Positions 1 to 64,000 of a stretch of 64,000 nucleotides of DNA are shown here, in pieces; the stretch's first letter is position 1; every line of letters begins with the position of its first letter. This DNA comes from Methanogenium organophilum. Lineage in GTDB: Archaea; Halobacteriota; Methanomicrobia; Methanomicrobiales; Methanomicrobiaceae. The stretch covers positions 1,612,001-1,676,000 of the forward strand of contig NZ_CP113361.1 in NCBI RefSeq assembly GCF_026684035.1, in the 5' to 3' direction. The position numbers were made by a program, and so were the translations under genes. The notes under the pieces are model-generated. The model was not told the origin of the DNA. It worked only from the letters and a program-made list of their open reading frames with translations, and searched no databases.

Positions 1-812
1 TCCATCTCTTTACCGAGTGTGCCCATTGCGATGATGACCACATCTGCATCCTCACAGCGGTATTCCTCGTAGAGGTGGTATTCGCGCCCGAAGCGGCGTG
101 CAAAATCCGCCTCCGTCTCAACAATTACCGGAACGGATGCCTGCATTCCACGCTCGATATCGTGGCGGAACTTGAAGTGGGTATTTCCGGGTGTCAGTGT
201 GCCGTATCCGCCGGGGTTATTGATGTCAATTGCATGAGGGGTTGCAGTTGGCGGTATGAAGTCCCCCGGTTCAACAGTTTCAAAGGTCTGGGTGATATGT
301 GTCAGGAGGAACCCGTCAAGGTTGATCATAACCGGAAGGAGGACATCTGTGTGCTCTGCAATCCGGAATGCCATCACGGTGGCATCATATGCTTCCTGTA
401 CGGTTGAAACGTAGACCTGCAGCCAGCCGGTATCGCGCATCGATATTGAGTCTGAATGCTCTGCACCGATGTTCCAGCCTGGGCCGAGTGCACGGTTTGC
501 ATTTGCCATCACGATCGGGAGCCTCGCACCTGCGGACATATGCAGCATCTCGCACATGTAGACAAGCCCATGTGAACTGGTGGCGGTAAATGTCCGCACA
601 CCGGTAGCTGCAGCACCAATACAGGCTGCCATGGATGAGTGTTCGGATTCTACCGGGATGTAGCGGGCGTCAAGTGATCCGTCCGTTACAAAGTTTGCGA
701 TTTCTTCTACGATCTCCGTCTGCGGAGTAATGGGATAGGCTGCAACAACGACAGGTTTTGCATCCCTGACCGCCATTGCCACCGCTTTGTTGCCTGTTCC
801 GAATGTCAGCAT
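1..812 (-). CDS. porA: Pyruvate:ferredoxin oxidoreductase alpha subunit (partial)
   Basis: The frame starts at 812 with MLTFGTGNKAVAMAV and runs off the left edge of the window, so only about 270 residues are seen. The N-terminal transketolase-like domain shows AAYPITPQTEIVEEIANF and VESEHSSMAACIGAAATG, both typical of PorA. It later reaches the region after GFLLTHITQTFE. The start overlaps the 3' end of porB by 7 bp, which implies translational coupling. PorA pairs with PorB to convert acetyl-CoA plus CO2 to pyruvate (or the reverse) with ferredoxin, the main carbon entry in autotrophic methanogens. A paralogous 2-oxoacid oxidoreductase is possible but less likely from these motifs. Confidence 0.9.
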   Translation of the reverse strand, partial: MLTFGTGNKAVAMAVRDAKPVVVAAYPITPQTEIVEEIANFVTDGSLDARYIPVESEHSSMAACIGAAATGVRTFTATSSHGLVYMCEMLHMSAGARLPIVMANANRALGPGWNIGAEHSDSISMRDTGWLQVYVSTVQEAYDATVMAFRIAEHTDVLLPVMINLDGFLLTHITQTFETVEPGDFIPPTATPHAIDINNPGGYGTLTPGNTHFKFRHDIERGMQASVPVIVETEADFARRFGREYHLYEEYRCEDADVVIIAMGTLGKEM

Positions 813-1684
813 ATGCCATCCACCTCCCGCTGGAGACGGGCAATAGTATCTTCAACGGTCTTTTGGACCTCTGCTGTTTCCGCAGCAGTTATCTTCCTGA
901 AACGGCCCTGCACCGAAAGATAATCCTCTACCGGAATACGCTTCTTCATCGCCGCCTTTGAAGCACCGGTGATAGAGAGTTTTCCGTTCTCGCGTTCATA
1001 GAGCACCCAGAGGCCTGACTTCACCGCAAGCTTTCCCATCTCAATGGTCTTCTCCGATGGGAAGCGCCATCCGGGAGGACAGGGTGCGAGAACATGCATG
1101 AACTTCGGTCCCGGAATAGAGAGTGCCTTTTCCACCTTATTGTAGAGATCCTGCGGATAGGCGGCGCAGGCAGTTGCCTGGTACACCGGATTGTGCGCCG
1201 CAACAATCGCATCCAGATCCTTTTTTTGATCTTTCTTACCGCCGGGAGTGGTCGTTGTCATCGCACCCAGCGGGGTGGCACCCGACCGCTGCATGCCGGT
1301 ATTTGAGTATGCCTCATTGTCGTAGCAGATATAGAGGAAGTCTGTCCCGCGTTCAAGTGCACCGGAAAGTGCCTGAATGCCGATGTCAATCGTTCCGCCG
1401 TCACCGGCGTAGCAGATCACATTTGTCTTGCGTCCCTCTGCACGGAATGCCTCACTCATTCCTGATGCAACAGCGGCAGCAGAAGCAAATGCGACATTAT
1501 AGACAGGTATATTCATTGCGGTTGTAGGGTAGACTCCCTGTATCACGCTGGTACAGCATGCCGGGATTACAAGCACCGTATCCGCTCCTGCAGCTTTTGT
1601 CACATAGCGCAGAATGAGGGATGACGGGCACCCAGCACACGCAGATGTGGTTTTGAGTAAAAACTCTTCATCAGGTATGGCCAT
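806..1684 (-). CDS. porB: Pyruvate:ferredoxin oxidoreductase beta subunit
   Basis: This 292-residue protein has the normal length for PorB. The thiamine diphosphate site is visible as GDGGT (94-98) followed by NEAYSNTG (123-130) and MQRSGATP. Cysteines at 16, 19, 43/44 and near 201 fit the Fe-S ligands known for archaeal PorB. It is transcribed before porA with a 7-bp overlap. A TATA-like stretch at 1700-1710 lies about 20 bp before the start, which would leave little or no leader. The delta and gamma subunits are not in the window and may lie beyond the left edge. Confidence 0.92.
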   Translation of the reverse strand: MAIPDEEFLLKTTSACAGCPSSLILRYVTKAAGADTVLVIPACCTSVIQGVYPTTAMNIPVYNVAFASAAAVASGMSEAFRAEGRKTNVICYAGDGGTIDIGIQALSGALERGTDFLYICYDNEAYSNTGMQRSGATPLGAMTTTTPGGKKDQKKDLDAIVAAHNPVYQATACAAYPQDLYNKVEKALSIPGPKFMHVLAPCPPGWRFPSEKTIEMGKLAVKSGLWVLYERENGKLSITGASKAAMKKRIPVEDYLSVQGRFRKITAAETAEVQKTVEDTIARLQREVDGIC

Positions 1685-1699
1685 GGTATCCAGTCTCTC

Positions 1700-1710
1700 T
1701 TAAAATATTT
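1700..1710 (-). promoter_or_regulatory. TATA-like element upstream of porBA
   Basis: The stretch reads GAAATATTTTAAG on the minus strand, about 20 bp from the porB start codon. The position suggests a very short leader. This is inferred from sequence only. Confidence 0.35.
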
Positions 1711-1772
1711 CTCATGAATAATAATGAAGTATTGGTTTGACACTGGCAATAAGCAGGATGCCCTCCTTGTAT

Positions 1773-2336
1773 TCAGTCAGTGGCAGGAGATGTAAAATCG
1801 ATCACTTCATCTGTGAAGGTGGAGAGATGTGACATTAAAACCGGGTTGAGCCCATTTTCTACGGCAACAAAGAATACTGGCATACCAAGAATTGCCAGTT
1901 TGCTTGTCATGAAATGAACAAACTTTGAGATGTCTTCTGATGACAGGTAGATAAGCATCGTACTGATACTGTCCAGAATAACACAGGTATCAGTGCCTGC
2001 AAATTCTTTCAGCATCTCGCTGATTGCAACGCTGAGATTTGTGAGGTTGCGGGGATTGCTGATGAATACTGCACGGTCTATGTCCTCTGGCAGTGTGCCA
2101 AGGGCATATTTTGAAACTGCATCGATGAATATTATTGTATTGAGATCAATTTCATTTTTTATATACGTCCGTTTCAGGATTGGTGACGGCTGATTGAAGG
2201 TGATCATGATTGTCTGATATCCCAGACGCTGAATCTCTTTCACAAGACGGATATTATTCTCTTTCAGCGAGGATGCCGATGACAGGACCAGAAACGAGTC
2301 CCCTTCTCCCAGTTTGTCTGCCGTAATCCTGTTCAT
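1773..2336 (-). CDS. RecA/KaiC-like protein lacking a P-loop
   Basis: The protein has 187 residues. It resembles the archaeal RecA-superfamily relatives found in sensory operons: a central strand and Walker-B-like segment TCVILDSISTMLIYL, and a terminal FVAVENGLNPVLMSHLSTF. No GxxxxGK[ST] P-loop is present; the N-terminal position holds LVLSSASSLKENNIRL. It is therefore probably a non-ATPase scaffold or receiver. Its start ATG overlaps the stop of the PAS gene (ATGA), so it is the last gene of the CheY-CheC-PAS operon. Function is not known; a role in signal output is inferred from context only. Confidence 0.7.
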   Translation of the reverse strand: MNRITADKLGEGDSFLVLSSASSLKENNIRLVKEIQRLGYQTIMITFNQPSPILKRTYIKNEIDLNTIIFIDAVSKYALGTLPEDIDRAVFISNPRNLTNLSVAISEMLKEFAGTDTCVILDSISTMLIYLSSEDISKFVHFMTSKLAILGMPVFFVAVENGLNPVLMSHLSTFTDEVIDFTSPATD

Positions 2337-3064
2337 TCGTGAATCATATTCCTGTATGCCGTGGGGATTTCTTTTTTCCCGGCAATGATTGCCTCGCTGA
2401 GTTCCCGGAGGTTTTCAACGACAGTACTTGCCACCTGTATCTGCAGTTTCAGGATTGTCTTCATCTCCTCTGTATCGCAGTTACCCCCGTTCGTTTGATT
2501 CAGGATTTCCCTGAGGTTCTCTTCAATCAGGGATACTGGCGTCTTTAACCGTACTGTGGCCTCCGATACATATGCGAGAAGGTCTTCGTTTGCCACACGA
2601 AGATTATACTCTGCTTTTTCTCTCTTCTCCAGTTCACATAGTGCAGTATTCTTCATCTCACGGCATGCCTGAATTTCATCTGTCAGGCTGGTCACATCCT
2701 CACAAACAAACATTGCATAATGCCCTGATGGCTGTTCAATCGGCAGAACCGTTGTATGTTGTCTGCGCATTGCACCTCCGGGCAGCGGCGCATCGAAGAT
2801 GTAGGTATGAATCTGTGATGAGAGGATGACGGGGGTGTTGCTGCCGGTGAAGATGTTCTCAAGACGGTGCTTCAACCTGTCCTGTTTTAGTGCGGAAAAA
2901 TAGTTTCTGAGGTCATTCCCGGTGAGTTCATTCTTTCTTCTTCCCGTCCACTGTTCCATGCAGGAATTCCAGAAATGGACGGTGTAGTCACTGTCGATAA
3001 TACATACACCAACCGGGAGATATTCCAGCATGGTAAAGACAATGTCACCGGAACTTTTCATCAT
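2333..3064 (-). CDS. PAS-domain protein with helical C-terminus, no kinase domain
   Basis: The start at 3064 (MMKSSGDIVF) overlaps the CheC stop as ATGA; a start at 3079 is also open. The 243-residue product has a PAS domain at about 8-120 (YLPVGVCIIDSDYTVHFWNS). A coiled coil follows, then a helical segment AYVSEATVRLKTPVSLIEEN that resembles a HisKA dimerisation domain but has no phospho-accepting histidine. There is no HATPase domain. It is probably a sensor or adaptor that needs partners from the same operon. The downstream gene also overlaps by 4 bp. Confidence 0.75.
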   Translation of the reverse strand: MMKSSGDIVFTMLEYLPVGVCIIDSDYTVHFWNSCMEQWTGRRKNELTGNDLRNYFSALKQDRLKHRLENIFTGSNTPVILSSQIHTYIFDAPLPGGAMRRQHTTVLPIEQPSGHYAMFVCEDVTSLTDEIQACREMKNTALCELEKREKAEYNLRVANEDLLAYVSEATVRLKTPVSLIEENLREILNQTNGGNCDTEEMKTILKLQIQVASTVVENLRELSEAIIAGKKEIPTAYRNMIHE

Positions 3065-3669
3065 AATGAACCGTCCCATGTTTCTGCGATTTTTGAGAGA
3101 ATCTTTTCGAGAGATGAGAACTCTAAAAGCATCATGATGTAACCGTTCACATCGATTTCACTAACTAAAAAACGGGTTTTCACGATAATGATCATTTGTT
3201 TGCTGATTGAAGTGTGTCTGAAAAGATCCGGGACGGTATCTTCCTCATATCGGGGTGGTGTATAGCTGATATGTTCATGAAGAATATTACCGATGGAACC
3301 CATCACGCCGTTGATGCAGATATTGCCCACCTCTTTCAGTGTCTCCCTCATCATCACGTCCAGTTCTGGTTTTTCGAACTCTTCTCCTGTGATGGCATAT
3401 ATGAGGGCGGCAGCCCCCGGTGTGTCAAAGACAAGTGCGGTTGACCCTGCGATGTATCCGTTAAAATCGATCATCACCGCAGATGCGGTTGCCCCACCAA
3501 ATGATCCTGCATGGTGGCCGAGGTTCTCTCTGTTGATCAGTTCGACCACCGGCACTTCCAGGATCACCCGTGCCAGGGTCAGTTCATTTAGTATACCTGC
3601 TGCTCTGCCGATGCCGATGTTGATAAGCTCTCTAAGGGTATCCATATCGGATTCAGAAATCTCTTCCAT
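3061..3669 (-). CDS. CheC-family phosphatase
   Basis: This 202-residue protein has two CheC signatures. One is near the N-terminus (DTLRELINIGIGRAAG followed by VPVVEL). The second is at mid-protein (ETLKEVGNICINGVMGSIGN). Both contain the E-x2-N pair that CheC/CheX enzymes use to dephosphorylate CheY-P. The CheY-like gene sits 6 bp upstream, so CheY-P in this operon is the likely substrate. No receptors, CheA or CheW are nearby. This suggests a phosphatase-receiver pair that serves something other than classical chemotaxis, or one that acts with chemotaxis genes located elsewhere. Confidence 0.88.
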   Translation of the reverse strand: MEEISESDMDTLRELINIGIGRAAGILNELTLARVILEVPVVELINRENLGHHAGSFGGATASAVMIDFNGYIAGSTALVFDTPGAAALIYAITGEEFEKPELDVMMRETLKEVGNICINGVMGSIGNILHEHISYTPPRYEEDTVPDLFRHTSISKQMIIIVKTRFLVSEIDVNGYIMMLLEFSSLEKILSKIAETWDGSL

Positions 3670-3675
3670 CAGATG

Positions 3676-4047
3676 TCAACCCTTTTTGCCCAGAATTTCC
3701 TGAATGACCGCCTTTGCCTTGTCGTGGTCAACCGGCTTGTTCAGGAATGCCCGCGCACCCAGTTCCATACATTCATTGCGTGTTATGTCCTGGATATCTG
3801 CCGTGATAACAACGATAGGAATGTCAGATAACTGGTCTTTTGCATCAGAGAGGACCGCAAAACCATCATATTCCGGCATCAGGAGATCGAGGAAGATCAA
3901 ATCCGGGTTATATTTTTTGGCCATTTCGAGACATTCATGGCCATTTTCAGCTTCTAATGGATTATGTCCGTTTTTTTTCACAATCGATGTCAGAATACGC
4001 CTCTGAAAAAGAGAATCATCACATACAAGAATTGTACCCATCTTCAT
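3676..4047 (-). CDS. CheY-like response regulator receiver
   Basis: This is a stand-alone receiver domain of 123 residues. The acidic pocket is D10-D11, the phospho-acceptor is D54 in LIFLDLLMP, the switch threonine is T82 and the conserved lysine is K104 in LNKP. It is the first gene of the four-gene operon, 6 bp upstream of cheC. It diverges from the gene at 4180, and the 132-bp gap holds AT-rich promoter-like sequence (around 4065-4100). There is no output domain, so it must signal by protein contact. Confidence 0.9.
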   Translation of the reverse strand: MKMGTILVCDDSLFQRRILTSIVKKNGHNPLEAENGHECLEMAKKYNPDLIFLDLLMPEYDGFAVLSDAKDQLSDIPIVVITADIQDITRNECMELGARAFLNKPVDHDKAKAVIQEILGKKG

Positions 4048-4179
4048 CCTGTCCCTAACTATCTGTCAGATAGGTTTATAATTGAATTAAATAAGCGTGC
4101 GGATCTGTCCCTTACGATACCAAGAGACTCAATATTAAATATCTTTAATTCCTCGATATTGATTAGGTGTTTTGCGACA

Positions 4180-5046
4180 ATGAGCGTTGAATCTGACGAA
4201 AAAACGATGTCTGTTCCCTCTGGGAAAGATGTTCCCGGAAAAGCCGATGCTTCAGTCGTGCTAAACCAGTTGCGGGGAAATATAATCCCCGATAATACAA
4301 ACTCAGAATCTCCTGCAATGGGAAAAAACACTGAAGATATTCTGCCACCCGCCGATATGAACGTCCGTGATGAAATCCCTCCTGATACAGATGAAATTCG
4401 ACGTAAACTGGAGGATGAAGCGGCAGATATAAAAATACGCGAACAGCTTGCAAACGCAAAGGTATGGGAAGAGAAGCAGAAAGCCATTGAACAGGAGCGT
4501 GTTCGTCAGAGAAAGGAAATTGAACGGGAAATTGAGGCTGAATCGCGGAAACAGTCTGCCAGCAGATGGAAACGAAACGCAGGAATTGGTGCTGCAATTA
4601 TCATTGTCATCATTGCCGCAGCTCTGCTCACGTTTTCCGTGCAGCCAGATCTCCCGGCGACCGGGGACTCTTTTCCGTATGTAAGCTCTTATAATATGCG
4701 GATTCCGCAGGCTGAATCAGTCGATTTTGCCGGCATTCCGGTGACGGTGTCAGGAACAGGCGATAAGGTCATAGTTAGTATCAGTGGTGGTCTGGGAACC
4801 GAGATCGGTGTGGGAGAAAAGATCACACTCTCGTCACCCAAACGGATGGTAATCCGAATATTTGGTATTACCCTCTTTGAAAGTGATTACCAAATTGTTG
4901 CCACATTCCGTGGGTATGTCCCGCAGACCAATCAGAATGATTTTGCTGTTGCTGTGATGACTACCCGACCGGTTCCGGAATGGGCGGTAAACGTAATTAT
5001 GCCTGATGGGGTTGATGTTACGCCGATCAGTGTTGATACGTTTTAA
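4180..5046 (+). CDS. Membrane-anchored protein with long charged N-terminus, paralogue A
   Basis: The start at 4180 (MSVESDEKTM) is preceded by AGGTG at good spacing; the longer open frame from 3964 runs through the promoter region and is not preferred. The 288-residue product has about 120 charged, coiled-coil-prone residues (EREIEAESRKQ), then one TM helix (IGAAIIIVIIAAALLTF). A probably beta-rich external domain follows, starting SFPYVSSYN. That domain aligns with the next gene (FPYV, ITLFESDYQIVATFRG). No function is recognised. Confidence 0.7.
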   Translation: MSVESDEKTMSVPSGKDVPGKADASVVLNQLRGNIIPDNTNSESPAMGKNTEDILPPADMNVRDEIPPDTDEIRRKLEDEAADIKIREQLANAKVWEEKQKAIEQERVRQRKEIEREIEAESRKQSASRWKRNAGIGAAIIIVIIAAALLTFSVQPDLPATGDSFPYVSSYNMRIPQAESVDFAGIPVTVSGTGDKVIVSISGGLGTEIGVGEKITLSSPKRMVIRIFGITLFESDYQIVATFRGYVPQTNQNDFAVAVMTTRPVPEWAVNVIMPDGVDVTPISVDTF

Positions 5047-5141
5047 TATCCGGAATTTCCATTCTGGCTTTTTCAGGAATGAATAAATACTGTGTGGGTG
5101 CAGTGTTTCATATACCAGACATAATGGGGTGAAATTCGAAT

Positions 5142-5834
5142 ATGGATGAAGAAAAGAAGGACAATACGTCATCGCCGGCTGATACCCCGCGGGAAAACGT
5201 ATCCCCGGAAGAAGTGGTGCAGAAAGAGCCCACTCCCTCAGCCCCCGAAACACCAATGATCACTGAAGAAGAGAAGCAGAAGATCATCGAGGAAGAACGC
5301 AGGCGGGTAGAGAATGAAGAGAAGATGAAGAAGGAGGCGGTAAAAGCCTATAAAAAAGAGCACAAAAAAGGATTTGGTCTGTTTAAGGGCCTGATTCTCC
5401 TCGTAGTTATCATAGGTGTGGTAGTTGTCGCAGGATATCTGACATTTGATGCCTTTGGAAACCAGAATGCGTGGGGGAACAGTTACCCGTATGTAGCCAC
5501 CTATGATGTGCTCCTGCCGGACAGTTCTGAAGTATTTTTTGGAAATGTGCCGGTTCTTGCCGTCAGTTCAGGCAACGACGTGACACTGAAAATTGGTAAC
5601 GAACGCCAGATCCTCTCCATTGGTACTCCTGTAGAGTTTCAGCCTGCACACATGACCGTGAAAATGTATGGTCTCACTCTGCGCGAGAGTGATTATCACC
5701 TGACAATCACCTATCGTGGTCTGGTGGATAACCGTCTGGATTTCCTGGTCTCTGCACGCACCTCTGATTCCCCGATGTCCTCATGGATGCGGGAACTCGT
5801 TGTGCCTTCTCAGGCAACGGTGCGTCCGGTCTAA
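5142..5834 (+). CDS. Membrane-anchored protein with long charged N-terminus, paralogue B
   Basis: The 230-residue product has the same plan as the gene at 4180: a charged N-terminus (EEEKQKIIEEERRRVENEEK), one TM helix (LFKGLILLVVIIGVVVVAGYL), and an external domain starting SYPYVATYDVLLP. LTLRESDYHLTITYRG is parallel to the first protein, so the two arose by tandem duplication. GGGGTG lies about 10 bp before the start. The stop codon overlaps the truA stop on the other strand. Function unknown. Confidence 0.7.
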   Translation: MDEEKKDNTSSPADTPRENVSPEEVVQKEPTPSAPETPMITEEEKQKIIEEERRRVENEEKMKKEAVKAYKKEHKKGFGLFKGLILLVVIIGVVVVAGYLTFDAFGNQNAWGNSYPYVATYDVLLPDSSEVFFGNVPVLAVSSGNDVTLKIGNERQILSIGTPVEFQPAHMTVKMYGLTLRESDYHLTITYRGLVDNRLDFLVSARTSDSPMSSWMRELVVPSQATVRPV

Positions 5835-6619
5835 TCCAGAAGCATATCCACTTTTTTCATTGTTTCAAAATAACGTCTGCGTTCTCTTACCGCGTCTTTT
5901 CTTCTCCCGCTGACCGCAAGTGGGGTGAATGTTATGCCGCAGTCGATATCCCAGAGGATCAGTCCTTCCGCCGGTGCCGGTGTAAGGTGGCGCATACGGG
6001 GTGTTGCGTTGAGCAGTGCTGTCAGATAGTCTGTGTCTATTTCATTTCTGCCTATGGCAACGAGGGCGGTAACAATACAACGCACCATATTCCAGAGAAA
6101 TCCGGGTGCCGTTATTTCATATACGTAAAAGCCGTTTTCAATGTGGATCTGTGAGGACAGAATGGTCTTTTCAGGATTTTTCCCTTTTAGGCGGGAGAAA
6201 TGGGTGAAATTATGGGTGCCTAAAAGGAGGGATGCTGCCTCCTGCATGCAGGCAAGGTCGGTGGTACCGTCATCATAGAGATAATACCGGTACGTACGTG
6301 TTTTTGCATGATACCGCGGGTGGAATGTTTCATCCGTTTCTGCCCACCCGGTACACCAGCAATCCTCCGGCAGAATCCGGTTCAGGCGTCCTATTGCACG
6401 CTCTGGGAGGGAGGTTGTGAAGGCACAGATTTGTCTGCGTGCATGGACGCCGCGATCGGTTCTGCCGGAGAACGCGAACCCGGCTTTGCGCCAGTCGTCA
6501 AAGAGGCCAAGGTCCTGGCAGTCACGAATGAAGGTCCCTTCAACGGTTCGGCTGCTGGCCTGCATCTGCGAACCATGAAAATCGGTTCCGATATATGCAA
6601 CCTGAAATGCCAGTCTCAT
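5831..6619 (-). CDS. truA: tRNA pseudouridine synthase A
   Basis: The catalytic aspartate is D55 in FSGRTDRGVHA, the diagnostic TruA motif; residues 1-18 (MRLAFQVAYIGTDFHGSQ) are the usual N-terminus. I chose 6619 because its ATG overlaps the stop of the upstream PHP gene as ATGA; a frame from 6712 would add 31 unlikely residues. The 262-residue length is normal. The enzyme isomerises uridines in the anticodon stem-loop (positions 38-40). It is convergent with the gene ending at 5834, and the two stop codons overlap. Confidence 0.93.
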   Translation of the reverse strand: MRLAFQVAYIGTDFHGSQMQASSRTVEGTFIRDCQDLGLFDDWRKAGFAFSGRTDRGVHARRQICAFTTSLPERAIGRLNRILPEDCWCTGWAETDETFHPRYHAKTRTYRYYLYDDGTTDLACMQEAASLLLGTHNFTHFSRLKGKNPEKTILSSQIHIENGFYVYEITAPGFLWNMVRCIVTALVAIGRNEIDTDYLTALLNATPRMRHLTPAPAEGLILWDIDCGITFTPLAVSGRRKDAVRERRRYFETMKKVDMLLD

Positions 6620-7281
6620 CGATGAATCCGCCGGGAAATTCTGCGTTTTGCACCCCGCATGGACTGACGGGTGTAGGTGCGAAGGGGTGTCATCCGTCCA
6701 TGAATACTGCACCGTCCGTCACGAATGGCCTCAAGGATGGCAGGGACCTCCGGCGGCGCATCAATGAGGGTAACTCCATAGCCGACGTACCGTGCATTGT
6801 GTGCGTCGCTCCCGGCCACACAGGGTTTTCCGGATTGTGCAGCCTTTCGGGCGGCTTTCCTGTTTGCTGCACCGGTGATATAGCGGCTGTTGAACGACTC
6901 GACTGCGTCCACCATCGCGATGGCCGTCTTTACTTTGAGGGCGGCACCGTGACGCCATTTATGATATGGATGGGGGATGATGCAGAGTGCACCTGCTGCA
7001 TGTGCCCGTTTTACGCTCTCGGCAAAATCGAGGTCTGCCGGTATCTTCTCTGTGATACCCAGAGCAATGAGATGGCCATCTGCGGTGGATATCTCTATTC
7101 CCGGGATGACGAGCACGGGCGTTTCGCATTTAATGGCATATAATGCGCCCTCTGTGGTGTCATGATCGGTGATGGCGATGGCGTCAAGCCCCCGTTCTTC
7201 CGCCCGTTTCAGGCATGCCTCCACACTGCTTTCCCCGTCACGGGAGTAATTGGTATGTACATGCAGGTCACACTTCAGCAT
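6616..7281 (-). CDS. PHP-domain metal-dependent phosphoesterase
   Basis: The product has PHP metal-binding motifs: CDLHVHTNYSRDG near the N-terminus, ITDHDTTEGA, PGIEIST, IIPHPYH and GSDAHN. These fit the stand-alone PHP (TrpH/YciV-like) family, which hydrolyses phosphoesters or short nucleotides. Start 7281 (MLKCDLHVHT) is favoured by AAGGT upstream; 7302 is an alternative that adds 7 residues. It is coupled to truA by a 4-bp overlap. The substrate cannot be deduced. Confidence 0.88.
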   Translation of the reverse strand: MLKCDLHVHTNYSRDGESSVEACLKRAEERGLDAIAITDHDTTEGALYAIKCETPVLVIPGIEISTADGHLIALGITEKIPADLDFAESVKRAHAAGALCIIPHPYHKWRHGAALKVKTAIAMVDAVESFNSRYITGAANRKAARKAAQSGKPCVAGSDAHNARYVGYGVTLIDAPPEVPAILEAIRDGRCSIHGRMTPLRTYTRQSMRGAKRRISRRIHR

Positions 7282-7333
7282 CAGATCAGTACCTTTATTC
7301 ATTCATGGATAATTAAAGTGAAGCGTGAAACGT

Positions 7334-8746
7334 ATGCGGATACTGCTTCCGACAGGGACAATTGCTGAGAAGATTGTGCGAAGAGCAGCTGCCGGGTTTG
7401 ACGCTGATGTTGTTGTCACCGGTAAAATCGCCTCTTTTTTAACACCGGACCAGCTGTGCGCGATAGCAAAGGACGGTTTCTACGATGTTGTTATAACTTC
7501 AGGGATGTGCACCGCATCCTTTGCCTCAGCAGAAGAGGAGTTGGGGATTCCGGTCTATCGTGGTCCCCGGCACGCAGCAGATATCGGGATGATGCTGCGC
7601 CTCTTAGGGGAAGTGGAGTTCTCCCGCACGGTGCCCGCCGATGAGTTTCTTGCCGGTATCCGTGAAGAAGAGGCGCGAAACCGCCTGATCCAGATGGAGG
7701 AGGGTGCGTCCTGTGCCTTTACACTACGGGGGTGCCGTATTGGCGGGGATTCGCGTATGAAGGTTCTTGCAGAGATCATGGACGCCCATCGTCAGCCTGA
7801 CATCCGTGGCACAGCAGAGCGGTATCTCGCAGCCGGTGCGGATATTATTGACATTGGCTTTGGATTTGATGCGGTCCCCGATGATGTGCGGCGGGTCTTT
7901 GCCGTATTGCGGGATCTTCCTGTCCCGCTTGCCGTCGATACGCAGGACCCGGCACTCATAGAGGCTTCCCTCCCGTATGTTGATCTAATCCTCTCGCTGC
8001 AGGAGGAAAATATTCCGTATATCGGCGCTGCGGCGGCAGCAGCCGGCGCGGCAGCGGTGATAGTTCCCGGTGATGCCTCTCTTGGTGAGAATCTCCGAGC
8101 GGCAGAGGCGGCTGGCATCACCCGTATTATCGCAGATCCTCTTCTGCAACCGGCAGGGAGCGGGCTTGTCTCCTCCCTTGGAGGCTTTGAGGACAGGGGG
8201 TATCCGCGTTTTTTTGGCGCGGGAAATGTTACCGAACTCATCGATACCGACTCTGTGGGAGTAAATGCCCTCTTAGCTGCAATGGCACATGAGTGTCATG
8301 CTGCCATACTCTTTACGAGCGAACACTCGGATAAGACACAGGGGAGCGTGCGGGAGATGCGGCGTGCTGCGGAGATGATGGCACTCATGGGAGACCGGCC
8401 GTATGCGAAGGATCTTGGCCTCTCGCTCTTCTGCATCAAGGAGAAACGTCGCCGGCATGAACCGTCAATACCACGGGAAATAACCCGTGACGTGTCGCCT
8501 GTACCTGATGAACTGGTCTTTGATCCCCGTGGGAACCTGAGAATTGGTATTGAGGACGGGTGGATTATCGCAGAACACAAAGGCATTGCCTTCCGGGGGA
8601 AAAAGTGGGATGAGATATTCCATGCCCTCCTCGCAGATGACAGGGTCTCCCTTTTGGACCATGCTGCCTACCTGGGAAAAGAGCTCTATAAGGCGGAACT
8701 GGCCCTCCGTTTCGGACGAAGTTTTGAACAGGATGGGGATTTTTAA
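7334..8746 (+). CDS. Dihydropteroate synthase-like protein of methanogens
   Basis: This is a 470-residue protein starting MRILLPTGTIAEKIV; a GTG at 7325 is an alternative start. The N-terminal domain (about 1-130) is specific to the methanogen family. The middle TIM barrel resembles dihydropteroate synthase (IIDIGFGFDAVPDD, LAVDTQDPALIEASLPYVDL). A C-terminal extension follows. The family is found in methanogens and is thought to relate to tetrahydromethanopterin synthesis; the exact reaction is not settled by sequence. A TATA-like stretch (7304-7315) about 25 bp upstream suggests leaderless transcription. Confidence 0.85.
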   Translation: MRILLPTGTIAEKIVRRAAAGFDADVVVTGKIASFLTPDQLCAIAKDGFYDVVITSGMCTASFASAEEELGIPVYRGPRHAADIGMMLRLLGEVEFSRTVPADEFLAGIREEEARNRLIQMEEGASCAFTLRGCRIGGDSRMKVLAEIMDAHRQPDIRGTAERYLAAGADIIDIGFGFDAVPDDVRRVFAVLRDLPVPLAVDTQDPALIEASLPYVDLILSLQEENIPYIGAAAAAAGAAAVIVPGDASLGENLRAAEAAGITRIIADPLLQPAGSGLVSSLGGFEDRGYPRFFGAGNVTELIDTDSVGVNALLAAMAHECHAAILFTSEHSDKTQGSVREMRRAAEMMALMGDRPYAKDLGLSLFCIKEKRRRHEPSIPREITRDVSPVPDELVFDPRGNLRIGIEDGWIIAEHKGIAFRGKKWDEIFHALLADDRVSLLDHAAYLGKELYKAELALRFGRSFEQDGDF

Positions 8747-8761
8747 TCCTCTTTCCTGTTT

Positions 8762-9226
8762 TTACTTCTCATCATGCGTATGGACTACAAGAGTTGCGAT
8801 GGGACTTTGCGTAACGACTGAAGTGCTCACGCTGCCCAGAAGGAACCGCTTTGTCATGCCCTTCCCTGCCGATCCCAGGATGATGAGATCTGCCCCTATC
8901 TCTTTTGCGGTCTCCAGGATTTCGTCCCGCGGGTCTCCGATAACCATGTGGGGGATAATTTCTATTTCAGCAGCGGCGGCAATTTCTTTTGCCTCCTCAA
9001 GCATCTCTTCTGCCTCCCGTTCAAGCATCTGGAGCCAGTGTTCTGAACGGGGTTCGACGACACCTATCTGGGGGTCAACGATGGTGGATGCATAATAGCG
9101 GGGATTTACCACATAGATGGTATGCACTTTCGCATCCCAGAGGGGTGCATTGGCGACCGCTGTCCTGAGCGCTTCGCGGCTGAATTCTGAACCGTCATAT
9201 GCGACGAGCAATGTTTTAAAAACCAT
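8762..9226 (-). CDS. Universal stress protein (UspA family)
   Basis: The 154-residue product starts MVFKTLLVAYDGSEFS, and GGAGAAGG precedes the ATG at 9226, so upstream in-frame codons to 9289 are not counted. The ATP-binding signature G-x2-G-x9-G-[ST] is present near the C-terminus (GSAGKGMTKRFLLGS). It probably binds ATP. It lies convergent to the DHPS-like gene with a 15-bp gap rich in T. Confidence 0.92.
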   Translation of the reverse strand: MVFKTLLVAYDGSEFSREALRTAVANAPLWDAKVHTIYVVNPRYYASTIVDPQIGVVEPRSEHWLQMLEREAEEMLEEAKEIAAAAEIEIIPHMVIGDPRDEILETAKEIGADLIILGSAGKGMTKRFLLGSVSTSVVTQSPIATLVVHTHDEK

Positions 9227-9348
9227 TTTTCCTTCTCCACTCTCTTTGATTATCACTATTCTTTCTTTATATTGAAGGTATCTGTCCACTCAACCGCCGT
9301 CTCTAGTGATACCATTATCTGAAGGCTATACCTACATATATGAGATAA

Positions 9349-9720
9349 ATGGAGATTCGCGGCATCAGAAGAGAGTGTCTGGATACCCTTCGGGCAGTTG
9401 GAAACAGCCAGCATCCCCGGGAATTCGTGGCAGTTCTGCGGGAAACAAACGGGGTCATTGAAGAATTTGATCTGGCACCAGGAACCGTTGTCACCGAACG
9501 GAGTGCCGGATTTTCTCCTGAGATGATGCCTTTGGATGTCCATACGGCAGGGAGTGCCCATTCCCATCCGAGTGGTGCGCTGAGGCCGTCTGATGCGGAT
9601 ATGCGGTTCTTCGGAAGAATGGGTCAGTATCATCTTATTTTCGGGCCGCCATACGGGGAAGAGGACTGGCGGGCATTTCGCCGTGACGGGACACCGGTAT
9701 TCCTTGAGGTGATCGAGTGA
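9349..9720 (+). CDS. JAMM/MPN+ domain metalloprotease-like protein
   Basis: The 123-residue product is a minimal JAB1/MPN domain. The zinc motif HSHPSG followed by SDAD gives H-x-H-x(7-10)-D, and E25 in HPREFVAV is the likely catalytic glutamate. Archaeal members can remove ubiquitin-like SAMP proteins or act in sulfur transfer; which applies here is unknown. A TATA-like stretch lies just upstream (CTACATATATGAG), which suggests a leaderless mRNA. The stop codon overlaps the GTG start of ribL (GTGA). Confidence 0.88.
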   Translation: MEIRGIRRECLDTLRAVGNSQHPREFVAVLRETNGVIEEFDLAPGTVVTERSAGFSPEMMPLDVHTAGSAHSHPSGALRPSDADMRFFGRMGQYHLIFGPPYGEEDWRAFRRDGTPVFLEVIE

Positions 9721-10169
9721 AACGGGTGGTTGCAACCGGTACCTTTGATCTACTTCACCCGGGACATATCTACTATCTGGAGAAGTCGCGTGCACTGGGT
9801 GATGAACTGTATGTCATTGTCGCCCGTGATGTAAATGTGGTGCACAAACCGGCACCGGTTGTGCCCGAAGGGCAGCGGCTTTGCATGATCCGGTCCCTTG
9901 CAGTCGTAGATGAGGCACGACTGGGGGATACGGAGGATATGTTCCGGCCGATTGAGGAGATTAACCCGGACGTCATCACTCTTGGGTTTAACCAGCACTT
10001 TTCAGAGGATTCTCTTAGGACAGCCCTCCGGGAACGGGGTATTGATGCGGAGGTTGTCCGTGTCGGTGCCTGTAAAGGTCCCGGGTTTACCGGTTCACGC
10101 CAGATAATGAAACGCATTCTTGAGACCCGATGTCCCGGCTGGAGTGGAGAAACAGATAATACGGACTGA
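9717..10169 (+). CDS. ribL: FAD synthase, archaeal cytidylyltransferase type
   Basis: The 150-residue protein starts with GTG at 9717, overlapping the stop of the JAMM gene. The nucleotidyltransferase motif GTFDLLHPGHIYYLE contains the HxGH signature; later come LGFNQHFSED and a basic GSRQIMKRI. These features match archaeal RibL, which transfers AMP from ATP to FMN to make FAD. A glycerol-3-phosphate cytidylyltransferase-like role is less likely. It completes the flavin pathway with ribK-ribB at 26.8-28.2 kb. Confidence 0.88.
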   Translation: MKRVVATGTFDLLHPGHIYYLEKSRALGDELYVIVARDVNVVHKPAPVVPEGQRLCMIRSLAVVDEARLGDTEDMFRPIEEINPDVITLGFNQHFSEDSLRTALRERGIDAEVVRVGACKGPGFTGSRQIMKRILETRCPGWSGETDNTD

Positions 10170-10184
10170 GGAGGAGATGAATAT

Positions 10185-10406
10185 ATGGCTGATACGGAAA
10201 AGAGCGAAAAAGCAGAAAACACCGAAAAGATTGAATACGAAACAGTGACCTGCCACGCTTGTGATGGCCTCGGTTGCACCTACTGCAATAAGACCGGATC
10301 TGTTGAAGTGAGAAAACCGGCGAAACTCTGTCCAAAATGTGGGGGGGATTGCTGTATCTATTGTGGGTATACCGGGTGGGAGCATCCCCGCGGTAAGTAT
10401 GAGTGA
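10185..10406 (+). CDS. Small Cys-rich zinc-binding protein
   Basis: The 73-residue protein has a charged N-terminus (TEKSEKAENTEKIE) followed by CxxC-type repeats, CHACDGLGCTYC and CPKCGGDCCIYCGYTG, that resemble a DnaJ-like zinc domain. A strong ribosome site (GGAGGAG) lies about 8 bp upstream. It is the third gene after the JAMM and RibL genes. No function is recognised beyond probable metal binding. Confidence 0.75.
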   Translation: MADTEKSEKAENTEKIEYETVTCHACDGLGCTYCNKTGSVEVRKPAKLCPKCGGDCCIYCGYTGWEHPRGKYE

Positions 10407-10511
10407 TTGTTGAGAACGTTTCACCTTCGTCTCAGCGGCTATAACCTCTCGGATGAGAAGATTTGTCCTGCTGCGTTTGACAGATGGTTATGCAGGAGGG
10501 AAATGACGAAG

Positions 10512-10537
10512 GGAGAATGTTCATCTCCGTTTTTTTT
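10512..10537 (+). terminator. Intrinsic-type terminator after the ribL operon
   Basis: A short stem GGAGA (10512-10516) / TCTCC (10524-10528) is followed by eight T residues (10530-10537). It lies about 105 bp after the Cys-rich gene, in the gap before the convergent gene that ends at 10589. Confidence 0.5.
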
Positions 10538-10588
10538 GGATTTCTGATGACACACGGTTCATCTGATATCTGCGTATGCGGGCCTCCT

Positions 10589-11302
10589 CTATTGTGAATT
10601 TTTTTCTTCGGGTACCGCTCTTCCGTTCCTCAGTCTGCGTTTTCCCCAGATATATACCGCGACAATTGCGACAATAAGAATCCCTGCCCCCGCAATTCCG
10701 GAGATGATACCGGACTCGACGAGGGAGATGATGAAGTCAGCAGAGAGCGCAATTGCTGATGCCGAAAGGAGTGATCCCACGCCGACACTCACGAGGATCT
10801 TCAGGTAATCCATCCCGAGCATGCGCCCGATGAGGGACGCGGCAACTCCTCCCGACCCTTCAAAGGGGATCATCACAAAGAATGCAAGACCAACCGTTGA
10901 GATGTGTTCGATCACCGGGTAGCGGTCAAACTGCTCACGACCGGTTGACATAAACCGTTCCGCCCAGCTTCCGAACCAGGGTATTCTGAGGGCAAGGGGG
11001 AAGTTCCAGATGATGAAGAGTGCCCCCATCAGGTCAAAGAGCATGATGGAGATGGCTGCAAGCCACCACGGCAGACCGCCAATCACCATCAGGGGGATGA
11101 CAGTCTCTTTTCCGGCGGGGGGGAACAGATATGCAAGTCCCAACGCCCCGAATGTCCAGAATTGCGCTTTGGGGAGGGCAAGGTAGAGGATTGCGAGATA
11201 CACGGCGAGCACTGCAAAGGGAAAAATAGCATAAAAGATGTGCCACCGGTGAAGGGTTGGATTCCGGCGCATCTCGCCGCACCACTGTAAAGCCCGCTTC
11301 AT
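10589..11302 (-). CDS. Putative small multidrug export-like membrane protein (COG2426)
   Basis: The 237-residue product starts MKRALQWCGEM; AGGAGG lies 6 bp before the ATG at 11302, which decides against the longer frame to 11338. It has five or six TM helices and conserved GLAYLFPPAGKETVIPLMV and MIPFEGSGGVAASLIGRMLG. These fit the COG2426 family, whose name implies drug export but whose transport activity is not well established. It starts 14 bp after the zinc peptidase gene, in the same direction. Confidence 0.75.
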   Translation of the reverse strand: MKRALQWCGEMRRNPTLHRWHIFYAIFPFAVLAVYLAILYLALPKAQFWTFGALGLAYLFPPAGKETVIPLMVIGGLPWWLAAISIMLFDLMGALFIIWNFPLALRIPWFGSWAERFMSTGREQFDRYPVIEHISTVGLAFFVMIPFEGSGGVAASLIGRMLGMDYLKILVSVGVGSLLSASAIALSADFIISLVESGIISGIAGAGILIVAIVAVYIWGKRRLRNGRAVPEEKNSQ

Positions 11303-11316
11303 CTTTATCCTCCTGA

Positions 11317-11988
11317 TTATTTCTGTATGGTGTTCCACCAGTGATTGCGTTCTATTGCGACCCAGTACCGGCGCAGGTCTGTCTCTGCGTTTTTATATTC
11401 CGGATACTGTGTGGCAACCAGAGACCAGAATGCAGGGGAGTGGTTCAGAACGTTCAGATGTGCAAGTTCATGCACCACTACGTAATCCATTAGATGTGCT
11501 GGCAGGGCATATAATTTGAGGTTAAAATTGAGGTTTCCTGCAGAGGAACAGCTCCCCCAGCGGGTCTTCTGCATCCGGATGGCACAGCGGCCGGGCGAGA
11601 CTCCCATCTCATCTGCACGGATGGCAACGGTTTCGGTGATTAATGACCGGAAATCATTCGTCAGATGCTGCCTGAGGGCAGGAGGGTTTGGGGCCGTGAT
11701 CACGGTATCGCAATGGTCGGTCTCGCAGTGACTCCCTTCACGGACTGAATATCCGGTGCCGAGGAGAAGCATCCGGTCTGATGCCACTGTAATGCACCCT
11801 GCCGCCAACTGGTCCATTTCCGCCTGGCGTGCGCGAATCCAGTCTCTCTTTTCTTCAATGAAGCGTGCCGTGTTAAACCCCTTTGGTGCGGTTATCCGGA
11901 CGGTCCCGTCGGGCATCACCCGCATCCGGGCGTTGCGAACAGGTTTTCGGGTAATGATCACCCGGTATTCATCGGTAGCATCATTCAC
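11317..11988 (-). CDS. YgjP-like zinc metallopeptidase (DUF45)
   Basis: The 223-residue protein has the catalytic HELAH motif (VVVHELAHL) with a downstream zinc-ligand region (NHSPAFWSLV). The preceding RWGSCSSAGNLNFN is characteristic of the DUF45/YgjP family. No signal peptide is evident, so it probably acts in the cytoplasm. Substrates are unknown. Upstream (11989-12480) is a long gap. Confidence 0.88.
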   Translation of the reverse strand: MNDATDEYRVIITRKPVRNARMRVMPDGTVRITAPKGFNTARFIEEKRDWIRARQAEMDQLAAGCITVASDRMLLLGTGYSVREGSHCETDHCDTVITAPNPPALRQHLTNDFRSLITETVAIRADEMGVSPGRCAIRMQKTRWGSCSSAGNLNFNLKLYALPAHLMDYVVVHELAHLNVLNHSPAFWSLVATQYPEYKNAETDLRRYWVAIERNHWWNTIQK

Positions 11989-12434
11989 GAGAGTAGATAG
12001 TTCGCCCGCAGTGTAATCAAAGGTAATGGTTTACGAATGAGGATAATAAATGATATTTGGCCTTGTAGAAATCCTTTGCCTGCAGTATTGGCATTTTGCT
12101 TTTTTTTGCTGTTTTATTGGTTATTCTCGTCTCTCACTTTGCAAAAATGGAATGATTTCGCGCTTTTAGGGAAAATACCGCCTTCTGGTTACGCATCGTA
12201 TACATAGCCCCCTAAACGGGCCCGCACCTCGGAAAAACGCATCCCCACAGATGGTCGGAGGGAGCCGTTCTCACTATGAACCAGGCCATGTATCCTTCCA
12301 AAAATGCAGACAACAGCACCCGCATAATACTCTGCAATAATTCGGTAATATTTAAAATAACGTACAAAATTGCCGTATTTTGGATGCCACTGATACTGAT
12401 TGAAATGGCGTCCGTTTCACCCGTATTTTCGCAA
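11989..12434. other. Intergenic region with no gene seen
   Basis: About 450 bp with no convincing coding frame. It holds AT-rich segments, likely including the promoter of the minus-strand peptidase gene near 12000-12060. I found no tRNA, rRNA or repeat array. Confidence 0.5.
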
Positions 12435-12460
12435 AAACAGGGAGGTTAGTATCCCTGTTT
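12435..12460 (-). terminator. Hairpin terminator of the phage-like gene ending at 12481
   Basis: A perfect 9-bp inverted repeat, AAACAGGGA (12435-12443) and TCCCTGTTT (12452-12460), is followed on the minus strand by more T residues (CCTGTTTTTGCG). It lies 21 bp past the stop codon. Confidence 0.6.
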
Positions 12461-12480
12461 CGGGCATCAATCAGCTCAGT

Positions 12481-12984
12481 TCAGCTCAGTTCAGGCTTCC
12501 CGTCGGCCCAGGCCTCAACCGCTGCACGGATGGCATCATCCGTATAGGATGAGATCCGTACTTTGTCGCGGGAGAGGGTGACGTAGTATGTCTCGCTGTT
12601 CGCGTCATGGCACTTCAGCTTGCAGGAGAACGTGTCCTTTGCGGTGTTGCGGGACTGCGTTCCGCCGATTGCATTCGCAAGGTCGTTGTCGGCCATCACA
12701 TGACCGGCAGCGGCTCCGAATGCTGTGACGGACTCCACCTGGACGGAGACGTCGCCGACGGTATCGGCCTCGAGGTTTTCGTAGATGATTTTTGCGTCAT
12801 ACCGTTCCTGGGAACGGACGACGGGGTCGATTGGTACACCCTTCTCGGTGTATGAAGTACAGCCGAAGGGGTTGGTGTCGATGATGTCCTGCACGAGGGC
12901 ATCGAAGGTGGTGATATCAGCGATGGGGACAGTAAGGTCCCGCACCGCACTCTTGGTGTTGGTGGTCTGGATAAAGTCAGCCAT
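12481..12984 (-). CDS. Unknown protein, possibly virus-related
   Basis: The 167-residue product starts MADFIQTTNTKSAVRD; GGAAG lies 8 bp before the ATG at 12984, and an in-frame GTG at 12993 is less likely. The sequence is soluble, with an Ala-rich middle (VTAFGAAAGHVMADNDLANA) and a C-terminal SSYTDDAIRAAVEAWAD. I cannot assign a family. The gene stands alone between its own palindromic promoter element and terminator, next to an XhlA-like gene. That is why a virus or plasmid origin is suggested. Confidence 0.65.
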   Translation of the reverse strand: MADFIQTTNTKSAVRDLTVPIADITTFDALVQDIIDTNPFGCTSYTEKGVPIDPVVRSQERYDAKIIYENLEADTVGDVSVQVESVTAFGAAAGHVMADNDLANAIGGTQSRNTAKDTFSCKLKCHDANSETYYVTLSRDKVRISSYTDDAIRAAVEAWADGKPELS

Positions 12985-13035
12985 TGTTGGCACTTCCTGC
13001 CAGCCGGTTCCCGGGGTTCGACTGACATATTAAAC

Positions 13036-13052
13036 TATTACTTTGAGTAATA
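13036..13052 (-). promoter_or_regulatory. Palindromic operator-like element, copy 1
   Basis: A perfect inverted repeat TATTACT-TTG-AGTAATA lies 52 bp before the start of the gene at 12984. A TATA-like TTTAATATG follows directly in the direction of transcription. A near-identical copy sits at 13324 before the divergent gene. Confidence 0.55.
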
Positions 13053-13323
13053 TTAACATGACTTAACATTGGATGTTCTGTTACAAATTTTCGGCAGTAT
13101 GACAGAAAAATGAGACACATCCGGGTGGGAAATGGGCGGAGGCGCACCGGCAAAACCGTCTGTTTCTCGTACGGCATCTGGCGCCGCAAAATGGACGAAT
13201 ATTTATTAATCGGATGGTTGCATCCATTCACGGACATGGAGGCGATGAGCATCTGAAAAAATATGGTGGGGGCATACACAGTTGCCTCACCCTGCTCCGG
13301 ATGGTACCTGTAATCTGGCCATA

Positions 13324-13340
13324 TATTACTATAGGTAATA
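13324..13340 (+). promoter_or_regulatory. Palindromic operator-like element, copy 2
   Basis: TATTACT-ATA-GGTAATA has one mismatch between arms. It lies 62 bp before the start chosen for the XhlA-like gene. It matches copy 1 at 13036 in arm sequence, arm length and spacer length. Confidence 0.55.
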
Positions 13341-13401
13341 TTTATCCTCGTTGGCGGTAGAGTATATGCAGAGAAAAATATGGAGAAGGGATGAGAAAGT
13401 G

Positions 13402-13638
13402 ATGGATGACCTGAACGCCAAAATCATCGAGACGCACCGTGATGTAAAGTGGATCTGCCGGACACTGAAAGAGATGAAGGAGACAGATGCAGACTTCGAG
13501 GCCCGCATCCGGGACCTGGAAGGGTGGCGGGCTGAGAAGGCCGGGGCAGAGATGCGGACCGGGGGTATTGTCGCGGGGTTGAGTGGGGTGGCAGGAGCCT
13601 TTGTGGCGTGGGTGGTGCAGTGGTTAGGGGTGGGGTGA
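13402..13638 (+). CDS. Small XhlA-like coiled-coil membrane protein
   Basis: The 78-residue product from ATG 13402 (MDDLNAKIIETHRDVKW) has a coiled-coil region (TLKEMKETDADFEARIRDLE) and a C-terminal membrane helix (GIVAGLSGVAGAFVAWVVQWL). This is the plan of phage haemolysin XhlA/holin-associated proteins. GGAGAAGG lies upstream of 13402; ATG 13366 and TTG 13351 are also open in frame. The function is inferred from architecture only. It shares a palindromic promoter element with the gene at 12481. Confidence 0.6.
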   Translation: MDDLNAKIIETHRDVKWICRTLKEMKETDADFEARIRDLEGWRAEKAGAEMRTGGIVAGLSGVAGAFVAWVVQWLGVG

Positions 13639-13703
13639 CCTCGCAGTCTTGCCAGCATACTCAAAATGGATGCCGTCGCCACTGCCATATTACCTGCAGA
13701 TCA

Positions 13704-14510
13704 TTACAGGATTGATTTCAAATGCTGAATTCGCATCATCCGCACTTCCATTGATTTTTCAATAGATGGATAATGACATGTTATCTCTTCATGTGTACCT
13801 GCTATGTAGACATAGGTCACATCCTTCTCCCAAGGAATATTCCAACGTTCAACGCTCGTGAACCAAGCACCATACGGCACAGTCTGACCCTGCATATACT
13901 CACCGTACATAGTTGGATCAAAAACCCATAAATCTCCGTTTTCGCGGGTAATTTCAACCCAAGCATGGTTATTTCCACCATAAAAATTTGCTGCAACCAC
14001 GTGAGAAGGTGTGCCGGTTCTGTTTGCAATCTCTGAAAAGAGTGTTGCAAGCTCACCACATGCCCCAGTCTTATAATATGCAATCCATTGGGGGTTGTTT
14101 GCATAGGAACTCGGTGGATATACACGTAATCTACCAGAAGGATCGTAGACATATCTGTTCATACCCGGCCCAAAGTTTGAATAGTCATACTCGGAATTCC
14201 CCCGGATATTCGTTTCCCAATTGATATTTGTAAAATTTGATGTGACCCAGAGAGCAATGCGCTCTAATCGTTCCTGTTCACTCTCATTGGAAGGGAGAGA
14301 TGAGATGAAATTTCCGATTTCTTCCTCCCCATGGGAGTAAATTTCTGTCTCATACAGTATATCGAAATATTCGTTGATATGTTCTGAAGAAATCTGGGAT
14401 TGAGTGATCATTCCATATAGGGAACCAATGAAAAATACTGCCAAAATCATTACCACTGCTCCCCAATAGGAGAGAATTGAATCTTTACTGTAATCCTTGT
14501 TTCCAGACAT
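13704..14510 (-). CDS. Membrane-anchored transglutaminase-like protein
   Basis: The 268-residue protein has an N-terminal TM helix (AVVMILAVFFIGSLYGM) that serves as signal anchor, then an external domain. The transglutaminase-like catalytic triad is visible: Cys in YYKTGACGELATLF, His in NNHAWVEI and Asp in VFDPTMYG. Family members act as proteases or peptide-N-glycanase-like enzymes. The gene is more AT-rich than its neighbours, in keeping with the island. The substrate is unknown. Confidence 0.8.
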   Translation of the reverse strand: MSGNKDYSKDSILSYWGAVVMILAVFFIGSLYGMITQSQISSEHINEYFDILYETEIYSHGEEEIGNFISSLPSNESEQERLERIALWVTSNFTNINWETNIRGNSEYDYSNFGPGMNRYVYDPSGRLRVYPPSSYANNPQWIAYYKTGACGELATLFSEIANRTGTPSHVVAANFYGGNNHAWVEITRENGDLWVFDPTMYGEYMQGQTVPYGAWFTSVERWNIPWEKDVTYVYIAGTHEEITCHYPSIEKSMEVRMMRIQHLKSIL

Positions 14511-14591
14511 AAATCCTCAAAATAGTCACCAAATATTACGGATATTCAATTACCCCTTTATTGACAAGATATTGGTATCGTGCATGGCCAC

Positions 14592-15809
14592 ATGAGTGTT
14601 TCGCCTGAGACAATCACCATTTTCACCCCCCGCCCGCTCAACCAATATCACCCCGCACCCCGACCCCTCACCATGTCGCAGCACTATCTCATGTACAACC
14701 AGACACTCATCCGCGACCCCGAGGTCTTTGAGTTCAATTATACACCTGACGCCATCCACTATCGTGACATCCAGCTCCGGCAACTCGCCGGAGCCCTCAG
14801 CCCTGCCCTGCAGGGGGCAAGCCCCATCAACGCAAACCTTCGCGGGCCGCCGGGGACCGGGAAGACTACCTGTGTCCGGAGAATCTTCAGCGAACTGGAG
14901 GAGACCTCCTCCTGTGTAGTGCCCGTCTTCGTCAACTGCGAGAGCGTGGGTACCGCCTTCCGTGTCTTTGCAGCCGTCTTTGAGCGGCTCTTCGGGCAGC
15001 AGCCCCCGCTCTCCGGCATTCCCCTCCAGCGGCTCACCGATCCTATCGCAGCGGAACTCATCCGGCGGGAGGCAGTCCTCATCGTCTGCCTGGACGACGC
15101 CAACTATCTCAGCCAGACGGGGCAGTTCGACGTGGTGATCCGTTCCCTTGTCCGGATGTATGAGAACTATCCGGGGGTGAAGACCGGCGTCGTCACCACC
15201 ATCAGCGACCATTCCTTCTGCCCCCTCACCGTCCTCGACCCGGCGGTGATCTCCGTCTGGCAGCCCGATGAGATCCTTTTCTCCCCCTACGGAGAAGATG
15301 AGGTTCGGAGCATCCTGCAGGATCGTATCCGGATGGGTCTCTATCAGGGAGTAATCCCGCCCGGCATCCTGGACCACATCACTGCCCTCACGATGGAGGC
15401 AGGGGACCTCCGGGTCGGCATCGACCTCCTGAAACATTCCGTTCTCACTGCCGAACGGGATGCCCATATCTCGGTCGTGGAAGACAACGTCAACACCGCC
15501 TATGAAACCGCACGCGGTGCCCACCTCACTCTTCTCATAGAGGGGCTGAAACCGGGTCCGGAACGGCTGCTCTCCCATATTATTCAGATGAAACAGGAGG
15601 AACAGACGGCATCACTCACCTCCCGCATCCTCTATGAGTCATTCAAAGAGACACGGGACATCTCCTATACCGCTTTTCGTAGCTGGCTTCGGAGGCTCTC
15701 TGATCTCCGGCTCATCGATATACGCCAGCGGGCCGCGAAAGGGAATGCACACGAGATTGAACTCCGGTTTGATCCCGGGTTGATGGAAAATTGTGCAGAC
15801 ATAAATTGA
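14592..15809 (+). CDS. Cdc6/Orc1-type AAA+ ATPase
   Basis: The 405-residue protein has Walker A GPPGTGKTT, a Walker-B-like VLIVCLDDANYL (DD where DE is usual) and a C-terminal winged-helix part (AFRSWLRRLSDLRLIDIRQR). This is the plan of the archaeal origin recognition protein. The start is uncertain: GTG 14580, ATG 14592 and ATG 14673 are in frame. Chromosomal copies usually lie by an origin; I saw no convincing origin recognition boxes nearby. With the primase-helicase at 18.9-21.8 kb it may belong to an integrated plasmid or provirus. Confidence 0.82.
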   Translation: MSVSPETITIFTPRPLNQYHPAPRPLTMSQHYLMYNQTLIRDPEVFEFNYTPDAIHYRDIQLRQLAGALSPALQGASPINANLRGPPGTGKTTCVRRIFSELEETSSCVVPVFVNCESVGTAFRVFAAVFERLFGQQPPLSGIPLQRLTDPIAAELIRREAVLIVCLDDANYLSQTGQFDVVIRSLVRMYENYPGVKTGVVTTISDHSFCPLTVLDPAVISVWQPDEILFSPYGEDEVRSILQDRIRMGLYQGVIPPGILDHITALTMEAGDLRVGIDLLKHSVLTAERDAHISVVEDNVNTAYETARGAHLTLLIEGLKPGPERLLSHIIQMKQEEQTASLTSRILYESFKETRDISYTAFRSWLRRLSDLRLIDIRQRAAKGNAHEIELRFDPGLMENCADIN

Positions 15810-15846
15810 AACACTACTATTCAATTGCCTTGCGTGAGAAATGAAT

Positions 15847-16209
15847 TCAATTTAATTTATTTATCACTGTTTCTGCCTGGCGTATTGCCTGCCGGGCAAT
15901 TTGTTCATTTGCTTTGTATGAGGGGTCATTATAGTCACTACTATTCCGCCATTCCCGAAGTCGTTGAAGGCTCCTCACAATATCGGATTTTCCCGATGTT
16001 CGGAAATGTTCTCTCAGAATTAAATGATCATCTGCAGTGTTTTCCGGTATAAATCCAGAATTATCCTTTGCATAATATTTTGCATGGCAAAACGCGGCGT
16101 AATAAGCACGACTGATAGCACTGCGGTAAGCGGCCTCTTCGTTAATATCATCAATATTTCTTAAAAGAAAACGTGCAATTCCAATATAATGAGACCATTG
16201 AAAAGACAT
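15847..16209 (-). CDS. HEPN-domain protein
   Basis: The 120-residue all-alpha protein has AISRAYYAAFCHAKYY and RLREWRNSSDY, both typical of HEPN domains. The strict RNase motif R-x4-6-H is not seen; RNSSDY occurs instead, as in several HEPN subfamilies, so RNase activity is not certain. It starts 2 bp after the gene ending at 16212 and is the third gene of a probable operon with a TIGR04255 protein. HEPN proteins are often toxins or effectors in toxin-antitoxin and defence loci. Confidence 0.8.
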   Translation of the reverse strand: MSFQWSHYIGIARFLLRNIDDINEEAAYRSAISRAYYAAFCHAKYYAKDNSGFIPENTADDHLILREHFRTSGKSDIVRSLQRLREWRNSSDYNDPSYKANEQIARQAIRQAETVINKLN

Positions 16210-16211
16210 GA

Positions 16212-16796
16212 TTAGAATGATTTTGGTTTAAAATCCGTTGTTACCAATAACCAGCCTGAAGTATTTGTTAACGCCTCTTCATATTCGTCGCAGACAGTTT
16301 CAATCTGATCTAAAATATTATCGTCATACGAATCCTGCCGGACATATATGGAAACATATTCATCATTAAATTCCGGATCATGATATAGTTCAACAGAAAT
16401 CTCTGATCCCTCCCCGAATTTTTCTTTCGTCAGAATAGAAGCATAGAGCAACACATCATAGAATCCAGGATTTCTCACGCTGTAATCAACCACTTCATCT
16501 ACATTTGGAAATTCAATTCCCAGATACGTGTTCAATCCAAATAATGAATTTTCAATTGAAGAGTAGGAACTAATTGTGTCAGAACACATTTCGTAAAAGA
16601 ATAATTTTGCAAACTCCTGAAACATTTCCTGCCCTGAATCAGAATAGGCATTGCCAAAGAGACGGATGAAAAGTTTCCATAGCTTTGTTAGCCAGGGATC
16701 AGAATCCTCAATTTCATTAAAGCATTCTTCCGGGAATCTGAATTTCTATTCCTGTTGACCAAATGGCAATAAGACTGAAGACTGATTCAAATACAT
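16212..16796 (-). pseudogene. Unknown gene of the TIGR04255-HEPN operon, interrupted by an in-frame TAG
   Basis: The ATG at 16796 overlaps the TAA of the upstream gene (TAATG), the usual form of coupling. Its frame reads MYLNQSSVLLPFGQQE, then TAG at 16746-16748. It then continues without a stop (KFRFPEECFNEIEDSD) through MFQEFAKLFFYEM to 16212. A shorter product could start at 16625 (137 residues; GGCAGGAA precedes that ATG). The full frame would be about 193 residues plus the amber codon. Either this is a point-mutated gene, or the upstream part is not coding. No family is recognised; the product looks soluble and acidic. Confidence 0.65.
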
Positions 16797-17536
16797 TATT
16801 TTATCTCGTTGAATGATTCTTTCATTTTTTCAGTAATGCATCCATTAAAGAGCTTTTTTAACTCCATATGTGCATTCTCGATCCATTCAATTGCATCTTC
16901 CGGCCGGACAGAGTAGTTCGGTGCTGTATAATATTCCTCTCTGAGCAGAAATGCATTGCTCTCTTTTTTTGAGGGGAATGTCCTTCCCAAATCCAGTTTT
17001 GACAACTCAGCTCCGTTTTTGTGGACAAATTCACATCCAACAATGAAATTTGCGACGTCCTGAGGGAATTGGGGGGATACGTGAGGATAGAAATTAAAAT
17101 AGTCTCTTAATTCGAATTTTTTGTCCTCAATTTCTATCTTATTAATGTATAACAATCCAATTCGATCAATTTCTTTTATTTCAACAATTTCCTGTAGTGT
17201 ACTATAGACCTGATCAATTTTCTGGCTGAAGATTTCCCAGGATGGATACGGTTTAAGACAGTTAACTGAAATCATCCGGGGATATATCTGAATAAGGATT
17301 TTACCGTCTTCGCTGAGAAATATATCATTGGAGACAGGTTCGGCTTTTTGACTTTCTATCCCTTTTACATTGGCTTTTAATTCTAATTTATGGCTGATTT
17401 TTTGTTTCTTTTCAGGAAAATCATCCTTTAATTTATCGTATAAAATTGAAGCAAGATCTCCCTTCCATTCGGTATCTTTTGAGAATCTGAATTCACAAAC
17501 TACCTCTTGTATTGGGGAGTACTGGAGATCTGCCAT
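16796..17536 (-). CDS. TIGR04255 family protein
   Basis: The 246-residue product begins MADLQYSPIQEVVCEFRFSK; the EVVCEFRF motif and the later IGLLYINKIEIEDK are typical of the TIGR04255 family, which is sporadically distributed in bacteria and archaea. Its molecular function is not known. Its stop overlaps the start of the interrupted gene and the HEPN gene follows, so it is the first gene of the operon. AT-rich composition fits the accessory island. Confidence 0.8.
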   Translation of the reverse strand: MADLQYSPIQEVVCEFRFSKDTEWKGDLASILYDKLKDDFPEKKQKISHKLELKANVKGIESQKAEPVSNDIFLSEDGKILIQIYPRMISVNCLKPYPSWEIFSQKIDQVYSTLQEIVEIKEIDRIGLLYINKIEIEDKKFELRDYFNFYPHVSPQFPQDVANFIVGCEFVHKNGAELSKLDLGRTFPSKKESNAFLLREEYYTAPNYSVRPEDAIEWIENAHMELKKLFNGCITEKMKESFNEIK

Positions 17537-17680
17537 TATAGATCACACAAATAATGTGGTGTTGCTTTACGTTAAATGCGACTTTATATTTTATTGTTCT
17601 TACATGATCATTCACATTCCATCAATTTATGAATGTGGTGTTTATTGTTCTTCGCCGGGTTTGATAAACCCATTATTTTG

Positions 17681-17849
17681 TTCTCACACCACCCCCTCTC
17701 TCCGGTTCCACTCCCTAACCAGCCGGGCATAGCACGCCTCGCAGATACTTGTCCGCTGTTTTTCGGAGTGATGCCGCCCTCTCACCACAGACATCACAGC
17801 TCCCGAGCGAGACCGGCAACCGGCGAAAGGACGTATGATCCAGGATGCC
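17681..17849 (-). repeat. Degenerate copy of the 3' end of the primase-helicase gene (direct repeat A)
   Basis: This segment aligns with 18875-19048 in the same orientation, including an identical stretch encoding RTSICEACYARLVREWNR. Small indels put the upstream part out of frame, so it can no longer encode the zinc-finger tail. An open frame of 72 codons (17684-17902) remains but is a relic. Together with copy B it brackets about 1 kb carrying the truncated DUF3800 gene. Confidence 0.8.
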
Positions 17850-18119
17850 GTGGGAGGGACAGAAGTGAGGGGAATCCCGTTTCTTCCCCCTTTTAGCACC
17901 ATTTTAGCCGAGATCTAAATTTACCCCTGTAGCAAAATAATCCAAACGGTGAAATGTTTCAAATATTCTCAAATTTTAATTATTTTCTCCATTGGATGAG
18001 AAATATTACCAATATATCTCAATGATAATAACAGATAAGCTCAATACTATTTTTGTGGATATTTTCATCGATGTTTTAAGAAAATACGGCAAAATGATCT
18101 CAAGAAAGAGATTAAACAA
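17850..18119. other. AT-rich gap before the DUF3800 fragment
   Basis: About 270 bp without a recognisable gene. The DUF3800 frame is open back to about 18039 without a usable start codon. Confidence 0.5.
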
Positions 18120-18611
18120 ATGTCTGAATTTAAATTCAGCAATTCGAATGACCTCATAAAACGTCGGGTATTTAAATGCCTTAACACCTGCAATATTTCT
18201 ATTGCCTATTCTTATTTTAGAAAAGAAGAGATAGATCCACATTTAAATGGGAATTATCAGAATCTCTATGTTGATCTTAGCGCTTCTTTGATATCCCAAA
18301 TTTCAGCGCATTCATCCAGTGTTAAACCCATTAATCTTGTAATAGACAGGTCACTCTATGGTAGGAAAAAATCAGATTTTGACTATAATGTGACATCCAG
18401 AATACTGGATTATCCGGGGAATGGAATTGATGATGCCAATTTCATTTCAATTAAACATGTAGACTCAAAACGAGAATACTGTATTCAGGCAGTGGATTTC
18501 ATTGCGGGTGCTATCAACAGGAAATATCTGTTAAATGAAACTGAATATTACGATATAATTAAAGATAAAATGATAATGGAGCTGAATTTCTTTGACGAAT
18601 TCAAGAATTAG
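18120..18611 (+). pseudogene. DUF3800 protein, N-terminally truncated
   Basis: The 163 residues match the middle and C-terminal part of DUF3800 proteins: KFSNSNDLIKRRVFKCL, NLVIDRSLYGRKKSDFD and the conserved YCIQAVDFIAGAINRKYL. Full-length members are longer and start with a DESGD-type motif. No such motif is found upstream in any frame, although this frame is open back to about 18039. The family has an RNase H-like fold and often occurs in mobile elements and defence loci. It lies between the two direct repeats. A short functional protein cannot be excluded. Confidence 0.65.
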
Positions 18612-18874
18612 AAGATGTGAACCCTCCCTTACTTTGTCCCATCCACCTCAAGGTAGCATCATTCGTTTCAGGGAGGACTTACTCACTTACTAAGTAGAAC
18701 TACCACATTCTATTAAAATATTTTGGATTTATCCGGATATTTATCGATTATACCAAAATTTCCTTATCATCAAAATTTTATGATATTATTTTGGGAAATA
18801 AGGCCAATCTGGAATTTAATCTGCAATACCTTTTGATCATTCTATAGTGAACCAATGATCAAATAAACTTAATC
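18612..18874. other. Gap with no gene seen
   Basis: AT-rich sequence between the DUF3800 fragment and direct repeat B. It has short inverted repeats such as ACTTACTAAGT near 18690 but nothing diagnostic. Confidence 0.4.
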
Positions 18875-19048
18875 TTCTCACACCACCCCCTCTCCCCGGT
18901 TCCACTCCCTAACCAGCCGGGCATAGCACGCCTCGCAGATACTCGTCCGCTGCTCTTTGGACTGATACACCGCTGCCCCTTCACCACAGACCGAACAGCT
19001 CCCAAGCGGGACCGACGACCGGTGAAAGGACGTATGATCCAGGATGCC
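18875..19048 (-). repeat. Direct repeat B: intact 3' end of the primase-helicase gene
   Basis: This is the intact counterpart of 17681-17849. It encodes the C-terminal zinc-finger tail (CSVCGEGAAVYQSKEQRTS) of the large protein. The pair forms imperfect direct repeats in the same orientation. Confidence 0.8.
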
Positions 19049-21814
19049 AGGCAGGGGCAGGGTAGCGCCGGACGGCCTCCCTTTGTGCACCTTCGTGCTC
19101 CCTGTGGGAGTGTTGCAATCTGGTTTCCACCTCATATTTCCCGTCTGCGGCCCGGAATTCTGCAACGGCCGATTCACCACTGAATTCACCGCTTCTTTTG
19201 CACTCCCGTCGTGATCACAGACACCATCACTCCCCCATACTGAGGCAGGTGATACCGCGGTGTCGGGTGTTACCGGTAATCCGTGCAACCTCTCCTTACT
19301 CTCTGTACGCCTCTCTTCTCTCTCTTCCCCTGTACAAAAAACAGAGACAGAATGGGCTTCCGGTTTGTTTGCGCAATCCCTGGAATTCCGGTGCAAAGAG
19401 GGTGGAAGGATACGATTCTCCCCTGCACCACCTGCAGCATCACCGCCATCGTCATCATCGTCTCCATCAGAATCGCTGCCATTCACTTCTTCATCAAGCC
19501 AGACGTCCGCCTGGGCTGACCATCCCCGATAATGCAGAAGGTCAAAGGAGAAGTAGTGTTCACGCCTGCGACACTCCACGCCGCAGATCTCTTCTGCCAC
19601 GGTTGCGTCAATGAGACTTACTGCAGGGCACTTATCAAGAATACCCAGATAGGTGGACCGGCTGTTCGTGTAGCCATGCAGGAGCCGATAGGTCTGGTGA
19701 TACGAGAGACCGAGGGCATCCTGAAGCTGACGGATGGTGAATACCTGCAGGTCCAGCCGGGTGATCGTTGCAAGGGCAGCCGACTCGTTTCGGGTCAGCT
19801 TCGTCTCCTGCCCGCCGACATTGCCGTTGATCGCAAGAAAGAGCTGCCGGGCATAGACGAAGTCATCATACGTAGAAATGACAGTCCCGTCCTCATCCTT
19901 CTCCCGCTGAAGGAAGTTCAGCACTGCGTGACACTTGATCAGGTCGAAGAGCATCGCCGGGTTGCGTCGGTTATGGGCCGCTGAAAAGTTTATCCGACCG
20001 GCAAACGGGATACGCACCTGCCGGACGGCCCCTTTCAGGATCTCCCACATCGCCCGGCAGACAAGAACGTCCGGGTCATTGGTTGCCGAAGGCACCATTC
20101 CCATCTCAACCTGTTTCAGATGGGCAAGAACTGCCCGGTCCTGACCGGTTGAGTCGTCTATCCAGACCGTGAGCATCCGATTCATCACCTGATCGTCTCC
20201 GATGGCCTCCACCTTGGCAAGCCACCAGACGCACCGCTCAGGGATGCTGCATAACTTGAGATGCCGATCGCGGGTGAGCGTCCGGTGCTCAACCGGTTCC
20301 TGGAAATTGGCTGTTGCAGACTTCAGGAGTTCCTGCATGTCGTCTGAAAGTGCGACGTCATCAAAGAGAATTACCGTCCCCGGCAGGAGGTCTTCGTAGT
20401 AAAAGAGCGCCTTGTTCGAGACCGTGCCCTTCAGCCGGTACGCCTCGGGCAGAAGGCGGAGCATCGCATTGCAGGCATGGGTCTTGCCCTTGCCGGAGTT
20501 GCCGGATATGGCAACGTGCAGACCGGAGGTGTTCTCCACTGATTGTGAGGCAACGGACATCGCCAGGCACTCGGCGACCGTCTGGTCGCCGACATGGTTG
20601 CGGTGGAAGACGTCAAGGAGGAACTGGACCGGGTCGCCGTTTGTAAGAATCTCCAATGCCTGTTTGCGTTGTTCCTGCATTTCCGCTGAGGTGTCCGGCA
20701 GAAGAGGAGGAGATGGGAGATTCTCCGGCGGTTCTTCAGAACGGTGTGACGACTCCTTTTTGGGTGGTCTCGTCCCACCGTTTTCTTTCCCTGCGGCCCG
20801 CTCCGGTTCATACATGGCCCGGAGTTCCTGCCAGCGCTGGCTGCCGCCGCCGCAGGAGTTGTGATGGCATCCGGCAAAGAGGGCACCGTTTCCAAACTGG
20901 ATGGCAAACGCCCCGTCGGTGTGGGCGCTGGAGAACGGGCAGGTGTCGAGGGTGAATAACGTGCCGCCCTGCCAGGGTTTTTCGGTTTTGACGCTGATGC
21001 CGTGGGTCGTGAGCCAGTGTCCCAGGTCAAACGAACCCCGGCGTTTGCCGGTCGCGGGGACGGAGCGGGGAATCGCATCGGCCAGTTCCCGGAGGAGTGC
21101 TTCGGAAACGATCTGCGGCTCATCGGGGGCGGAGCAGATGCGGGCTCTCCGGTGGGGCCTCTCAGGAGTGCTGTCCCCCTTTCTGGCTGTTGTCCCGTAG
21201 AGTTTCCAGATGCGTCCGGCGTTGAAGTTCGCGGTGTCGCAGTGGACGGTTGCGTCTGAGAAGAGGGCATCGAGGACGGTGAGACACCCCTTCACGAGCC
21301 GGGTGGCCTCGCCATCGTTCGGGAGGTCGATTGCGTACAGGAGGTGGGCACCGTTGCCGGAGTCGGCGAGGATTGGTTCCGGAAATCCTCTCTTTGTGAG
21401 CCAGGCCGCAACGTCTTCGGCCCGCTCAAGGGCGGCGGCATGTTCCGCGTCGGTCGCGGAGACACCGCTTGGCCGGACGGGGTCAAAGTCAATCGGGAGC
21501 CACCGGCGGCGGCAGATGTCTGCGTCAGCAGTGGTGGCGTCACTCCGGGAAAGATGTTGTTTGACACGATTCGCCCGCCGGGAGAGGAGGGCCGGGTTCA
21601 CCTCGTTCAGGGTGACATAGATGCCGTGTACATCGGTGAAACGGTTCATCGCTGCCGCCCGCTCTGCCATCGCATCGAAGTCGGTGAAGTAGCCGCTGTG
21701 CACGCCGCCGTCGCCGAGGGCCCGGAGTTCGACGACGGCTCCGTCGGAAAAGAGCAGGGAGAGGGTGTCCCGGATCTCCCGGAAGCGTTCGTCTTTTGGC
21801 TGGTTGGCACTCAT
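18878..21814 (-). CDS. Primase-helicase fusion protein of plasmid/provirus type
   Basis: The 978-residue product starts at ATG 21814, which overlaps the stop of the preceding gene (ATGA) and has GGGGTG upstream. The N-terminal third looks like an archaeo-eukaryotic primase: acidic LPIDFDPVRPSG (about 106-117), SGNGAHLLYAI and RIWKLYGTTARKG. Next is a CHC2-like finger (CPFSSAH to CHHNSC). A helicase-like ATPase has Walker A SGNSGKGKTHA (about 437-447) and Walker B TVILFDDVALS. A winged-helix region, an Asp-rich linker and a C-terminal zinc finger follow. It probably primes and unwinds DNA for an extrachromosomal or integrated element. Confidence 0.8.
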   Translation of the reverse strand: MSANQPKDERFREIRDTLSLLFSDGAVVELRALGDGGVHSGYFTDFDAMAERAAAMNRFTDVHGIYVTLNEVNPALLSRRANRVKQHLSRSDATTADADICRRRWLPIDFDPVRPSGVSATDAEHAAALERAEDVAAWLTKRGFPEPILADSGNGAHLLYAIDLPNDGEATRLVKGCLTVLDALFSDATVHCDTANFNAGRIWKLYGTTARKGDSTPERPHRRARICSAPDEPQIVSEALLRELADAIPRSVPATGKRRGSFDLGHWLTTHGISVKTEKPWQGGTLFTLDTCPFSSAHTDGAFAIQFGNGALFAGCHHNSCGGGSQRWQELRAMYEPERAAGKENGGTRPPKKESSHRSEEPPENLPSPPLLPDTSAEMQEQRKQALEILTNGDPVQFLLDVFHRNHVGDQTVAECLAMSVASQSVENTSGLHVAISGNSGKGKTHACNAMLRLLPEAYRLKGTVSNKALFYYEDLLPGTVILFDDVALSDDMQELLKSATANFQEPVEHRTLTRDRHLKLCSIPERCVWWLAKVEAIGDDQVMNRMLTVWIDDSTGQDRAVLAHLKQVEMGMVPSATNDPDVLVCRAMWEILKGAVRQVRIPFAGRINFSAAHNRRNPAMLFDLIKCHAVLNFLQREKDEDGTVISTYDDFVYARQLFLAINGNVGGQETKLTRNESAALATITRLDLQVFTIRQLQDALGLSYHQTYRLLHGYTNSRSTYLGILDKCPAVSLIDATVAEEICGVECRRREHYFSFDLLHYRGWSAQADVWLDEEVNGSDSDGDDDDDGGDAAGGAGENRILPPSLHRNSRDCANKPEAHSVSVFCTGEEREERRTESKERLHGLPVTPDTAVSPASVWGSDGVCDHDGSAKEAVNSVVNRPLQNSGPQTGNMRWKPDCNTPTGSTKVHKGRPSGATLPLPGILDHTSFHRSSVPLGSCSVCGEGAAVYQSKEQRTSICEACYARLVREWNRGEGVV

Positions 21815-22167
21815 ACGAAACACCCCATGATGTCGGGCATCACCGGGAAGAGCGGGGCGGAGACGGCCTCACCACGGACCACCTGCCGGAAACTTGCCAG
21901 GGGGACGGAAAAGAGGCCCGTCCGGGTGACCACCAGCACCGCCCGGCCGGAGGTATGGACGGTGATGTGTCCGTCGATGACGGTCGTTCCGAAGATGGCT
22001 TTGTCGGGGCGGACGTCTCTGTCCCCGATCCGGGCGAGAGGCACGCTCTGCCCGTAGGTGAGCAGGGTGTGGGTGTCGTCTCTCGTGAGGGGATAGGTCT
22101 CCTCTGCGATGGTGATGGAGAGGGTTCCCCCTCTCCCGCGGGCGATCGTGCCGGGTTCAGTCTGCAT
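21811..22167 (-). CDS. Unknown small protein upstream of the primase-helicase
   Basis: The 118-residue product starts MQTEPGTIARGRGG; GGGTGGTG precedes the ATG at 22167, and a GTG at 22176 is also open. It overlaps the upstream gene and its TGA overlaps the ATG of the primase-helicase gene, so it is part of a tightly coupled operon. The sequence is rich in beta-prone segments (GHITVHTSGRAVLVVTRTGL). No family is recognised. Confidence 0.65.
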   Translation of the reverse strand: MQTEPGTIARGRGGTLSITIAEETYPLTRDDTHTLLTYGQSVPLARIGDRDVRPDKAIFGTTVIDGHITVHTSGRAVLVVTRTGLFSVPLASFRQVVRGEAVSAPLFPVMPDIMGCFV

Positions 22168-22582
22168 CTGCACCACCCGGATTCCTGTTCTGTTCCCTGC
22201 CCTGATTCCGGGCCTGTTTGTGAGCCTGTTTGTTGCTATGTTCCCTATCCTGTTCGTGGTCCTGTTTATTACCCTGTTTGTGACCTTGTTTGTGGCCCTT
22301 TTTTGGCGTTTTGGTCAGGGTAATCGCATAGACGTGCTGTCCGGTCCGTTTGACTGCAATCTCTGAGATATCCCCGCCGTGTGCGTGAATCTCTGTGGAA
22401 AGTGTATGCGGGACGAGGAAGAGCGGGACCGGCCCGGCCCTGATGCGCTTCCCTGCATCATTCGTGGTGTTTATCTTTTTAGCCGCCGATTGTTCATCGG
22501 CAGTTCCTGACATTTCACTGTTGGCGCAGGGTTTTGTGGTGGGGCTGCCTTCTTCTATCGGTTTTCGGTCTGCGGGTTGCAT
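22157..22582 (-). CDS. Unknown protein with low-complexity HKQ-type repeat tail
   Basis: The 141-residue product has an ordered middle (VPLFLVPHTLSTEIHAHGG) and a C-terminal repeat region, KKGHKQGHKQGNKQDHEQ and further variants, encoded by 12- to 15-bp repeats. Its start overlaps the upstream gene and its end overlaps the next one. The tail is very basic and polar and could bind nucleic acid. Function unknown. Confidence 0.6.
   Translation of the reverse strand: MQPADRKPIEEGSPTTKPCANSEMSGTADEQSAAKKINTTNDAGKRIRAGPVPLFLVPHTLSTEIHAHGGDISEIAVKRTGQHVYAITLTKTPKKGHKQGHKQGNKQDHEQDREHSNKQAHKQARNQGREQNRNPGGADAD
22200..22300 (-). repeat. Degenerate short tandem repeats within the coding region
   Basis: Repeated units of the CCTGTTTGTGAC type (plus-strand reading) occur with several variants. 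They encode the HKQ/NKQ-rich tail of the unknown 141-residue protein. Confidence 0.6.
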
Positions 22583-22812
22583 GTCCGCACCTCCCTCTCT
22601 GGCATGATCTGCCGGTTCTGTTCTTCTGCGATTTTTTCTTCTGCAATCTGTTCTTCTGTAATCTGTTCTTCTGTGATTCGTTCTGTGGTGATTCGTGTTT
22701 CTTCTGCGATTCGGTTCTCACGGACGACGGGCAACGCGATGGGCAACGCGATGGGCGTAGAGTGCGGGTCCGGGATGTGGTTGCGATTTATCTTCGGTTC
22801 TGTTTTTCTCAT
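22555..22812 (-). CDS. Small repeat-containing protein, first gene of the primase operon
   Basis: The 85-residue product starts MRKTEPKINRNHIPDP; AGGAG lies 10 bp before its ATG. It contains direct repeats PIALPIALP and a run of five-residue units (ITEEQ, IAEEK, IAEEQ) predicted to be helical. The stop lies within the start of the next gene. Because it is repeat-rich it might be a spurious frame, but the ribosome site and coupling support it. Confidence 0.55.
   Translation of the reverse strand: MRKTEPKINRNHIPDPHSTPIALPIALPVVRENRIAEETRITTERITEEQITEEQIAEEKIAEEQNRQIMPEREVRTCNPQTENR
22618..22714 (-). repeat. 15-bp tandem repeats within the coding region
   Basis: Units such as ATCTGTTCTTCTGTA recur with point changes at 22645-22680, with degenerate copies on both sides. 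They keep the reading frame and encode the helical (I-T/A-E-E-Q) repeat. Confidence 0.65.
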
Positions 22813-23010
22813 GGAGTTTTACTCCTGTGCGACAGCGTTTCCTGTGCACAGAAGATAATTGGGCGAATGGGAGTATAAAGAAAAAGTGTGCGATGTGTAT
22901 GTAATAATTTGAATAAAAATATGCTTGAGCGGAATTTAGAATTTTAGATAGTTCCGTGTAAAATCTGGAAAAACTGAAAGCACGAATTGACGGTTTATTT
23001 TGATGATTTA
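22813..23010. other. AT-rich gap upstream of the primase operon
   Basis: About 200 bp, probably containing the promoter of the minus-strand primase operon. No gene is seen. Confidence 0.4.
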
Positions 23011-23070
23011 ATGGCAAACTGGCAAACTGCCAGTCTTAGGATTCTGGGGGTTCGAGTCTCTTCCCTCTCT
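23011..23070 (+). other. tRNA-Leu(UAG)-like remnant, possible attachment-site scar
   Basis: The segment reads like a decayed tRNA: GGCAAACTGGCAAACTGCC in the D-loop position, CTTAGGA as an anticodon loop with UAG, and GGGGG-TTCGAGT-CTCTT as a T-arm (stem with G-U pairs). The long variable arm expected in tRNA-Leu and the 5' acceptor strand are missing. A functional tRNA is unlikely. It lies on the edge of the primase operon, where integrated elements often leave partial tRNA genes. Confidence 0.4.
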
Positions 23071-23236
23071 TTTCTCATCATGGGTGGGGGTTATCGTTGT
23101 CCTGTTATTATTGAACCTCTGAAGACAAGGTTCGGATTATACTCCTCGAACATGAGGTTGGGGTTATAGTTAGTTTTGAAAAATGTCACTATTGGACTAA
23201 CGGCGTTCTTGCTGGGAAAAAAGACCGATTAAATTA

Positions 23237-23947
23237 TCAATCAAGAAAATCGTCTATTCTAAATGATATCAGAATTGGAACATTACTTACTGTAAGGCCT
23301 TTACCATCTGAATCCTCTTTTGCATCAAAAGGCCACATTCTACAACGTTTATCTTTTGGATTCTGTGTCATAACTACGCCACCAAAACCGGGTTTAATTT
23401 TTGTTGGGACGATTCGGCATATCTTTCCATTATATACGTGGTTTTCAATATGTGAGCACGTTCGAGGATCTTGATTACATATACTACAAATGCATTCTTC
23501 GATAACAACCTCTGGGCTGACATACATTCCCTTCCCATATGCCGTTTCAATTTGGGTACTTACATCTCGAAGAGTTATCTCTATAAAAAATCGCACATCC
23601 TTTGGAAAATTCAAAGCTGGTAAAACACTTTCAAATCGTTCAATACAATTCTGAAGTAGAAACCAAACGCGTTGAACATCTTTCGGGCGTGTTATCCAAT
23701 CCATTGATGAAACAATTGAAGAAATTTCTGATAATTCTTCAATTCCCCTAAAATAAATACCAAAAATTAGTGCTACATATTTCGCTTCAGAACTTGCATT
23801 TTCATCAGACGTGATAATCATTTTACATTGTTTAATTTTTACATTGGCCTTTTTTGATGCAGACGAGTAATCCATATCTTGGATATTCTGCAAACATCGA
23901 GATGCCGTTTTATAAAATAGTTTAACTATTTTTTTAAAGCTCTTCAT
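23237..23947 (-). CDS. Unknown AT-rich-block protein with cysteine cluster
   Basis: The 236-residue product is mostly helical in the first two thirds. A Cys/His cluster (EECICSICNQDPRTCSHIE) and a further C (KRCRMWPF) may bind zinc. Its start overlaps the end of the upstream gene by 14 bp, so the two are probably cotranscribed. No family is recognised. Confidence 0.6.
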   Translation of the reverse strand: MKSFKKIVKLFYKTASRCLQNIQDMDYSSASKKANVKIKQCKMIITSDENASSEAKYVALIFGIYFRGIEELSEISSIVSSMDWITRPKDVQRVWFLLQNCIERFESVLPALNFPKDVRFFIEITLRDVSTQIETAYGKGMYVSPEVVIEECICSICNQDPRTCSHIENHVYNGKICRIVPTKIKPGFGGVVMTQNPKDKRCRMWPFDAKEDSDGKGLTVSNVPILISFRIDDFLD

Positions 23948-24458
23948 TTTCAGAATGATTTATCGAATTTAAAATTTGATTAAGTGTCTCCCCATCCCCA
24001 AGATAATCTATACTAACAATTTTTTCGGGCTTTTGTATTTTTAATTTTAAATGGATTTTGGGATTAAACAATTTACTAGTAATCCAGGTACTTAAGATGG
24101 TTACGATGATTGGGAGCGCAATTTCTTTAACAAGTATTGTTCCAAAATACAAGTCATCACACCGCCTTTCATACAGCGGTGTTTTAATGCCAAAATCGTG
24201 TAAAGCAAGAACATTGACACCCTTGCTTTTAAGGATTTTATAAAGACGCAGTGACTCCGCGGTCTCAATATAATTTTCGGCATTAGTGGTTGTTTCGATA
24301 TTTTCAGGCAAACATAAAACATCAAATGATTCCTCATCAAATTGGGGATTTAGAGTTTTGATATTGTCGAATCCCTTCCAATGGGGTAAAGTCGGGCTCA
24401 TTATTGACTTATTCATACAGAGGGAATTATAGGTAACGATATTGTTAAAAATGGTCAT
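23934..24458 (-). CDS. Unknown protein with one TM segment
   Basis: The 174-residue product has a soluble N-terminal half (FDVLCLPENIETTTNAENY) and a TM helix at about 112-130 (EIALPIIVTILSTWITSKLF), then a short tail. The N-terminal half contains NVLALHDFGI, which could be part of a small alpha/beta domain. It is cotranscribed with the gene at 23237. Function unknown. Confidence 0.55.
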   Translation of the reverse strand: MTIFNNIVTYNSLCMNKSIMSPTLPHWKGFDNIKTLNPQFDEESFDVLCLPENIETTTNAENYIETAESLRLYKILKSKGVNVLALHDFGIKTPLYERRCDDLYFGTILVKEIALPIIVTILSTWITSKLFNPKIHLKLKIQKPEKIVSIDYLGDGETLNQILNSINHSENEEL

Positions 24459-24637
24459 AAAAAATATAGGAGAATTTTGATTAACCTCTGATTAAGGCAC
24501 TACCGTGTATTAACCATTTATATGTTGATGGCATTACTATGGGGATTATGGAAATTCTCTTCAAGATATTGATATAATTCTTCAATAGAATCCGTTAGTA
24601 TTCATTTCATTTTCAAGGTGTATGAATCACATACTCT

Positions 24638-25405
24638 TCATGTGCTCATTTTTTTCATGCATCTTTCAATTCTCTTATCCCAATCCCCAGTCCAACCCTG
24701 CATTTTTGCCTCATTTGCAAGACGGATCGCCTCATCATAATTCTTTTGCTTTTCCATAATTATGCAGAGCTGTTTATATCCCGCATGAGAAGGAAGTTGA
24801 CCACATTCTTTCAGAAATGCTTGTTTTGCCTTTTTGGAAAGTGCAATTTGTTGTTTGCATGCTTCAATTGCAGTAGGTAGAGCAAAGTCATCCATATCAC
24901 GATTGCGATAGTAAATCTCCTTTTTTGCCTGGTATAAGAAATGCCGATCCATAATTGGCGTTCGATTTGAGATACTACTTTCTGCTTTCTCAATCAGTTT
25001 ATACCCAATTCTTCGATATTCAGGTTGTTTAACCCAACCTGATAGATTTGATAAAAATGCAACCTCGGATTGACTCGAAGATGTGATTTTCCCGTGTACA
25101 AGTGAATCGGGACTTAAACCTAGAGGCCTGTAAATAGAGAGTAGTATATTTTGTTCGTCAGAAGTTAATGTATTCAGCCACCATTCTTGGAGTTTGTAAT
25201 ACTCAATTTCCCCTCCGACAGAGCCACTAATTATTTTGTTAATTTTCACTTGTTGTTGAATCGGTGGTATATAATCAGGTGATTTTATTTTTACTGTATT
25301 GTTTACCATTTGGGATTTCTTCTCGCAATCCTCACAGCGTTCAACACCAGATAATTTTGAAAAAAAACCTAAACGTTTCCCACAATCTCTACAGAACTTA
25401 CTCAT
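24638..25405 (-). CDS. Zinc-ribbon protein with helical repeat C-terminus
   Basis: The 255-residue protein starts MSKFCRDCGKRLGFFSK, and a second CEDC pair completes a zinc ribbon. The rest is helical, ending with a TPR-like unit (QKNYDEAIRLANEAKMQGW). The start at 25405 is preferred over 25414 because the zinc ribbon usually lies at the extreme N-terminus. Function unknown; the gene stands alone in the AT-rich block. Confidence 0.65.
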   Translation of the reverse strand: MSKFCRDCGKRLGFFSKLSGVERCEDCEKKSQMVNNTVKIKSPDYIPPIQQQVKINKIISGSVGGEIEYYKLQEWWLNTLTSDEQNILLSIYRPLGLSPDSLVHGKITSSSQSEVAFLSNLSGWVKQPEYRRIGYKLIEKAESSISNRTPIMDRHFLYQAKKEIYYRNRDMDDFALPTAIEACKQQIALSKKAKQAFLKECGQLPSHAGYKQLCIIMEKQKNYDEAIRLANEAKMQGWTGDWDKRIERCMKKMST

Positions 25406-25506
25406 TTCTACCAACGATGCAAAATATCAATTAAGTTACGAAGAAGTTTCCCATTTTATTTTACCTAAATATATCGTAGACTATTATCCACTGTCGAAAA
25501 TTAATA

Positions 25507-25629
25507 TCAACCCTTATCAACCTGACACTCCGGTTTCATGAAACTCTCCGACTGCTTCTTCCCAGTCAGATAGTACGCCAGCTCCATGAGGCGCTGCTTC
25601 CACGTCACTGTTTCACAGTCACGTTCCAT
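25507..25629 (-). CDS. Small unknown ORF of higher GC content
   Basis: A 40-codon frame from ATG 25629 (MERDCETVTWKQRLMELAYY) ends at 25507 (VDKG). A GTG at 25647 with a GGTGG-type ribosome site could start it six residues earlier. Base composition is clearly more GC-rich than the flanks, which suggests a separately acquired or leftover gene. The protein is too short to assign. Confidence 0.35.
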   Translation of the reverse strand: MERDCETVTWKQRLMELAYYLTGKKQSESFMKPECQVDKG

Positions 25630-25687
25630 CGGCGGGATAGCACCCACTCACCCACCTCTTAAAACAAATAGCCCAAAAAAACAGTAA

Positions 25688-26680
25688 TTAAATGAATAAA
25701 ATTTCGTCTGAGGTTAAATTATAACCTTGACGGTATTCTAATATTATTTTGCCTAGAATTATGCATATTTTTGAATCCACATCTTTAAGTTCAGAAAATG
25801 ATTGATTGACTTTTAAAATTGTTTCTTCAAATTGATCTTTTTCTAGGATTTCCATAAATTTTGAACGAATATTTAATGTTTCTTCAACTAAACCATCATC
25901 AAAGAAGTGTTTTTTGGAGGGTTCACTCACATTAAAAAATTCACATATCACAAGATTAACAATCGCTTCAATAAGGTTTTCAATGGAGAAATAATCTGAA
26001 GCTAACGGAACATGATATTTCTTCCCTTCATGAAAGTAAGTTTCGTATTCATATATTACAAACAGTTCCTCATAGATACCTTCTTCCTCATCAAGCGTAA
26101 TTTGTTCAAAATTAGAGTCCTTTCGGATAAGAGTTTCAAGTTCGCTTTTATAAGAATCAGTAGTTAACCCATTTTTTAAAATTTCAATTTTGGATGCAAT
26201 AGAAGTATAAATTCCCCAACGTTGTTGTAGCAGTTCGATTAAATTAGGATGATCTCCTGATATTTCTAATACCATTTGGTTTTTTAACTCATTTTCTAGT
26301 GCTTTATGCTCTAAACCTGTTTCAGGTGCATAGAAATATTTATTTTTAGGAATTGGAAATATCAAACAGTTAAATTTCGGTTCTTTTCCTCCAAAACAAT
26401 ATACTCCATTTTTAACTAGTCCTATTTCGTGTCCTATTTCTTCATTTAAAGGCATAATTATTTGTTTCAAACGTTCTAACGCATGTTTTTGGTCTGAATT
26501 TTTTTGATCAAGATTGAATTGATTTCTTAAAATTTCTAGCTGTTCTTTTGAAGAAGTAACTGAAGATTTTGTGTATCTTGCCAAAAGAAAAGTAGCAATT
26601 GCCAAAATCGCTGTTCCAATTCCTACACATAGATTTGCAATTGTATCAATAGAAAGCCCCCAAAAAAAGAGTTCTGGCAT
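25688..26680 (-). CDS. Unknown membrane-anchored protein
   Basis: The 330-residue product has an N-terminal TM helix (IANLCVGIGTAILAIATFLL), a short coiled coil (SSKEQLEILRNQFNLDQKN) and a large soluble helical domain. The arrangement is of the kind seen in many island-borne membrane sensors, but I recognise no family. The gene is strongly AT-rich and stands alone. Confidence 0.65.
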   Translation of the reverse strand: MPELFFWGLSIDTIANLCVGIGTAILAIATFLLARYTKSSVTSSKEQLEILRNQFNLDQKNSDQKHALERLKQIIMPLNEEIGHEIGLVKNGVYCFGGKEPKFNCLIFPIPKNKYFYAPETGLEHKALENELKNQMVLEISGDHPNLIELLQQRWGIYTSIASKIEILKNGLTTDSYKSELETLIRKDSNFEQITLDEEEGIYEELFVIYEYETYFHEGKKYHVPLASDYFSIENLIEAIVNLVICEFFNVSEPSKKHFFDDGLVEETLNIRSKFMEILEKDQFEETILKVNQSFSELKDVDSKICIILGKIILEYRQGYNLTSDEILFI

Positions 26681-26845
26681 GTCATTTAATATATAATTTA
26701 ATTATTATCAACATTCCTATTTTGATCAAATCACAATATGAAATCGGGGGATAATTTTGATCCCTATTCCACTGTGGGTGGTGGGATCGTGGGATGAACG
26801 AATAAATAAACAAACAAACGAAAAAAAAAGATATTTAAAAAATCT

Positions 26846-27520
26846 TCACGCAGACTTTCGGGCGTTCCAGACGTCCATGACTTCACTGCCCTCAATGAAG
26901 ACAAGGCCATGCTCGTCTGCATACCTGCGTGCATCCTCTTTCGTCAGAGCCTTCCCGGTTGTCTCGTCGAGCATCTCGCAGATGGTGACAGCCGGAGTGA
27001 CTCCGGCCATCTCTGCAAGGGCAATCGAGAGTTCGGTCTGTCCTCTGCGCTGATCGAGGAGATCGTCTGCGGCCCGCAGGAGTGCCATGTGTCCCGGTGT
27101 CCGGAATTCCGCTGCAAAGTTGTCTCCGCCGCCGTTCAGCGTCTTCTTCACCTGGTCTGCAAGGCGGGTTACCGTGAGTGCACGGTCGTTGTCGGTGATG
27201 CCGGTGAAGGTGTCACGGTGATTGACCCAGAGAGAGAAGGAGGAGTGGTTGCTCCGGTCGTATGGAATATCCCCTTCTTTTTCTGCCAGATTTGTCGGCT
27301 GGAGGATCTCGCTTGCAAACGGCAGACCAAAGTTCTTTGCCGCCTGTGAATGCAGAGCAGTGCAGATGAGGCCACCTGCATCCTTGCGCATCTGGACGAT
27401 ATGCTGTGGTGTCACTGCATCTGATCTGATTGCAAAGTCCGTTTCTCCTTCCCGGTCATCAAAGTCAAAGAGGAGAACAAATTCTCCTCTTTTGAATGCC
27501 TCAAGTGCTTTTTCTATCAT
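26846..27520 (-). CDS. ribB: 3,4-dihydroxy-2-butanone 4-phosphate synthase
   Basis: The 224-residue protein has the acidic metal-binding motif LLFDFDDREGETDF, YDRSNHSSFSLWVNHRDTFTG and RRGQTELSIALAEMAG, all typical of RibB. It converts ribulose 5-phosphate to dihydroxybutanone phosphate plus formate. Its ATG overlaps the ribK stop (TAATG). Length is normal for a monofunctional enzyme. The gene marks the return to typical chromosomal base composition after the AT-rich block. Confidence 0.93.
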   Translation of the reverse strand: MIEKALEAFKRGEFVLLFDFDDREGETDFAIRSDAVTPQHIVQMRKDAGGLICTALHSQAAKNFGLPFASEILQPTNLAEKEGDIPYDRSNHSSFSLWVNHRDTFTGITDNDRALTVTRLADQVKKTLNGGGDNFAAEFRTPGHMALLRAADDLLDQRRGQTELSIALAEMAGVTPAVTICEMLDETTGKALTKEDARRYADEHGLVFIEGSEVMDVWNARKSA

Positions 27521-28185
27521 TATCGTGTCACCTCAATAGTCACTGCCGCCCCGTCTTCAATTCCAAGAACATCACGCAGCCGTACTTCTGATATCAGTTC
27601 AATAATATCCTCCGGGTAGTGGCTTCTCCCCGGGATGAGTATTGCACATGCATGCCCGTTGATGGAACATTTCAGGGCTTTTGCTCCGCCAAATGTGCGA
27701 TCATGGTCGGTAAAACCAACAATTTCTATCCATTCCATTGCATCGAGTTTGCGGCGCGTTTCGATGCTTGCCGGACTAAGTTTTACATTGAATGTCCCGG
27801 GATACGGGGTGATTCCCAGCTTGTCTGAAAACTGGCTGACATATCCTTCAATGCTTACATAATACCGGCCTTCTCCGAGACCACTGATGAGTTCCCCCTC
27901 CAGTACGTATTGCCTGTCATGTGTCTCGAATATGCGGCGGTATGCTGCATATTCAGCTCTTAGGCTCTCCTCCCCTGCTCCGGTTATGGTCACATACTGT
28001 CCGTCACCCCGCATCGTCCGGGAGATCAGGTGGGCATTCTCGAGGGAGATCAGTCTCCGGGAGGCGGTCTGGGGACTAATCCCAAGTTCCTGTGCGAGAC
28101 TCTGGGACGAGACGGACACAGCACTGGAAAGCCCCCCTAAAAGGGCGATCGCTTTCAGGCAGATCAGGTCATCGGGTGCGATCAT
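27520..28185 (-). CDS. ribK: CTP-dependent riboflavin kinase with N-terminal HTH
   Basis: The 221-residue protein has an N-terminal winged-helix domain (SQSLAQELGISPQTASRRL, about 27-46). The C-terminal archaeal riboflavin kinase domain shows GLGEGRYYVSIEGYV, GITPYPGTFNVKL and IPGRSHYPEDIIELI. It phosphorylates riboflavin to FMN using CTP. The HTH suggests that it may also regulate its own operon in response to flavin; that is an inference from family architecture. It is coupled to ribB by TAATG. Confidence 0.92.
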   Translation of the reverse strand: MIAPDDLICLKAIALLGGLSSAVSVSSQSLAQELGISPQTASRRLISLENAHLISRTMRGDGQYVTITGAGEESLRAEYAAYRRIFETHDRQYVLEGELISGLGEGRYYVSIEGYVSQFSDKLGITPYPGTFNVKLSPASIETRRKLDAMEWIEIVGFTDHDRTFGGAKALKCSINGHACAILIPGRSHYPEDIIELISEVRLRDVLGIEDGAAVTIEVTR

Positions 28186-28537
28186 CTAACATCATTTTTG
28201 GTATGCATGCCATATATGGGTTGCCCTTTCGCCATATCGTTCATGGCAGCTGACAGTCTACAGGGTGCATTTCACGAATTCTACCGGAATTTCAGCAATG
28301 GTGATCCACAGATTCCTGATCGACGGATTCATCTGTGGCGAATCTCCGTGCATCTCCCTTTCGGGTCCTGTCTGCACGTTGGCCCGCCCTAAACAAACAA
28401 ACCATGCGCTCCGGTGCCCTTCCGGCCTGTCGATATTCTCACCAATGGTCTCTATGCCCGGGTACCTCTTCGCACCTGTGAAAGGTGATTGTACCATATA
28501 TCCAAAACAATGGAGTATTCGTCATTTTACGTGTCCT

Positions 28538-28608
28538 GTCTGCACGAATATCAGGCATGTGAGCAGTTCTTTTCACGGACTGTTGCCCGCCCTCATGTTC
28601 GTGCAGAC
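28538..28608 (+). promoter_or_regulatory. Inverted repeat in the region upstream of the mevalonate operon
   Basis: GTCTGCACGAA (28538-28548) pairs perfectly with TTCGTGCAGAC (28598-28608); three more inner pairs, one of them G-T, extend it to 14 bp around a 43-base loop. GTCCTGTCTGCACG recurs as a direct repeat at 28365-28378 and 28533-28546. It could be a regulator-binding element or a structured RNA. Confidence 0.45.
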
Positions 28609-28658
28609 GCCACATCCTGTCCGGGCGCTATCGACATATGCCGAATCGCTCTTCGCTA

Positions 28659-28668
28659 ATTATATAAT
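28659..28668 (+). promoter_or_regulatory. TATA-like element of the regulator-mevalonate operon
   Basis: AATTATATAA lies about 24-33 bp before the ATG at 28692, at the distance expected for a leaderless or very short-leader archaeal transcript. Confidence 0.5.
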
Positions 28669-28691
28669 AGAGGCGTGCAAAGAGTATATAC

Positions 28692-29402
28692 ATGAAATCC
28701 GCATTGCGGACCCGTCTTGCTGAAAAAATGGCCGGAGAAATCACACTCTCTGCATCTCCCGGTGAAGCCCTGAAGAAGTGGCGTCTGGCATTTAACATTG
28801 CCCCGGGTGTTCTTGCAGATGAGATGCATGTCTCCCCATCTGTTATCTCCGATTATGAAGGTGGCAGACGCAAGAGTCCGGGTACCGCGGTTGTCGGAAA
28901 GATTGTTGACAGCATCCTGAGTATTGATGAAGCGAATGGTGGCAGAAACATCAATAAATTCGCTAAAATACTCTACAATGATTTTGACCCTGATGTCATT
29001 TATGACATGCATGATTACAACATGCCCATCCCGCTCACCCAGTTCTGCAATGCAATTGCCTGTAGTCATCTGGGGGGATCGATGGATCAGCAGATCTATG
29101 GATATACTGTTGTCAACTCCGAAAATGCTATTCTGAAGCTTTCAGCCAATGAATTCAACCGGATTTATGGATGGAGCACAGAACGGGCGCTCATCTTCAC
29201 CAATGTATCAACTGGTAAATCGCCGATGATCGCAATCAGAGTAACTCCATTCAAACCACGCTGTGTAATTCTCCAGGGAATCTCTCCGGAGGAAGTGCAT
29301 CCGCTCGTTCCCCGCCTTGCAGAGAGCGACCGGATTACCCTGCTGTGCACTGAAATGGATGTCAACGAGATTGTCGATATTCTGAGGGAAGAATTATGGT
29401 AG
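28692..29402 (+). CDS. HTH transcriptional regulator linked to HMG-CoA synthase
   Basis: The 236-residue protein has an XRE-type HTH ([21 protein letters not shown], about 38-58) and a C-terminal domain typical of archaeal regulators of this group ([18 protein letters not shown]). Its 3' end overlaps the HMG-CoA synthase start by 7 bp. The constant linkage with the mevalonate genes in euryarchaea suggests that it controls isoprenoid synthesis; the effector is not known. Confidence 0.82.
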
Positions 29403-30445
29403 GAATTATTACGTACGGTGCGTACATCCCGCGGTACCGTATCAAAACCGAGGACATTGCACGGGTCTGGGGCGCAAACGGCCCTGAGATTGCTGCAGGT
29501 CTCGGTGTCAAAGAAAAGTCCGTCCCTGACCTGGACGAAGACACAATCAGCATGTCCGTTGAAGCGGCACGCTATGCACTTGCCCGCAGAGATGTCCCGC
29601 GTGATGCAATCGGGGCCATCTACGTTGGTTCCGAGTCTCATCCATATGCGGTGAAACCCAGTGCGGCAACCGTGGGTGAGGCCATCGGTGCCACACCGGT
29701 GATGACCGCAGCAGACTATGAGTTTGCGTGTAAGGCAGGCACGGCAGCTATCCAGACCTGTATGGGACTTGTCAAGTCCGGCATGATCAAATACGGATGT
29801 GCCATTGGTGCAGACACCGCACAGGGTGCACCCGGAGATGCACTGGAGTACACTGCTTCAGCAGGCGGTGCTGCCATCTTCATCGGTGAGGACAACCCCA
29901 TTGCAGAGATCAACCACACCTGTTCCTTCACCACGGACACTCCGGATTTCTGGAGACGTGAAGGACAGGAATACCCCCGGCATGGCGGTCGTTTCTCTGG
30001 TGATCCGGCATACTTCAAGCATATCCAGGGTGCAGCACACCTGATGCTCGAGCAGATGGGAACAGAACCGTCTGATTATGACTATGCCATCTTCCACCAG
30101 CCAAATGCGAAGTTCCCGACACGGGTTTCCAAGATGCTTGGATTCACCGGGGAGCAGATAAAGCCCGGGCTTGCGGTCCCCCGCCTCGGAAACACCTATT
30201 CCGGTGCTGTTCCGGTCGGCATCTCCGCAACCCTCGATGTGGCAAAACCCGGTGACCGTATCTTCGTCACCTCATACGGGTCCGGCGCCGGCAGTGATGC
30301 CTTTGACATCACCGTAACCGATGCCATCGAGTCAGATGTATTTGACCGGTCTGCCGCACCAACCGTTGAGGAACTTCTTGCAAACGGGAAGTATCTTGAC
30401 TATGCACTGTATGCCAAACACAAAGGAAAGATCGTGATGCAGTAA
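29396..30445 (+). CDS. Hydroxymethylglutaryl-CoA synthase, archaeal type
   Basis: The 349-residue protein has the general base E80 (VGSESHPY), the nucleophile C112 ([13 protein letters not shown]) and the FHQPN histidine, all typical of HMG-CoA synthase. It condenses acetyl-CoA with acetoacetyl-CoA in the mevalonate pathway. GAGGGAAG precedes the ATG. The downstream thiolase starts in its stop (TAATG), in line with the thiolase-synthase-DUF35 complex known in methanogens. Confidence 0.93.
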
Positions 30446-31605
30446 TGAGAGAAGTAGCAGTTGTTGGAATCGGCCTCACCGAATTCGGCGAAAAGTGGGA
30501 CACATCGTTCCGGAATCTCTTCGTTGAAGCAGGTGCAAATGCCCTGGAAGACGCAGGAATGAGCGGCGACCAGATTGATGAAATATTTGTCGGAAATATG
30601 AGCGGCGGACGGTTTGTCCTGCAGGAACACATCGGTGCACTCATTGCAGACCATGCCGGCCTCACGAAAAATCACATCCCTGCGACCCGTGTTGAGGCTG
30701 CATGTGCATCCGGCGGGCTTGCCTTCCGGCAGGCATACACAACGGTCGCATCAGGCATGCAGGACATTGTCATCGCAGGCGGTGTAGAGAAGATGACCGA
30801 TGTCGGCGGTAGCGAGACCACCGACGCCCTTGCAGGCGCAGCGGACCGTGAATGGGAGGGCCTTGTCGGTGCCACCTTCCCCGGTCTCTATGCGATGATT
30901 GCAAATGACTATATCAACAAATATGGTCTCACGCGGGAACAGCTCGCGATGGTCTCGGTCAAGAACCACCGCAACGGTGCTAAGAATCCAATAGCACAGT
31001 TCAGAAAGGAGATCTCCGTTGAGGCCGTTATGAAGTCCACGCTTGTTGCAGATCCCCTGCGGCTTCTGGACTGTTCCCCGGTGACAGACGGTGCTGCCGC
31101 AGTTATTCTCTGTCCGATGGAGATGGCACGGGAGTTCACCGATACGCCGGTGAAGGTGCTTGCATCGGCACAGGCAACAGACACCATCTCTCTGCATGAC
31201 CGCCGTGACATATCAACCCTGGATGCAACCGTCGCCGCAGGCAGACGGGCGTTCCAGCAGGCAGCTCTCACGCCGAAGGACATCGGTATGGTCGAGGTGC
31301 ATGACTGTTTCACCATCGCAGAGCTCTGTGCGATTGAGGACCTTGGGTTCTGTGCAAAGGGAGAAGCAGGAAAACTGACCGAGGACGGCCAGACTGCACT
31401 GGACGGTTCCATCCCGGTGAACCCCTCCGGCGGCCTGAAGTCATGCGGCCATCCGGTCGGTGCCACCGGTATCAAGCAGGTCGCTGAGATCGTTGAGCAG
31501 CTCCGCGGAGAGGCAACCGGACGGCAGGTCGATGCAGAGATTGGCATGACGCACAACGTCGGCGGAACGGGTGCGACGGTTGTCTGTAATATTCTGGGGG
31601 TCTGA
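30445..31605 (+). CDS. Acetoacetyl-CoA thiolase, archaeal type
   Basis: The 386-residue protein has the nucleophilic C87 in [25 protein letters not shown] and the C-terminal CGHPVGATG signature. The family makes acetoacetyl-CoA from two acetyl-CoA. Archaeal enzymes form a channelling complex with HMG-CoA synthase and a DUF35 protein, which would be the products of 29396-31997. Its ATG overlaps the synthase stop. Confidence 0.93.
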
Positions 31606-31607
31606 AG

Positions 31608-31997
31608 ATGTCGGTACCACGTTACTGGAGAAAGCAGCAGAACCGGTACAACCTGAAGGGCAACAAATGTGAGACATGCGGGCGGTATTTCTTCCCCCCG
31701 CGTGCCTTCTGCCCCGAGTGCCGGAGAGACGGAAAGATTGTTGACTATGAATTTTCCGGGAATGGTACGGTGCGTACGTTCTCGGTCATCCGAACGGCAA
31801 GCGACGACTATGATATCCAGACACCCTATGTGATTGCTATCATAGAACTCGAAGAAGGGACCTGCATGACAGCGCAGGTGATCTGTGAACCTGATGAGAT
31901 TTCAATCGGCATGCCGGTAAAGAGCGTGTTCCGAAAGATTATCGCTGATGGTGACAGTGGTGTTATTGTCTACGGCACAAAGTTTGTGCCTGCATAA
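31608..31997 (+). CDS. DUF35 OB-fold zinc-ribbon protein, scaffold of the thiolase-HMGCS complex
   Basis: The 129-residue protein has a zinc ribbon (KCETCGRYFFPPRAFCPEC) followed by an OB-fold domain. It starts 2 bp after the thiolase stop. In methanogens this protein joins thiolase and HMG-CoA synthase in one complex with a shared CoA-binding site; that is established for related archaea and inferred here from gene order. Confidence 0.9.
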   Translation: MSVPRYWRKQQNRYNLKGNKCETCGRYFFPPRAFCPECRRDGKIVDYEFSGNGTVRTFSVIRTASDDYDIQTPYVIAIIELEEGTCMTAQVICEPDEISIGMPVKSVFRKIIADGDSGVIVYGTKFVPA

Positions 31998-32066
31998 ATT
32001 ATACCGAATAAATAACTCTATTTTTCAGCACTCATCTGTGCCAAAGAATTTTCATCATTCCTGTCA

Positions 32067-33875
32067 ATGGTATATTTAATGCTCCTCCACCGTCATCTGT
32101 TCTCCCGCATGGGAAAAGGGATTCTGGTGATTCTGGCGCTCTGTGTTTTCAGTGCTGCAGCTGCGGCCATAGACTGTGATGCATACGGGAGTAACCATAT
32201 TCTTATCATTCATTCATACGGGCCTGATATGGACTGGGTCGATGCGGTCACAGAAGGTCTTCACCGTGTTTTTCCGGCAGATGATCCGGCCAACATCTTT
32301 TATTCTGAATATATGGACGGGAAGATTGTCTCGGATGACGAACACTATGAAAATCTCGCCGATGTGTACCGACATAAATATTCGTCTGTCCCAATTGACC
32401 TGATATTTGTCTCCGATGATGATGCGTATACCTTTATCCGAGCATATGGTGACGAGCTCTTCCCCGGTGTCCCGATTGTATTCTTCGGGGTGGGTGGATA
32501 TGACCCCGTACACCGTGAAGAGATGCCAAATCTGACAGGGGTTGTCGAGATGACCCGTGTCAGCCTGACGGTTGATCTGATCACAACCCTGCAGCCCGGT
32601 GTGCAGGAAATCTATGTGGTGAATGATCCGGGAACAACCACCGGAAAAATCTTCGCCGAAGAATTGCTCGGGAGGACGGCAGTACGCGCCGATACCCCGG
32701 TATTCAATGCGCCCGGTGAGGTACGGATGTCAGCACTCTGTCGTGACCTGCAGAATCTCACCCCTGGCACGGCCGTTCTTCTGATGGATTTCAACCGCGA
32801 CAGTGAAGGCCGGATTTATAGTGACCGTGAGATTGCCGGTATCGTTTCGGCCTGGTCGCCGGTGCCGGTATACGGAATCTCTGATACCTTCGTTGGGTAT
32901 GGCATTGTCGGGGGGTATGTCACCCCCACTGCCATTCAGGCAGAACATGCAGCACGGATTGGTGCAGATATCCTGAACGGTACTCCGGTCGGTGATATTC
33001 CCGTTTTCGAATCGCCTGAGGGACAGATTGTTGTTGACTATCCCGAGATGCAGAGGCATAATCTTCCGTTTTTTCTCCTGCCGGAGGGTAGTATAATCGT
33101 AAATGAACCGGATACAGCGATTGTTCTACCCAGCTGGGTGGTCGCTGTTATGGTAGTGATAGCAGGTTCTCTTACGGTTGTGGTGGTTGTTCTGGGTATC
33201 ACGAACAGGCGTGTCACAATGGCAAGACGTGAGGTGGATGCATTAAATAGGAAATTAAAGACGCTCTTCTCTATAACGCGGCATGATGTCAATAATCAGG
33301 TGATGGCCGCCTCAGGATTCCTTGAACTCCTGGGTGAAGATGTCACGGATTCGCGTCTTCATTTATTCATTGATAATATCCAGAAGTCTTTGCATGCTAT
33401 TGAACACCAGATTGAATTTGCCCGCGAGTATGAGAAGGCGGGTGCATCTGAACCCGTATGGCAGAACCTTCAGGCAGTCGCAGAACAGGAGGCGGCAAAT
33501 CAGCATGCCGTCTCCATTGACGTGGATGCTGGTGGGATTGAGATCTATGCTGACCCGATGTTGGAGAAAGTCTTTACCAATCTCTTTGAGAATACCGTCC
33601 GTCACGGAGACCATGCAACCCATGTGCGGGTGACAGCCGATGTTCGCGGTGATGCCCGGGTCATTGTGGTGGAAGATAACGGGGTTGGTGTCCCTGATGA
33701 AAAGAAGGATCATATCTTTGGACGGGGATATGGTTCACATACGGGATACGGCCTTTTCCTTGCATCTGATATCCTTGCGATTACCGGCCTTGCCATTGCT
33801 GAAACGGGGACATACGGGACTGGCGCCCGCTTTGAGATAACCGTACCAAAGGGGCGCTGGCGCACGGTCCGATAA
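32067..33875 (+). CDS. Histidine kinase with extracellular ABC-type sensor domain
   Basis: The 602-residue protein has a signal anchor (GILVILALCVFSAAAAA) and an external domain of the ABC-substrate-binding type (ILIIHSYGPDMDWVDAVTEG, DLIFVSDDDAYTFI; about 40-340). A TM helix follows at about 357-378, then a kinase core. The H-box is the archaeal SITRHDVNNQVMAA type. The N-box is FTNLFENTVRHG and the G-boxes are VVEDNGVGVPDEKK and GYGLFLASDI. It probably senses a small molecule outside the cell. No response regulator is adjacent. Confidence 0.87.
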   Translation: MVYLMLLHRHLFSRMGKGILVILALCVFSAAAAAIDCDAYGSNHILIIHSYGPDMDWVDAVTEGLHRVFPADDPANIFYSEYMDGKIVSDDEHYENLADVYRHKYSSVPIDLIFVSDDDAYTFIRAYGDELFPGVPIVFFGVGGYDPVHREEMPNLTGVVEMTRVSLTVDLITTLQPGVQEIYVVNDPGTTTGKIFAEELLGRTAVRADTPVFNAPGEVRMSALCRDLQNLTPGTAVLLMDFNRDSEGRIYSDREIAGIVSAWSPVPVYGISDTFVGYGIVGGYVTPTAIQAEHAARIGADILNGTPVGDIPVFESPEGQIVVDYPEMQRHNLPFFLLPEGSIIVNEPDTAIVLPSWVVAVMVVIAGSLTVVVVVLGITNRRVTMARREVDALNRKLKTLFSITRHDVNNQVMAASGFLELLGEDVTDSRLHLFIDNIQKSLHAIEHQIEFAREYEKAGASEPVWQNLQAVAEQEAANQHAVSIDVDAGGIEIYADPMLEKVFTNLFENTVRHGDHATHVRVTADVRGDARVIVVEDNGVGVPDEKKDHIFGRGYGSHTGYGLFLASDILAITGLAIAETGTYGTGARFEITVPKGRWRTVR

Positions 33876-33903
33876 GACAAAAAGATGATATTAACGCAGT
33901 TAT

Positions 33904-33928
33904 AGGGGGGAGAATTGTTTGCCCCCCT
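33904..33928. terminator. GC-rich hairpin between convergent genes
   Basis: AGGGGGG (33904-33910) pairs with CCCCCCT (33922-33928) around an 11-base loop, between the stop codons of the sensor kinase and the tRNA methyltransferase. It could serve both strands. Confidence 0.4.
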
Positions 33929-33931
33929 CAT

Positions 33932-34849
33932 TCACCCGGTCCGTGTTATGTCATAGACTGCATGGTGCTGAGTGGGTGAGTATGACCGGACCTGACGTTC
34001 TTCTGCGATGGTGCAGGGATATTTTTCAATCATCTCCCGGTACTCCCCCTCTCTTTCCTGCATCGCATAGAGATGGATGGTGCCACCGGGACGCACAAGA
34101 CGGACAGCCGTTGCAAAGAAGGGCACCGGGCTCATCGGGAGGTTCATGATGATACGGTCAAACGAATCCCCAGCGAGAATATCTCCCAGATGCAGGGCAT
34201 CCGCGAGCATGGGGATGACGTTATGGCGGTGATTTATTCTGACGTTTTCCTCCATCAGCAGGACTGCGCCGGGGTTGATGTCGCCTGCGATGACGATCGC
34301 TGCCTTCTCTGCAAGAGCGACGGCAAACGGCCCGACACCGGCAAACATGTCGCAGACCCGTTCGCCTTCTTCCATCAGGGAGACAATCCGCTGCCGCTCG
34401 TTTGCGAGGCGTGCGGAGAAGTAGGCGGCTTCGAGGTCCACTTTCAGGCGCATGCCGTATTCTGTGCATTCGGTGACGGTTACCTGCTCTCCTGCAAGTA
34501 CCCGGAATTTCCGTGTCCGGTATTCGCCTGATACCGGTGTCTCTGCATACAGCACCGTGTGAATGGACGGACGGGACGCTAAAAGAATCTCTGCTTCCTT
34601 CGGGTCATCGTCCTGCATGATAGCAATACCGCCCACCAGGTCATGCCGGGGCAGGGGGACTGCTTTCGGGAGTGCAACACACTCCCATCGTTCAGTTGCA
34701 CGGGCAGGATCTGTCACCGGAAAGAGCAGATCTGTCCCGTCACGGGCGGGTCTGAGTGAGATATCGAGGATTCCGTCACTGATCAGTTGCCGCCGTGTGG
34801 GTTCCCCCTCTGTTACCGGCACGCGGACGCACCATTGTTCCTGTTTCAC
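33932..34849 (-). CDS. Trm5-type tRNA (guanine-N1)-methyltransferase family protein
   Basis: The 305-residue protein begins with GTG at 34849; GGAGGTGG precedes it. SAM-binding VCDMFAGVGPFAVALAEKAA and the catalytic-region IIMNLPMSPVPFFATA match Trm5/Taw2-like enzymes, which methylate G37 or modify the wyosine precursor in tRNA-Phe. The N-terminal half fits the D2 region. I cannot separate Trm5a, Trm5b and Taw2 by eye. It diverges from hmgA with only 37-43 bp between starts. Confidence 0.82.
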   Translation of the reverse strand: MKQEQWCVRVPVTEGEPTRRQLISDGILDISLRPARDGTDLLFPVTDPARATERWECVALPKAVPLPRHDLVGGIAIMQDDDPKEAEILLASRPSIHTVLYAETPVSGEYRTRKFRVLAGEQVTVTECTEYGMRLKVDLEAAYFSARLANERQRIVSLMEEGERVCDMFAGVGPFAVALAEKAAIVIAGDINPGAVLLMEENVRINHRHNVIPMLADALHLGDILAGDSFDRIIMNLPMSPVPFFATAVRLVRPGGTIHLYAMQEREGEYREMIEKYPCTIAEERQVRSYSPTQHHAVYDITRTG

Positions 34850-34892
34850 CTGACCACCTCCATTTATTGTCTTTCTCTTCTATGATATGTAC

Positions 34893-36101
34893 ATGGATGA
34901 TTATATGCAGCGGATACGGGACGGTTCACTGAAACTGTACGCCCTTGAAGCAGAACTTCCTCCTGATGAGGCAATATCCGTCCGCCGTTCGTTCATCGAA
35001 GAAGAAACCGGAGTTTCTCTGGATATCCTTGGTGAGTATGCAATCACAACAGAGCGCGTCACAAAGCGCAACTGTGAAAATATGATTGGAGCAGTGCAGG
35101 TTCCGGTCGGTGTGGCAGGCCCCCTGCGGGTGATGGGTGAGTACGCGGACGGAACATATTATCTGCCGCTCGCGACCACCGAGGGGGCACTTATTGCGTC
35201 GGTGAACCGCGGGTGCAGTGCCATCACAAAGGCGGGCGGTGCCGAGGTACGCATCCAGCGCGACGGGATGACGCGGGCACCGGTATTTGCCTGTGACAGT
35301 GTGCCGCACGCGATTGAAGCGGCACGCTGGGTGGAGGAGCATTTCTCTCTCCTTGCTGATGCGGCGGCGGCTACCACATCACATGGCCGTATGGAGCGTA
35401 TCACCACCCATATCGCCGGCACCAGCCTGTATGTGCGCTTTGAGTTCTTCACCGGGGATGCGATGGGCATGAACATGGTCACCATCGGCAGCGAGAAGGC
35501 CGCTGAAATCATTCAGAGAGAGACCGGTGCCCGCCTGATTGCGCTCTCCGGCAACCTCTGCACCGACAAGAAGCCCTCCGCAGCAAATGTGGTGATGGGC
35601 CGGGGGAAGACGGTCGCAGCAGGTATCTTCCTCTCCGATGCGATGGTGAAGGATATATTAAAGACCGATGCGGCTTCACTTGCCGAGGTCAACACACGGA
35701 AGAATCTGGTGGGCTCAGCCCGTGCGGTTTCCCTGGGGTTCAACGCCCACGCAGCAAATGTCATTGCCGCAGTCTTCCTCGCCTGCGGACAGGACCCGGC
35801 GCATGTGGTTGAGGGTAGCAACGCAATTACCACCGTTGACCCGGTGGAAGGCGGCGTCTATGTCGCAGTGACACTTCCCTCACTTCAGGTGGGAACGGTA
35901 GGTGGCGGTTCGGCAATTGAGACCCAGCAGACATGCCTGCAGATGCTTGGTGTCGCAGGCGGGGGAGAGCCGGCAGGGTCCAATGCCAAAGCCTTTGCAG
36001 AGATTATCGCGGCAGGCGTGCTTGCAGGGGAACTATCGCTTCTGGGCGCCCTTGCGGCGGGCCACCTGGCACGGGCGCACAAAAAGCTTGGCCGGGGATA
36101 A
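34893..36101 (+). CDS. hmgA: HMG-CoA reductase (class I)
   Basis: The 402-residue protein begins MDDYMQRIRDGSLKLYALEA; an ATG at 34887 adds two residues and is an equal alternative. Motifs include ENMIGAVQVPVGVAGPL, TTEGALIASVNRGC (catalytic Glu), DKKPSAANV (Lys), GQDPAHVVEGSN (Asp), GTVGGGSA and a terminal LARAHKK (His). The enzyme makes mevalonate from HMG-CoA with NADPH. It takes the product of the operon at 29-32 kb. Confidence 0.95.
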   Translation: MDDYMQRIRDGSLKLYALEAELPPDEAISVRRSFIEEETGVSLDILGEYAITTERVTKRNCENMIGAVQVPVGVAGPLRVMGEYADGTYYLPLATTEGALIASVNRGCSAITKAGGAEVRIQRDGMTRAPVFACDSVPHAIEAARWVEEHFSLLADAAAATTSHGRMERITTHIAGTSLYVRFEFFTGDAMGMNMVTIGSEKAAEIIQRETGARLIALSGNLCTDKKPSAANVVMGRGKTVAAGIFLSDAMVKDILKTDAASLAEVNTRKNLVGSARAVSLGFNAHAANVIAAVFLACGQDPAHVVEGSNAITTVDPVEGGVYVAVTLPSLQVGTVGGGSAIETQQTCLQMLGVAGGGEPAGSNAKAFAEIIAAGVLAGELSLLGALAAGHLARAHKKLGRG

Positions 36102-36190
36102 ACCCGCAATTTCCATTATTTGGTATGGGAATCACGGTGTAATTTTTTTAAAAAATCGTGTACAAAATATCTGTTTTTGCGCATGCTCCT

Positions 36191-36652
36191 TTACGTAAAC
36201 CAGCGCATCATCAGGACGCCATCTTCGCCGTTGCTGTAGTAGCTGTCGACCATGAAGACCTGTGCATATCCGTATCTCTGATAAAAGCGCTGTGCATCGT
36301 GGTTTGAAACACGCACTTCAAGCTGCATTGCCTCTGCGCCAAGGATCATGCATTCAAATTCGATGCGCTGCAGGAGTTTGCCGCCGGCCCCCTGTCTCTG
36401 GGAGGATGGTTTAATCGCAATATTCATGATGTGGCCATAAACAGCATCTCCGGTATCTTCCATTCCGGCGCATACAAAGCCAATGACTTCGTTACCTCTC
36501 TCAGCGACGAAAAAGAGACCGGGGAATAGGTATAGTGCATCCTGGAATGCAGATTCATCCCATGGATCCGGAAACAGTTCGTGTTCGATTGCACAGATGT
36601 CCTGCAGGTCAGCCTGCCGGGCCCGGCGAATATGGATGTCAGTATTCTGCAT
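36191..36652 (-). CDS. rimI: RimI-like N-alpha-acetyltransferase (GNAT)
   Basis: The 153-residue protein has the acetyl-CoA-binding P-loop QRQGAGGKLL and the RimI-like segments DICAIEHELFPDPW and VRVSNHDAQRFYQRYGY. It probably acetylates the N-terminus of proteins. GGAGTA lies about 9 bp before the ATG. Some GNAT relatives act on other amines, so the substrate is inferred from family similarity. Confidence 0.88.
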   Translation of the reverse strand: MQNTDIHIRRARQADLQDICAIEHELFPDPWDESAFQDALYLFPGLFFVAERGNEVIGFVCAGMEDTGDAVYGHIMNIAIKPSSQRQGAGGKLLQRIEFECMILGAEAMQLEVRVSNHDAQRFYQRYGYAQVFMVDSYYSNGEDGVLMMRWFT

Positions 36653-36740
36653 TCAGTCAATACTCCGCTCTTGGATACTGATATTATATCTGAAGTCCAA
36701 TAAATGACGCACCCGAAACCTTCAGGCAGGTATTTTCGTT

Positions 36741-38000
36741 ATGGTCCAGATATTTAGTTTCCGGGCGTTTCGCCCTCCGGCAGAAGAGGCACAGCAGATT
36801 GCCTCTGTTCCGTATGATGTGGTAACCACCGATGAATCACGCGCAGCCCTTGCAGAGAATCCGCAGAGCTTTCTCCAGGTCATCCGTTCGGAAGCCACGC
36901 TTCCCGCAGACATTGACCCTGCGGCGCCGGTTGTTTATGAAACTGCCGCTGCAAATCTCCAAAAAATGATTGATGAAGGTCTTCTCATGCAGGATGCGGA
37001 ACCGGGTATTTACCTCTACCGTGTCAAGCAGGGCGGCAGTATCTACACCGGGTTCGTGGCGAACGTCAGTGTGGACGATTATCGGGACAATAAGATAAAA
37101 CGTCATGAGCATACCCGCTACGACAAAGAAGAGGACCGGACACGTCATATTGACGCAACCAATATGCACACCGGTCTTGTGGTGCTTCTCTACCGTGACC
37201 CCGGCGAGATATTCCCGTATGTCGCTTCTCTTATTCCGGAGGGTGCACCTGATGGTGTCGCAAAGAGTGGTGGTGCGGTTCATGAAGTATTCCGCATCGC
37301 TGATCCCGAGGCGATCACTACCATGCAGGAGATGTTTGCAGGCGTTGATGCCTTCTACATCGCAGATGGACACCACCGCGCGAAATCGTCGGTCAATGTA
37401 GCAGACAAACGCAGTGAGGAAGGGCGGCTTACTCCCGAATCCGAACGGTTTATGGCGGTCATCTTTGCAGAGAACCGGGTGAAGATTCACGGCTACAGCA
37501 GACTGGTGCGGGATCTGGGGGATTATACCCCTGAGAGCTTCATGGCAGAGCTTACAAAGTCCTTTACGGTGAAGCCATACGGTGATATTGACGATACCGT
37601 CTTCTGTATCCCGCCGCTTGTCGAGCCGGCGTCGCCGGTGCATGTGGTGCACATGTACATGGGTGGTGTCTGGTATGAGCTCTCCCGCCCGGTGGATGCC
37701 GGAGCAGATCGCATTGCCTCACTGGATGTTTCCGTCATCCAGAAGACCGTCCTCGAAGGGATGCTGGGCATAACTGACCCCCGTGGTGACCCGCGCCTGC
37801 AGTATCTGGGCGGTGCCCGGCCGCTCTCGGACCTGCAGAATCGTGTGGACTCGGGTGAATTTACCCTTGCATTCTCTATGCAGCCTGTTCGTGTGGATGA
37901 TGTGCTGGGAATTGCAGACGATGGAGGGGTGATGCCGCCGAAGTCGACATGGTTTGAACCAAAACTTCTCAGCGGTCTCGTGCTTCATTCACTCGAATAA
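36741..38000 (+). CDS. DUF1015 family protein
   Basis: The 419-residue protein starts MVQIFSFRAFRPPAEEAQQI; the conserved ASVPYDVVTTDESRAALAENP and the central YIADGHHRAKSSVNVAD are hallmarks of DUF1015. Its function is unknown. The ATG at 36741 diverges from rimI; no operon partner is apparent. Confidence 0.9.
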   Translation: MVQIFSFRAFRPPAEEAQQIASVPYDVVTTDESRAALAENPQSFLQVIRSEATLPADIDPAAPVVYETAAANLQKMIDEGLLMQDAEPGIYLYRVKQGGSIYTGFVANVSVDDYRDNKIKRHEHTRYDKEEDRTRHIDATNMHTGLVVLLYRDPGEIFPYVASLIPEGAPDGVAKSGGAVHEVFRIADPEAITTMQEMFAGVDAFYIADGHHRAKSSVNVADKRSEEGRLTPESERFMAVIFAENRVKIHGYSRLVRDLGDYTPESFMAELTKSFTVKPYGDIDDTVFCIPPLVEPASPVHVVHMYMGGVWYELSRPVDAGADRIASLDVSVIQKTVLEGMLGITDPRGDPRLQYLGGARPLSDLQNRVDSGEFTLAFSMQPVRVDDVLGIADDGGVMPPKSTWFEPKLLSGLVLHSLE

Positions 38001-38140
38001 TCCTTTATTTTAAATATTTTCTGCGAATGGTTAGGATACCTTAAATACCGGTCTAATACGAAAAGATATTCAAATACCGGGCGTTATATCAATCTTTATT
38101 ATCCGGTATTGCAAAACAATCAGTAAGGAAGGCTTTCTGT

Positions 38141-38707
38141 ATGACTAAATACGGGGGGGGGCTTCTCCTGCTACCTGGGGTTCCGGCATTTTGCTATGGT
38201 TGTATAGCAGGGGAATTGATATTTTCAGGGGGGCATTCCCAGACATTTGGTTCGGAAATACCCACGGAGCGAAGCAAAGGGATGGCTCTTGATGAAGTGC
38301 CGGCTGAAGATGCTCTCATCCGGTATGAGGAGATAATCTCAGGGAAGAATCAGCTTGTTTTTGCCGTTCGGGAAATGCCGATGACCGCAGGCGGGCGTGC
38401 ATCGTCTTATACCTTCTTTGCACGGCCGGAAAATGAAGTCCGGAGAGTGTTCCTTAATCAGAGCGGGCGGGCCCGGAGTGAGTATGAATGGGAAACGGGT
38501 GTTGGTTTCATCCACGGCCATGCGGCGGATGTTCACTCTTCCGATGATATCTTCGGCCTCCATGAAGAGAAACTCTCAGGGTATTTCATAACAGAGGGGG
38601 CAGAGGCAGACACCTTCCTCAGCACCGACATCTGTGGGGCTTCGATCCATAGGCCGGATCTCTTTGCGTCATTTTGGTTTAATGAATATACAGGGGAGTG
38701 GATGTAA
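38141..38707 (+). CDS. Unknown protein at the head of the pilin-like operon, with nine-G tract
   Basis: The 188-residue product starts at 38141 with GGAAGG 8 bp upstream. Codons 5-7 are a run of nine G (38153-38161), so a one-base slip would destroy the frame. A hydrophobic stretch (LLLLPGVPAFCYGCIAGELI) follows. An alternative start at 38282 gives 141 residues (MALDEVPAED). The C-terminal domain is soluble and unrecognised. The stop overlaps the GTG of the first pilin-like gene. Confidence 0.6.
   Translation: MTKYGGGLLLLPGVPAFCYGCIAGELIFSGGHSQTFGSEIPTERSKGMALDEVPAEDALIRYEEIISGKNQLVFAVREMPMTAGGRASSYTFFARPENEVRRVFLNQSGRARSEYEWETGVGFIHGHAADVHSSDDIFGLHEEKLSGYFITEGAEADTFLSTDICGASIHRPDLFASFWFNEYTGEWM
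38153..38161 (+). repeat. Homopolymer of nine G near the start of a gene
   Basis: The tract lies in codons 5-7 of the 38141 gene, directly after TAC. Removing or adding one G leads to early stop codons in the downstream frame. It might mediate phase variation or be a sequencing or assembly error. Confidence 0.7.
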
Positions 38708-39795
38708 TAAGACGAATAGCAGATGAGGATGCGATCCTCTCGATTGATTTTCTGGCAGGGTTTACGATCTTTATTCTAGCACTTATTATGGTCATATCGC
38801 TTGTTCCGGGGGTTCTTGCAGGGATTCAGAGTGAGAATATCGACTATGATGCAGTTGCCTACCGGACATCAGTGATCCTGGTGGAAGATCCGGGAGCACC
38901 GGATAATCCGTCATGGGGTCTGATGTCTCCCTATGATATGCAACACAAAGATGAGATCCAGCGCCTTGGTCTTGCGGTGTCCAAGGAAACTCCCAATATT
39001 CTCTCCCGGGAAAAAGTAGACAAATTCTTTAATCTCGATCCTGATTCGGATTTTGTCTTTTATGCAGAGGATTATCGTGATAAGGTCATCTTTGGTGACT
39101 TCACGTATCTCTATAATATCTCCCTTGCGACCGGGGGTGATGTATACTACGCAGGTGGCGGAGATCCGGTGCCTACCTTCCAGTACGGGTACATGCGGCG
39201 TCTTGTCAAGGTGAAGGAACCTTCTGCAGCGGATATTTGTTTCAATAACTATTCCCAGTATACGGGGGACCTCGCGGCGAGCGAAAACAGCACTTCTGAG
39301 GAATTTGTGGTGCATATCCCGTACGGTACCCTTATCAACCGAACGGTGAATCCTGCATACCGCATTGACCCTCAGTCTGAGCAGCTCTCAGTCACTCTGG
39401 AAAATATGTGGTCTCACCTGAATGAAACAGACATAGAATGGATGAATTTTGAGGATATGGGACTTTATATTGGTGGAAGCAGTGATCCCATTCCGGGTTT
39501 ATATCCATGGGCAAATAGCACCTATTCGCTAACGTTAAATGGGAATCCACGTCGTGCAACAGGAGTATCATCTGCAGTCGACAACAGTTCGGTGATTACA
39601 CTGGAGCTCTATCCGCCACTCCCGTTCTCGAAAGATATCACCACAGATCTAAATGTAAACTTCAATTTCTCCTATAAGTTCAAAGACAGCAACGTGACGC
39701 ACCAGTATCTGAGCGGCATGCACCAGTATGACTATACTGCAAATGTGACACAACCTGATCTTGTTGACGGTGTGATGGAGGTTGCGATATGGTGA
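38698..39795 (+). CDS. Pilin-like membrane-anchored protein 1
   Basis: The 365-residue protein starts with GTG. It has a short N-terminal segment RRIADEDAILSIDFLAG and a long hydrophobic helix (FTIFILALIMVISLVPGVL), the arrangement of archaeal prepilin-like N-termini. A large external domain follows with several N-x-S/T sites, such as NNYSQ and ENST. It overlaps its neighbours on both sides. It is probably a surface-exposed pseudopilin. Confidence 0.7.
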   Translation: MDVIRRIADEDAILSIDFLAGFTIFILALIMVISLVPGVLAGIQSENIDYDAVAYRTSVILVEDPGAPDNPSWGLMSPYDMQHKDEIQRLGLAVSKETPNILSREKVDKFFNLDPDSDFVFYAEDYRDKVIFGDFTYLYNISLATGGDVYYAGGGDPVPTFQYGYMRRLVKVKEPSAADICFNNYSQYTGDLAASENSTSEEFVVHIPYGTLINRTVNPAYRIDPQSEQLSVTLENMWSHLNETDIEWMNFEDMGLYIGGSSDPIPGLYPWANSTYSLTLNGNPRRATGVSSAVDNSSVITLELYPPLPFSKDITTDLNVNFNFSYKFKDSNVTHQYLSGMHQYDYTANVTQPDLVDGVMEVAIW

Positions 39796-40358
39796 TGAAT
39801 GACGAGGGGCAGCTCTACACGATTGAAGGCATCACCGCAGGGGTGATCATGCTTGTGACAGCGTTTACCATATTCAATACCGGGATTGTCTACACACCGG
39901 GGGATGCACATATCACGGATATGCAGATCCAGCAGCTGGGATATGACGCCCTGCAGATGATGGATACGCCGGCGGATTCATCTCCGCTTTCAGTAAGTCC
40001 GCTTGCATCGATGGTTTTGAATAAACATAAAGGGATGTCCGATACCGAATTTAACAGTGCATTTTCTGAATATCTGAAAGCAGAAACGGGCACAACCGAT
40101 ATTGTTAACAGTCTTGAATTTAATGCAACGGTCTACAACAGGGTGAAAGGAAATACCGTGAATCCTGAGGATGATTATATCCATTCCTATCACTTCAGCA
40201 ACTCTGCTCAGTATGAAGAAAGCCAGTTGACCCGCGAACCTGCCATCAGTGTCACCAGATATGTATGGTTACCTTCCAGTCCGGGTGGATATGGGGCGGA
40301 TGAATACGACGGCGGTGAACAATTGGTTCTTCTGGAGGTGCTCATATGGAGACGCTGA
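39789..40358 (+). CDS. Pilin-like membrane-anchored protein 2
   Basis: The 189-residue protein starts MVMNDEGQLYTIEGITAG; the DEGQLYTIEG element precedes a hydrophobic helix (VIMLVTAFTIFNTGIV) as in prepilin-like or DUF7288-type proteins of archaea. The external part is about 150 residues. The start overlaps the stop of the first pilin-like gene and its end overlaps the next gene. Confidence 0.7.
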   Translation: MVMNDEGQLYTIEGITAGVIMLVTAFTIFNTGIVYTPGDAHITDMQIQQLGYDALQMMDTPADSSPLSVSPLASMVLNKHKGMSDTEFNSAFSEYLKAETGTTDIVNSLEFNATVYNRVKGNTVNPEDDYIHSYHFSNSAQYEESQLTREPAISVTRYVWLPSSPGGYGADEYDGGEQLVLLEVLIWRR

Positions 40359-40780
40359 ACGATGAAGGACAGTGGATCGTGATGATGGGTTTTCTCGTTG
40401 CAATCGGCATGTTTGTGCTGGCAATAATTGTCAGTCAGGCACCGCTTGTCGGCCAGACAACCGCTGAGTCGGTGATGGAGTTCCCGAAAAATGAAATACA
40501 GGATATCCGGGGAAAACTGGTTTCAATGGGGAGTACACTGCCGGGAGATCCAAATCCGAATATCCTTCAGAATCGCTTCCGTGGTGATATTGCACTGCTG
40601 TCAATGTCACGCAACAATGCGATTACAAACTATTCTATTGACGGATCATACTGGGTGGAAAATGGAACGTACAGTGATATCTTCTACAATTATCATCAGA
40701 TTGATATCCATTACAACAATGGTGTCACTGAATACAGTGAATCCCTGCTGCTGCCGCAGTGGGATCCGAAGGGGGTGTGA
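40346..40780 (+). CDS. Pilin-like membrane-anchored protein 3
   Basis: The 144-residue protein begins METLNDEGQWIVMMGFLVAI. NDEG is followed by one long TM helix (FLVAIGMFVLAIIVSQAPLV) and an external domain. It overlaps the previous gene by 13 bp and lies 6 bp before the next. The series of DEG/DDG-hydrophobic N-termini in this operon strongly suggests a common sorting or processing enzyme. Confidence 0.7.
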   Translation: METLNDEGQWIVMMGFLVAIGMFVLAIIVSQAPLVGQTTAESVMEFPKNEIQDIRGKLVSMGSTLPGDPNPNILQNRFRGDIALLSMSRNNAITNYSIDGSYWVENGTYSDIFYNYHQIDIHYNNGVTEYSESLLLPQWDPKGV

Positions 40781-40786
40781 GAATAT

Positions 40787-41230
40787 ATGAGGGGAATATG
40801 CAGAAATCTGGACGATGACGGCGTCTCAATGATGACAGAATATCTGTCAATCACCTTGCTTCTGGTGTTCATGTTTGTCGTCATGATGTTTGTGGTGAAC
40901 GCCGGTCTGATTGAAGGACCGTCTGACACGCTGAAATATCACTCGTACGTTGATATTGGAAACGGAGTGAGTGTTCGTATGGTTGACCTGTATGCCATCG
41001 CACCAAACGACGGAACCATCCGGACACAGTTTGACCTGCCCGATAATGTAGCGGGAGAGGAATATGAGGTTTTCCTGAAGGGTAGCGAGGAGAGCCAGTT
41101 TATCAGAGTTACCGACGGGTCTGTTTTGGCTGAGATAGCCATATCGGGTATCGGTGCCACCAGAGGGGTCACCGGACAAACCACCGGCGGGGGGTATAAT
41201 ATAATCTCCTATGACTCTGCAGGGGTGTGA
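40787..41230 (+). CDS. Pilin-like membrane-anchored protein 4
   Basis: The 147-residue protein begins MRGICRNLDDDGVSMMTEYL. DDDG precedes a long hydrophobic helix (ITLLLVFMFVVMMFVVNAGL). The external domain contains many beta-prone segments. It resembles archaeal minor-pilin or DUF7266-like proteins. It lies between overlapping neighbours. Confidence 0.7.
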   Translation: MRGICRNLDDDGVSMMTEYLSITLLLVFMFVVMMFVVNAGLIEGPSDTLKYHSYVDIGNGVSVRMVDLYAIAPNDGTIRTQFDLPDNVAGEEYEVFLKGSEESQFIRVTDGSVLAEIAISGIGATRGVTGQTTGGGYNIISYDSAGV

Positions 41231-41235
41231 TTTCA

Positions 41236-42036
41236 ATGAAGATAAAAATAATAGAAGATGAATCAGGGGTATCTGAAGCCATTGGGTTTATTCTGGTATT
41301 TACGATTGTCATTCTCGGAATTTCAATTGTGACGCTGTATGGATACCCGGCGCTTGCGGATGCAAGAATCAGTTCGGATGAAAAGATTATGGAGCAGAAT
41401 ATGATCGTCCTGCAAAATGACATCAAGATTCTGACCAGAAGCAATGTGCCGTACCGTGATACAACCATCGGGGTCTCGGGTGGCAGTATATTTGTAACCA
41501 ACTCGAGTCAGGCAAATGCTGAGGGTGGTGAGCATTTTAACATCACATACTATGTGGATGACACGTTTACCAATATCACGACGTACTACCCCGGATCGAT
41601 GGAATTTGTCTCTGATGAAGGGACTGCGGTAATCTCAGTTGCCAATGGGGCGGTCGTCAAACGCCAGCAGGACCTGGGTGGTTCTGTCATGGTATCCGAT
41701 CCCCGCTGGTTTTATGATGAGACTGAGGGGACGCTTGTCATCTTTATGACATCCCTGAACTCGACACAACCGATGGCTCTGGGCGGCATCGGGACTATCC
41801 AGATGGCGATGCTCACGCCTCCTGTGATCCATGACTATAGCTACAGTATACAACGCCCGGTAATTATTGAGTATTTCCCTGATCCCGATGATGATTATTC
41901 CCGTGCCTGGGAGACATATTTCACTGGCCCATACATTGTTGCGAGTGGTTTCACACCGGTTCCGCCAAATGCCTACAGGCTTGATGTTGACCGTTTAGTC
42001 ATAAAAGAATATACCGTTGATATCCTGGGAATCTAA
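41236..42036 (+). CDS. Pilin-like membrane-anchored protein 5
   Basis: The start at 41236 is chosen because GGGGTG lies 8 bp upstream; a GTG at 41227 is also open. The 266-residue protein has the N-terminus EDESGVSEAIGFILVFTIVI, very close to the GVSxxIG-type prepilin N-termini of archaea (DUF7289-like). The external domain is large and ends IKEYTVDILGI. It is the last gene of the operon. Confidence 0.75.
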   Translation: MKIKIIEDESGVSEAIGFILVFTIVILGISIVTLYGYPALADARISSDEKIMEQNMIVLQNDIKILTRSNVPYRDTTIGVSGGSIFVTNSSQANAEGGEHFNITYYVDDTFTNITTYYPGSMEFVSDEGTAVISVANGAVVKRQQDLGGSVMVSDPRWFYDETEGTLVIFMTSLNSTQPMALGGIGTIQMAMLTPPVIHDYSYSIQRPVIIEYFPDPDDDYSRAWETYFTGPYIVASGFTPVPPNAYRLDVDRLVIKEYTVDILGI

Positions 42037-42089
42037 TCCGATTTCTTCTTTTTTGCAAAATTATTATTAACAATCTTCCAGCCGTGGCT

Positions 42090-42202
42090 GAACGCCTGTC
42101 AACAGGACCTGATGACCGGACCTTCACAATTATGATGGAAATCCCGGAGATAAAAGAATATGCGATTGAAATCCTGCGGGATTCAATCCTGAATTATTAT
42201 GT
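42090..42202 (+). pseudogene. Possible relic of the C-terminus of a pilin-like gene
   Basis: A plus-strand frame reads MEIPEIKEYAIEILRDSI (around 42132-42188). IKEYAIEIL resembles IKEYTVDIL at the C-terminus of pilin-like protein 5, and the underlying DNA is also similar. It is short and has no clear ribosome site, so I treat it as a duplicated fragment rather than an active gene. Confidence 0.3.
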
Positions 42203-42574
42203 TCAGAGATATTTGTTGCGCTGCAGCCACTCACGCTGTGGCCGGGTGTAGCGATAGATGATGTCGCACTTTTCGTCCTGGAATGACCACGGTACAACGA
42301 TTAACACATCCCCCTCGCGAATCCAGACACGCTTTTTGATCTTCCCTTTAATACGGCCTGTACGTGTCACCCCGTCAAAGCAGCGTACCCTGATATGGTT
42401 TGCACCGAGCATGAGATCTGCTTCTGCAAACATCTCCCGGTTTCTTTTATTGGGCAGTTTCACCCGTACGATTGCAGGTGGTTCGGCCTGCCCGCTTTTT
42501 TTTCTGTTTTGGTTTGCCAGAAGACTCACTCCTTTTATATTTATATGCTCTCTTCTGATAAAAAGGTCATCCAT
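42203..42574 (-). CDS. Translation initiation factor aIF1A
   Basis: The conserved core is present: ADLMLGANHIRVRCFDG, TGRIKGKIKKRVWIREGD and VPWSFQDEKCDIIYRY, matching the OB-fold of aIF1A. The frame opens at ATG 42574, but AAAGGAGTGAG and an AT-rich promoter-like stretch lie within it. Translation may therefore start near LANQNRKKSG, possibly from a non-ATG codon (GTG or CTG near 42530). The factor binds the small ribosomal subunit during initiation. Confidence 0.92.
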   Translation of the reverse strand: MDDLFIRREHINIKGVSLLANQNRKKSGQAEPPAIVRVKLPNKRNREMFAEADLMLGANHIRVRCFDGVTRTGRIKGKIKKRVWIREGDVLIVVPWSFQDEKCDIIYRYTRPQREWLQRNKYL

Positions 42575-42715
42575 ACCTGTGATTTAAAAATAATATCTGA
42601 TATCTGGCTTTTTTTCCGAAATTGGTGGTCATATTTCATTCAGTCTCATATACTTATTTTTTCGGGGATGGTTGGAATATTCTTCTCCTGATTGATTATT
42701 TCGGTCCGTCTTCGG

Positions 42716-43378
42716 TCAGGAATGGCTCCACCCCTCATTACCTATCAGGGGGACAAACCGGACAGCACCATGGTGAGAGACCGTCAGCGAATCCCCCTTT
42801 TTGTGGATACAGGTCAGTACCTGCACATCCATGTCTCCGACAGGAATTGCCATTCTTCCGCCATCAGCCAAAAGAGCTGTCAGTGAGGGGGGAACATCCG
42901 GTGCTGCAGCAGTGATGATTATCCCATCAAATGGTCCTTCCACTTCCGGCAGTGCGGTACCGTTCCCGGTGATGATGGTGACATTCTTCACATCTGCTTT
43001 TTTCAGATTTTCTTCTGCGAGATCTGAAAGTTCGGGAATTCGTTCCACTGCGGTGACTTTGCACCCGATCTCTGCGAGTATTGCTGCCTGGTACCCGGAT
43101 CCTGCCCCCACTTCAAGAACTCTGTCTCCGGGTTTTGGTTCAATCAGCGCTGTCATAAGTCCCACGATATATGGCTGGGAAATCGTTGCCCCATGTCCTA
43201 TGGGAAGTGGACAGTCGTCATACGCGTCGTCCTGAAGGTTTTCAGGGACAAAAAGGTGACGGGGTACCCGACGCATGGCGTCAAGCACAAGGGGATCTGA
43301 AACACCCCGCATCCCTATCTGTCTTTCAACCATCTGTTTGCGCTGGGCCGTATACCATATGTTTTCTCCCATCTGCAT
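42716..43378 (-). CDS. pcm: Protein-L-isoaspartate O-methyltransferase
   Basis: The 220-residue protein has SAM-binding motif VLEVGAGSGYQAAILAE, the N-terminal RVPRHLFVPENL and PLPIGHGATISQPYIVG, all diagnostic of Pcm. It repairs isoaspartyl residues in damaged proteins. A strong ribosome site (GGAGGAG) lies 5 bp before the ATG and a perfect palindrome lies just upstream. Confidence 0.94.
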   Translation of the reverse strand: MQMGENIWYTAQRKQMVERQIGMRGVSDPLVLDAMRRVPRHLFVPENLQDDAYDDCPLPIGHGATISQPYIVGLMTALIEPKPGDRVLEVGAGSGYQAAILAEIGCKVTAVERIPELSDLAEENLKKADVKNVTIITGNGTALPEVEGPFDGIIITAAAPDVPPSLTALLADGGRMAIPVGDMDVQVLTCIHKKGDSLTVSHHGAVRFVPLIGNEGWSHS

Positions 43379-43758
43379 GTCTCCTCCTCTATATGCCGAT
43401 TCGGCATCTCAGTGTCCTCTGCGGATATGGCGTGTTCTTCTCCATCGGGTTCTCTTTTGCAGACTCCACCCTGATATGCCCTAACATTCTGCACCTACTC
43501 TTCTTTTGACGGATGCAGGCAGAACCGGCCCCCTGAAAGACCATACTTCTTTGCAACGTCATAATTTGGGCAGTTGCAACCCTTACTCCCCTGTCATCAT
43601 ATTTAAATGTTGAATGCCACAGGTTCTCGTATTTCTGGTCCATCATATGGGCTATCTGCCATCCTCACGAGACGCGGCACACGGGTAAAAATGCCCTTAC
43701 CCGAATTCTCATTGCGTGCATTCGCCGGATGGACAAGGGAAATGGGATGGAGGGGTAA
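43379..43758. other. Gap holding the pcm promoter
   Basis: Apart from the ribosome site and palindrome next to pcm, no gene is seen. Open frames such as 43389-43646 have no family features. Confidence 0.45.
43393..43407 (-). promoter_or_regulatory. Perfect palindrome upstream of pcm
   Basis: ATGCCGA-T-TCGGCAT, with 7-bp arms and a one-base centre, lies 15-29 bp before the pcm ATG and directly next to its ribosome-binding site. It may be an operator or a 5'-leader hairpin. Confidence 0.45.
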
Positions 43759-44181
43759 TCATCTGTTCCAGATTTCCGGTTCCATCACAGGGGGAGTATA
43801 ATACTCAATAGTCTTTGCAACAAAGACCAGAAGAATGAAATCCGGATTGTCGATGGAACCGAAATATTCCTCAAACACCGGGTTCCAGTAGCGCTCTTTT
43901 GTCTCCCGGTCTTCATGCACTTCTGCTGTTGCAGATATTCCGACATATGGGTCGGAAAATTCCACTCCAGACCATATGGAGATGGCCGCGTCCGGGTGGG
44001 CCTTTAGCTCCCCGACCTTGCGGGTGCTCTTCATGGTTCCGGCAACAAGGCTCATGTCATCATATCCGCGAAGTGCCATGAACCGCACCGCAGGCTTGTT
44101 CCCGGCGATGGTAGCAACGGCGCCGACATGCATGCCCCCCATCACCTGCAGTATCTTCTCCTCAAGATTCATGCTGTCCAT
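43759..44181 (-). CDS. Pyridoxamine 5'-phosphate oxidase-like flavin-binding protein
   Basis: The 140-residue split-barrel protein shows HVGAVATIAGNKPAVRFMAL and AGTMKSTRKVGELKAHPDAA, typical of the general-stress-protein-26 group of FMN or F420-binding proteins. TATATA about 20 bp before the ATG (44196-44205) suggests a short or absent leader. No exact substrate can be named. Confidence 0.82.
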   Translation of the reverse strand: MDSMNLEEKILQVMGGMHVGAVATIAGNKPAVRFMALRGYDDMSLVAGTMKSTRKVGELKAHPDAAISIWSGVEFSDPYVGISATAEVHEDRETKERYWNPVFEEYFGSIDNPDFILLVFVAKTIEYYTPPVMEPEIWNR

Positions 44182-44413
44182 TGTGGCAGAATGTGGATAT
44201 ATAGATGTGGGCTGCGCGTGAGGATACAGACGTTTTTTTCAGCCATCTCACTGTGCCCGGAAATCAGCAGATTATCCGGGGTGAGCATTTGAAATCCAGA
44301 TGGGCACATTTTCGACGTTTTAAGGGATATCAGCTGGTATTATCCGTTATTTGTGTCCGTTGAAATCCCGTCGGGTTTCCTGTGATCCGTAAAAAACGGT
44401 ATTAATACACATG
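44182..44413. other. Gap upstream of the DEAD-box gene
   Basis: About 230 bp between divergent genes; no gene is seen. It probably holds the promoter elements of the flavin-binding protein on one side and the DEAD-box gene on the other. Confidence 0.4.
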
Positions 44414-44571
44414 CTATTTAATAATCATTCTGGTTTTAACGCGGATATCGGGCGATAATAACAGACTTTTGCGATGGACCTCCAATTTTTCTTTCCGATG
44501 GGCGATATGGGACTCTGGATACCTCTCCTCAACACAGTACCTAATGAGGTATGGGCGCGCATTATTATTGA
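44414..44571 (+). promoter_or_regulatory. TATA box and long leader of the DEAD-box helicase gene
   Basis: CTATTTAATAA (44414-44424) is a plausible TATA box, putting the transcript start near 44450 and leaving a leader of about 120 bases. The leader contains the inverted repeat TACCT-AATG-AGGTA and no ribosome site close to the ATG. Long leaders are known for cold-induced deaD-type genes in methanogens; equivalence here is an inference. Confidence 0.4.
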
Positions 44572-46194
44572 ATGGAAAACTTTTTTCGCTTCTCGACATT
44601 TCCCATATCACCGGAAATAATCAAAGCAATAGAAGATATGGGATTTGAAGAGCCAACACCGATACAGGTGCAGGCAATCCCCCCCATACTTGAAGGTAAA
44701 GATGTGACCGGCCAGGCACAGACCGGTACCGGAAAGACCGCAGCATTCGGTATTCCGGCCCTTGAATGTGTTGACCTGTCCTCGAAACAGACACAGGTAA
44801 TTGTGCTCTCCCCGACCCGTGAACTTGCAATCCAGACGGCTGAAGAGTTTAACCGGCTTTCAAGATACCTGAAGAAGATTCATGTCCTTCCGGTTTATGG
44901 TGGCCAGCCTATTGAACGGCAGTTCCGGGCGCTGAAGGCCGGTGTGCAGATCGTGGTCGGCACTCCCGGACGTGTGCTGGATCATATCGACCGTGGAACG
45001 CTCTCTCTTGACACGATTAAGATGGTGGTTCTGGATGAGGCTGACCAGATGCTGGATATGGGATTCAGGGAGGATATTGAAAAAATTCTTGCCGAGACTC
45101 CCGATGAACGCCAGACAGTGCTTTTCTCAGCAACTATGCCGAAGCCAATCAAGGAGATTTCACGTCGGTTCCAGAATAAACCGGAGTTTGTACGTGTACA
45201 GCACCGTGAACTGACCGTCCCCCAGATTGAGCAGTTGTACCTTGAAGTCCGCAACCGGGAGAAAATTGAGGTTCTTTCCCGTATCCTTGAGATGTATGAT
45301 CCAGAACTCTCACTGGTATTCTGCAACACCAAGCGTGCGGTTGATGAACTGACAACCCAGCTGCAGACACGCGGGTACTTCTCTGAAGGGCTCCACGGCG
45401 ATATGAAACAGTCACAGCGTGACCGCGTGATGGCAAAGTTCCGCAAGGGGGCAATTGATGTCCTTATTGCAACCGATGTTGCAGCACGTGGTATTGATGT
45501 GGACGATGTGGATCTTGTTATCAACTTTGATGTTCCGCAGGATGTGGAATATTATGTGCACCGTATCGGACGCACGGCACGGGCAGGACGACAGGGGCGT
45601 TCCATTACCTTTGTCGGTCCAAAGGAGATCTACAAACTCCGGACGATCCAGAAGTATGCCCACATCAAGATTTCCGCCATCCCGCTCCCAACCGCCAGAG
45701 ATGTTGAACGGACGCGTATGCGAAACCTCGTGGAGAAGATCAAGGAGATGGCAGACGATGGTGACAACGACAAGTATGTTGAGATCGTTGAGCAGATCAT
45801 GGTCGACGGCTACACTTCGCTTGATATTGCCGCAGCCCTCTTAAAGATGAAACTGGATACCGGTAACGACACTGATGATGAAGTGGTCATTTCAGCAGAC
45901 GGGTCGGGTCACTCCGGCATTGTTCAGCTCTGCATCAATCTAGGCAGGGAAGACCGCATCCGGCCGAAAGACATTGTCGGGGCCATCACCGGGGAAACCG
46001 GCATTACCGGTAAAGAAATCGGTGCTATCAGCATCTATGACACCTACTCCCATGTGGAGGTTCCGCAGGAGAAGGCAAAGCAGGTTGTTGAGGGTATGGC
46101 AGGGAAGTCCATCGGCGGTGTAAAGCTTGTCAATGGGAAAGCCATTGGCTATGACTGTCCGAAGGGTGGAAAATCCCGGAAAACCCGATATTAA
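44572..46194 (+). CDS. DEAD-box RNA helicase with DbpA-like RNA-binding domain
   Basis: The 540-residue protein has all helicase motifs: Q-motif GFEEPTPIQVQAIP, Walker A AQTGTGKTAAF, PTRELA, VLDEADQMLDMG, LFSATMP and HRIGRTARAG. A C-terminal DbpA-type RNA-recognition domain is seen from about 455 (PKDIVGAITGETGITGKEI, VEVPQEKAKQVVEGM). It resembles bacterial CsdA/DeaD, which unwinds structured RNA and aids ribosome assembly, especially in the cold. It is a single-gene unit with a long leader. Confidence 0.92.
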   Translation: MENFFRFSTFPISPEIIKAIEDMGFEEPTPIQVQAIPPILEGKDVTGQAQTGTGKTAAFGIPALECVDLSSKQTQVIVLSPTRELAIQTAEEFNRLSRYLKKIHVLPVYGGQPIERQFRALKAGVQIVVGTPGRVLDHIDRGTLSLDTIKMVVLDEADQMLDMGFREDIEKILAETPDERQTVLFSATMPKPIKEISRRFQNKPEFVRVQHRELTVPQIEQLYLEVRNREKIEVLSRILEMYDPELSLVFCNTKRAVDELTTQLQTRGYFSEGLHGDMKQSQRDRVMAKFRKGAIDVLIATDVAARGIDVDDVDLVINFDVPQDVEYYVHRIGRTARAGRQGRSITFVGPKEIYKLRTIQKYAHIKISAIPLPTARDVERTRMRNLVEKIKEMADDGDNDKYVEIVEQIMVDGYTSLDIAAALLKMKLDTGNDTDDEVVISADGSGHSGIVQLCINLGREDRIRPKDIVGAITGETGITGKEIGAISIYDTYSHVEVPQEKAKQVVEGMAGKSIGGVKLVNGKAIGYDCPKGGKSRKTRY

Positions 46195-46356
46195 TCATTT
46201 TTTATGCCCACTGGAATCCCCGGCAGGCCTGGAATTCGTTCTTTTGATCGTTTGATCGTGTCATCCGGATACTGATGTTTTTTGTAATGGTATTTGTGTA
46301 GTGATAGCCGCTCTGTGTTGGTTATTTTTTCTGTGTAGCGATGCCCCCACAGGAAC

Positions 46357-48099
46357 CTACATTGCCTCCACCTGACGGAAGCGGAATATTATGCGCCAGT
46401 CCTGTTGTTCACGCAGGGTAACCTCGTTCATCTCCTCGAGAAATTCACAAAGGTCTTTCATATCTTTTGCATGCTGAACCTGATTCCTGATGGCGGTGAG
46501 ATGACGAACGGTGTGTGCATAGCGTTCGGCATTGCGCTGGTATTCCCGCTGCAGTCGGAGTGCGGCAATGGCTGAACCGGCGGCGGGGAGCGTGATGGTA
46601 AAGAAGGCCAGAAGCATCGGCACCCGGAACGGGTATTCTGTTTCCCAGTGCCCAATGCCGGTTGCATGTATCACTGCGAGAATAAGGGTGATGAAAAAGA
46701 TCGCGACGCCGGCACGGGTCAGGAGTGCATACGTACGCCGTGCAGACGCACCCGCCTGTTCATAGAACGCGAGACGGTTTGTGATCCATGCCGATCGGAA
46801 GAACTTCTTAATAGGTACATAGGGGATGTCCAGGCGGCAGTAATGGATGGGCCGCGATTCCATAATATCTTCAAATGCCATCACCATCCAGTCATTTGGG
46901 CGGTGTGCGAGGCTCATGTGGGGGGGAGCGTCCGGTTTTTCACACTGGATGCAGATGATGCAGAGGAAGAATGCCGCACGCAGGCGTTCTGCGAGGAAGT
47001 TGTAATCAATCCACCGCCGGTGAAAATCCCCGTGGCGTGTTGCGTACATGAGGAGAATGATAAGGGAGATCTCAAACACCTCCACCCACACCAGCCACGG
47101 CATCTCCGGCAGAAAGAGGGTCTGGAATGTGATTGTGGCAACTGCAAGGGCGGCGAGAAGGGTCACCGCTGTGCCCGTCCATTTATGGAGACGCTGGTAT
47201 TTTTTTACCAGAAGACGTGTCCGGGTAAAATACGGGAGCAACGATCCGTAGATCGGTTCCAGTATGTTGTCATCGAGTTGTGCCTTCTCCGCCTCATCAC
47301 GCAGTGTTGTGAGATAGCGCCGGTAGGTGGCGGTATAGTGTGAATTTTTCACGTCCTCTTTATTATACTGATTAAGCTGGGAATAGGAATCAAATATCAT
47401 ATCGTCATGGGCCCTTTCATATTGTCTCCCATTCACCGGATTGACTGCAATGATGGTCCGCCCCTTGTTTCGGGCAAGATCAAAGACGCTCCCCGGCCGA
47501 TAGAGTGCCACTCCGGGTTCCCATTCCCCAATGAGGAGCACCAGCGTGCAGTCTTCAACAATTGCATCGTGAACCGGGTTGTATCCGGGTGTTGCATCTT
47601 CTTCATGAACGGTTTGGATGACATGGTCTATGTCCCCCTCGAACGGACAATGGCCCTCATCCGGTTTTCCCTCCCCACAACGGATGAGCACAATATCAGG
47701 GTGCGGGATGGATTCCCAGATGCTGTCTGCGAGCAGGGCCTCAAGGATGATGTGCTCCGGTCCCGCCTGGTGGGGAAGAATAAACTGGTAGGTGTGTGGT
47801 GTCACGGAGAGGGTGGTTTCGAGACGCAGGAGGATTTTATTAATTGCCTCCAGCAAAGGGCCTGCCGTGAAGTGGTGCTCTGTTACAATGAGGCCTATCT
47901 GCACGATGGCTGTGAGGGGGCCCGGCGGATACATGGAGTACTCTGATGTCGCTGTGTCTGCAGGCACCTCACTGAAGGTTCTTCTCTCGGTTTCTGCTGT
48001 CATCTCTGTTTCTATCCTTCCTGTGAGCGGCAATAAAGGTTTCATGAAATATGGTGCAGGGTATTGAGGTGGACATACGGTTTGCGGTTGCATATCCAT
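46357..48099 (-). CDS. SLOG/SLATT-like four-TM protein with N-terminal Rossmann-like domain
   Basis: The 580-residue product begins MDMQPQTVCPPQ; GGAGTG lies about 11 bp upstream, with in-frame ATGs at M19 and M33. The N-terminal half looks like a nucleotide-binding Rossmann-type domain: IVQIGLIVTEHHF, AIVEDCTLVLLIGEWEPG, RPGSVFDLARNKGRTIIAVN (about 60-222). Four TM helices follow in two pairs: 306-330 and 335-354, then 459-480 and 492-514. The region between (440-458, ITNRLAFYEQAGASARRTY) resembles SLATT effectors of nucleotide-signalling conflict systems. Assignment is tentative. Confidence 0.55.
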   Translation of the reverse strand: MDMQPQTVCPPQYPAPYFMKPLLPLTGRIETEMTAETERRTFSEVPADTATSEYSMYPPGPLTAIVQIGLIVTEHHFTAGPLLEAINKILLRLETTLSVTPHTYQFILPHQAGPEHIILEALLADSIWESIPHPDIVLIRCGEGKPDEGHCPFEGDIDHVIQTVHEEDATPGYNPVHDAIVEDCTLVLLIGEWEPGVALYRPGSVFDLARNKGRTIIAVNPVNGRQYERAHDDMIFDSYSQLNQYNKEDVKNSHYTATYRRYLTTLRDEAEKAQLDDNILEPIYGSLLPYFTRTRLLVKKYQRLHKWTGTAVTLLAALAVATITFQTLFLPEMPWLVWVEVFEISLIILLMYATRHGDFHRRWIDYNFLAERLRAAFFLCIICIQCEKPDAPPHMSLAHRPNDWMVMAFEDIMESRPIHYCRLDIPYVPIKKFFRSAWITNRLAFYEQAGASARRTYALLTRAGVAIFFITLILAVIHATGIGHWETEYPFRVPMLLAFFTITLPAAGSAIAALRLQREYQRNAERYAHTVRHLTAIRNQVQHAKDMKDLCEFLEEMNEVTLREQQDWRIIFRFRQVEAM

Positions 48100-48233
48100 G
48101 AGATTCTGTCACTCCGGATAGGTAATCGCGTAGCCGTTTGGAGGACATCGTGGTTGATTCCGGGTAAAAGTATATCATCTGTGTCGGGAATCGGTTTATA
48201 CCGTAAAGCGGCATGGTCCGGAGGAGATAATAT

Positions 48234-49133
48234 ATGAGCGGCAAAGGTGGAGGAGCAGGTGCAGGTACCGGTGGTCTGGGAGGGAATCTTATTCCCCGGA
48301 CAATAGGGTTTGCGTATGCAATTATAGGGGTGATCGCACTTGCGATACTCTGGTATACCAGAAAGATAAACCGCAGGAAAGCATTTGTATTTTTACTCAT
48401 TTCAACAGCACTGGGTTTCTTAATATTCGCCCCGGTTGCGCCCCATAATTTCCAGCAACTGCTCCTGCGCGATGTTTCGGCACTGGGCGCCTCCCTGGAG
48501 GTGGCGGCGGCAGGGATGACTTTGCTTCTTGCCCTTTCCCTCGTATTTGGACGGATATTCTGCGGACATATCTGCCCGGCAGGTGCTGTACAGGAACTTG
48601 CCTCCCTTGTACCCCTGCCAAAATTCGGGAAGAACTGGAAGCAGGCAACTCTTGGTATCCGGGCGGTAGTCTTTGTTATTATCCTTGCAGCTGCATTCGG
48701 CTGGTCTGTCGGCATTATTGATTATTTTGGCCTGAAAGAGTTCTTCTCACTGGATGTGGTATCTGTTCTCTTTTATGTCTTTCTCGGGGTGCTGCTCCTT
48801 TCAATGGTGGTTTACCGGCCGTTCTGCCGGTTCATCTGCCCGTATGGGCTGCTTCTCTCCTTAACTGCGGCAGTGAGCGCCTTTAAGTTCAGGCGGACGG
48901 AGAAATGCATTGAATGCGGATGCTGCGAACGGGTATGTCCTACGAATGAGGCAAAAGTGGGTGACCGGAAATCAGAATGTTATATGTGCGGCAGGTGTGT
49001 TGAGGTCTGTCCGGTGGAAGGCGCCCTTGTCTACCGGCGTGCAACGGGCCGGTGGTCTGCTGTAGGCGTCTCTGATGAAAAGGGGGCCGATACGATTTCC
49101 CCACCCGGATGTGCCACTGAATCCGAAGGGTGA
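48234..49133 (+). CDS. Membrane ferredoxin-like protein (NapH/YccM type)
   Basis: The 299-residue protein has five or six TM helices and two redox-like segments, FGRIFCGHICPAG and CRFICPYG. It then carries two 4Fe-4S ferredoxin motifs, CIECGCCERVCP and CYMCGRCVEVCP. Such proteins pass electrons between membrane and soluble partners. GGAGGAG precedes the start. Partners are not in the window, so the pathway is not identified. Confidence 0.85.
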   Translation: MSGKGGGAGAGTGGLGGNLIPRTIGFAYAIIGVIALAILWYTRKINRRKAFVFLLISTALGFLIFAPVAPHNFQQLLLRDVSALGASLEVAAAGMTLLLALSLVFGRIFCGHICPAGAVQELASLVPLPKFGKNWKQATLGIRAVVFVIILAAAFGWSVGIIDYFGLKEFFSLDVVSVLFYVFLGVLLLSMVVYRPFCRFICPYGLLLSLTAAVSAFKFRRTEKCIECGCCERVCPTNEAKVGDRKSECYMCGRCVEVCPVEGALVYRRATGRWSAVGVSDEKGADTISPPGCATESEG

Positions 49134-49253
49134 ATTCCTCTTTTTATCTTATTTTAGGCCCGGTTCTGAGGTTTAGAATCCGGATGAATGGAAATGATGC
49201 AGATTTGTCCTGCAGCAGATCTGTTTTAGGCAGGTTATCTGGGGTCACGCACA

Positions 49254-50558
49254 TTATGCGCTCTTCAATATTATGGCATCTGCAGCGAGTGCAGCGGTTG
49301 AAAAGGCTGCCTGCAGGTTATATCCGCCGGTGTCGCCGTCAATATCCAGCACCTCCCCGATACAGTAGAGGCCGGGCACGTCCTTTGCTTCCATGGTCTT
49401 CTGCCGGATGGCATCCCGTGCCACCCCGCCCCGTGTCGCCATCGCGGTTGCATACCCTTCTGTCCCTGCAACCGTGAGCGGACAGTCTGTCAGGTAGCTG
49501 ATCAGCATATTTCGTTTAGGTTTGGTGAGGTGGGCGCAGGTGGCATCATGTGCAATGCCCGCGAGATTAAGGAGGCGAAGAATAAACCGTGCGGGGATCT
49601 CTGTTTTGGCAAGAACCGTCTTCACCTGCCGGTTTTTTCCTTCTGCTATGATTTCAGTGATATGTTTCCTGGCTTCGGTTTCATCCGTACCTGCCGCAAA
49701 TCCCGCATGCAGACAGTCTCCGTCCCGCACATACCGGGAGATGTGCAGAGCACCGGGCCCGGAGATGCCATTCGTCGTGAGAATGATGTCGCCTCTCACC
49801 TCCCGGATCTTCCTATCGTCCCGGTAGAGCGAGAGCAGGACGTCGTCAAATGATATGCCGGTTAACCCACGGAAGGGATAGTCCCGGATAATCACAGCAG
49901 CGAGTGCCGGGCCCGTCTCGGTGATGGGGAGTCCCAGCCTGCCGGCGAGTGTATACCCGTCACCCGCTGACCCGGTCGTGGGGTATGAGGCTCCCCCGGT
50001 TGCAATCACGATGTTTTCTGTGGTGTAACAGCCATCAGCGGTTCTGACAGAGAAGTAGCCGTCTGTATGTTCAACTGACTGCACCGCCTCTACGCATCTG
50101 ATTTCAACGCCGGTCCGAAAACATTCTGCAAGAAGGACCGAGAGGACATCCTTTGCAGTTCCTGTTTCCGGAAAATATTTGCCGTTTTCATCGGCGGTGA
50201 AGATGATTCCCCGTTCCCGGAAAAATTCCAGCAGGTCAGTGTTTTTGAAGTTCATCAGGGCGGGCCGCAAAAATTTCCCTCCGTCCCCGTAATGCGAAAG
50301 GAATTCAGCCATTCTCCCGGTGTGGGTGAGGTTGCATTTGCCGGCGCCGGTGATACAGAGTTTTCTCCCGCAGGAGGGCATCTTTTCGAGAACCAGTATG
50401 CGCCGGTTGTCTCCGGCAGAACGGCAGGCGCAGAAGAGTCCTGCAGGGCCTCCGCCGATGATTATCGCGGTATACCGGGTATCTGTGTTTGCCAGATCTC
50501 TGCCGGAAAGTATTGTTTTGTCTGACATGTCCTGTGTGAGAGTATCATTTGTGTTCAT
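49254..50558 (-). CDS. HI0933/BaiN-type FAD-dependent oxidoreductase
   Basis: The 434-residue flavoprotein has the FAD-binding GGGPAGLFCACRSA motif followed by CGRKLCITGAGKCNLTHTG, the signature of the HI0933 family. VIATGGASYPTTGSAGDG and IGEVLDIDGDTGGYNLQ are further family motifs. The substrate is not known. GGGTG lies before the chosen ATG (50558); an ATG ten codons later is also possible. Confidence 0.88.
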   Translation of the reverse strand: MNTNDTLTQDMSDKTILSGRDLANTDTRYTAIIIGGGPAGLFCACRSAGDNRRILVLEKMPSCGRKLCITGAGKCNLTHTGRMAEFLSHYGDGGKFLRPALMNFKNTDLLEFFRERGIIFTADENGKYFPETGTAKDVLSVLLAECFRTGVEIRCVEAVQSVEHTDGYFSVRTADGCYTTENIVIATGGASYPTTGSAGDGYTLAGRLGLPITETGPALAAVIIRDYPFRGLTGISFDDVLLSLYRDDRKIREVRGDIILTTNGISGPGALHISRYVRDGDCLHAGFAAGTDETEARKHITEIIAEGKNRQVKTVLAKTEIPARFILRLLNLAGIAHDATCAHLTKPKRNMLISYLTDCPLTVAGTEGYATAMATRGGVARDAIRQKTMEAKDVPGLYCIGEVLDIDGDTGGYNLQAAFSTAALAADAIILKSA

Positions 50559-50616
50559 GCGGTATCACCCTTGGGAATCCTTACCGTATGACGAAAGCCG
50601 GACTGTTTTGGTTTCC

Positions 50617-51432
50617 TTACTCCTCAGAGGGTCCATTCCTGAAGGATGCATGTTTCCTCGCTGTTGCAGTAAACAGTTCATCACAGACTGCCGGGAAGTC
50701 CCGGGAGATTACATGCACCCCAACTTCTGTGATCCCTCCCGGTGTCGCCACCCGGCTGATGAGATCTGCAGAAGATGTATGAGGAACTTCCAGAAGGGCG
50801 CCTGTTCCGATAAACGTCTCGCGGGCAAGATGTTCTGCCTCATTTGAGGGGATGCCGGTCATCCGGGTGGCGGCAGCGGCAAATTCACGAACCATTGCTG
50901 CAAAAAATGCCGGAGCACAACTGGTGAGGGTGGTATACGCTTCCATTTCCGATTCTGTGATCACAACCGGTGTTCCGATAGCCCCGAAGAGGGAAAGTAC
51001 CTTTTCGCGATCAGCCGGTGCAGTGTCCTCTGAAAATACGATGAGTGAGACACCTTTGAGCTGTTCAGAAGTGACAGAGGGTATCACCCGGACAACACGG
51101 GCCGGGGTATGTGCTTCGAGTTCGCTGACAGGTACATCTGATGCGACCGAGATGAGGAGTTTGTTACTTGTCAGTTGTTCCGTTATTTCCTGCATGACCG
51201 GCACGACATCCGGTTGCCTGACACAGAGAATAATGATGTCAGCATTCGCGGCAAGGGCACGGTTGTTTGCTGCCTCCTGAATTCCTGTTTCAGCTGCAAT
51301 TGCGATGCGTGCCTCCGGTGTCCGGTTTGCGGCAGATATCTGCCGGGGAACCGCTGCTCCGCCCCTGATAAATGATCGGATAAGCATACTCCCCATGCTT
51401 CCCGTTCCGATGATCCCGATGCGTCTGTCCAT
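50617..51432 (-). CDS. proC: Pyrroline-5-carboxylate reductase
   Basis: The 271-residue product begins MDRRIGIIGTGSMGSMLIRS; GGGTGTG lies 8 bp before the ATG at 51432, and a GTG at 51444 is less likely. The NADP-binding motif GTGSMG, VRVIPSVTSEQLKGV and ALLEVPHTSSADLISRVATP (the proline-family signature) support ProC. It reduces pyrroline-5-carboxylate to proline. It is transcribed toward the HI0933-type gene, with about 58 bp between them. Confidence 0.87.
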   Translation of the reverse strand: MDRRIGIIGTGSMGSMLIRSFIRGGAAVPRQISAANRTPEARIAIAAETGIQEAANNRALAANADIIILCVRQPDVVPVMQEITEQLTSNKLLISVASDVPVSELEAHTPARVVRVIPSVTSEQLKGVSLIVFSEDTAPADREKVLSLFGAIGTPVVITESEMEAYTTLTSCAPAFFAAMVREFAAAATRMTGIPSNEAEHLARETFIGTGALLEVPHTSSADLISRVATPGGITEVGVHVISRDFPAVCDELFTATARKHASFRNGPSEE

Positions 51433-51444
51433 GCGATATTTCAC

Positions 51445-52266
51445 ACCCTAGTATTCTCTCTTTTTTGGTTTAATGGTGGTCTGCTATTGAATGGGCGGGC
51501 ATCCCGTGTGAATCTGTCAGCCATTCAAACAGCTATTTCTTCAGCCAGCGGCTGTCGGGCGTTACATGGTTGATACTGATGGCAGAATTCCGGATATCGC
51601 GTGGCCCGTCAGACAAGGGATCTGATGAAGAACAGAGGATGCCGGTCTCCGTTATTGAGGGGGAATTTGCTCCTCGTCCGCCTGACGGACTATTTCCGTT
51701 CGTAGTGATACGCCCCTCCCGATAAAAAAAGGGTTCTGGCGCACACGGAAAGACGCTTTTTCGCAGATGCGCTTGCAACCTTTATGGGTACACACCCTTT
51801 GGGACAAAACCCGGGGTCCCTGATATATCCGGGATGATGTCTGCATGTATCCGGATCAGGAATAGAGGCAGGCGTATCATCCTGGGAGCCGTTGTGGTAC
51901 TACCTCTGTAATCTCTGCCCTGTTTATACCGCGACGAATCAAAAGGGATGCATCACACTTCTGATCTGTTGGAGACACCGGTCATTTGCTGGTGGCACAG
52001 GATAATTGTTTTTCTCTGGTTCTGTCTGGTGAGAAAAACAAAAAAAATTGGATGAAAATTGATAGCCATTTTCTTTCCAGGAAGAACATTTTGTCGATCA
52101 GAAACACCTGCACCATATTGTTAATACATTCTTAGTGGGTAATGGTGTCAGTAAAGTCTCTGACCATAATAATAATGATTAATCGTGATATATAGTGCTA
52201 TGCATGGCAACATTGCAGTACATTTTTCATCGCAATAAAATATTCATAAACTCCTCTGTTACTGTT
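51445..52266. other. 820-bp region without a gene
   Basis: No convincing coding frame was found: the longest minus-strand frames at 51533-51846 have no recognised family or ribosome site. A 9-bp inverted repeat (GTTTTTCTC at 52008, GAGAAAAAC at 52031) lies within. A non-coding RNA or a relic of a lost gene are both possible. Confidence 0.4.
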
Positions 52267-53160
52267 TTACCGACCGGCGGCTCCAATTTCGTGGATGATA
52301 ATCAAACGCCACTGGGTGCCATGTATTCCTATTGTCGTCCAGTAGGCCTCTTTCTGCACGATTCCGCCAAAGCCGGTTTCATAGAATGTATAGGTGTCAT
52401 ATCCTGACCAGTTGCCGGCATAGTGATGGGCAAAGTCCTGAATTTCCGGGAAATCTTCATAGAGGGATTCGTTGAAGGTTTCTTTGCCGATCTCCGCCGT
52501 GTCTGCGTCATAGAGGATGCGCCCGTCCGTCTGGGCTGCCATGATGGAATACGGGGTGCCTTCCACCGCAGGGACAGCATATCTGCCGATGATTTCATCT
52601 GGTGCAAATGAGAGACTCACCAGTCCCGTGAGGCATTCTTCTTCTGTGAAGACAGGATATTCAATGACAGATGCATGTCCCCCCTGTTCAAGAGGAAACA
52701 GATCGCTCATCAGGGCCTGTTTCGTTGCAAAGAGCGTCTCAACCACGCTCTGGTTTCCGAGATTCTTTCCGATGAGTATATCGGTTTGTGTTGCGGGAAC
52801 GCCGGAGAGGACCGTCCCGTCTCTGTCCACAGTGATCACGGTTTTACCGGCAGGGTCAGCATAGAGGAGTGTTGTCAGGGGCTCGTGGTAGTATGCATGC
52901 CCGGAATCAAGGCCTGTTTCAGAGAGTGCGGCTGCTGTTTCTGCTGTTGTTTTATCCAGTGCCAGAAGCTGTGTGTTGATATCACCCTGCAGTGTGCCGA
53001 GTATCCGGAGCATTTCGGTGTGTGCTACTGTCTCATCGGGAACCAGGTCTGCTGACGTATCCGTCGCAACGCATCCTGCAGAAAGGATGACTGCACAGAC
53101 AAACGCTATTGCGATGAGTGCAGGAACATATCTCCGAATATCGGGTGTAATTGATCCCAT
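52267..53160 (-). CDS. Lipoprotein with sensory (Cache-like) domain
   Basis: The 297-residue protein starts MGSITPDIRRYVPAL. A lipobox LSAGC occurs at about residue 32-36 after a hydrophobic stretch (AIAFVCAVILSAGC), so it is probably lipid-anchored outside the cell. The external domain has Cache-like segments, VITVDRDGTVLSGVPATQTD and YSIMAAQTDGRILYDADTAE. No kinase domain is attached, and no cognate kinase lies next to it. A start at 53172 is an alternative. Confidence 0.75.
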   Translation of the reverse strand: MGSITPDIRRYVPALIAIAFVCAVILSAGCVATDTSADLVPDETVAHTEMLRILGTLQGDINTQLLALDKTTAETAAALSETGLDSGHAYYHEPLTTLLYADPAGKTVITVDRDGTVLSGVPATQTDILIGKNLGNQSVVETLFATKQALMSDLFPLEQGGHASVIEYPVFTEEECLTGLVSLSFAPDEIIGRYAVPAVEGTPYSIMAAQTDGRILYDADTAEIGKETFNESLYEDFPEIQDFAHHYAGNWSGYDTYTFYETGFGGIVQKEAYWTTIGIHGTQWRLIIIHEIGAAGR

Positions 53161-53266
53161 ATCTTCTGTCACACAGAACTGTTACGGGAAAAAGTGATTT
53201 ATTCCTTTGCCATAATTTCACTACCCGAACCAGCAAATTCATCTCTCTTGAACGAGATGGCTATAT

Positions 53267-53476
53267 ATGGCATCTCCCCTGTTAGCGTTGATATTATCAT
53301 TCTTTATTCCTGGTCTGGGACAGTTTTATACCGGACAGTTTCTCAAAGCAGTCCTGCTCTTTGTTGCAGCAGGTGTCCTGGCATTCTTTTGGTTCACCCT
53401 TATTGCCATCCCGCTGTATCTCGTTGTCTGGATATACAGTATGTATGACGCGTATACACAAGCGGCAAATGAGTGA
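53267..53476 (+). CDS. Small membrane protein, TM2-like
   Basis: The 69-residue protein is almost entirely hydrophobic, with LALILSFFIPGLGQFYTGQF and VLLFVAAGVLAFFWFTLIAI, which form two or three TM helices, followed by WIYSMYDAYTQAANE. The PGLGQFYTGQ motif resembles the TM2/NINE family. Function unknown. Confidence 0.75.
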   Translation: MASPLLALILSFFIPGLGQFYTGQFLKAVLLFVAAGVLAFFWFTLIAIPLYLVVWIYSMYDAYTQAANE

Positions 53477-53564
53477 GGAAATGATTACAATTCCCTAATA
53501 ATTACCGTTTTTTCCACTCATATATGCCTCCGTGATATCCGGAATTGATGAACCGGATATATGA

Positions 53565-54224
53565 TTACGGGAGGGGAACAGAGGGCTCCTCTCGTATTTC
53601 CCCTTCTTCTTTTCTGATTTTATCCTCGCTGAGGCACGTGTGTATCATCTCCCGCAGACGATAGAGGGTCTGCGTCTCTGCATATCCGCTCCCCTGCCAT
53701 CGAATGACACCACCCGCGTCAATGAGGTACACGTATGCGAGTGAATGGTCCTGTATTTCAAGGGGTCCTGTCAGTTCAGATGCGCTGCTATAGATGGTCA
53801 TCACATAGTCGTGGTTTGCAGCCGGGATGCCTGAACGCATGCCGCTGTCAATCATTTTTCGCATCGGCCTCCAGATAGCTGATGTGATCACGGGAATTTC
53901 ATAGATGGCGATGTTTTCTGCGTCATGAAATTCCTCCTTTATGGGGTTCACCCAGGAATCAATCATATCCTGTGCTTCCCGAACAAATGCCACGACAATG
54001 AGTGCTGGTGCACCTCTTGCTGCATCAGGGAGTGTTTTTTTCTTTCCGGACAGTGTTTCTGCGGTAATTTCCGGAAACCGGAATCCTGTCACCATGGGGG
54101 GTGAATAGTTTTTCTGTATGATGAATCTGTCGGGTATCCCGTGTATCGGCGGGTATGGTGGATATTGTGCTGCATAATCTGTTGGACTTGCAGGGGGCCG
54201 TGCCCTCTTCTCCGAAATAGGCAA
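53565..54224 (-). CDS. ATP10-like thioredoxin-fold protein
   Basis: The 219-residue product has a possible TTG start at 54224, which is uncertain; a later start near 54095 (MVTGFRFPEIT) is possible. From there on it shows a thioredoxin-like fold with the plan of ATP10-type proteins: FPEITAETLSGKKKTLPDAA, ALIVVAFVREAQDMIDSW and LAYVYLIDAGGVIRWQGSGYA. No redox-active CxxC is seen. Upstream on the same strand lies a peroxiredoxin gene. Confidence 0.6.
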   Translation of the reverse strand: MPISEKRARPPASPTDYAAQYPPYPPIHGIPDRFIIQKNYSPPMVTGFRFPEITAETLSGKKKTLPDAARGAPALIVVAFVREAQDMIDSWVNPIKEEFHDAENIAIYEIPVITSAIWRPMRKMIDSGMRSGIPAANHDYVMTIYSSASELTGPLEIQDHSLAYVYLIDAGGVIRWQGSGYAETQTLYRLREMIHTCLSEDKIRKEEGEIREEPSVPLP

Positions 54225-54319
54225 AAATTGTGGGTATCGGGGGTGTGGCTGTCTCTGCCGGAATTGCTGTAGCGTCCGGGTTGATGTTTTGAAAAGGAAA
54301 TAACAGAAAAAAATACTAT

Positions 54320-54802
54320 TCAGCCGGATATCTCCTGTAGTTCCTCCAGCCTCTCCTTCACGGCTTTCACATGGCCGGTCACCCGTACCCGTGGCCAGAC
54401 TTCACGGATGGTGGCATCCGGTCCGATGATATAGGTCGTTCGCACTATCCCCGGTATCTCCCGTCCAAGTATTCGTTTGGGCTGCCATGCATGGTACTCT
54501 TCAATGACTCTGTGGGATTCATCGGAGAGAAGTATGATCTTCAGACCATGGGTGCCGGCGAACTTTGCATGACTTGTGCACGAATCTGCACTGATTCCGA
54601 TTATTTCTGCGTTGAGGTGGGAAAATGCAGTAAGTTCCTCATTGAACCCCTTTGCCTCTGTCGTGCATCCGGGTGTATTGTCCCTTGGGTAAAAATAGAG
54701 GATGACCCATTTCCCGGCGAAGGCGTTCAGACAGATTTCAGTATTGTCCTTGTCCGGAAGGCAGAATGCCGGAGCCGGACTCCCGATGGATAGTACCTCC
54801 AT
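54320..54802 (-). CDS. bcp: Peroxiredoxin, Bcp/PrxQ type
   Basis: The 160-residue protein has the peroxidatic C46 in YPRDNTPGCTTEAKGF. The residue five positions later, where PrxQ usually has the resolving cysteine, is not Cys, so it may be a 1-Cys type. It reduces peroxides with thiols. The promoter carries a palindrome over the TATA-like sequence. The ATP10-like gene follows 95 bp downstream. Confidence 0.92.
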   Translation of the reverse strand: MEVLSIGSPAPAFCLPDKDNTEICLNAFAGKWVILYFYPRDNTPGCTTEAKGFNEELTAFSHLNAEIIGISADSCTSHAKFAGTHGLKIILLSDESHRVIEEYHAWQPKRILGREIPGIVRTTYIIGPDATIREVWPRVRVTGHVKAVKERLEELQEISG

Positions 54803-54831
54803 AATTCATCCCTGGTGGAGTAGCAGGCGCG

Positions 54832-54847
54832 ATACTATTTATAGTAT
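54832..54847 (-). promoter_or_regulatory. Palindrome overlapping the TATA-like sequence of bcp
   Basis: ATACTAT-TT-ATAGTAT is perfect with 7-bp arms, 30-45 bp before the bcp start. It contains a TATA-like ACTATAAATAG on the minus strand. A regulator bound here would block TBP access. Confidence 0.5.
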
Positions 54848-55120
54848 TTCTCCTGGTTCGGGTATTTCGATGGCATTGTATCCTGTTGTTTGGGGATTTT
54901 CATGGCTTGAATGGCGCAGCAGTCTTCGGAGAGAAGCGTCACTTCGGATACGCATCTCCCCGGGTGACGTTCCAAAGAAATATCTCCGGTATTCTTCAAT
55001 TGATCCTGAATACAGAACGATGCCCGTATGGTTCGTTAATTTTTGATATCTCAGTTAAATTGACAATGTTGCCAATTATTTGGCCAAAATGGAGGGATAT
55101 CGGGTCTAATGTCGTTAACG

Positions 55121-55131
55121 TCTATATAATA
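55121..55131 (+). promoter_or_regulatory. TATA-like element of the histidine kinase gene
   Basis: CTATATAATAT lies about 25-33 bp before the ATG at 55154, which suggests a leaderless transcript for the three-gene unit. Confidence 0.5.
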
Positions 55132-55153
55132 TTAATGAAAAATACAACATGGT

Positions 55154-57103
55154 ATGAAACTTCAGACAAGAGTTCTTGTCGTTTACCTCTGCATTGCAGT
55201 CATGGTGATTGCTCTTGTCGGAATTTTTCTCCCTGTTACTCTTAATCAGCAGAGCCTTGATACTGTCACCGGAAATACGAATCAGCAGCTTGCTCTTGTG
55301 GATTACTCTCTTTCCGGTTTTATCAGCAGCATGAAGGGCCATGTTCTTGAAATATCTCTCTATCCGGTCGTACGAAACCCGGATGATGAATCCTTCACTA
55401 ATTTCCTGAATGCCGATGAAGACACCTTCGCGTATGCCGTAACGGAAGAAGAGCAGGAGATAATCACGATATTTAACAGCTTTCGTACAACGAATCAGTA
55501 CGTCAATTCCGTCTATATGGGAAGGGAAAACGGAGCATTCGTCCGTTCGCACGAGCGTGCACAGCCCACGGCATATGATCCGCGGGAACGCCCGTGGTAT
55601 ATCCTTGCAGCACAACATCCGGATTCCGTTATCGTGACAGAACCATATTCTTCCCTTACCACGCAGGATGTGAATATCGGTGTGGTAAAAGCGCTTCTTG
55701 ATGAAAACGGCACGGTATACGGGGTCGTCGGTGCTGATATCACCCTTACCAACATGACAGATTATGTCACCGGGTTTGATCCGGGATGGGGCGGCGAAAT
55801 CATCATTGTCGATACTACCGGGGTCATCCTCTCCGGGCAGGACCCGTCCTATCTCTTTATGGATATCGGCGAAGTTCTTCATGAGAAGAGATCCGAATTT
55901 ATGGACACCGATTCCGGCACGATCCTGCTGAACGGTAATTATCTGATCTATTATACCTCCCCTGAACTCGGGTGGAAACTGGGGATGTTCATCCCTGCCT
56001 CGGAAATTCAAAAAGAAACGAATGAAGCAATATTTACGGTCCTGACGTATCTGTTCGCAGCGCTCATTCTCCTGAGCGCATTTTCCCTGTATTATCTTCG
56101 CCGGGAGATCATCAGGCCCCTGTCGGATCTCACGGATGTCAGCAGAACGATTGCCGAAACGGGTGATCTCGATCAGGAGATTCCTCTCACGGGCACCGAT
56201 GAGATCGGCGTTCTTGCCCGTTCCCTGAAAGATATGGTGGAAAGACTCCATTCGGATGAAGTAAAGCTCAATGAAGCCCTGAAGTGTGAGAGGGAGGCGC
56301 AATCGGCACTAAAAGTGGCGCATGACGAGCTTGAAGAGAAAGTCAGTGAACGGACACGCGAGCTTGCCGAAGTGAACGAACACCTGAAAGAGCTTGACCG
56401 GTTAAAATCGATGTTTATTGCCACCATGAGTCATGAACTAAGAACACCCCTGAATTCTATAATTGGGTTCTCCGGTATTCTTCTGAAAGGCTGGAGCGGC
56501 GACATCAATGAAGAACAGATAAAACAGCTGACAATTATCGATAGCAGCGCACGTCACCTGCTGGGGCTTATAAACGATGTTATCGATATCAGTAAAATAG
56601 AGGCGGGTACGATTGAATTATCTCTCTCTTCGTATGATCTGGTCCCGGTCATATCCGACGTCCTCTTATCATTCAGGGAGAGTGCAAATGAACAAAAGAT
56701 TGCGTTGTATACGGACATCCCCGAAACGCTGGAGATCTTCGGAGACGAACGGAGGACAAAACAGATCCTCATCAACCTCATCGGAAATGCCTTTAAATTT
56801 ACCGATGGGGGCTCTGTTACGGTTACGGCCGGAACGGATGGCGATACCGTACATATTTCAGTAACGGATACCGGCATAGGCATTCCCGAGGGGAGTGTAC
56901 AGAGACTGTTCAAGCCGTTCATCCGCGTGCGCACAGAAGGAAGAATGACCGAAGGTACCGGCCTGGGGCTCTATCTTTCCCGGAAGCTTGCACGGGCTCT
57001 GGGAGGGGAGATAACCGTTGCAAGCAGTCCCGGCGAGGGAAGTGAATTCACCGTAATTCTTCCGCTGGAGAGTGAGAACATTGACAAAGATCCTGATTAT
57101 TGA
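55154..57103 (+). CDS. Sensor histidine kinase (dCache, HAMP, HisKA, HATPase)
   Basis: The 649-residue protein has TM helix 1 near residues 8-28 and a Cache-type external domain (about 35-290; RPWYILAAQHPDSVIVTEP). TM helix 2 follows (FAALILLSAFSLYYL), then HAMP and coiled coil. The HisKA phospho-acceptor is H427 in SHELRTPLNSIIGF. The ATPase boxes are LINLIGNAFKFTDGG, DTGIGIPEG and GTGLGLYLSRKLA. It overlaps the start of the response regulator gene, so they form a two-component unit. Confidence 0.93.
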   Translation: MKLQTRVLVVYLCIAVMVIALVGIFLPVTLNQQSLDTVTGNTNQQLALVDYSLSGFISSMKGHVLEISLYPVVRNPDDESFTNFLNADEDTFAYAVTEEEQEIITIFNSFRTTNQYVNSVYMGRENGAFVRSHERAQPTAYDPRERPWYILAAQHPDSVIVTEPYSSLTTQDVNIGVVKALLDENGTVYGVVGADITLTNMTDYVTGFDPGWGGEIIIVDTTGVILSGQDPSYLFMDIGEVLHEKRSEFMDTDSGTILLNGNYLIYYTSPELGWKLGMFIPASEIQKETNEAIFTVLTYLFAALILLSAFSLYYLRREIIRPLSDLTDVSRTIAETGDLDQEIPLTGTDEIGVLARSLKDMVERLHSDEVKLNEALKCEREAQSALKVAHDELEEKVSERTRELAEVNEHLKELDRLKSMFIATMSHELRTPLNSIIGFSGILLKGWSGDINEEQIKQLTIIDSSARHLLGLINDVIDISKIEAGTIELSLSSYDLVPVISDVLLSFRESANEQKIALYTDIPETLEIFGDERRTKQILINLIGNAFKFTDGGSVTVTAGTDGDTVHISVTDTGIGIPEGSVQRLFKPFIRVRTEGRMTEGTGLGLYLSRKLARALGGEITVASSPGEGSEFTVILPLESENIDKDPDY

Positions 57104-57440
57104 AGACAATCCGAATAACCTGTACCTGATTCGTTTTATCCTGAACCAGTATGATTATGAGGTAATTGAGGCAGAATCAGGAGAAGAGGGTGTCCGGAAG
57201 GCTGAAGCTGAAGTACCCGATCTCATCGTAATGGATATCCGGTTGCCGGGTATAGATGGATTCGAAGCGACACGCCTTATTCGGGAATCGGAGACAACGG
57301 CTGAAATCCCCGTAATCGCCCTGACGTCGTATGCTATGGCAGGAGACCGGGAGAGAATTCTTTCTCTCGGATGCACCGGATATATTGAAAAACCCATTGA
57401 ACCCGATACCATTATTGCACAGCTCACTCACTATCTGTAA
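57072..57440 (+). CDS. Receiver-domain response regulator
   Basis: The 122-residue stand-alone receiver has acidic pocket E11-D12, phospho-acceptor D55 (LIVMDIRLPG), a switch threonine in VIALTSYA and lysine in YIEKPIEP. It starts within the end of the kinase gene; a GTG at 57072 or a TTG at 57081 with GGAGAG upstream could initiate it. It most likely takes phosphate from the kinase at 55154. Confidence 0.9.
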   Translation: MRTLTKILIIEDNPNNLYLIRFILNQYDYEVIEAESGEEGVRKAEAEVPDLIVMDIRLPGIDGFEATRLIRESETTAEIPVIALTSYAMAGDRERILSLGCTGYIEKPIEPDTIIAQLTHYL

Positions 57441-57450
57441 TGGAGCATAG

Positions 57451-58605
57451 ATGAAAATTCTTATCGCTGATGATAAAACGGAAAACCGGTATCTCCTGGA
57501 GTCGGCTCTCCATGCAGGCGGATATGAGGTAATTTCAGCGATAAACGGATATGAAGCACTTGAAGTCCTGCATACGACTCCGGTGGATATGATCATCACC
57601 GATATCCTGATGCCCAGAATGGATGGTTTTCAGCTGTGCCGGCTGGTAAAAGGCGATGAGAACCTGAAGAAGATCCCATTAATCTTCTACACCGCATCGT
57701 ATTCGACAGCCGATGATGTGAAATTCGGCCTCGAACTGGGGGCGGAAAGGTATATCCTCAAACCTATCGACCCGGAGGAATTCCTGGATATTATCGGGGA
57801 TATACTGCATGATGCCGATACGACTGTCCCTGTCAAACCGGTGATGGAGGGATATTCCGATAATCTCTATCTGCAGCAGTATTCACGAAGGGTCTTCCGT
57901 CAGCTCGAGACGAAGATTTCTGAGCTCGAAGGAATGAATGATGAGCTGACTGAATCCCAAACAGCACTCAAAGAAAGCGAAGAAAAGTTCTATACCCTCT
58001 TCAACAGTATCAGCGAATCCGTTTTTTTCCATGAGAACCGCCTGGAAAATGGAGGGAGTCGTATTATGGAGGTAAATGCTGCCTCCTGCAGGATGCTTGG
58101 GTATTCCCGTGACGAACTGGTGGATCTGGCGATTGAGGATCTATGCGGTTCGTTCATCGGCAAAGATGATCCCGGGGAAATGGCCTCCCTGCGCAGCGAC
58201 GGAAATGTATCCTTTGAATGCGATATGAAACGGAAAAACGGTTCCCTTATTCCGGTATCCGTCAAAGGCAGCCGTGTCGAAATGAACGGAGAGACGTACG
58301 GTCTATCCCTTGTCCGCGACCTGACCGCCGAGAAGGAGAGCAGGAAACGTGAAGAAGAGGCATTGAGAAATATCGAATGCAATCTGACGCAACTCGCAAT
58401 CCTGAACGATGAGATACGAAACCCTCTTGCGATAATCTCCGGCCTGATTACCTTTGAAGAGGATAAAATCTCTGAGGAGATACGAAATCAGGTTACGATA
58501 ATCAATGATATCGTCACGAAACTGGATCAGAGATGGCTCGAATCTGAAAAAATTCGTGATTTTTTACTGAAACATTACAATTTTATGCCTGAATACCGGG
58601 AATGA
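57451..58605 (+). CDS. Receiver-PAS protein with degenerate phosphoacceptor region
   Basis: The 384-residue protein has an N-terminal receiver (D51 in MIITDILMPRMDG), a PAS domain at about 175-300 (LFNSISESVFFHENRLENGG, VNAASCRMLGYSRDELV) and a coiled coil. A HisKA-like segment reads ILNDEIRNPLAIISGL, with N where the H-box histidine would be. No HATPase domain follows. It lies 10 bp after the receiver gene, so it belongs to the same operon. It probably acts as an adaptor or a regulated sensor rather than a kinase. Confidence 0.85.
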   Translation: MKILIADDKTENRYLLESALHAGGYEVISAINGYEALEVLHTTPVDMIITDILMPRMDGFQLCRLVKGDENLKKIPLIFYTASYSTADDVKFGLELGAERYILKPIDPEEFLDIIGDILHDADTTVPVKPVMEGYSDNLYLQQYSRRVFRQLETKISELEGMNDELTESQTALKESEEKFYTLFNSISESVFFHENRLENGGSRIMEVNAASCRMLGYSRDELVDLAIEDLCGSFIGKDDPGEMASLRSDGNVSFECDMKRKNGSLIPVSVKGSRVEMNGETYGLSLVRDLTAEKESRKREEEALRNIECNLTQLAILNDEIRNPLAIISGLITFEEDKISEEIRNQVTIINDIVTKLDQRWLESEKIRDFLLKHYNFMPEYRE

Positions 58606-58927
58606 GAGTCTCCCCGATTCGTGGTTAAGACCATGCGGCAACGGCTCCCGATCATCGTCGGGAAGTGTGTCGGGACGCACCCGGAACGGCCGACGCCGCG
58701 TTCGCGCTTTTACCGGTTTCGCCCCGCATGGTGCAGGAAAGAGCGTGGTGTCACGCAGGATTGGGATGAACGATTATCTTTCGGTCTTTCACGGCACGGT
58801 CATACGCTTCCCATGTCATATTCGAATAATTCAGAATATATCTATTTCGATATGTAATTTGTGTGACTAAATTAACAAATCTTTTTTACTACTGCTACTA
58901 ATCTTAAAAAACGTGTGAAGTGATACC
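58606..58927. other. Intergenic region upstream of the ABC importer
   Basis: About 320 bp. The first part (58620-58800) is GC-rich with a short open frame (58621-58857) that I cannot assign; it may be a relic. The last 60 bp are AT-rich with a poly-T stretch, probably the promoter of the importer operon. Confidence 0.4.
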
Positions 58928-60067
58928 ATGAAACGAAGTGGTTTGTTTATTGCCGCCGTGTGCGGCCTGATTCTCGCCGTCGCCCTCTGTGCGGGCTGTA
59001 CGGATACCTCATCTTCTGCTGCGGCACCTTCCGGTGACGCCGGTGCATCCGATGCCACAATGACCATCACGGACGGGATGGGCCGTACGGTCACCGTCCC
59101 GGTGTCCCCGGACCGTGTCGTCTGTTCCGGGCCCGGGTGTCTGCGCTATCTGACCTATTTACAGGCAGAAGACCATGTTGTCGGTGTGGATGATATTGAG
59201 ATTAAAGAGAACATCTTTGATGCACGGCCCTACGCCATCGCAAACCCGCAGTTCTCCTCGATGCCGATGATCGGTGAATTCCGCGGCAATGATGACCCGG
59301 AGAAGGTTGTCGCCTGCAACCCCGATGTGATCTTCAAGACATACTGCACTGAAGCGTCAGAGGCTGACGAACTGCAGGAGAAGACCGGCATTCCGGTGGT
59401 TGCCCTCCAGTATGGTGACCTTGGGAACAACCGTGCACTGATGGATGAGTCGCTGCGCCTGATGGGTACAGTCATGGGCAACGACGATCGTGCCGAAGCG
59501 GTAATCGCCTATTTCGACACCCTCACTGCAGATCTGAAATCCCGGACGGAAGGCATTGCAGAAGAAGACCAGCCGACGGTATTCATCGGCGGTGTTGCCC
59601 ATGCCGGACCGCATGGTTTCCAGTCTACACAGCCTACTTATCCGCCATTCATCTTTGTGAATGCCCGTATGCTCTCTGATGGACCTCAGACGTCGTACGC
59701 CGATATTGCACAGGAGAAGATCATCGCCTTTGATCCGGACGTCATCTTCGTGGACCTCTCTACGCTGCAGACAACGCCCTCGGCCATCGATGAACTGAAA
59801 GACGACCCGTCATATGCCGCAATGACTGCCGTACAGGCAGATGAGGTGTATGGTGTGCTGCCGTATAACTGGTATACCGCAAACCAGGGCTCAGTGATGG
59901 CAGATGCCTACTTTATCGGAACAGTGCTCTACCCGGAGGAATTCTCAGACGTTGACCCGGCAGAGAAAGCAGATGAGATCTACACCTTCCTTGTGGGAGA
60001 ACCGGTCTTTGATGAGATGGACAGTCTCTTTGACAATCAGGCATTCAAACGGATCAGCCTGGAATGA
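58928..60067 (+). CDS. ABC transporter substrate-binding lipoprotein (Fe-siderophore/cobalamin type)
   Basis: The 379-residue protein has a signal peptide with lipobox ALCAGC at about residue 20-25, a low-complexity linker (SSSAAAPSGDAGASDA), then TDGMGRTVTVPVSPDRVVCS, typical of periplasmic-binding proteins for iron complexes or B12. NPDVIFKTYC and FDPDVIFVDLSTL are the paired Rossmann-lobe motifs. It captures the ligand outside the cell and delivers it to the permease. The ligand itself cannot be read from the sequence. Confidence 0.9.
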   Translation: MKRSGLFIAAVCGLILAVALCAGCTDTSSSAAAPSGDAGASDATMTITDGMGRTVTVPVSPDRVVCSGPGCLRYLTYLQAEDHVVGVDDIEIKENIFDARPYAIANPQFSSMPMIGEFRGNDDPEKVVACNPDVIFKTYCTEASEADELQEKTGIPVVALQYGDLGNNRALMDESLRLMGTVMGNDDRAEAVIAYFDTLTADLKSRTEGIAEEDQPTVFIGGVAHAGPHGFQSTQPTYPPFIFVNARMLSDGPQTSYADIAQEKIIAFDPDVIFVDLSTLQTTPSAIDELKDDPSYAAMTAVQADEVYGVLPYNWYTANQGSVMADAYFIGTVLYPEEFSDVDPAEKADEIYTFLVGEPVFDEMDSLFDNQAFKRISLE

Positions 60068-60154
60068 CCAACACACCTTTTTTTCAGAAACTGGTAGCAG
60101 AAATGACTGGCTTTTTCGTGCAGCTATTCCTGCCTGCTATCAGGAGGTGCCCTG

Positions 60155-61222
60155 ATGCATTTTGCTGACGGGAAGATCCCGGAGGGATATCTCAAATACA
60201 CCGGCAGAAAGGTGACCGTCATCGCCATTGGCATCGTAGTGCTCCTCATTATGCTTGTGGTCTCCATTGCCGTCGGTGCGGTCGAGATCCCGGTGAAATC
60301 GGTGATCGGCACCCTTTCCGGAATGGCCACTGATCCGCTCTATGACCGGATCATCTGGAATATCCGGCTGCCGCAGGTGCTTGCCGCCGTCGTGGCGGGA
60401 GCGGGCCTTGCGATTTCAGGCTTGGCGATGCAGTCGGTACTGCGCAATCCGCTGGCGTCACCCCAAACCCTCGGCATCTCCCATGCCGCCGCCTTCGGTG
60501 CCGCCTTCTCCGTTATCATACTGGGTACCGGTACGATGCGCAGCAGCGGGGCGGATGCGATTGTGCTTGACAATCCCTACATTACCACGATGTTTGCCTT
60601 CCTCTTCTGCCTTATCGCAACCGGCATCATCATCGGGATATCCCGTATCAGGGCCTCATCGCCCGAGGTGATGGTGCTTGCCGGTGTCGCTATCAGTTCG
60701 CTCGCTTTTGCGGGGACGATGTTTCTGCAGTACTTTGCCGATGACGTCCAGCTCGCAGCAGTCGTCTTCTGGACGTTCGGCGACGTGGGCCGTGCCGGGT
60801 GGAATGAGCTGTTCATCATGACGATCGTCGTCGTGCTGGCACTACTCTATTTCTTCCTGAAACGCTGGGACTTTAATGCGATCGACGCCGGAGACGAGAC
60901 CGCAAAAGGTCTTGGCGTCAACGTCGGCCGCGAGCGGATCGTGGGAATGGTCGTTGCCTCGTTTGTCACCGCGGTTATCGTGGCGTTTTTGGGTGTCATC
61001 GGGTTCGTGGGGCTCGTCTGCCCCCATATGGTCCGTCCAATAATAGGCGACGACCACCGCTACCTTCTGCCCGGTACCTGTGTCTGTGGAGCACTCCTGC
61101 TTCTCGCATCTGACACGGCGGCCCGGCTCATCCTGGCGCCGCATATCCTGCCGGTTGCGATTCTCACCGCATTTATGGGAGCTCCGGTATTCCTCTACCT
61201 GATTGTCAGGGGGCGTTCATAG
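60155..61222 (+). CDS. ABC transporter permease, FecCD family
   Basis: The 355-residue membrane protein has about nine or ten TM helices and the FecCD motifs WNIRLPQVLAAVVAGAGLAI, NPLASPQTLGISHAAAFGA, and FLGVIGFVGLVCPHMVRPII. It forms the homodimeric channel of an iron-complex or cobalamin importer. The ATPase gene starts in its stop codon (TAGTG). Its start at 60155 lies 87 bp after the binding-protein gene. Confidence 0.93.
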   Translation: MHFADGKIPEGYLKYTGRKVTVIAIGIVVLLIMLVVSIAVGAVEIPVKSVIGTLSGMATDPLYDRIIWNIRLPQVLAAVVAGAGLAISGLAMQSVLRNPLASPQTLGISHAAAFGAAFSVIILGTGTMRSSGADAIVLDNPYITTMFAFLFCLIATGIIIGISRIRASSPEVMVLAGVAISSLAFAGTMFLQYFADDVQLAAVVFWTFGDVGRAGWNELFIMTIVVVLALLYFFLKRWDFNAIDAGDETAKGLGVNVGRERIVGMVVASFVTAVIVAFLGVIGFVGLVCPHMVRPIIGDDHRYLLPGTCVCGALLLLASDTAARLILAPHILPVAILTAFMGAPVFLYLIVRGRS

Positions 61223-62028
61223 TGATTCTTGACATTAACGGTGTATCCTTTACCTATCGCAGCTCTGATGTGCTGCACGACGTATCGTTTGCCGTACAGC
61301 CGGGAGAGGTGGTCTCCATTCTCGGCCCGAACGGGGTGGGAAAGACCACCCTTCTCCGGTGCATCAACACGATCCTCGCGCCGAAAACGGGCGAAATCCT
61401 CGTCGGGGAAGATAACATCCTCTCCCTCTCCCGGATGGAGGTGGCACGCCGTATCGGCTACGTGGCACAACAATGCGAGAAGGCCCGCCTTACGGTCTTC
61501 GACGCCATTTTGCTGGGACGTCGGCCGCATATGGGCTGGAGCGTCTCCGAGACCGATCTGAAGACGGTGGAGTCCGCTATCCGGATGCTGGAGCTCGAAG
61601 ACCTCACCCTGCGCTACATCGATGAGATGAGCGGGGGGGAACTCCAGAAGGTGAGCATCGCCCGTGCCCTGGTACAGGAACCCCGGCTTCTCCTTCTCGA
61701 TGAACCAACAAGCAGTCTTGACCTGAAAAACCAGATCGAGATCCTCTCCACCGTGCAGGCGGTAGTGAAGAGTCATCAGGTTTCAGCCGTCATGACGATG
61801 CATGACCTGAACCTTGCGATACGGTTTTCAGACCGGTTCATCCTCCTCAAAGGCGGGACAATATTTGAAGCAGGGGGCCGCGATGTCATCCGTCCGGAGA
61901 CGATTGAAGCGGTCTATGGCCTGCCTGTGCATGTGGAGACCGTTGCCGGCCATCCGGTGGTTATCCCGGACGGGATTGAGAAGAATGTTGTTCATGCTGC
62001 CGCACATGAGCAGCAGCACCAGACCTGA
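61222..62028 (+). CDS. ABC transporter ATPase, FecE/BtuD type
   Basis: The 268-residue protein starts with GTG overlapping the permease stop. Walker A is GPNGVGKTT, the Q-loop region is GYVAQQ, the signature is EMSGGELQKVSIARAL, Walker B is LLLLDEPTSSLDL and the switch His is in MTMHDLN. It powers the importer whose permease and binding protein precede it. Its tail is rich in His (VVHAAAHEQQHQT), which may bind metal. Confidence 0.94.
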   Translation: MILDINGVSFTYRSSDVLHDVSFAVQPGEVVSILGPNGVGKTTLLRCINTILAPKTGEILVGEDNILSLSRMEVARRIGYVAQQCEKARLTVFDAILLGRRPHMGWSVSETDLKTVESAIRMLELEDLTLRYIDEMSGGELQKVSIARALVQEPRLLLLDEPTSSLDLKNQIEILSTVQAVVKSHQVSAVMTMHDLNLAIRFSDRFILLKGGTIFEAGGRDVIRPETIEAVYGLPVHVETVAGHPVVIPDGIEKNVVHAAAHEQQHQT

Positions 62029-62102
62029 TACCCCTCTTTTTCCTGTTCTGGTTTTGCTCCGCAAGGAGAACCCTTATAACCGATTTTTACGCATATCAAC
62101 AT

Positions 62103-62819
62103 ATGAAATACAATCTGACCGGGGATAACCTGCAGTTTGTCACGATGGAGATTCAGCCGGGAGAGATGGTCTGGGCTGAAGCGGGCGCTCTTGTGTACAT
62201 GAGCGGTAATATCAACATGGAGGCAAAACTCCAGGGCGGTCTCCTGAAGGGTCTGAAACGCACCCTTGCAGGCGAATCCTTTATGGTAACGCATTTCTCC
62301 AGTGCAGGCGGTCCGGGACTGGTCTCGTTCGGCGGTAACTGTCCGGGAAAGATTGCGGCCATTGATATTACCGGAAAGGAGTTTATTGCCCAGAAGGATG
62401 CGTTCCTCTGTGCAGAAGAGAGCGTTAAATGGGAGATGGCGTTCCAGAAACGTCTGGGTTCTACGTTTTTTGGCGGGGAAGGATTAATTCTTCAGCACCT
62501 CTCCGGTGAAGGCATGGTCTTTTTGCATGCGGCAGGAGACCTCGTGGAAATCGACCTGGAAGCCGACCAGACCTACAAGGTGTCAACCGCCCATGTGGTT
62601 GGCTGGGAACCAACGGTCACCTACGACATCGAGGCGGCAGGCGGCATCAAGACCGCGATGTTCGGCGGGGAAGGGCTCTTCATGACGACACTGACCGGGC
62701 CCGGCAAGATCATCATCCAGTCCATGACCCTGCCACAGCTTGCAGATGCGGTGAAGCCCTTCCTTCCGACGCAGTCCTCTGGTGGGAACAGCAGCGGCGG
62801 ATTTGAACTGAAGTTCTGA
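62103..62819 (+). CDS. TIGR00266/AIM24-family protein
   Basis: The 238-residue protein starts MKYNLTGDNLQFVTMEIQPGE and shows GALVYMSGNINMEAKLQGG, FGGEGLILQHLSGEGMVFLHA and FGGEGLFMTTLTGPGKIIIQS, the internal glycine-rich repeats of the AIM24-like beta-trefoil family. Its function in archaea is unknown. A TATA-like CTTATAACC lies about 30 bp upstream. Confidence 0.88.
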   Translation: MKYNLTGDNLQFVTMEIQPGEMVWAEAGALVYMSGNINMEAKLQGGLLKGLKRTLAGESFMVTHFSSAGGPGLVSFGGNCPGKIAAIDITGKEFIAQKDAFLCAEESVKWEMAFQKRLGSTFFGGEGLILQHLSGEGMVFLHAAGDLVEIDLEADQTYKVSTAHVVGWEPTVTYDIEAAGGIKTAMFGGEGLFMTTLTGPGKIIIQSMTLPQLADAVKPFLPTQSSGGNSSGGFELKF

Positions 62820-62826
62820 TGTGTGT

Positions 62827-63114
62827 ATGGCAGAAACAACCACGGAACCAAACAGCCGCAGCAGGCGGGCGGGGGGGATTATCCTCCTTGCCTGCATTGT
62901 GATTGGTATCATCCTCTTTGCGCTTGCAAACCTCGGTATCATCGCAGCAGGACTTTTCATCCTGCTCCTCGTGGCGCTCGTCGTTCTGGCCGTGATAGGC
63001 ATCGGCATCGCGGTCTTTGCGATTCCGGTCTATATCATGAAGGACACGAAGGTCGAGCCCGGCACCTATGAGCTCGACGACGTCGCGGCAGTGAACGATA
63101 CCAAAGACCACTAA
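62827..63114 (+). CDS. Small membrane protein
   Basis: The 95-residue protein starts MAETTTEPNSRSRRAGG at 62827; a GTG at 62821 is also open. It has two TM helices (IILLACIVIGIILFALANL and AAGLFILLLVALVVLAVIG). It lies 7 bp after the AIM24-like gene and is probably cotranscribed. Function unknown. Confidence 0.7.
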   Translation: MAETTTEPNSRSRRAGGIILLACIVIGIILFALANLGIIAAGLFILLLVALVVLAVIGIGIAVFAIPVYIMKDTKVEPGTYELDDVAAVNDTKDH

Positions 63115-63166
63115 CCCTTTTTTCATTCACCGATGAGCACAAGGCTGAATAGCGCCAATACTGTTC

Positions 63167-63955
63167 ATGCAGGAACCCTGCCCGGTTGTACTGGTTCATG
63201 GGTGGAAGAGCCACCCCGATGTCTGGAAATCCCTCGTCCGGAGACTGGAGGAAGAGTCTCTTGAATGCTGGAATTTCAGCCATGCGGAGTTTCGCAATGC
63301 CGGGGCCGAAGAGATCGGCCGGTCTCTGCGGGATTTTATCCTCCGGATGCAGAAGGAGCGGGAATACAGCGGGCCGGTAGACATGGTCTGTCATTCTATG
63401 GGAGCGCCGGTTGCCCGGTACCTGCTTGAGGTGATGGACGGCGAGGCCCGCCGCATCCGGGTGCGGACCCTTGTAGGCATCGGCCCGCCGAATAACGGTT
63501 CTGCTATGGCTGAACTCTTCAACGACCCCGTTCACGGCCCTCCGGTTCTCCAGAAACTGGCGGGGTCTTTTGTGCCGCGGACCTACAACCCGGCGGAGGA
63601 TCGGCTGGTTCAGGAGTTCCGGCGGACGGGACCGTACGTAAAAAAACTGCAGAATGCGGGCCTGCGCAGTGATGTCCGGTACCGGGTTATCGTCGGCGGG
63701 AACCGTACGGAAACACCGGACTTCTTCCCCCTCTTCGACGGCAGGACGTGGGAGTATGCCGCAGGCGTATGGTCTCTGACCACCCTCGGAGACGGCATTG
63801 TCTCCCACAGCGACTCGTGCATGGCGGGTGCCGAGGTGACCGTTCTCCCGAAAGACCCGGCGGCGCTTGCGGCAGAACCAGCGGAGTACTGTCATCTCTG
63901 CCTGCCGGGGAACCCGGAGGTCATCGAGGAAGTGATCCGGTTTTTAAGGGAGTAG
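63167..63955 (+). CDS. Alpha/beta-hydrolase, lipase-like
   Basis: The 262-residue protein has the oxyanion-hole motif VVLVHGWKSHPDVWKSL near the N-terminus and the nucleophile elbow CHSMGAPVARYLL. A terminal His is in AEYCHLCLPGNPEV. These resemble lipases of the LipA/EstA group. No signal peptide is seen, so it may be cytoplasmic. The stop is followed by a T-rich stretch near 63970-63981 that may serve as a terminator. Confidence 0.85.
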   Translation: MQEPCPVVLVHGWKSHPDVWKSLVRRLEEESLECWNFSHAEFRNAGAEEIGRSLRDFILRMQKEREYSGPVDMVCHSMGAPVARYLLEVMDGEARRIRVRTLVGIGPPNNGSAMAELFNDPVHGPPVLQKLAGSFVPRTYNPAEDRLVQEFRRTGPYVKKLQNAGLRSDVRYRVIVGGNRTETPDFFPLFDGRTWEYAAGVWSLTTLGDGIVSHSDSCMAGAEVTVLPKDPAALAAEPAEYCHLCLPGNPEVIEEVIRFLRE

Positions 63956-64000
63956 GCGATTGTACGGGTTTTGATTTTTTTAACCTCCCTACAACAGGAG

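What the first reader, a model, noticed from the sequence alone, without database searches (positions are those of the whole stretch)
15847..17536. TIGR04255/unknown/HEPN operon with an in-frame amber codon in its middle gene
Three tightly packed minus-strand genes form an AT-rich cassette: a TIGR04255 protein, a gene whose TAATG-coupled start (16796) leads into an in-frame TAG at 16746-16748 and then an open frame to 16212, and a HEPN protein 2 bp further on. HEPN proteins are common effectors in defence and toxin-antitoxin loci, and the TIGR04255 family has no known function. The amber codon could mean recent loss of an antitoxin or partner, or use of a downstream start at 16625.
Basis: partly seen in the sequence, partly recalled or inferred. 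Interest (0 to 1): 0.72.

Follow-up and report, generated by a model that had tools for sequence, protein, structure and literature searches.

The report
Uncharacterised three-gene HEPN defence-like operon
A methanogen carries one copy of a previously unnamed three-gene module, found across archaea, bacteria and plasmids and often beside anti-virus genes, that probably holds an RNA-cutting protein in check; here its middle gene is interrupted by a recent stop codon.

Summary
Three coupled minus-strand genes encode a TIGR04255 protein, a protein of no known family (MID, split by an in-frame TAG) and a HEPN protein. The operon is real: the same genes in the same order occur in Methanomicrobiales, at least six bacterial lineages and a Thermus megaplasmid. 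They often lie beside or inside restriction-modification, CRISPR, PglZ, Avs or Hma loci. In Methanogenium sp. MK-MG the same operon has an intact 194-codon MID, with lysine (AAG) where this genome has TAG. No pyrrolysine synthetase was found, so TAG is read as stop. All three genes show purifying selection (Ka/Ks 0.16-0.26), so the nonsense change is recent, or it is a sequence error. MID-HEPN is the core: plasmids carry it as a two-gene cassette, and the first gene varies. The HEPN lacks the canonical Rx4-6H motif but keeps R, D-Y and an alternative histidine, a geometry shown to work in retron-Kva2. AlphaFold gives the TIGR04255 protein a TBP-like double fold. Best reading: a sensor-inhibitor-RNase module of toxin-antitoxin or abortive-infection type. 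Here only a truncated MID core, from the next in-frame start (16625), could still be made. Function is inferred, not shown.

The parts
16796..17536 (-). First gene: TIGR04255 family protein, 246 aa; predicted TBP-like double fold; proposed sensor/recognition subunit
   Evidence: NCBIfam E 6.6e-44; the 12 best relatives in the phylum all lead the same operon; AlphaFold pLDDT 92.6; Foldseek to TBP prob 0.97-1.0, E 3e-4, but TM only about 0.3
16212..16796 (-). Middle gene (MID), 194 codons, interrupted by TAG at codon 17; no known family; proposed inhibitor/antitoxin of the HEPN protein
   Evidence: homologues found in other genomes have no stop inside
16746..16748 (-). In-frame amber codon (TAG); AAG (Lys) in Methanogenium sp. 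MK-MG; lysine in most Methanomicrobiales homologues
   Evidence: no PylS over its cut-off in this genome
16212..16625 (-). Frame from the next in-frame start codon (M58), 137 aa, containing the whole confidently folded MID core (residues about 77-190)
   Evidence: short core-only MIDs exist elsewhere (118-133 aa)
15847..16209 (-). Third gene: HEPN protein, 120 aa, with R-x3-D-Y in place of Rx4-6H plus an invariant upstream His; proposed RNase effector
   Evidence: Pfam PF05168; invariant R88, D92, Y93, H62 in 28 sequences
14580..15809 (+). Neighbouring orc1/cdc6-like gene: one border of a variable island; in MK-MG the same gene and the operon are separated by about 16 kb of mostly defence genes
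   Evidence: Pfam; comparison with L041; Pfam/PADLOC of L041

Best explanation
The three genes form a conserved, horizontally spread HEPN effector module of the toxin-antitoxin / abortive-infection kind. Shown: the operon, its gene order, its spread, its frequent defence neighbourhoods, the variant HEPN motif, and the nonsense codon with an intact relative. Inferred: the HEPN protein is a dimeric RNase built from R88 and the alternative H62. MID binds it and keeps it off. The TIGR04255 protein, a TBP-like fold, senses infection or failure of a neighbouring restriction system and relays this, perhaps through the variable N-terminal extension of MID. In this genome a recent Lys-to-amber change cuts MID at codon 17. 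Either re-initiation at M58 still supplies the inhibitory core, leaving HEPN restrained but uncoupled from the sensor, or the operon is poorly expressed and decaying.
For: Operon: all three genes in the same order in 12 of 12 Halobacteriota genomes that hold MID, this one included; in 17 of 21 GTDB contig loci, among them Desulfobacterota, Chloroflexi, Coatesbacteria, Rokubacteria, Stahlbacteria, Zixibacteria and Nitrospinae; and on Thermus plasmid pTB1. Defence context: hsdS-operon-hsdR (L022, L047; hsdR next to it in L046), hsdS just upstream (L025), type IIG, PglZ, Avs2, Hma, HKD+Snf2, type I-C cas, type I RM+SIR2+AAA_21. Core pair: the 20 best HEPN relatives in the phylum are all preceded by MID, and Gloeothece plasmids carry MID-HEPN alone with overlapping genes. 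HEPN: invariant R88, D92, Y93 and H62. Retron-Kva2 HEPN also lacks the canonical motif and uses H64+R122; either mutation abolishes defence (PMC13405049). Amber: AAG in MK-MG; PylS not found; Ka/Ks 0.19 for MID, 0.16 for HEPN, 0.26 for TIGR04255.
Against: No experiment on any member. Viral-contig searches found no MID. The defence enrichment was measured on few regions, and the control regions held a Dnd-type cluster. The TBP-like match has low TM (about 0.3). An invariant acidic/Arg set in MID (D140, D145 nearly, R153, D188) could mean it is an enzyme rather than a plain inhibitor. If MID were an essential antitoxin, a nonsense codon beside an intact HEPN should be costly.
Confidence: 0.58

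Rival explanations
1. The operon is a housekeeping or stress-regulatory complex whose HEPN is a non-catalytic RNA-binding subunit; its nearness to defence genes only reflects accretion in variable islands.
For: The HEPN lacks the canonical Rx4-6H. PMC3710099 allows HEPN families that act by binding. Five of eleven archaeal neighbourhoods had no recognised defence gene among those scanned. The closest TIGR04255 relatives outside the operon are solo genes next to metabolic genes in one genus.
Against: Sporadic presence (12 of 393 phylum genomes by the MID search; absent from congener G306), plasmid carriage, nesting inside hsdS-hsdR, and an invariant R + H pair of the kind that a relative uses for catalysis.
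Confidence: 0.2
2. A PrrC-like second line: the module is an accessory of type I restriction systems and is unleashed when restriction is blocked.
For: Operon or solo MID between hsdS and hsdR, co-directional (L022, L036, L047), hsdS immediately upstream (L025), hsdR adjacent (L046), type I RM in the MK-MG island; PMC3710099 describes this logic for HEPN genes in RM operons.
Against: Many loci have no type I RM nearby (Avs2, Hma, cas, PglZ, or nothing recognised), and the window itself shows no hsd gene beside the operon.
Confidence: 0.15
3. The amber codon is a sequencing or assembly error, or the gene is read through.
For: A single base in an otherwise conserved frame with purifying-like Ka/Ks. 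Reads are not available.
Against: Complete single-contig genome, completeness 99.88%. No PylS over its cut-off, so no known amber sense coding.
Confidence: 0.15
4. The locus is already dead in this genome: the amber plus polarity silences MID and HEPN and the remaining frames will decay.
For: No SD-like sequence before M58 or HEPN is obvious, and HEPN begins 2 bp after the MID stop, so it may depend on translation through MID.
Against: TIGR04255 and HEPN are intact and constrained, and no other lesion was seen.
Confidence: 0.3

Closest known systems
HEPN-T class typified by AF0298 (PDB 2hsb) and AbiV (PMC3710099)
   Same: R of the motif kept, D in place of the catalytic H, and an alternative conserved H between helices 2 and 3
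   Different: Those are described with MNT or as solo Abi genes; here the partners are MID and TIGR04255, which that paper does not describe in the passages read
Type IX retron HEPN (retron-Kva2, PMC13405049)
   Same: HEPN without canonical motif, weak sequence match to our profile (E 0.004), His+Arg active site, HEPN held inside a multi-protein complex until a phage trigger
   Different: Retrons need a reverse transcriptase and msDNA; none is part of this operon
HEPN-MNT type VII toxin-antitoxin (HepT-MntA) and PADLOC PDC-M05
   Same: Short antitoxin-like gene translationally coupled to a small HEPN gene
   Different: No nucleotidyltransferase: MID hits no MNT model. PDC-M05B gives only a weak HEPN match (E 0.002)
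RnlA-RnlB (RNase LS family)
   Same: Per PMC3710099 some RNase LS HEPN proteins are fused to a TBP-like domain; here a TBP-like protein and a HEPN are encoded in one operon
   Different: Separate genes; HEPN of another class; MID not compared directly with RnlB
Toxin-antitoxin-chaperone (TAC) modules
   Same: Three genes, with a third protein possibly acting on an antitoxin extension
   Different: No SecB-like protein recognised; TIGR04255 showed no SecB match among the listed sequence or fold hits

Membership tests
TIGR04255 family | NCBIfam model score over curated cut-off | tested here: met
   150.6 bits vs 30, nearly full length 4-252 of 252
HEPN superfamily (PF05168) | Pfam score over gathering cut-off | tested here: met
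   37.2 vs 22 bits
HEPN superfamily, canonical RNase | Rx4-6H catalytic motif | tested here: not met
   R-x3-D-Y in all 28 aligned sequences, no H in the motif
HEPN-T AF0298/AbiV variant | R kept, D for H, alternative conserved H upstream | tested here: met
   R88, D92, Y93, H62 invariant against the description in PMC3710099
HEPN-MNT type VII TA | Nucleotidyltransferase antitoxin gene | tested here: not met
   MID has no Pfam, NCBIfam or PADLOC hit
Type IX retron | Reverse transcriptase and ncRNA in the operon | tested here: not met
   No RT among the adjacent genes inspected; the ncRNA was not searched for
Pyrrolysine-coding archaea | PylS present | tested here: not met
   No match over the TIGR02367 cut-off in the whole genome; 1 of 14 control genomes exceeds it
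Toxin-antitoxin module | Toxicity of one gene neutralised by the other | not testable with these tools
   needs expression
Anti-phage defence system | Protects against a virus | not testable with these tools
   only genomic context here
TBP-like fold (first gene) | Two beta-alpha-beta4-alpha repeats; structural match to TBP | tested here: inconclusive
   Foldseek prob 0.97-1.0 and E 3e-4 to several TBPs, but TM about 0.3, rmsd 11-12 A

The most novel reading that the evidence does not exclude
A modular immune device with exchangeable sensors: a constant MID-HEPN core (inhibitor plus non-canonical RNase) onto which different first genes are plugged (the TIGR04255 TBP-like protein, and several unrelated-looking proteins of about 220 aa), while TIGR04255 itself is also plugged onto other effectors. 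The N-terminal extension of MID would be the coupler.
Probability: 0.33. Interest if true: 0.78.

Novelty: new variant of a known kind. Interest (0 to 1): 0.6.

Why it matters
It would add an unnamed, cross-domain HEPN module, missed by the PADLOC release used here, with a middle family that has no model in the libraries searched and a fold without a close relative among solved structures. It gives the functionless TIGR04255 family a testable role. The strain studied is a natural mutant: an amber codon that removes the N-terminal extension but leaves the core frame of the putative inhibitor beside an intact putative RNase.

Tried and rejected
Pyrrolysine decoding of the TAG: no PylS. A second MID copy in the genome that could complement: none. 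MID relatives in viral contigs: none. MID fold match in PDB or viral structures: none significant. Papers naming TIGR04255: none in the library. PDB sequence matches for MID and TIGR04255: none meaningful. Homology of the alternative first gene in L039 to TIGR04255: not detected, so it is called unrelated-looking only. MID length with versus without a TIGR04255 neighbour (median 185 vs 143, p 0.015) is only suggestive because the sequences are related and starts are guessed. One PADLOC call failed through wrong coordinates.

Full report
Observation. The three genes are read on the minus strand, overlap or nearly touch (TAATG at 16798-16794; 2 bp between MID stop and HEPN start), and are AT-rich (34-37% GC in a 50% GC window). 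The genome is a single 2.65-Mb contig and has one copy of the operon. Its closest relative found is Methanogenium sp. MK-MG, listed as the same genus, so the window very likely comes from Methanogenium.

The amber codon. In MK-MG (L003/L020) the same gene is open for all 194 codons. The DNA is almost identical around the site, with AAG GAA in MK-MG where this genome has TAG AAA. In the alignment of 31 MIDs, 10 of the 12 Methanomicrobiales operon sequences with a residue at that column have lysine (counted by eye). PylS was not found over its curated cut-off in this genome, while 1 of the 14 control genomes exceeded it, and TAG ends 8 of 52 long frames in the window, so it is an ordinary stop. 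Between the two genomes, Ka/Ks is 0.26, 0.19 and 0.16 for the three genes. The gene was therefore under constraint until very recently, or the codon is an error; reads are not available.

What remains. The next in-frame start codon is ATG 16625 (residue 58), which is not conserved (Q in MK-MG). AlphaFold places a low-confidence, partly disordered N-terminal part before a confident core (pLDDT about 90 or more from about residue 81 to 190). A product from M58 would hold the whole core. Core-only MIDs exist in nature: 118-119 aa in Gloeothece plasmids, 131 and 133 aa as solo genes in L014 and L036.

Conservation. The MID search of 393 genomes of the phylum found it in 12, this one included, and all 12 carry the three genes in the same order. 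Genome G223 also has one MID-HEPN pair without TIGR04255 and two further MIDs without a detected HEPN or TIGR04255 neighbour. The GTDB contig scan gave 21 loci, 17 with all three genes, from Methanomicrobiales and from Desulfobacterota, Coatesbacteria, Rokubacteria, Chloroflexi/Anaerolineae, Stahlbacteria, Zixibacteria, Nitrospinae and other bacteria. Thermus brockianus plasmid pTB1 carries the complete set, its HEPN at L134:4291-4683.

Core and variable parts. Those searches started from MID, so HEPN and TIGR04255 were also searched on their own. The 20 best HEPN relatives in the phylum are all preceded by MID or a divergent MID. The 12 best TIGR04255 relatives all lead MID-HEPN; a second tier (E about 1e-80), mainly one genus, is solo; and distant ones in L093, L094 and L096 lead a different three-gene set. 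In L110, L112 and L114 a different gene of about 220 aa stands in first position before MID-HEPN; L117 and L119 look similar but their MID-like genes were judged by eye. Hence MID-HEPN looks like the core, and the first gene like an exchangeable addition.

Defence context. In MK-MG the orc1/cdc6 gene beside our operon and the operon itself are both conserved (85% and 89% DNA identity), but about 16 kb with a type I restriction enzyme, a DNA methylase, an AAA_21 protein and a SIR2-like protein lies between them. The site is thus a variable island. Elsewhere the operon sits between hsdS and hsdR (L022, L047), next to hsdR (L046), directly after hsdS (L025), or beside a type IIG enzyme (L021), PglZ (L033), Avs2 (L034), a type II methyltransferase (L038), Hma (L045), HKD+Snf2 (L048) or type I-C cas genes (L026/L049, read by eye). 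Six of eleven archaeal test regions held a recognised defence gene. Eleven control regions from the same genomes gave no type I RM family among the 25 most frequent hits, but did contain a Dnd-type cluster and some methyltransferases, so the enrichment is suggestive and no p-value is claimed.

Likely chemistry. The HEPN proteins share invariant R88, D92, Y93 and H62. PMC3710099 describes this pattern (R kept, D replacing H, alternative H from the helix 2-3 insert) and suggests an alternative active site. In retron-Kva2, a HEPN without the canonical motif uses H64 and R122 at the dimer interface; either mutation abolishes defence, and activation depletes tRNA-sized RNA (PMC13405049). Our profile finds that chain weakly (E 0.004), and finds 9xbd/9xbc, which differ at the Tyr of the D-Y motif (Y versus F). 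The TIGR04255 model is confident (pLDDT 92.6) and Foldseek returns TBP at E 3e-4 with probability up to 1.0 but TM about 0.3; the order of elements (beta-alpha-beta4-alpha, twice, the second copy degenerate) fits TBP by inspection. MID has no structural relative found; its invariant D140, R153, Y157, T186 and D188 and nearly invariant E142 and D145 leave open that it is an enzyme.

Mechanism and confidence. Most likely this is a toxin-antitoxin or abortive-infection type module: HEPN as RNase, MID as inhibitor, TIGR04255 as sensor (0.58). Steps shown: anatomy, conservation, context, motif. Steps inferred: catalysis, inhibition, sensing, and use of M58. For this genome I consider a truncated but still inhibitory MID about as likely as an already silenced operon.

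Noticed in passing
window 17681-17863 and 18875-19061: A repeat of about 185 bp (87% identical) that matches the 3' end of the 981-aa ORF 18878-21823 (-); it brackets a DUF3800 gene (18120-18611). Five further copies lie elsewhere in the genome, and MK-MG has a copy in its defence island (L041:15262-15430). It may mark cassette insertions.
   Followed up: partly
L093:1405-2978, L094:1480-3241, L096:1480-3066: A second conserved three-gene set led by TIGR04255: TIGR04255, a small protein of about 70-140 aa, and a protein of about 180-210 aa with a shared S/Q-x-C-D/S motif. Unnamed, no Pfam hit for the member tested.
   Followed up: partly
L118:127-3322: A HEPN of this class inside what looks by eye like a cas operon (Cas6-like and Cas8-like neighbours), preceded by a short MID-like gene.
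   Followed up: no
L079-L092: A solo TIGR04255 gene conserved through one genus of Methanomicrobiales (most of these loci, E about 1e-80) without MID or HEPN; in G365 (L092) it is broken by a TGA.
   Followed up: no
L135:2648-3375 and L136:2642-3390: Two-gene MID-HEPN cassettes with 4-bp or 1-bp gene overlap on Gloeothece plasmids, one of them typed conjugative.
   Followed up: yes
window 18878-21823 (-): 981-aa ORF without any Pfam match, primase/helicase-like by eye, neighbour of the variable island.
   Followed up: no
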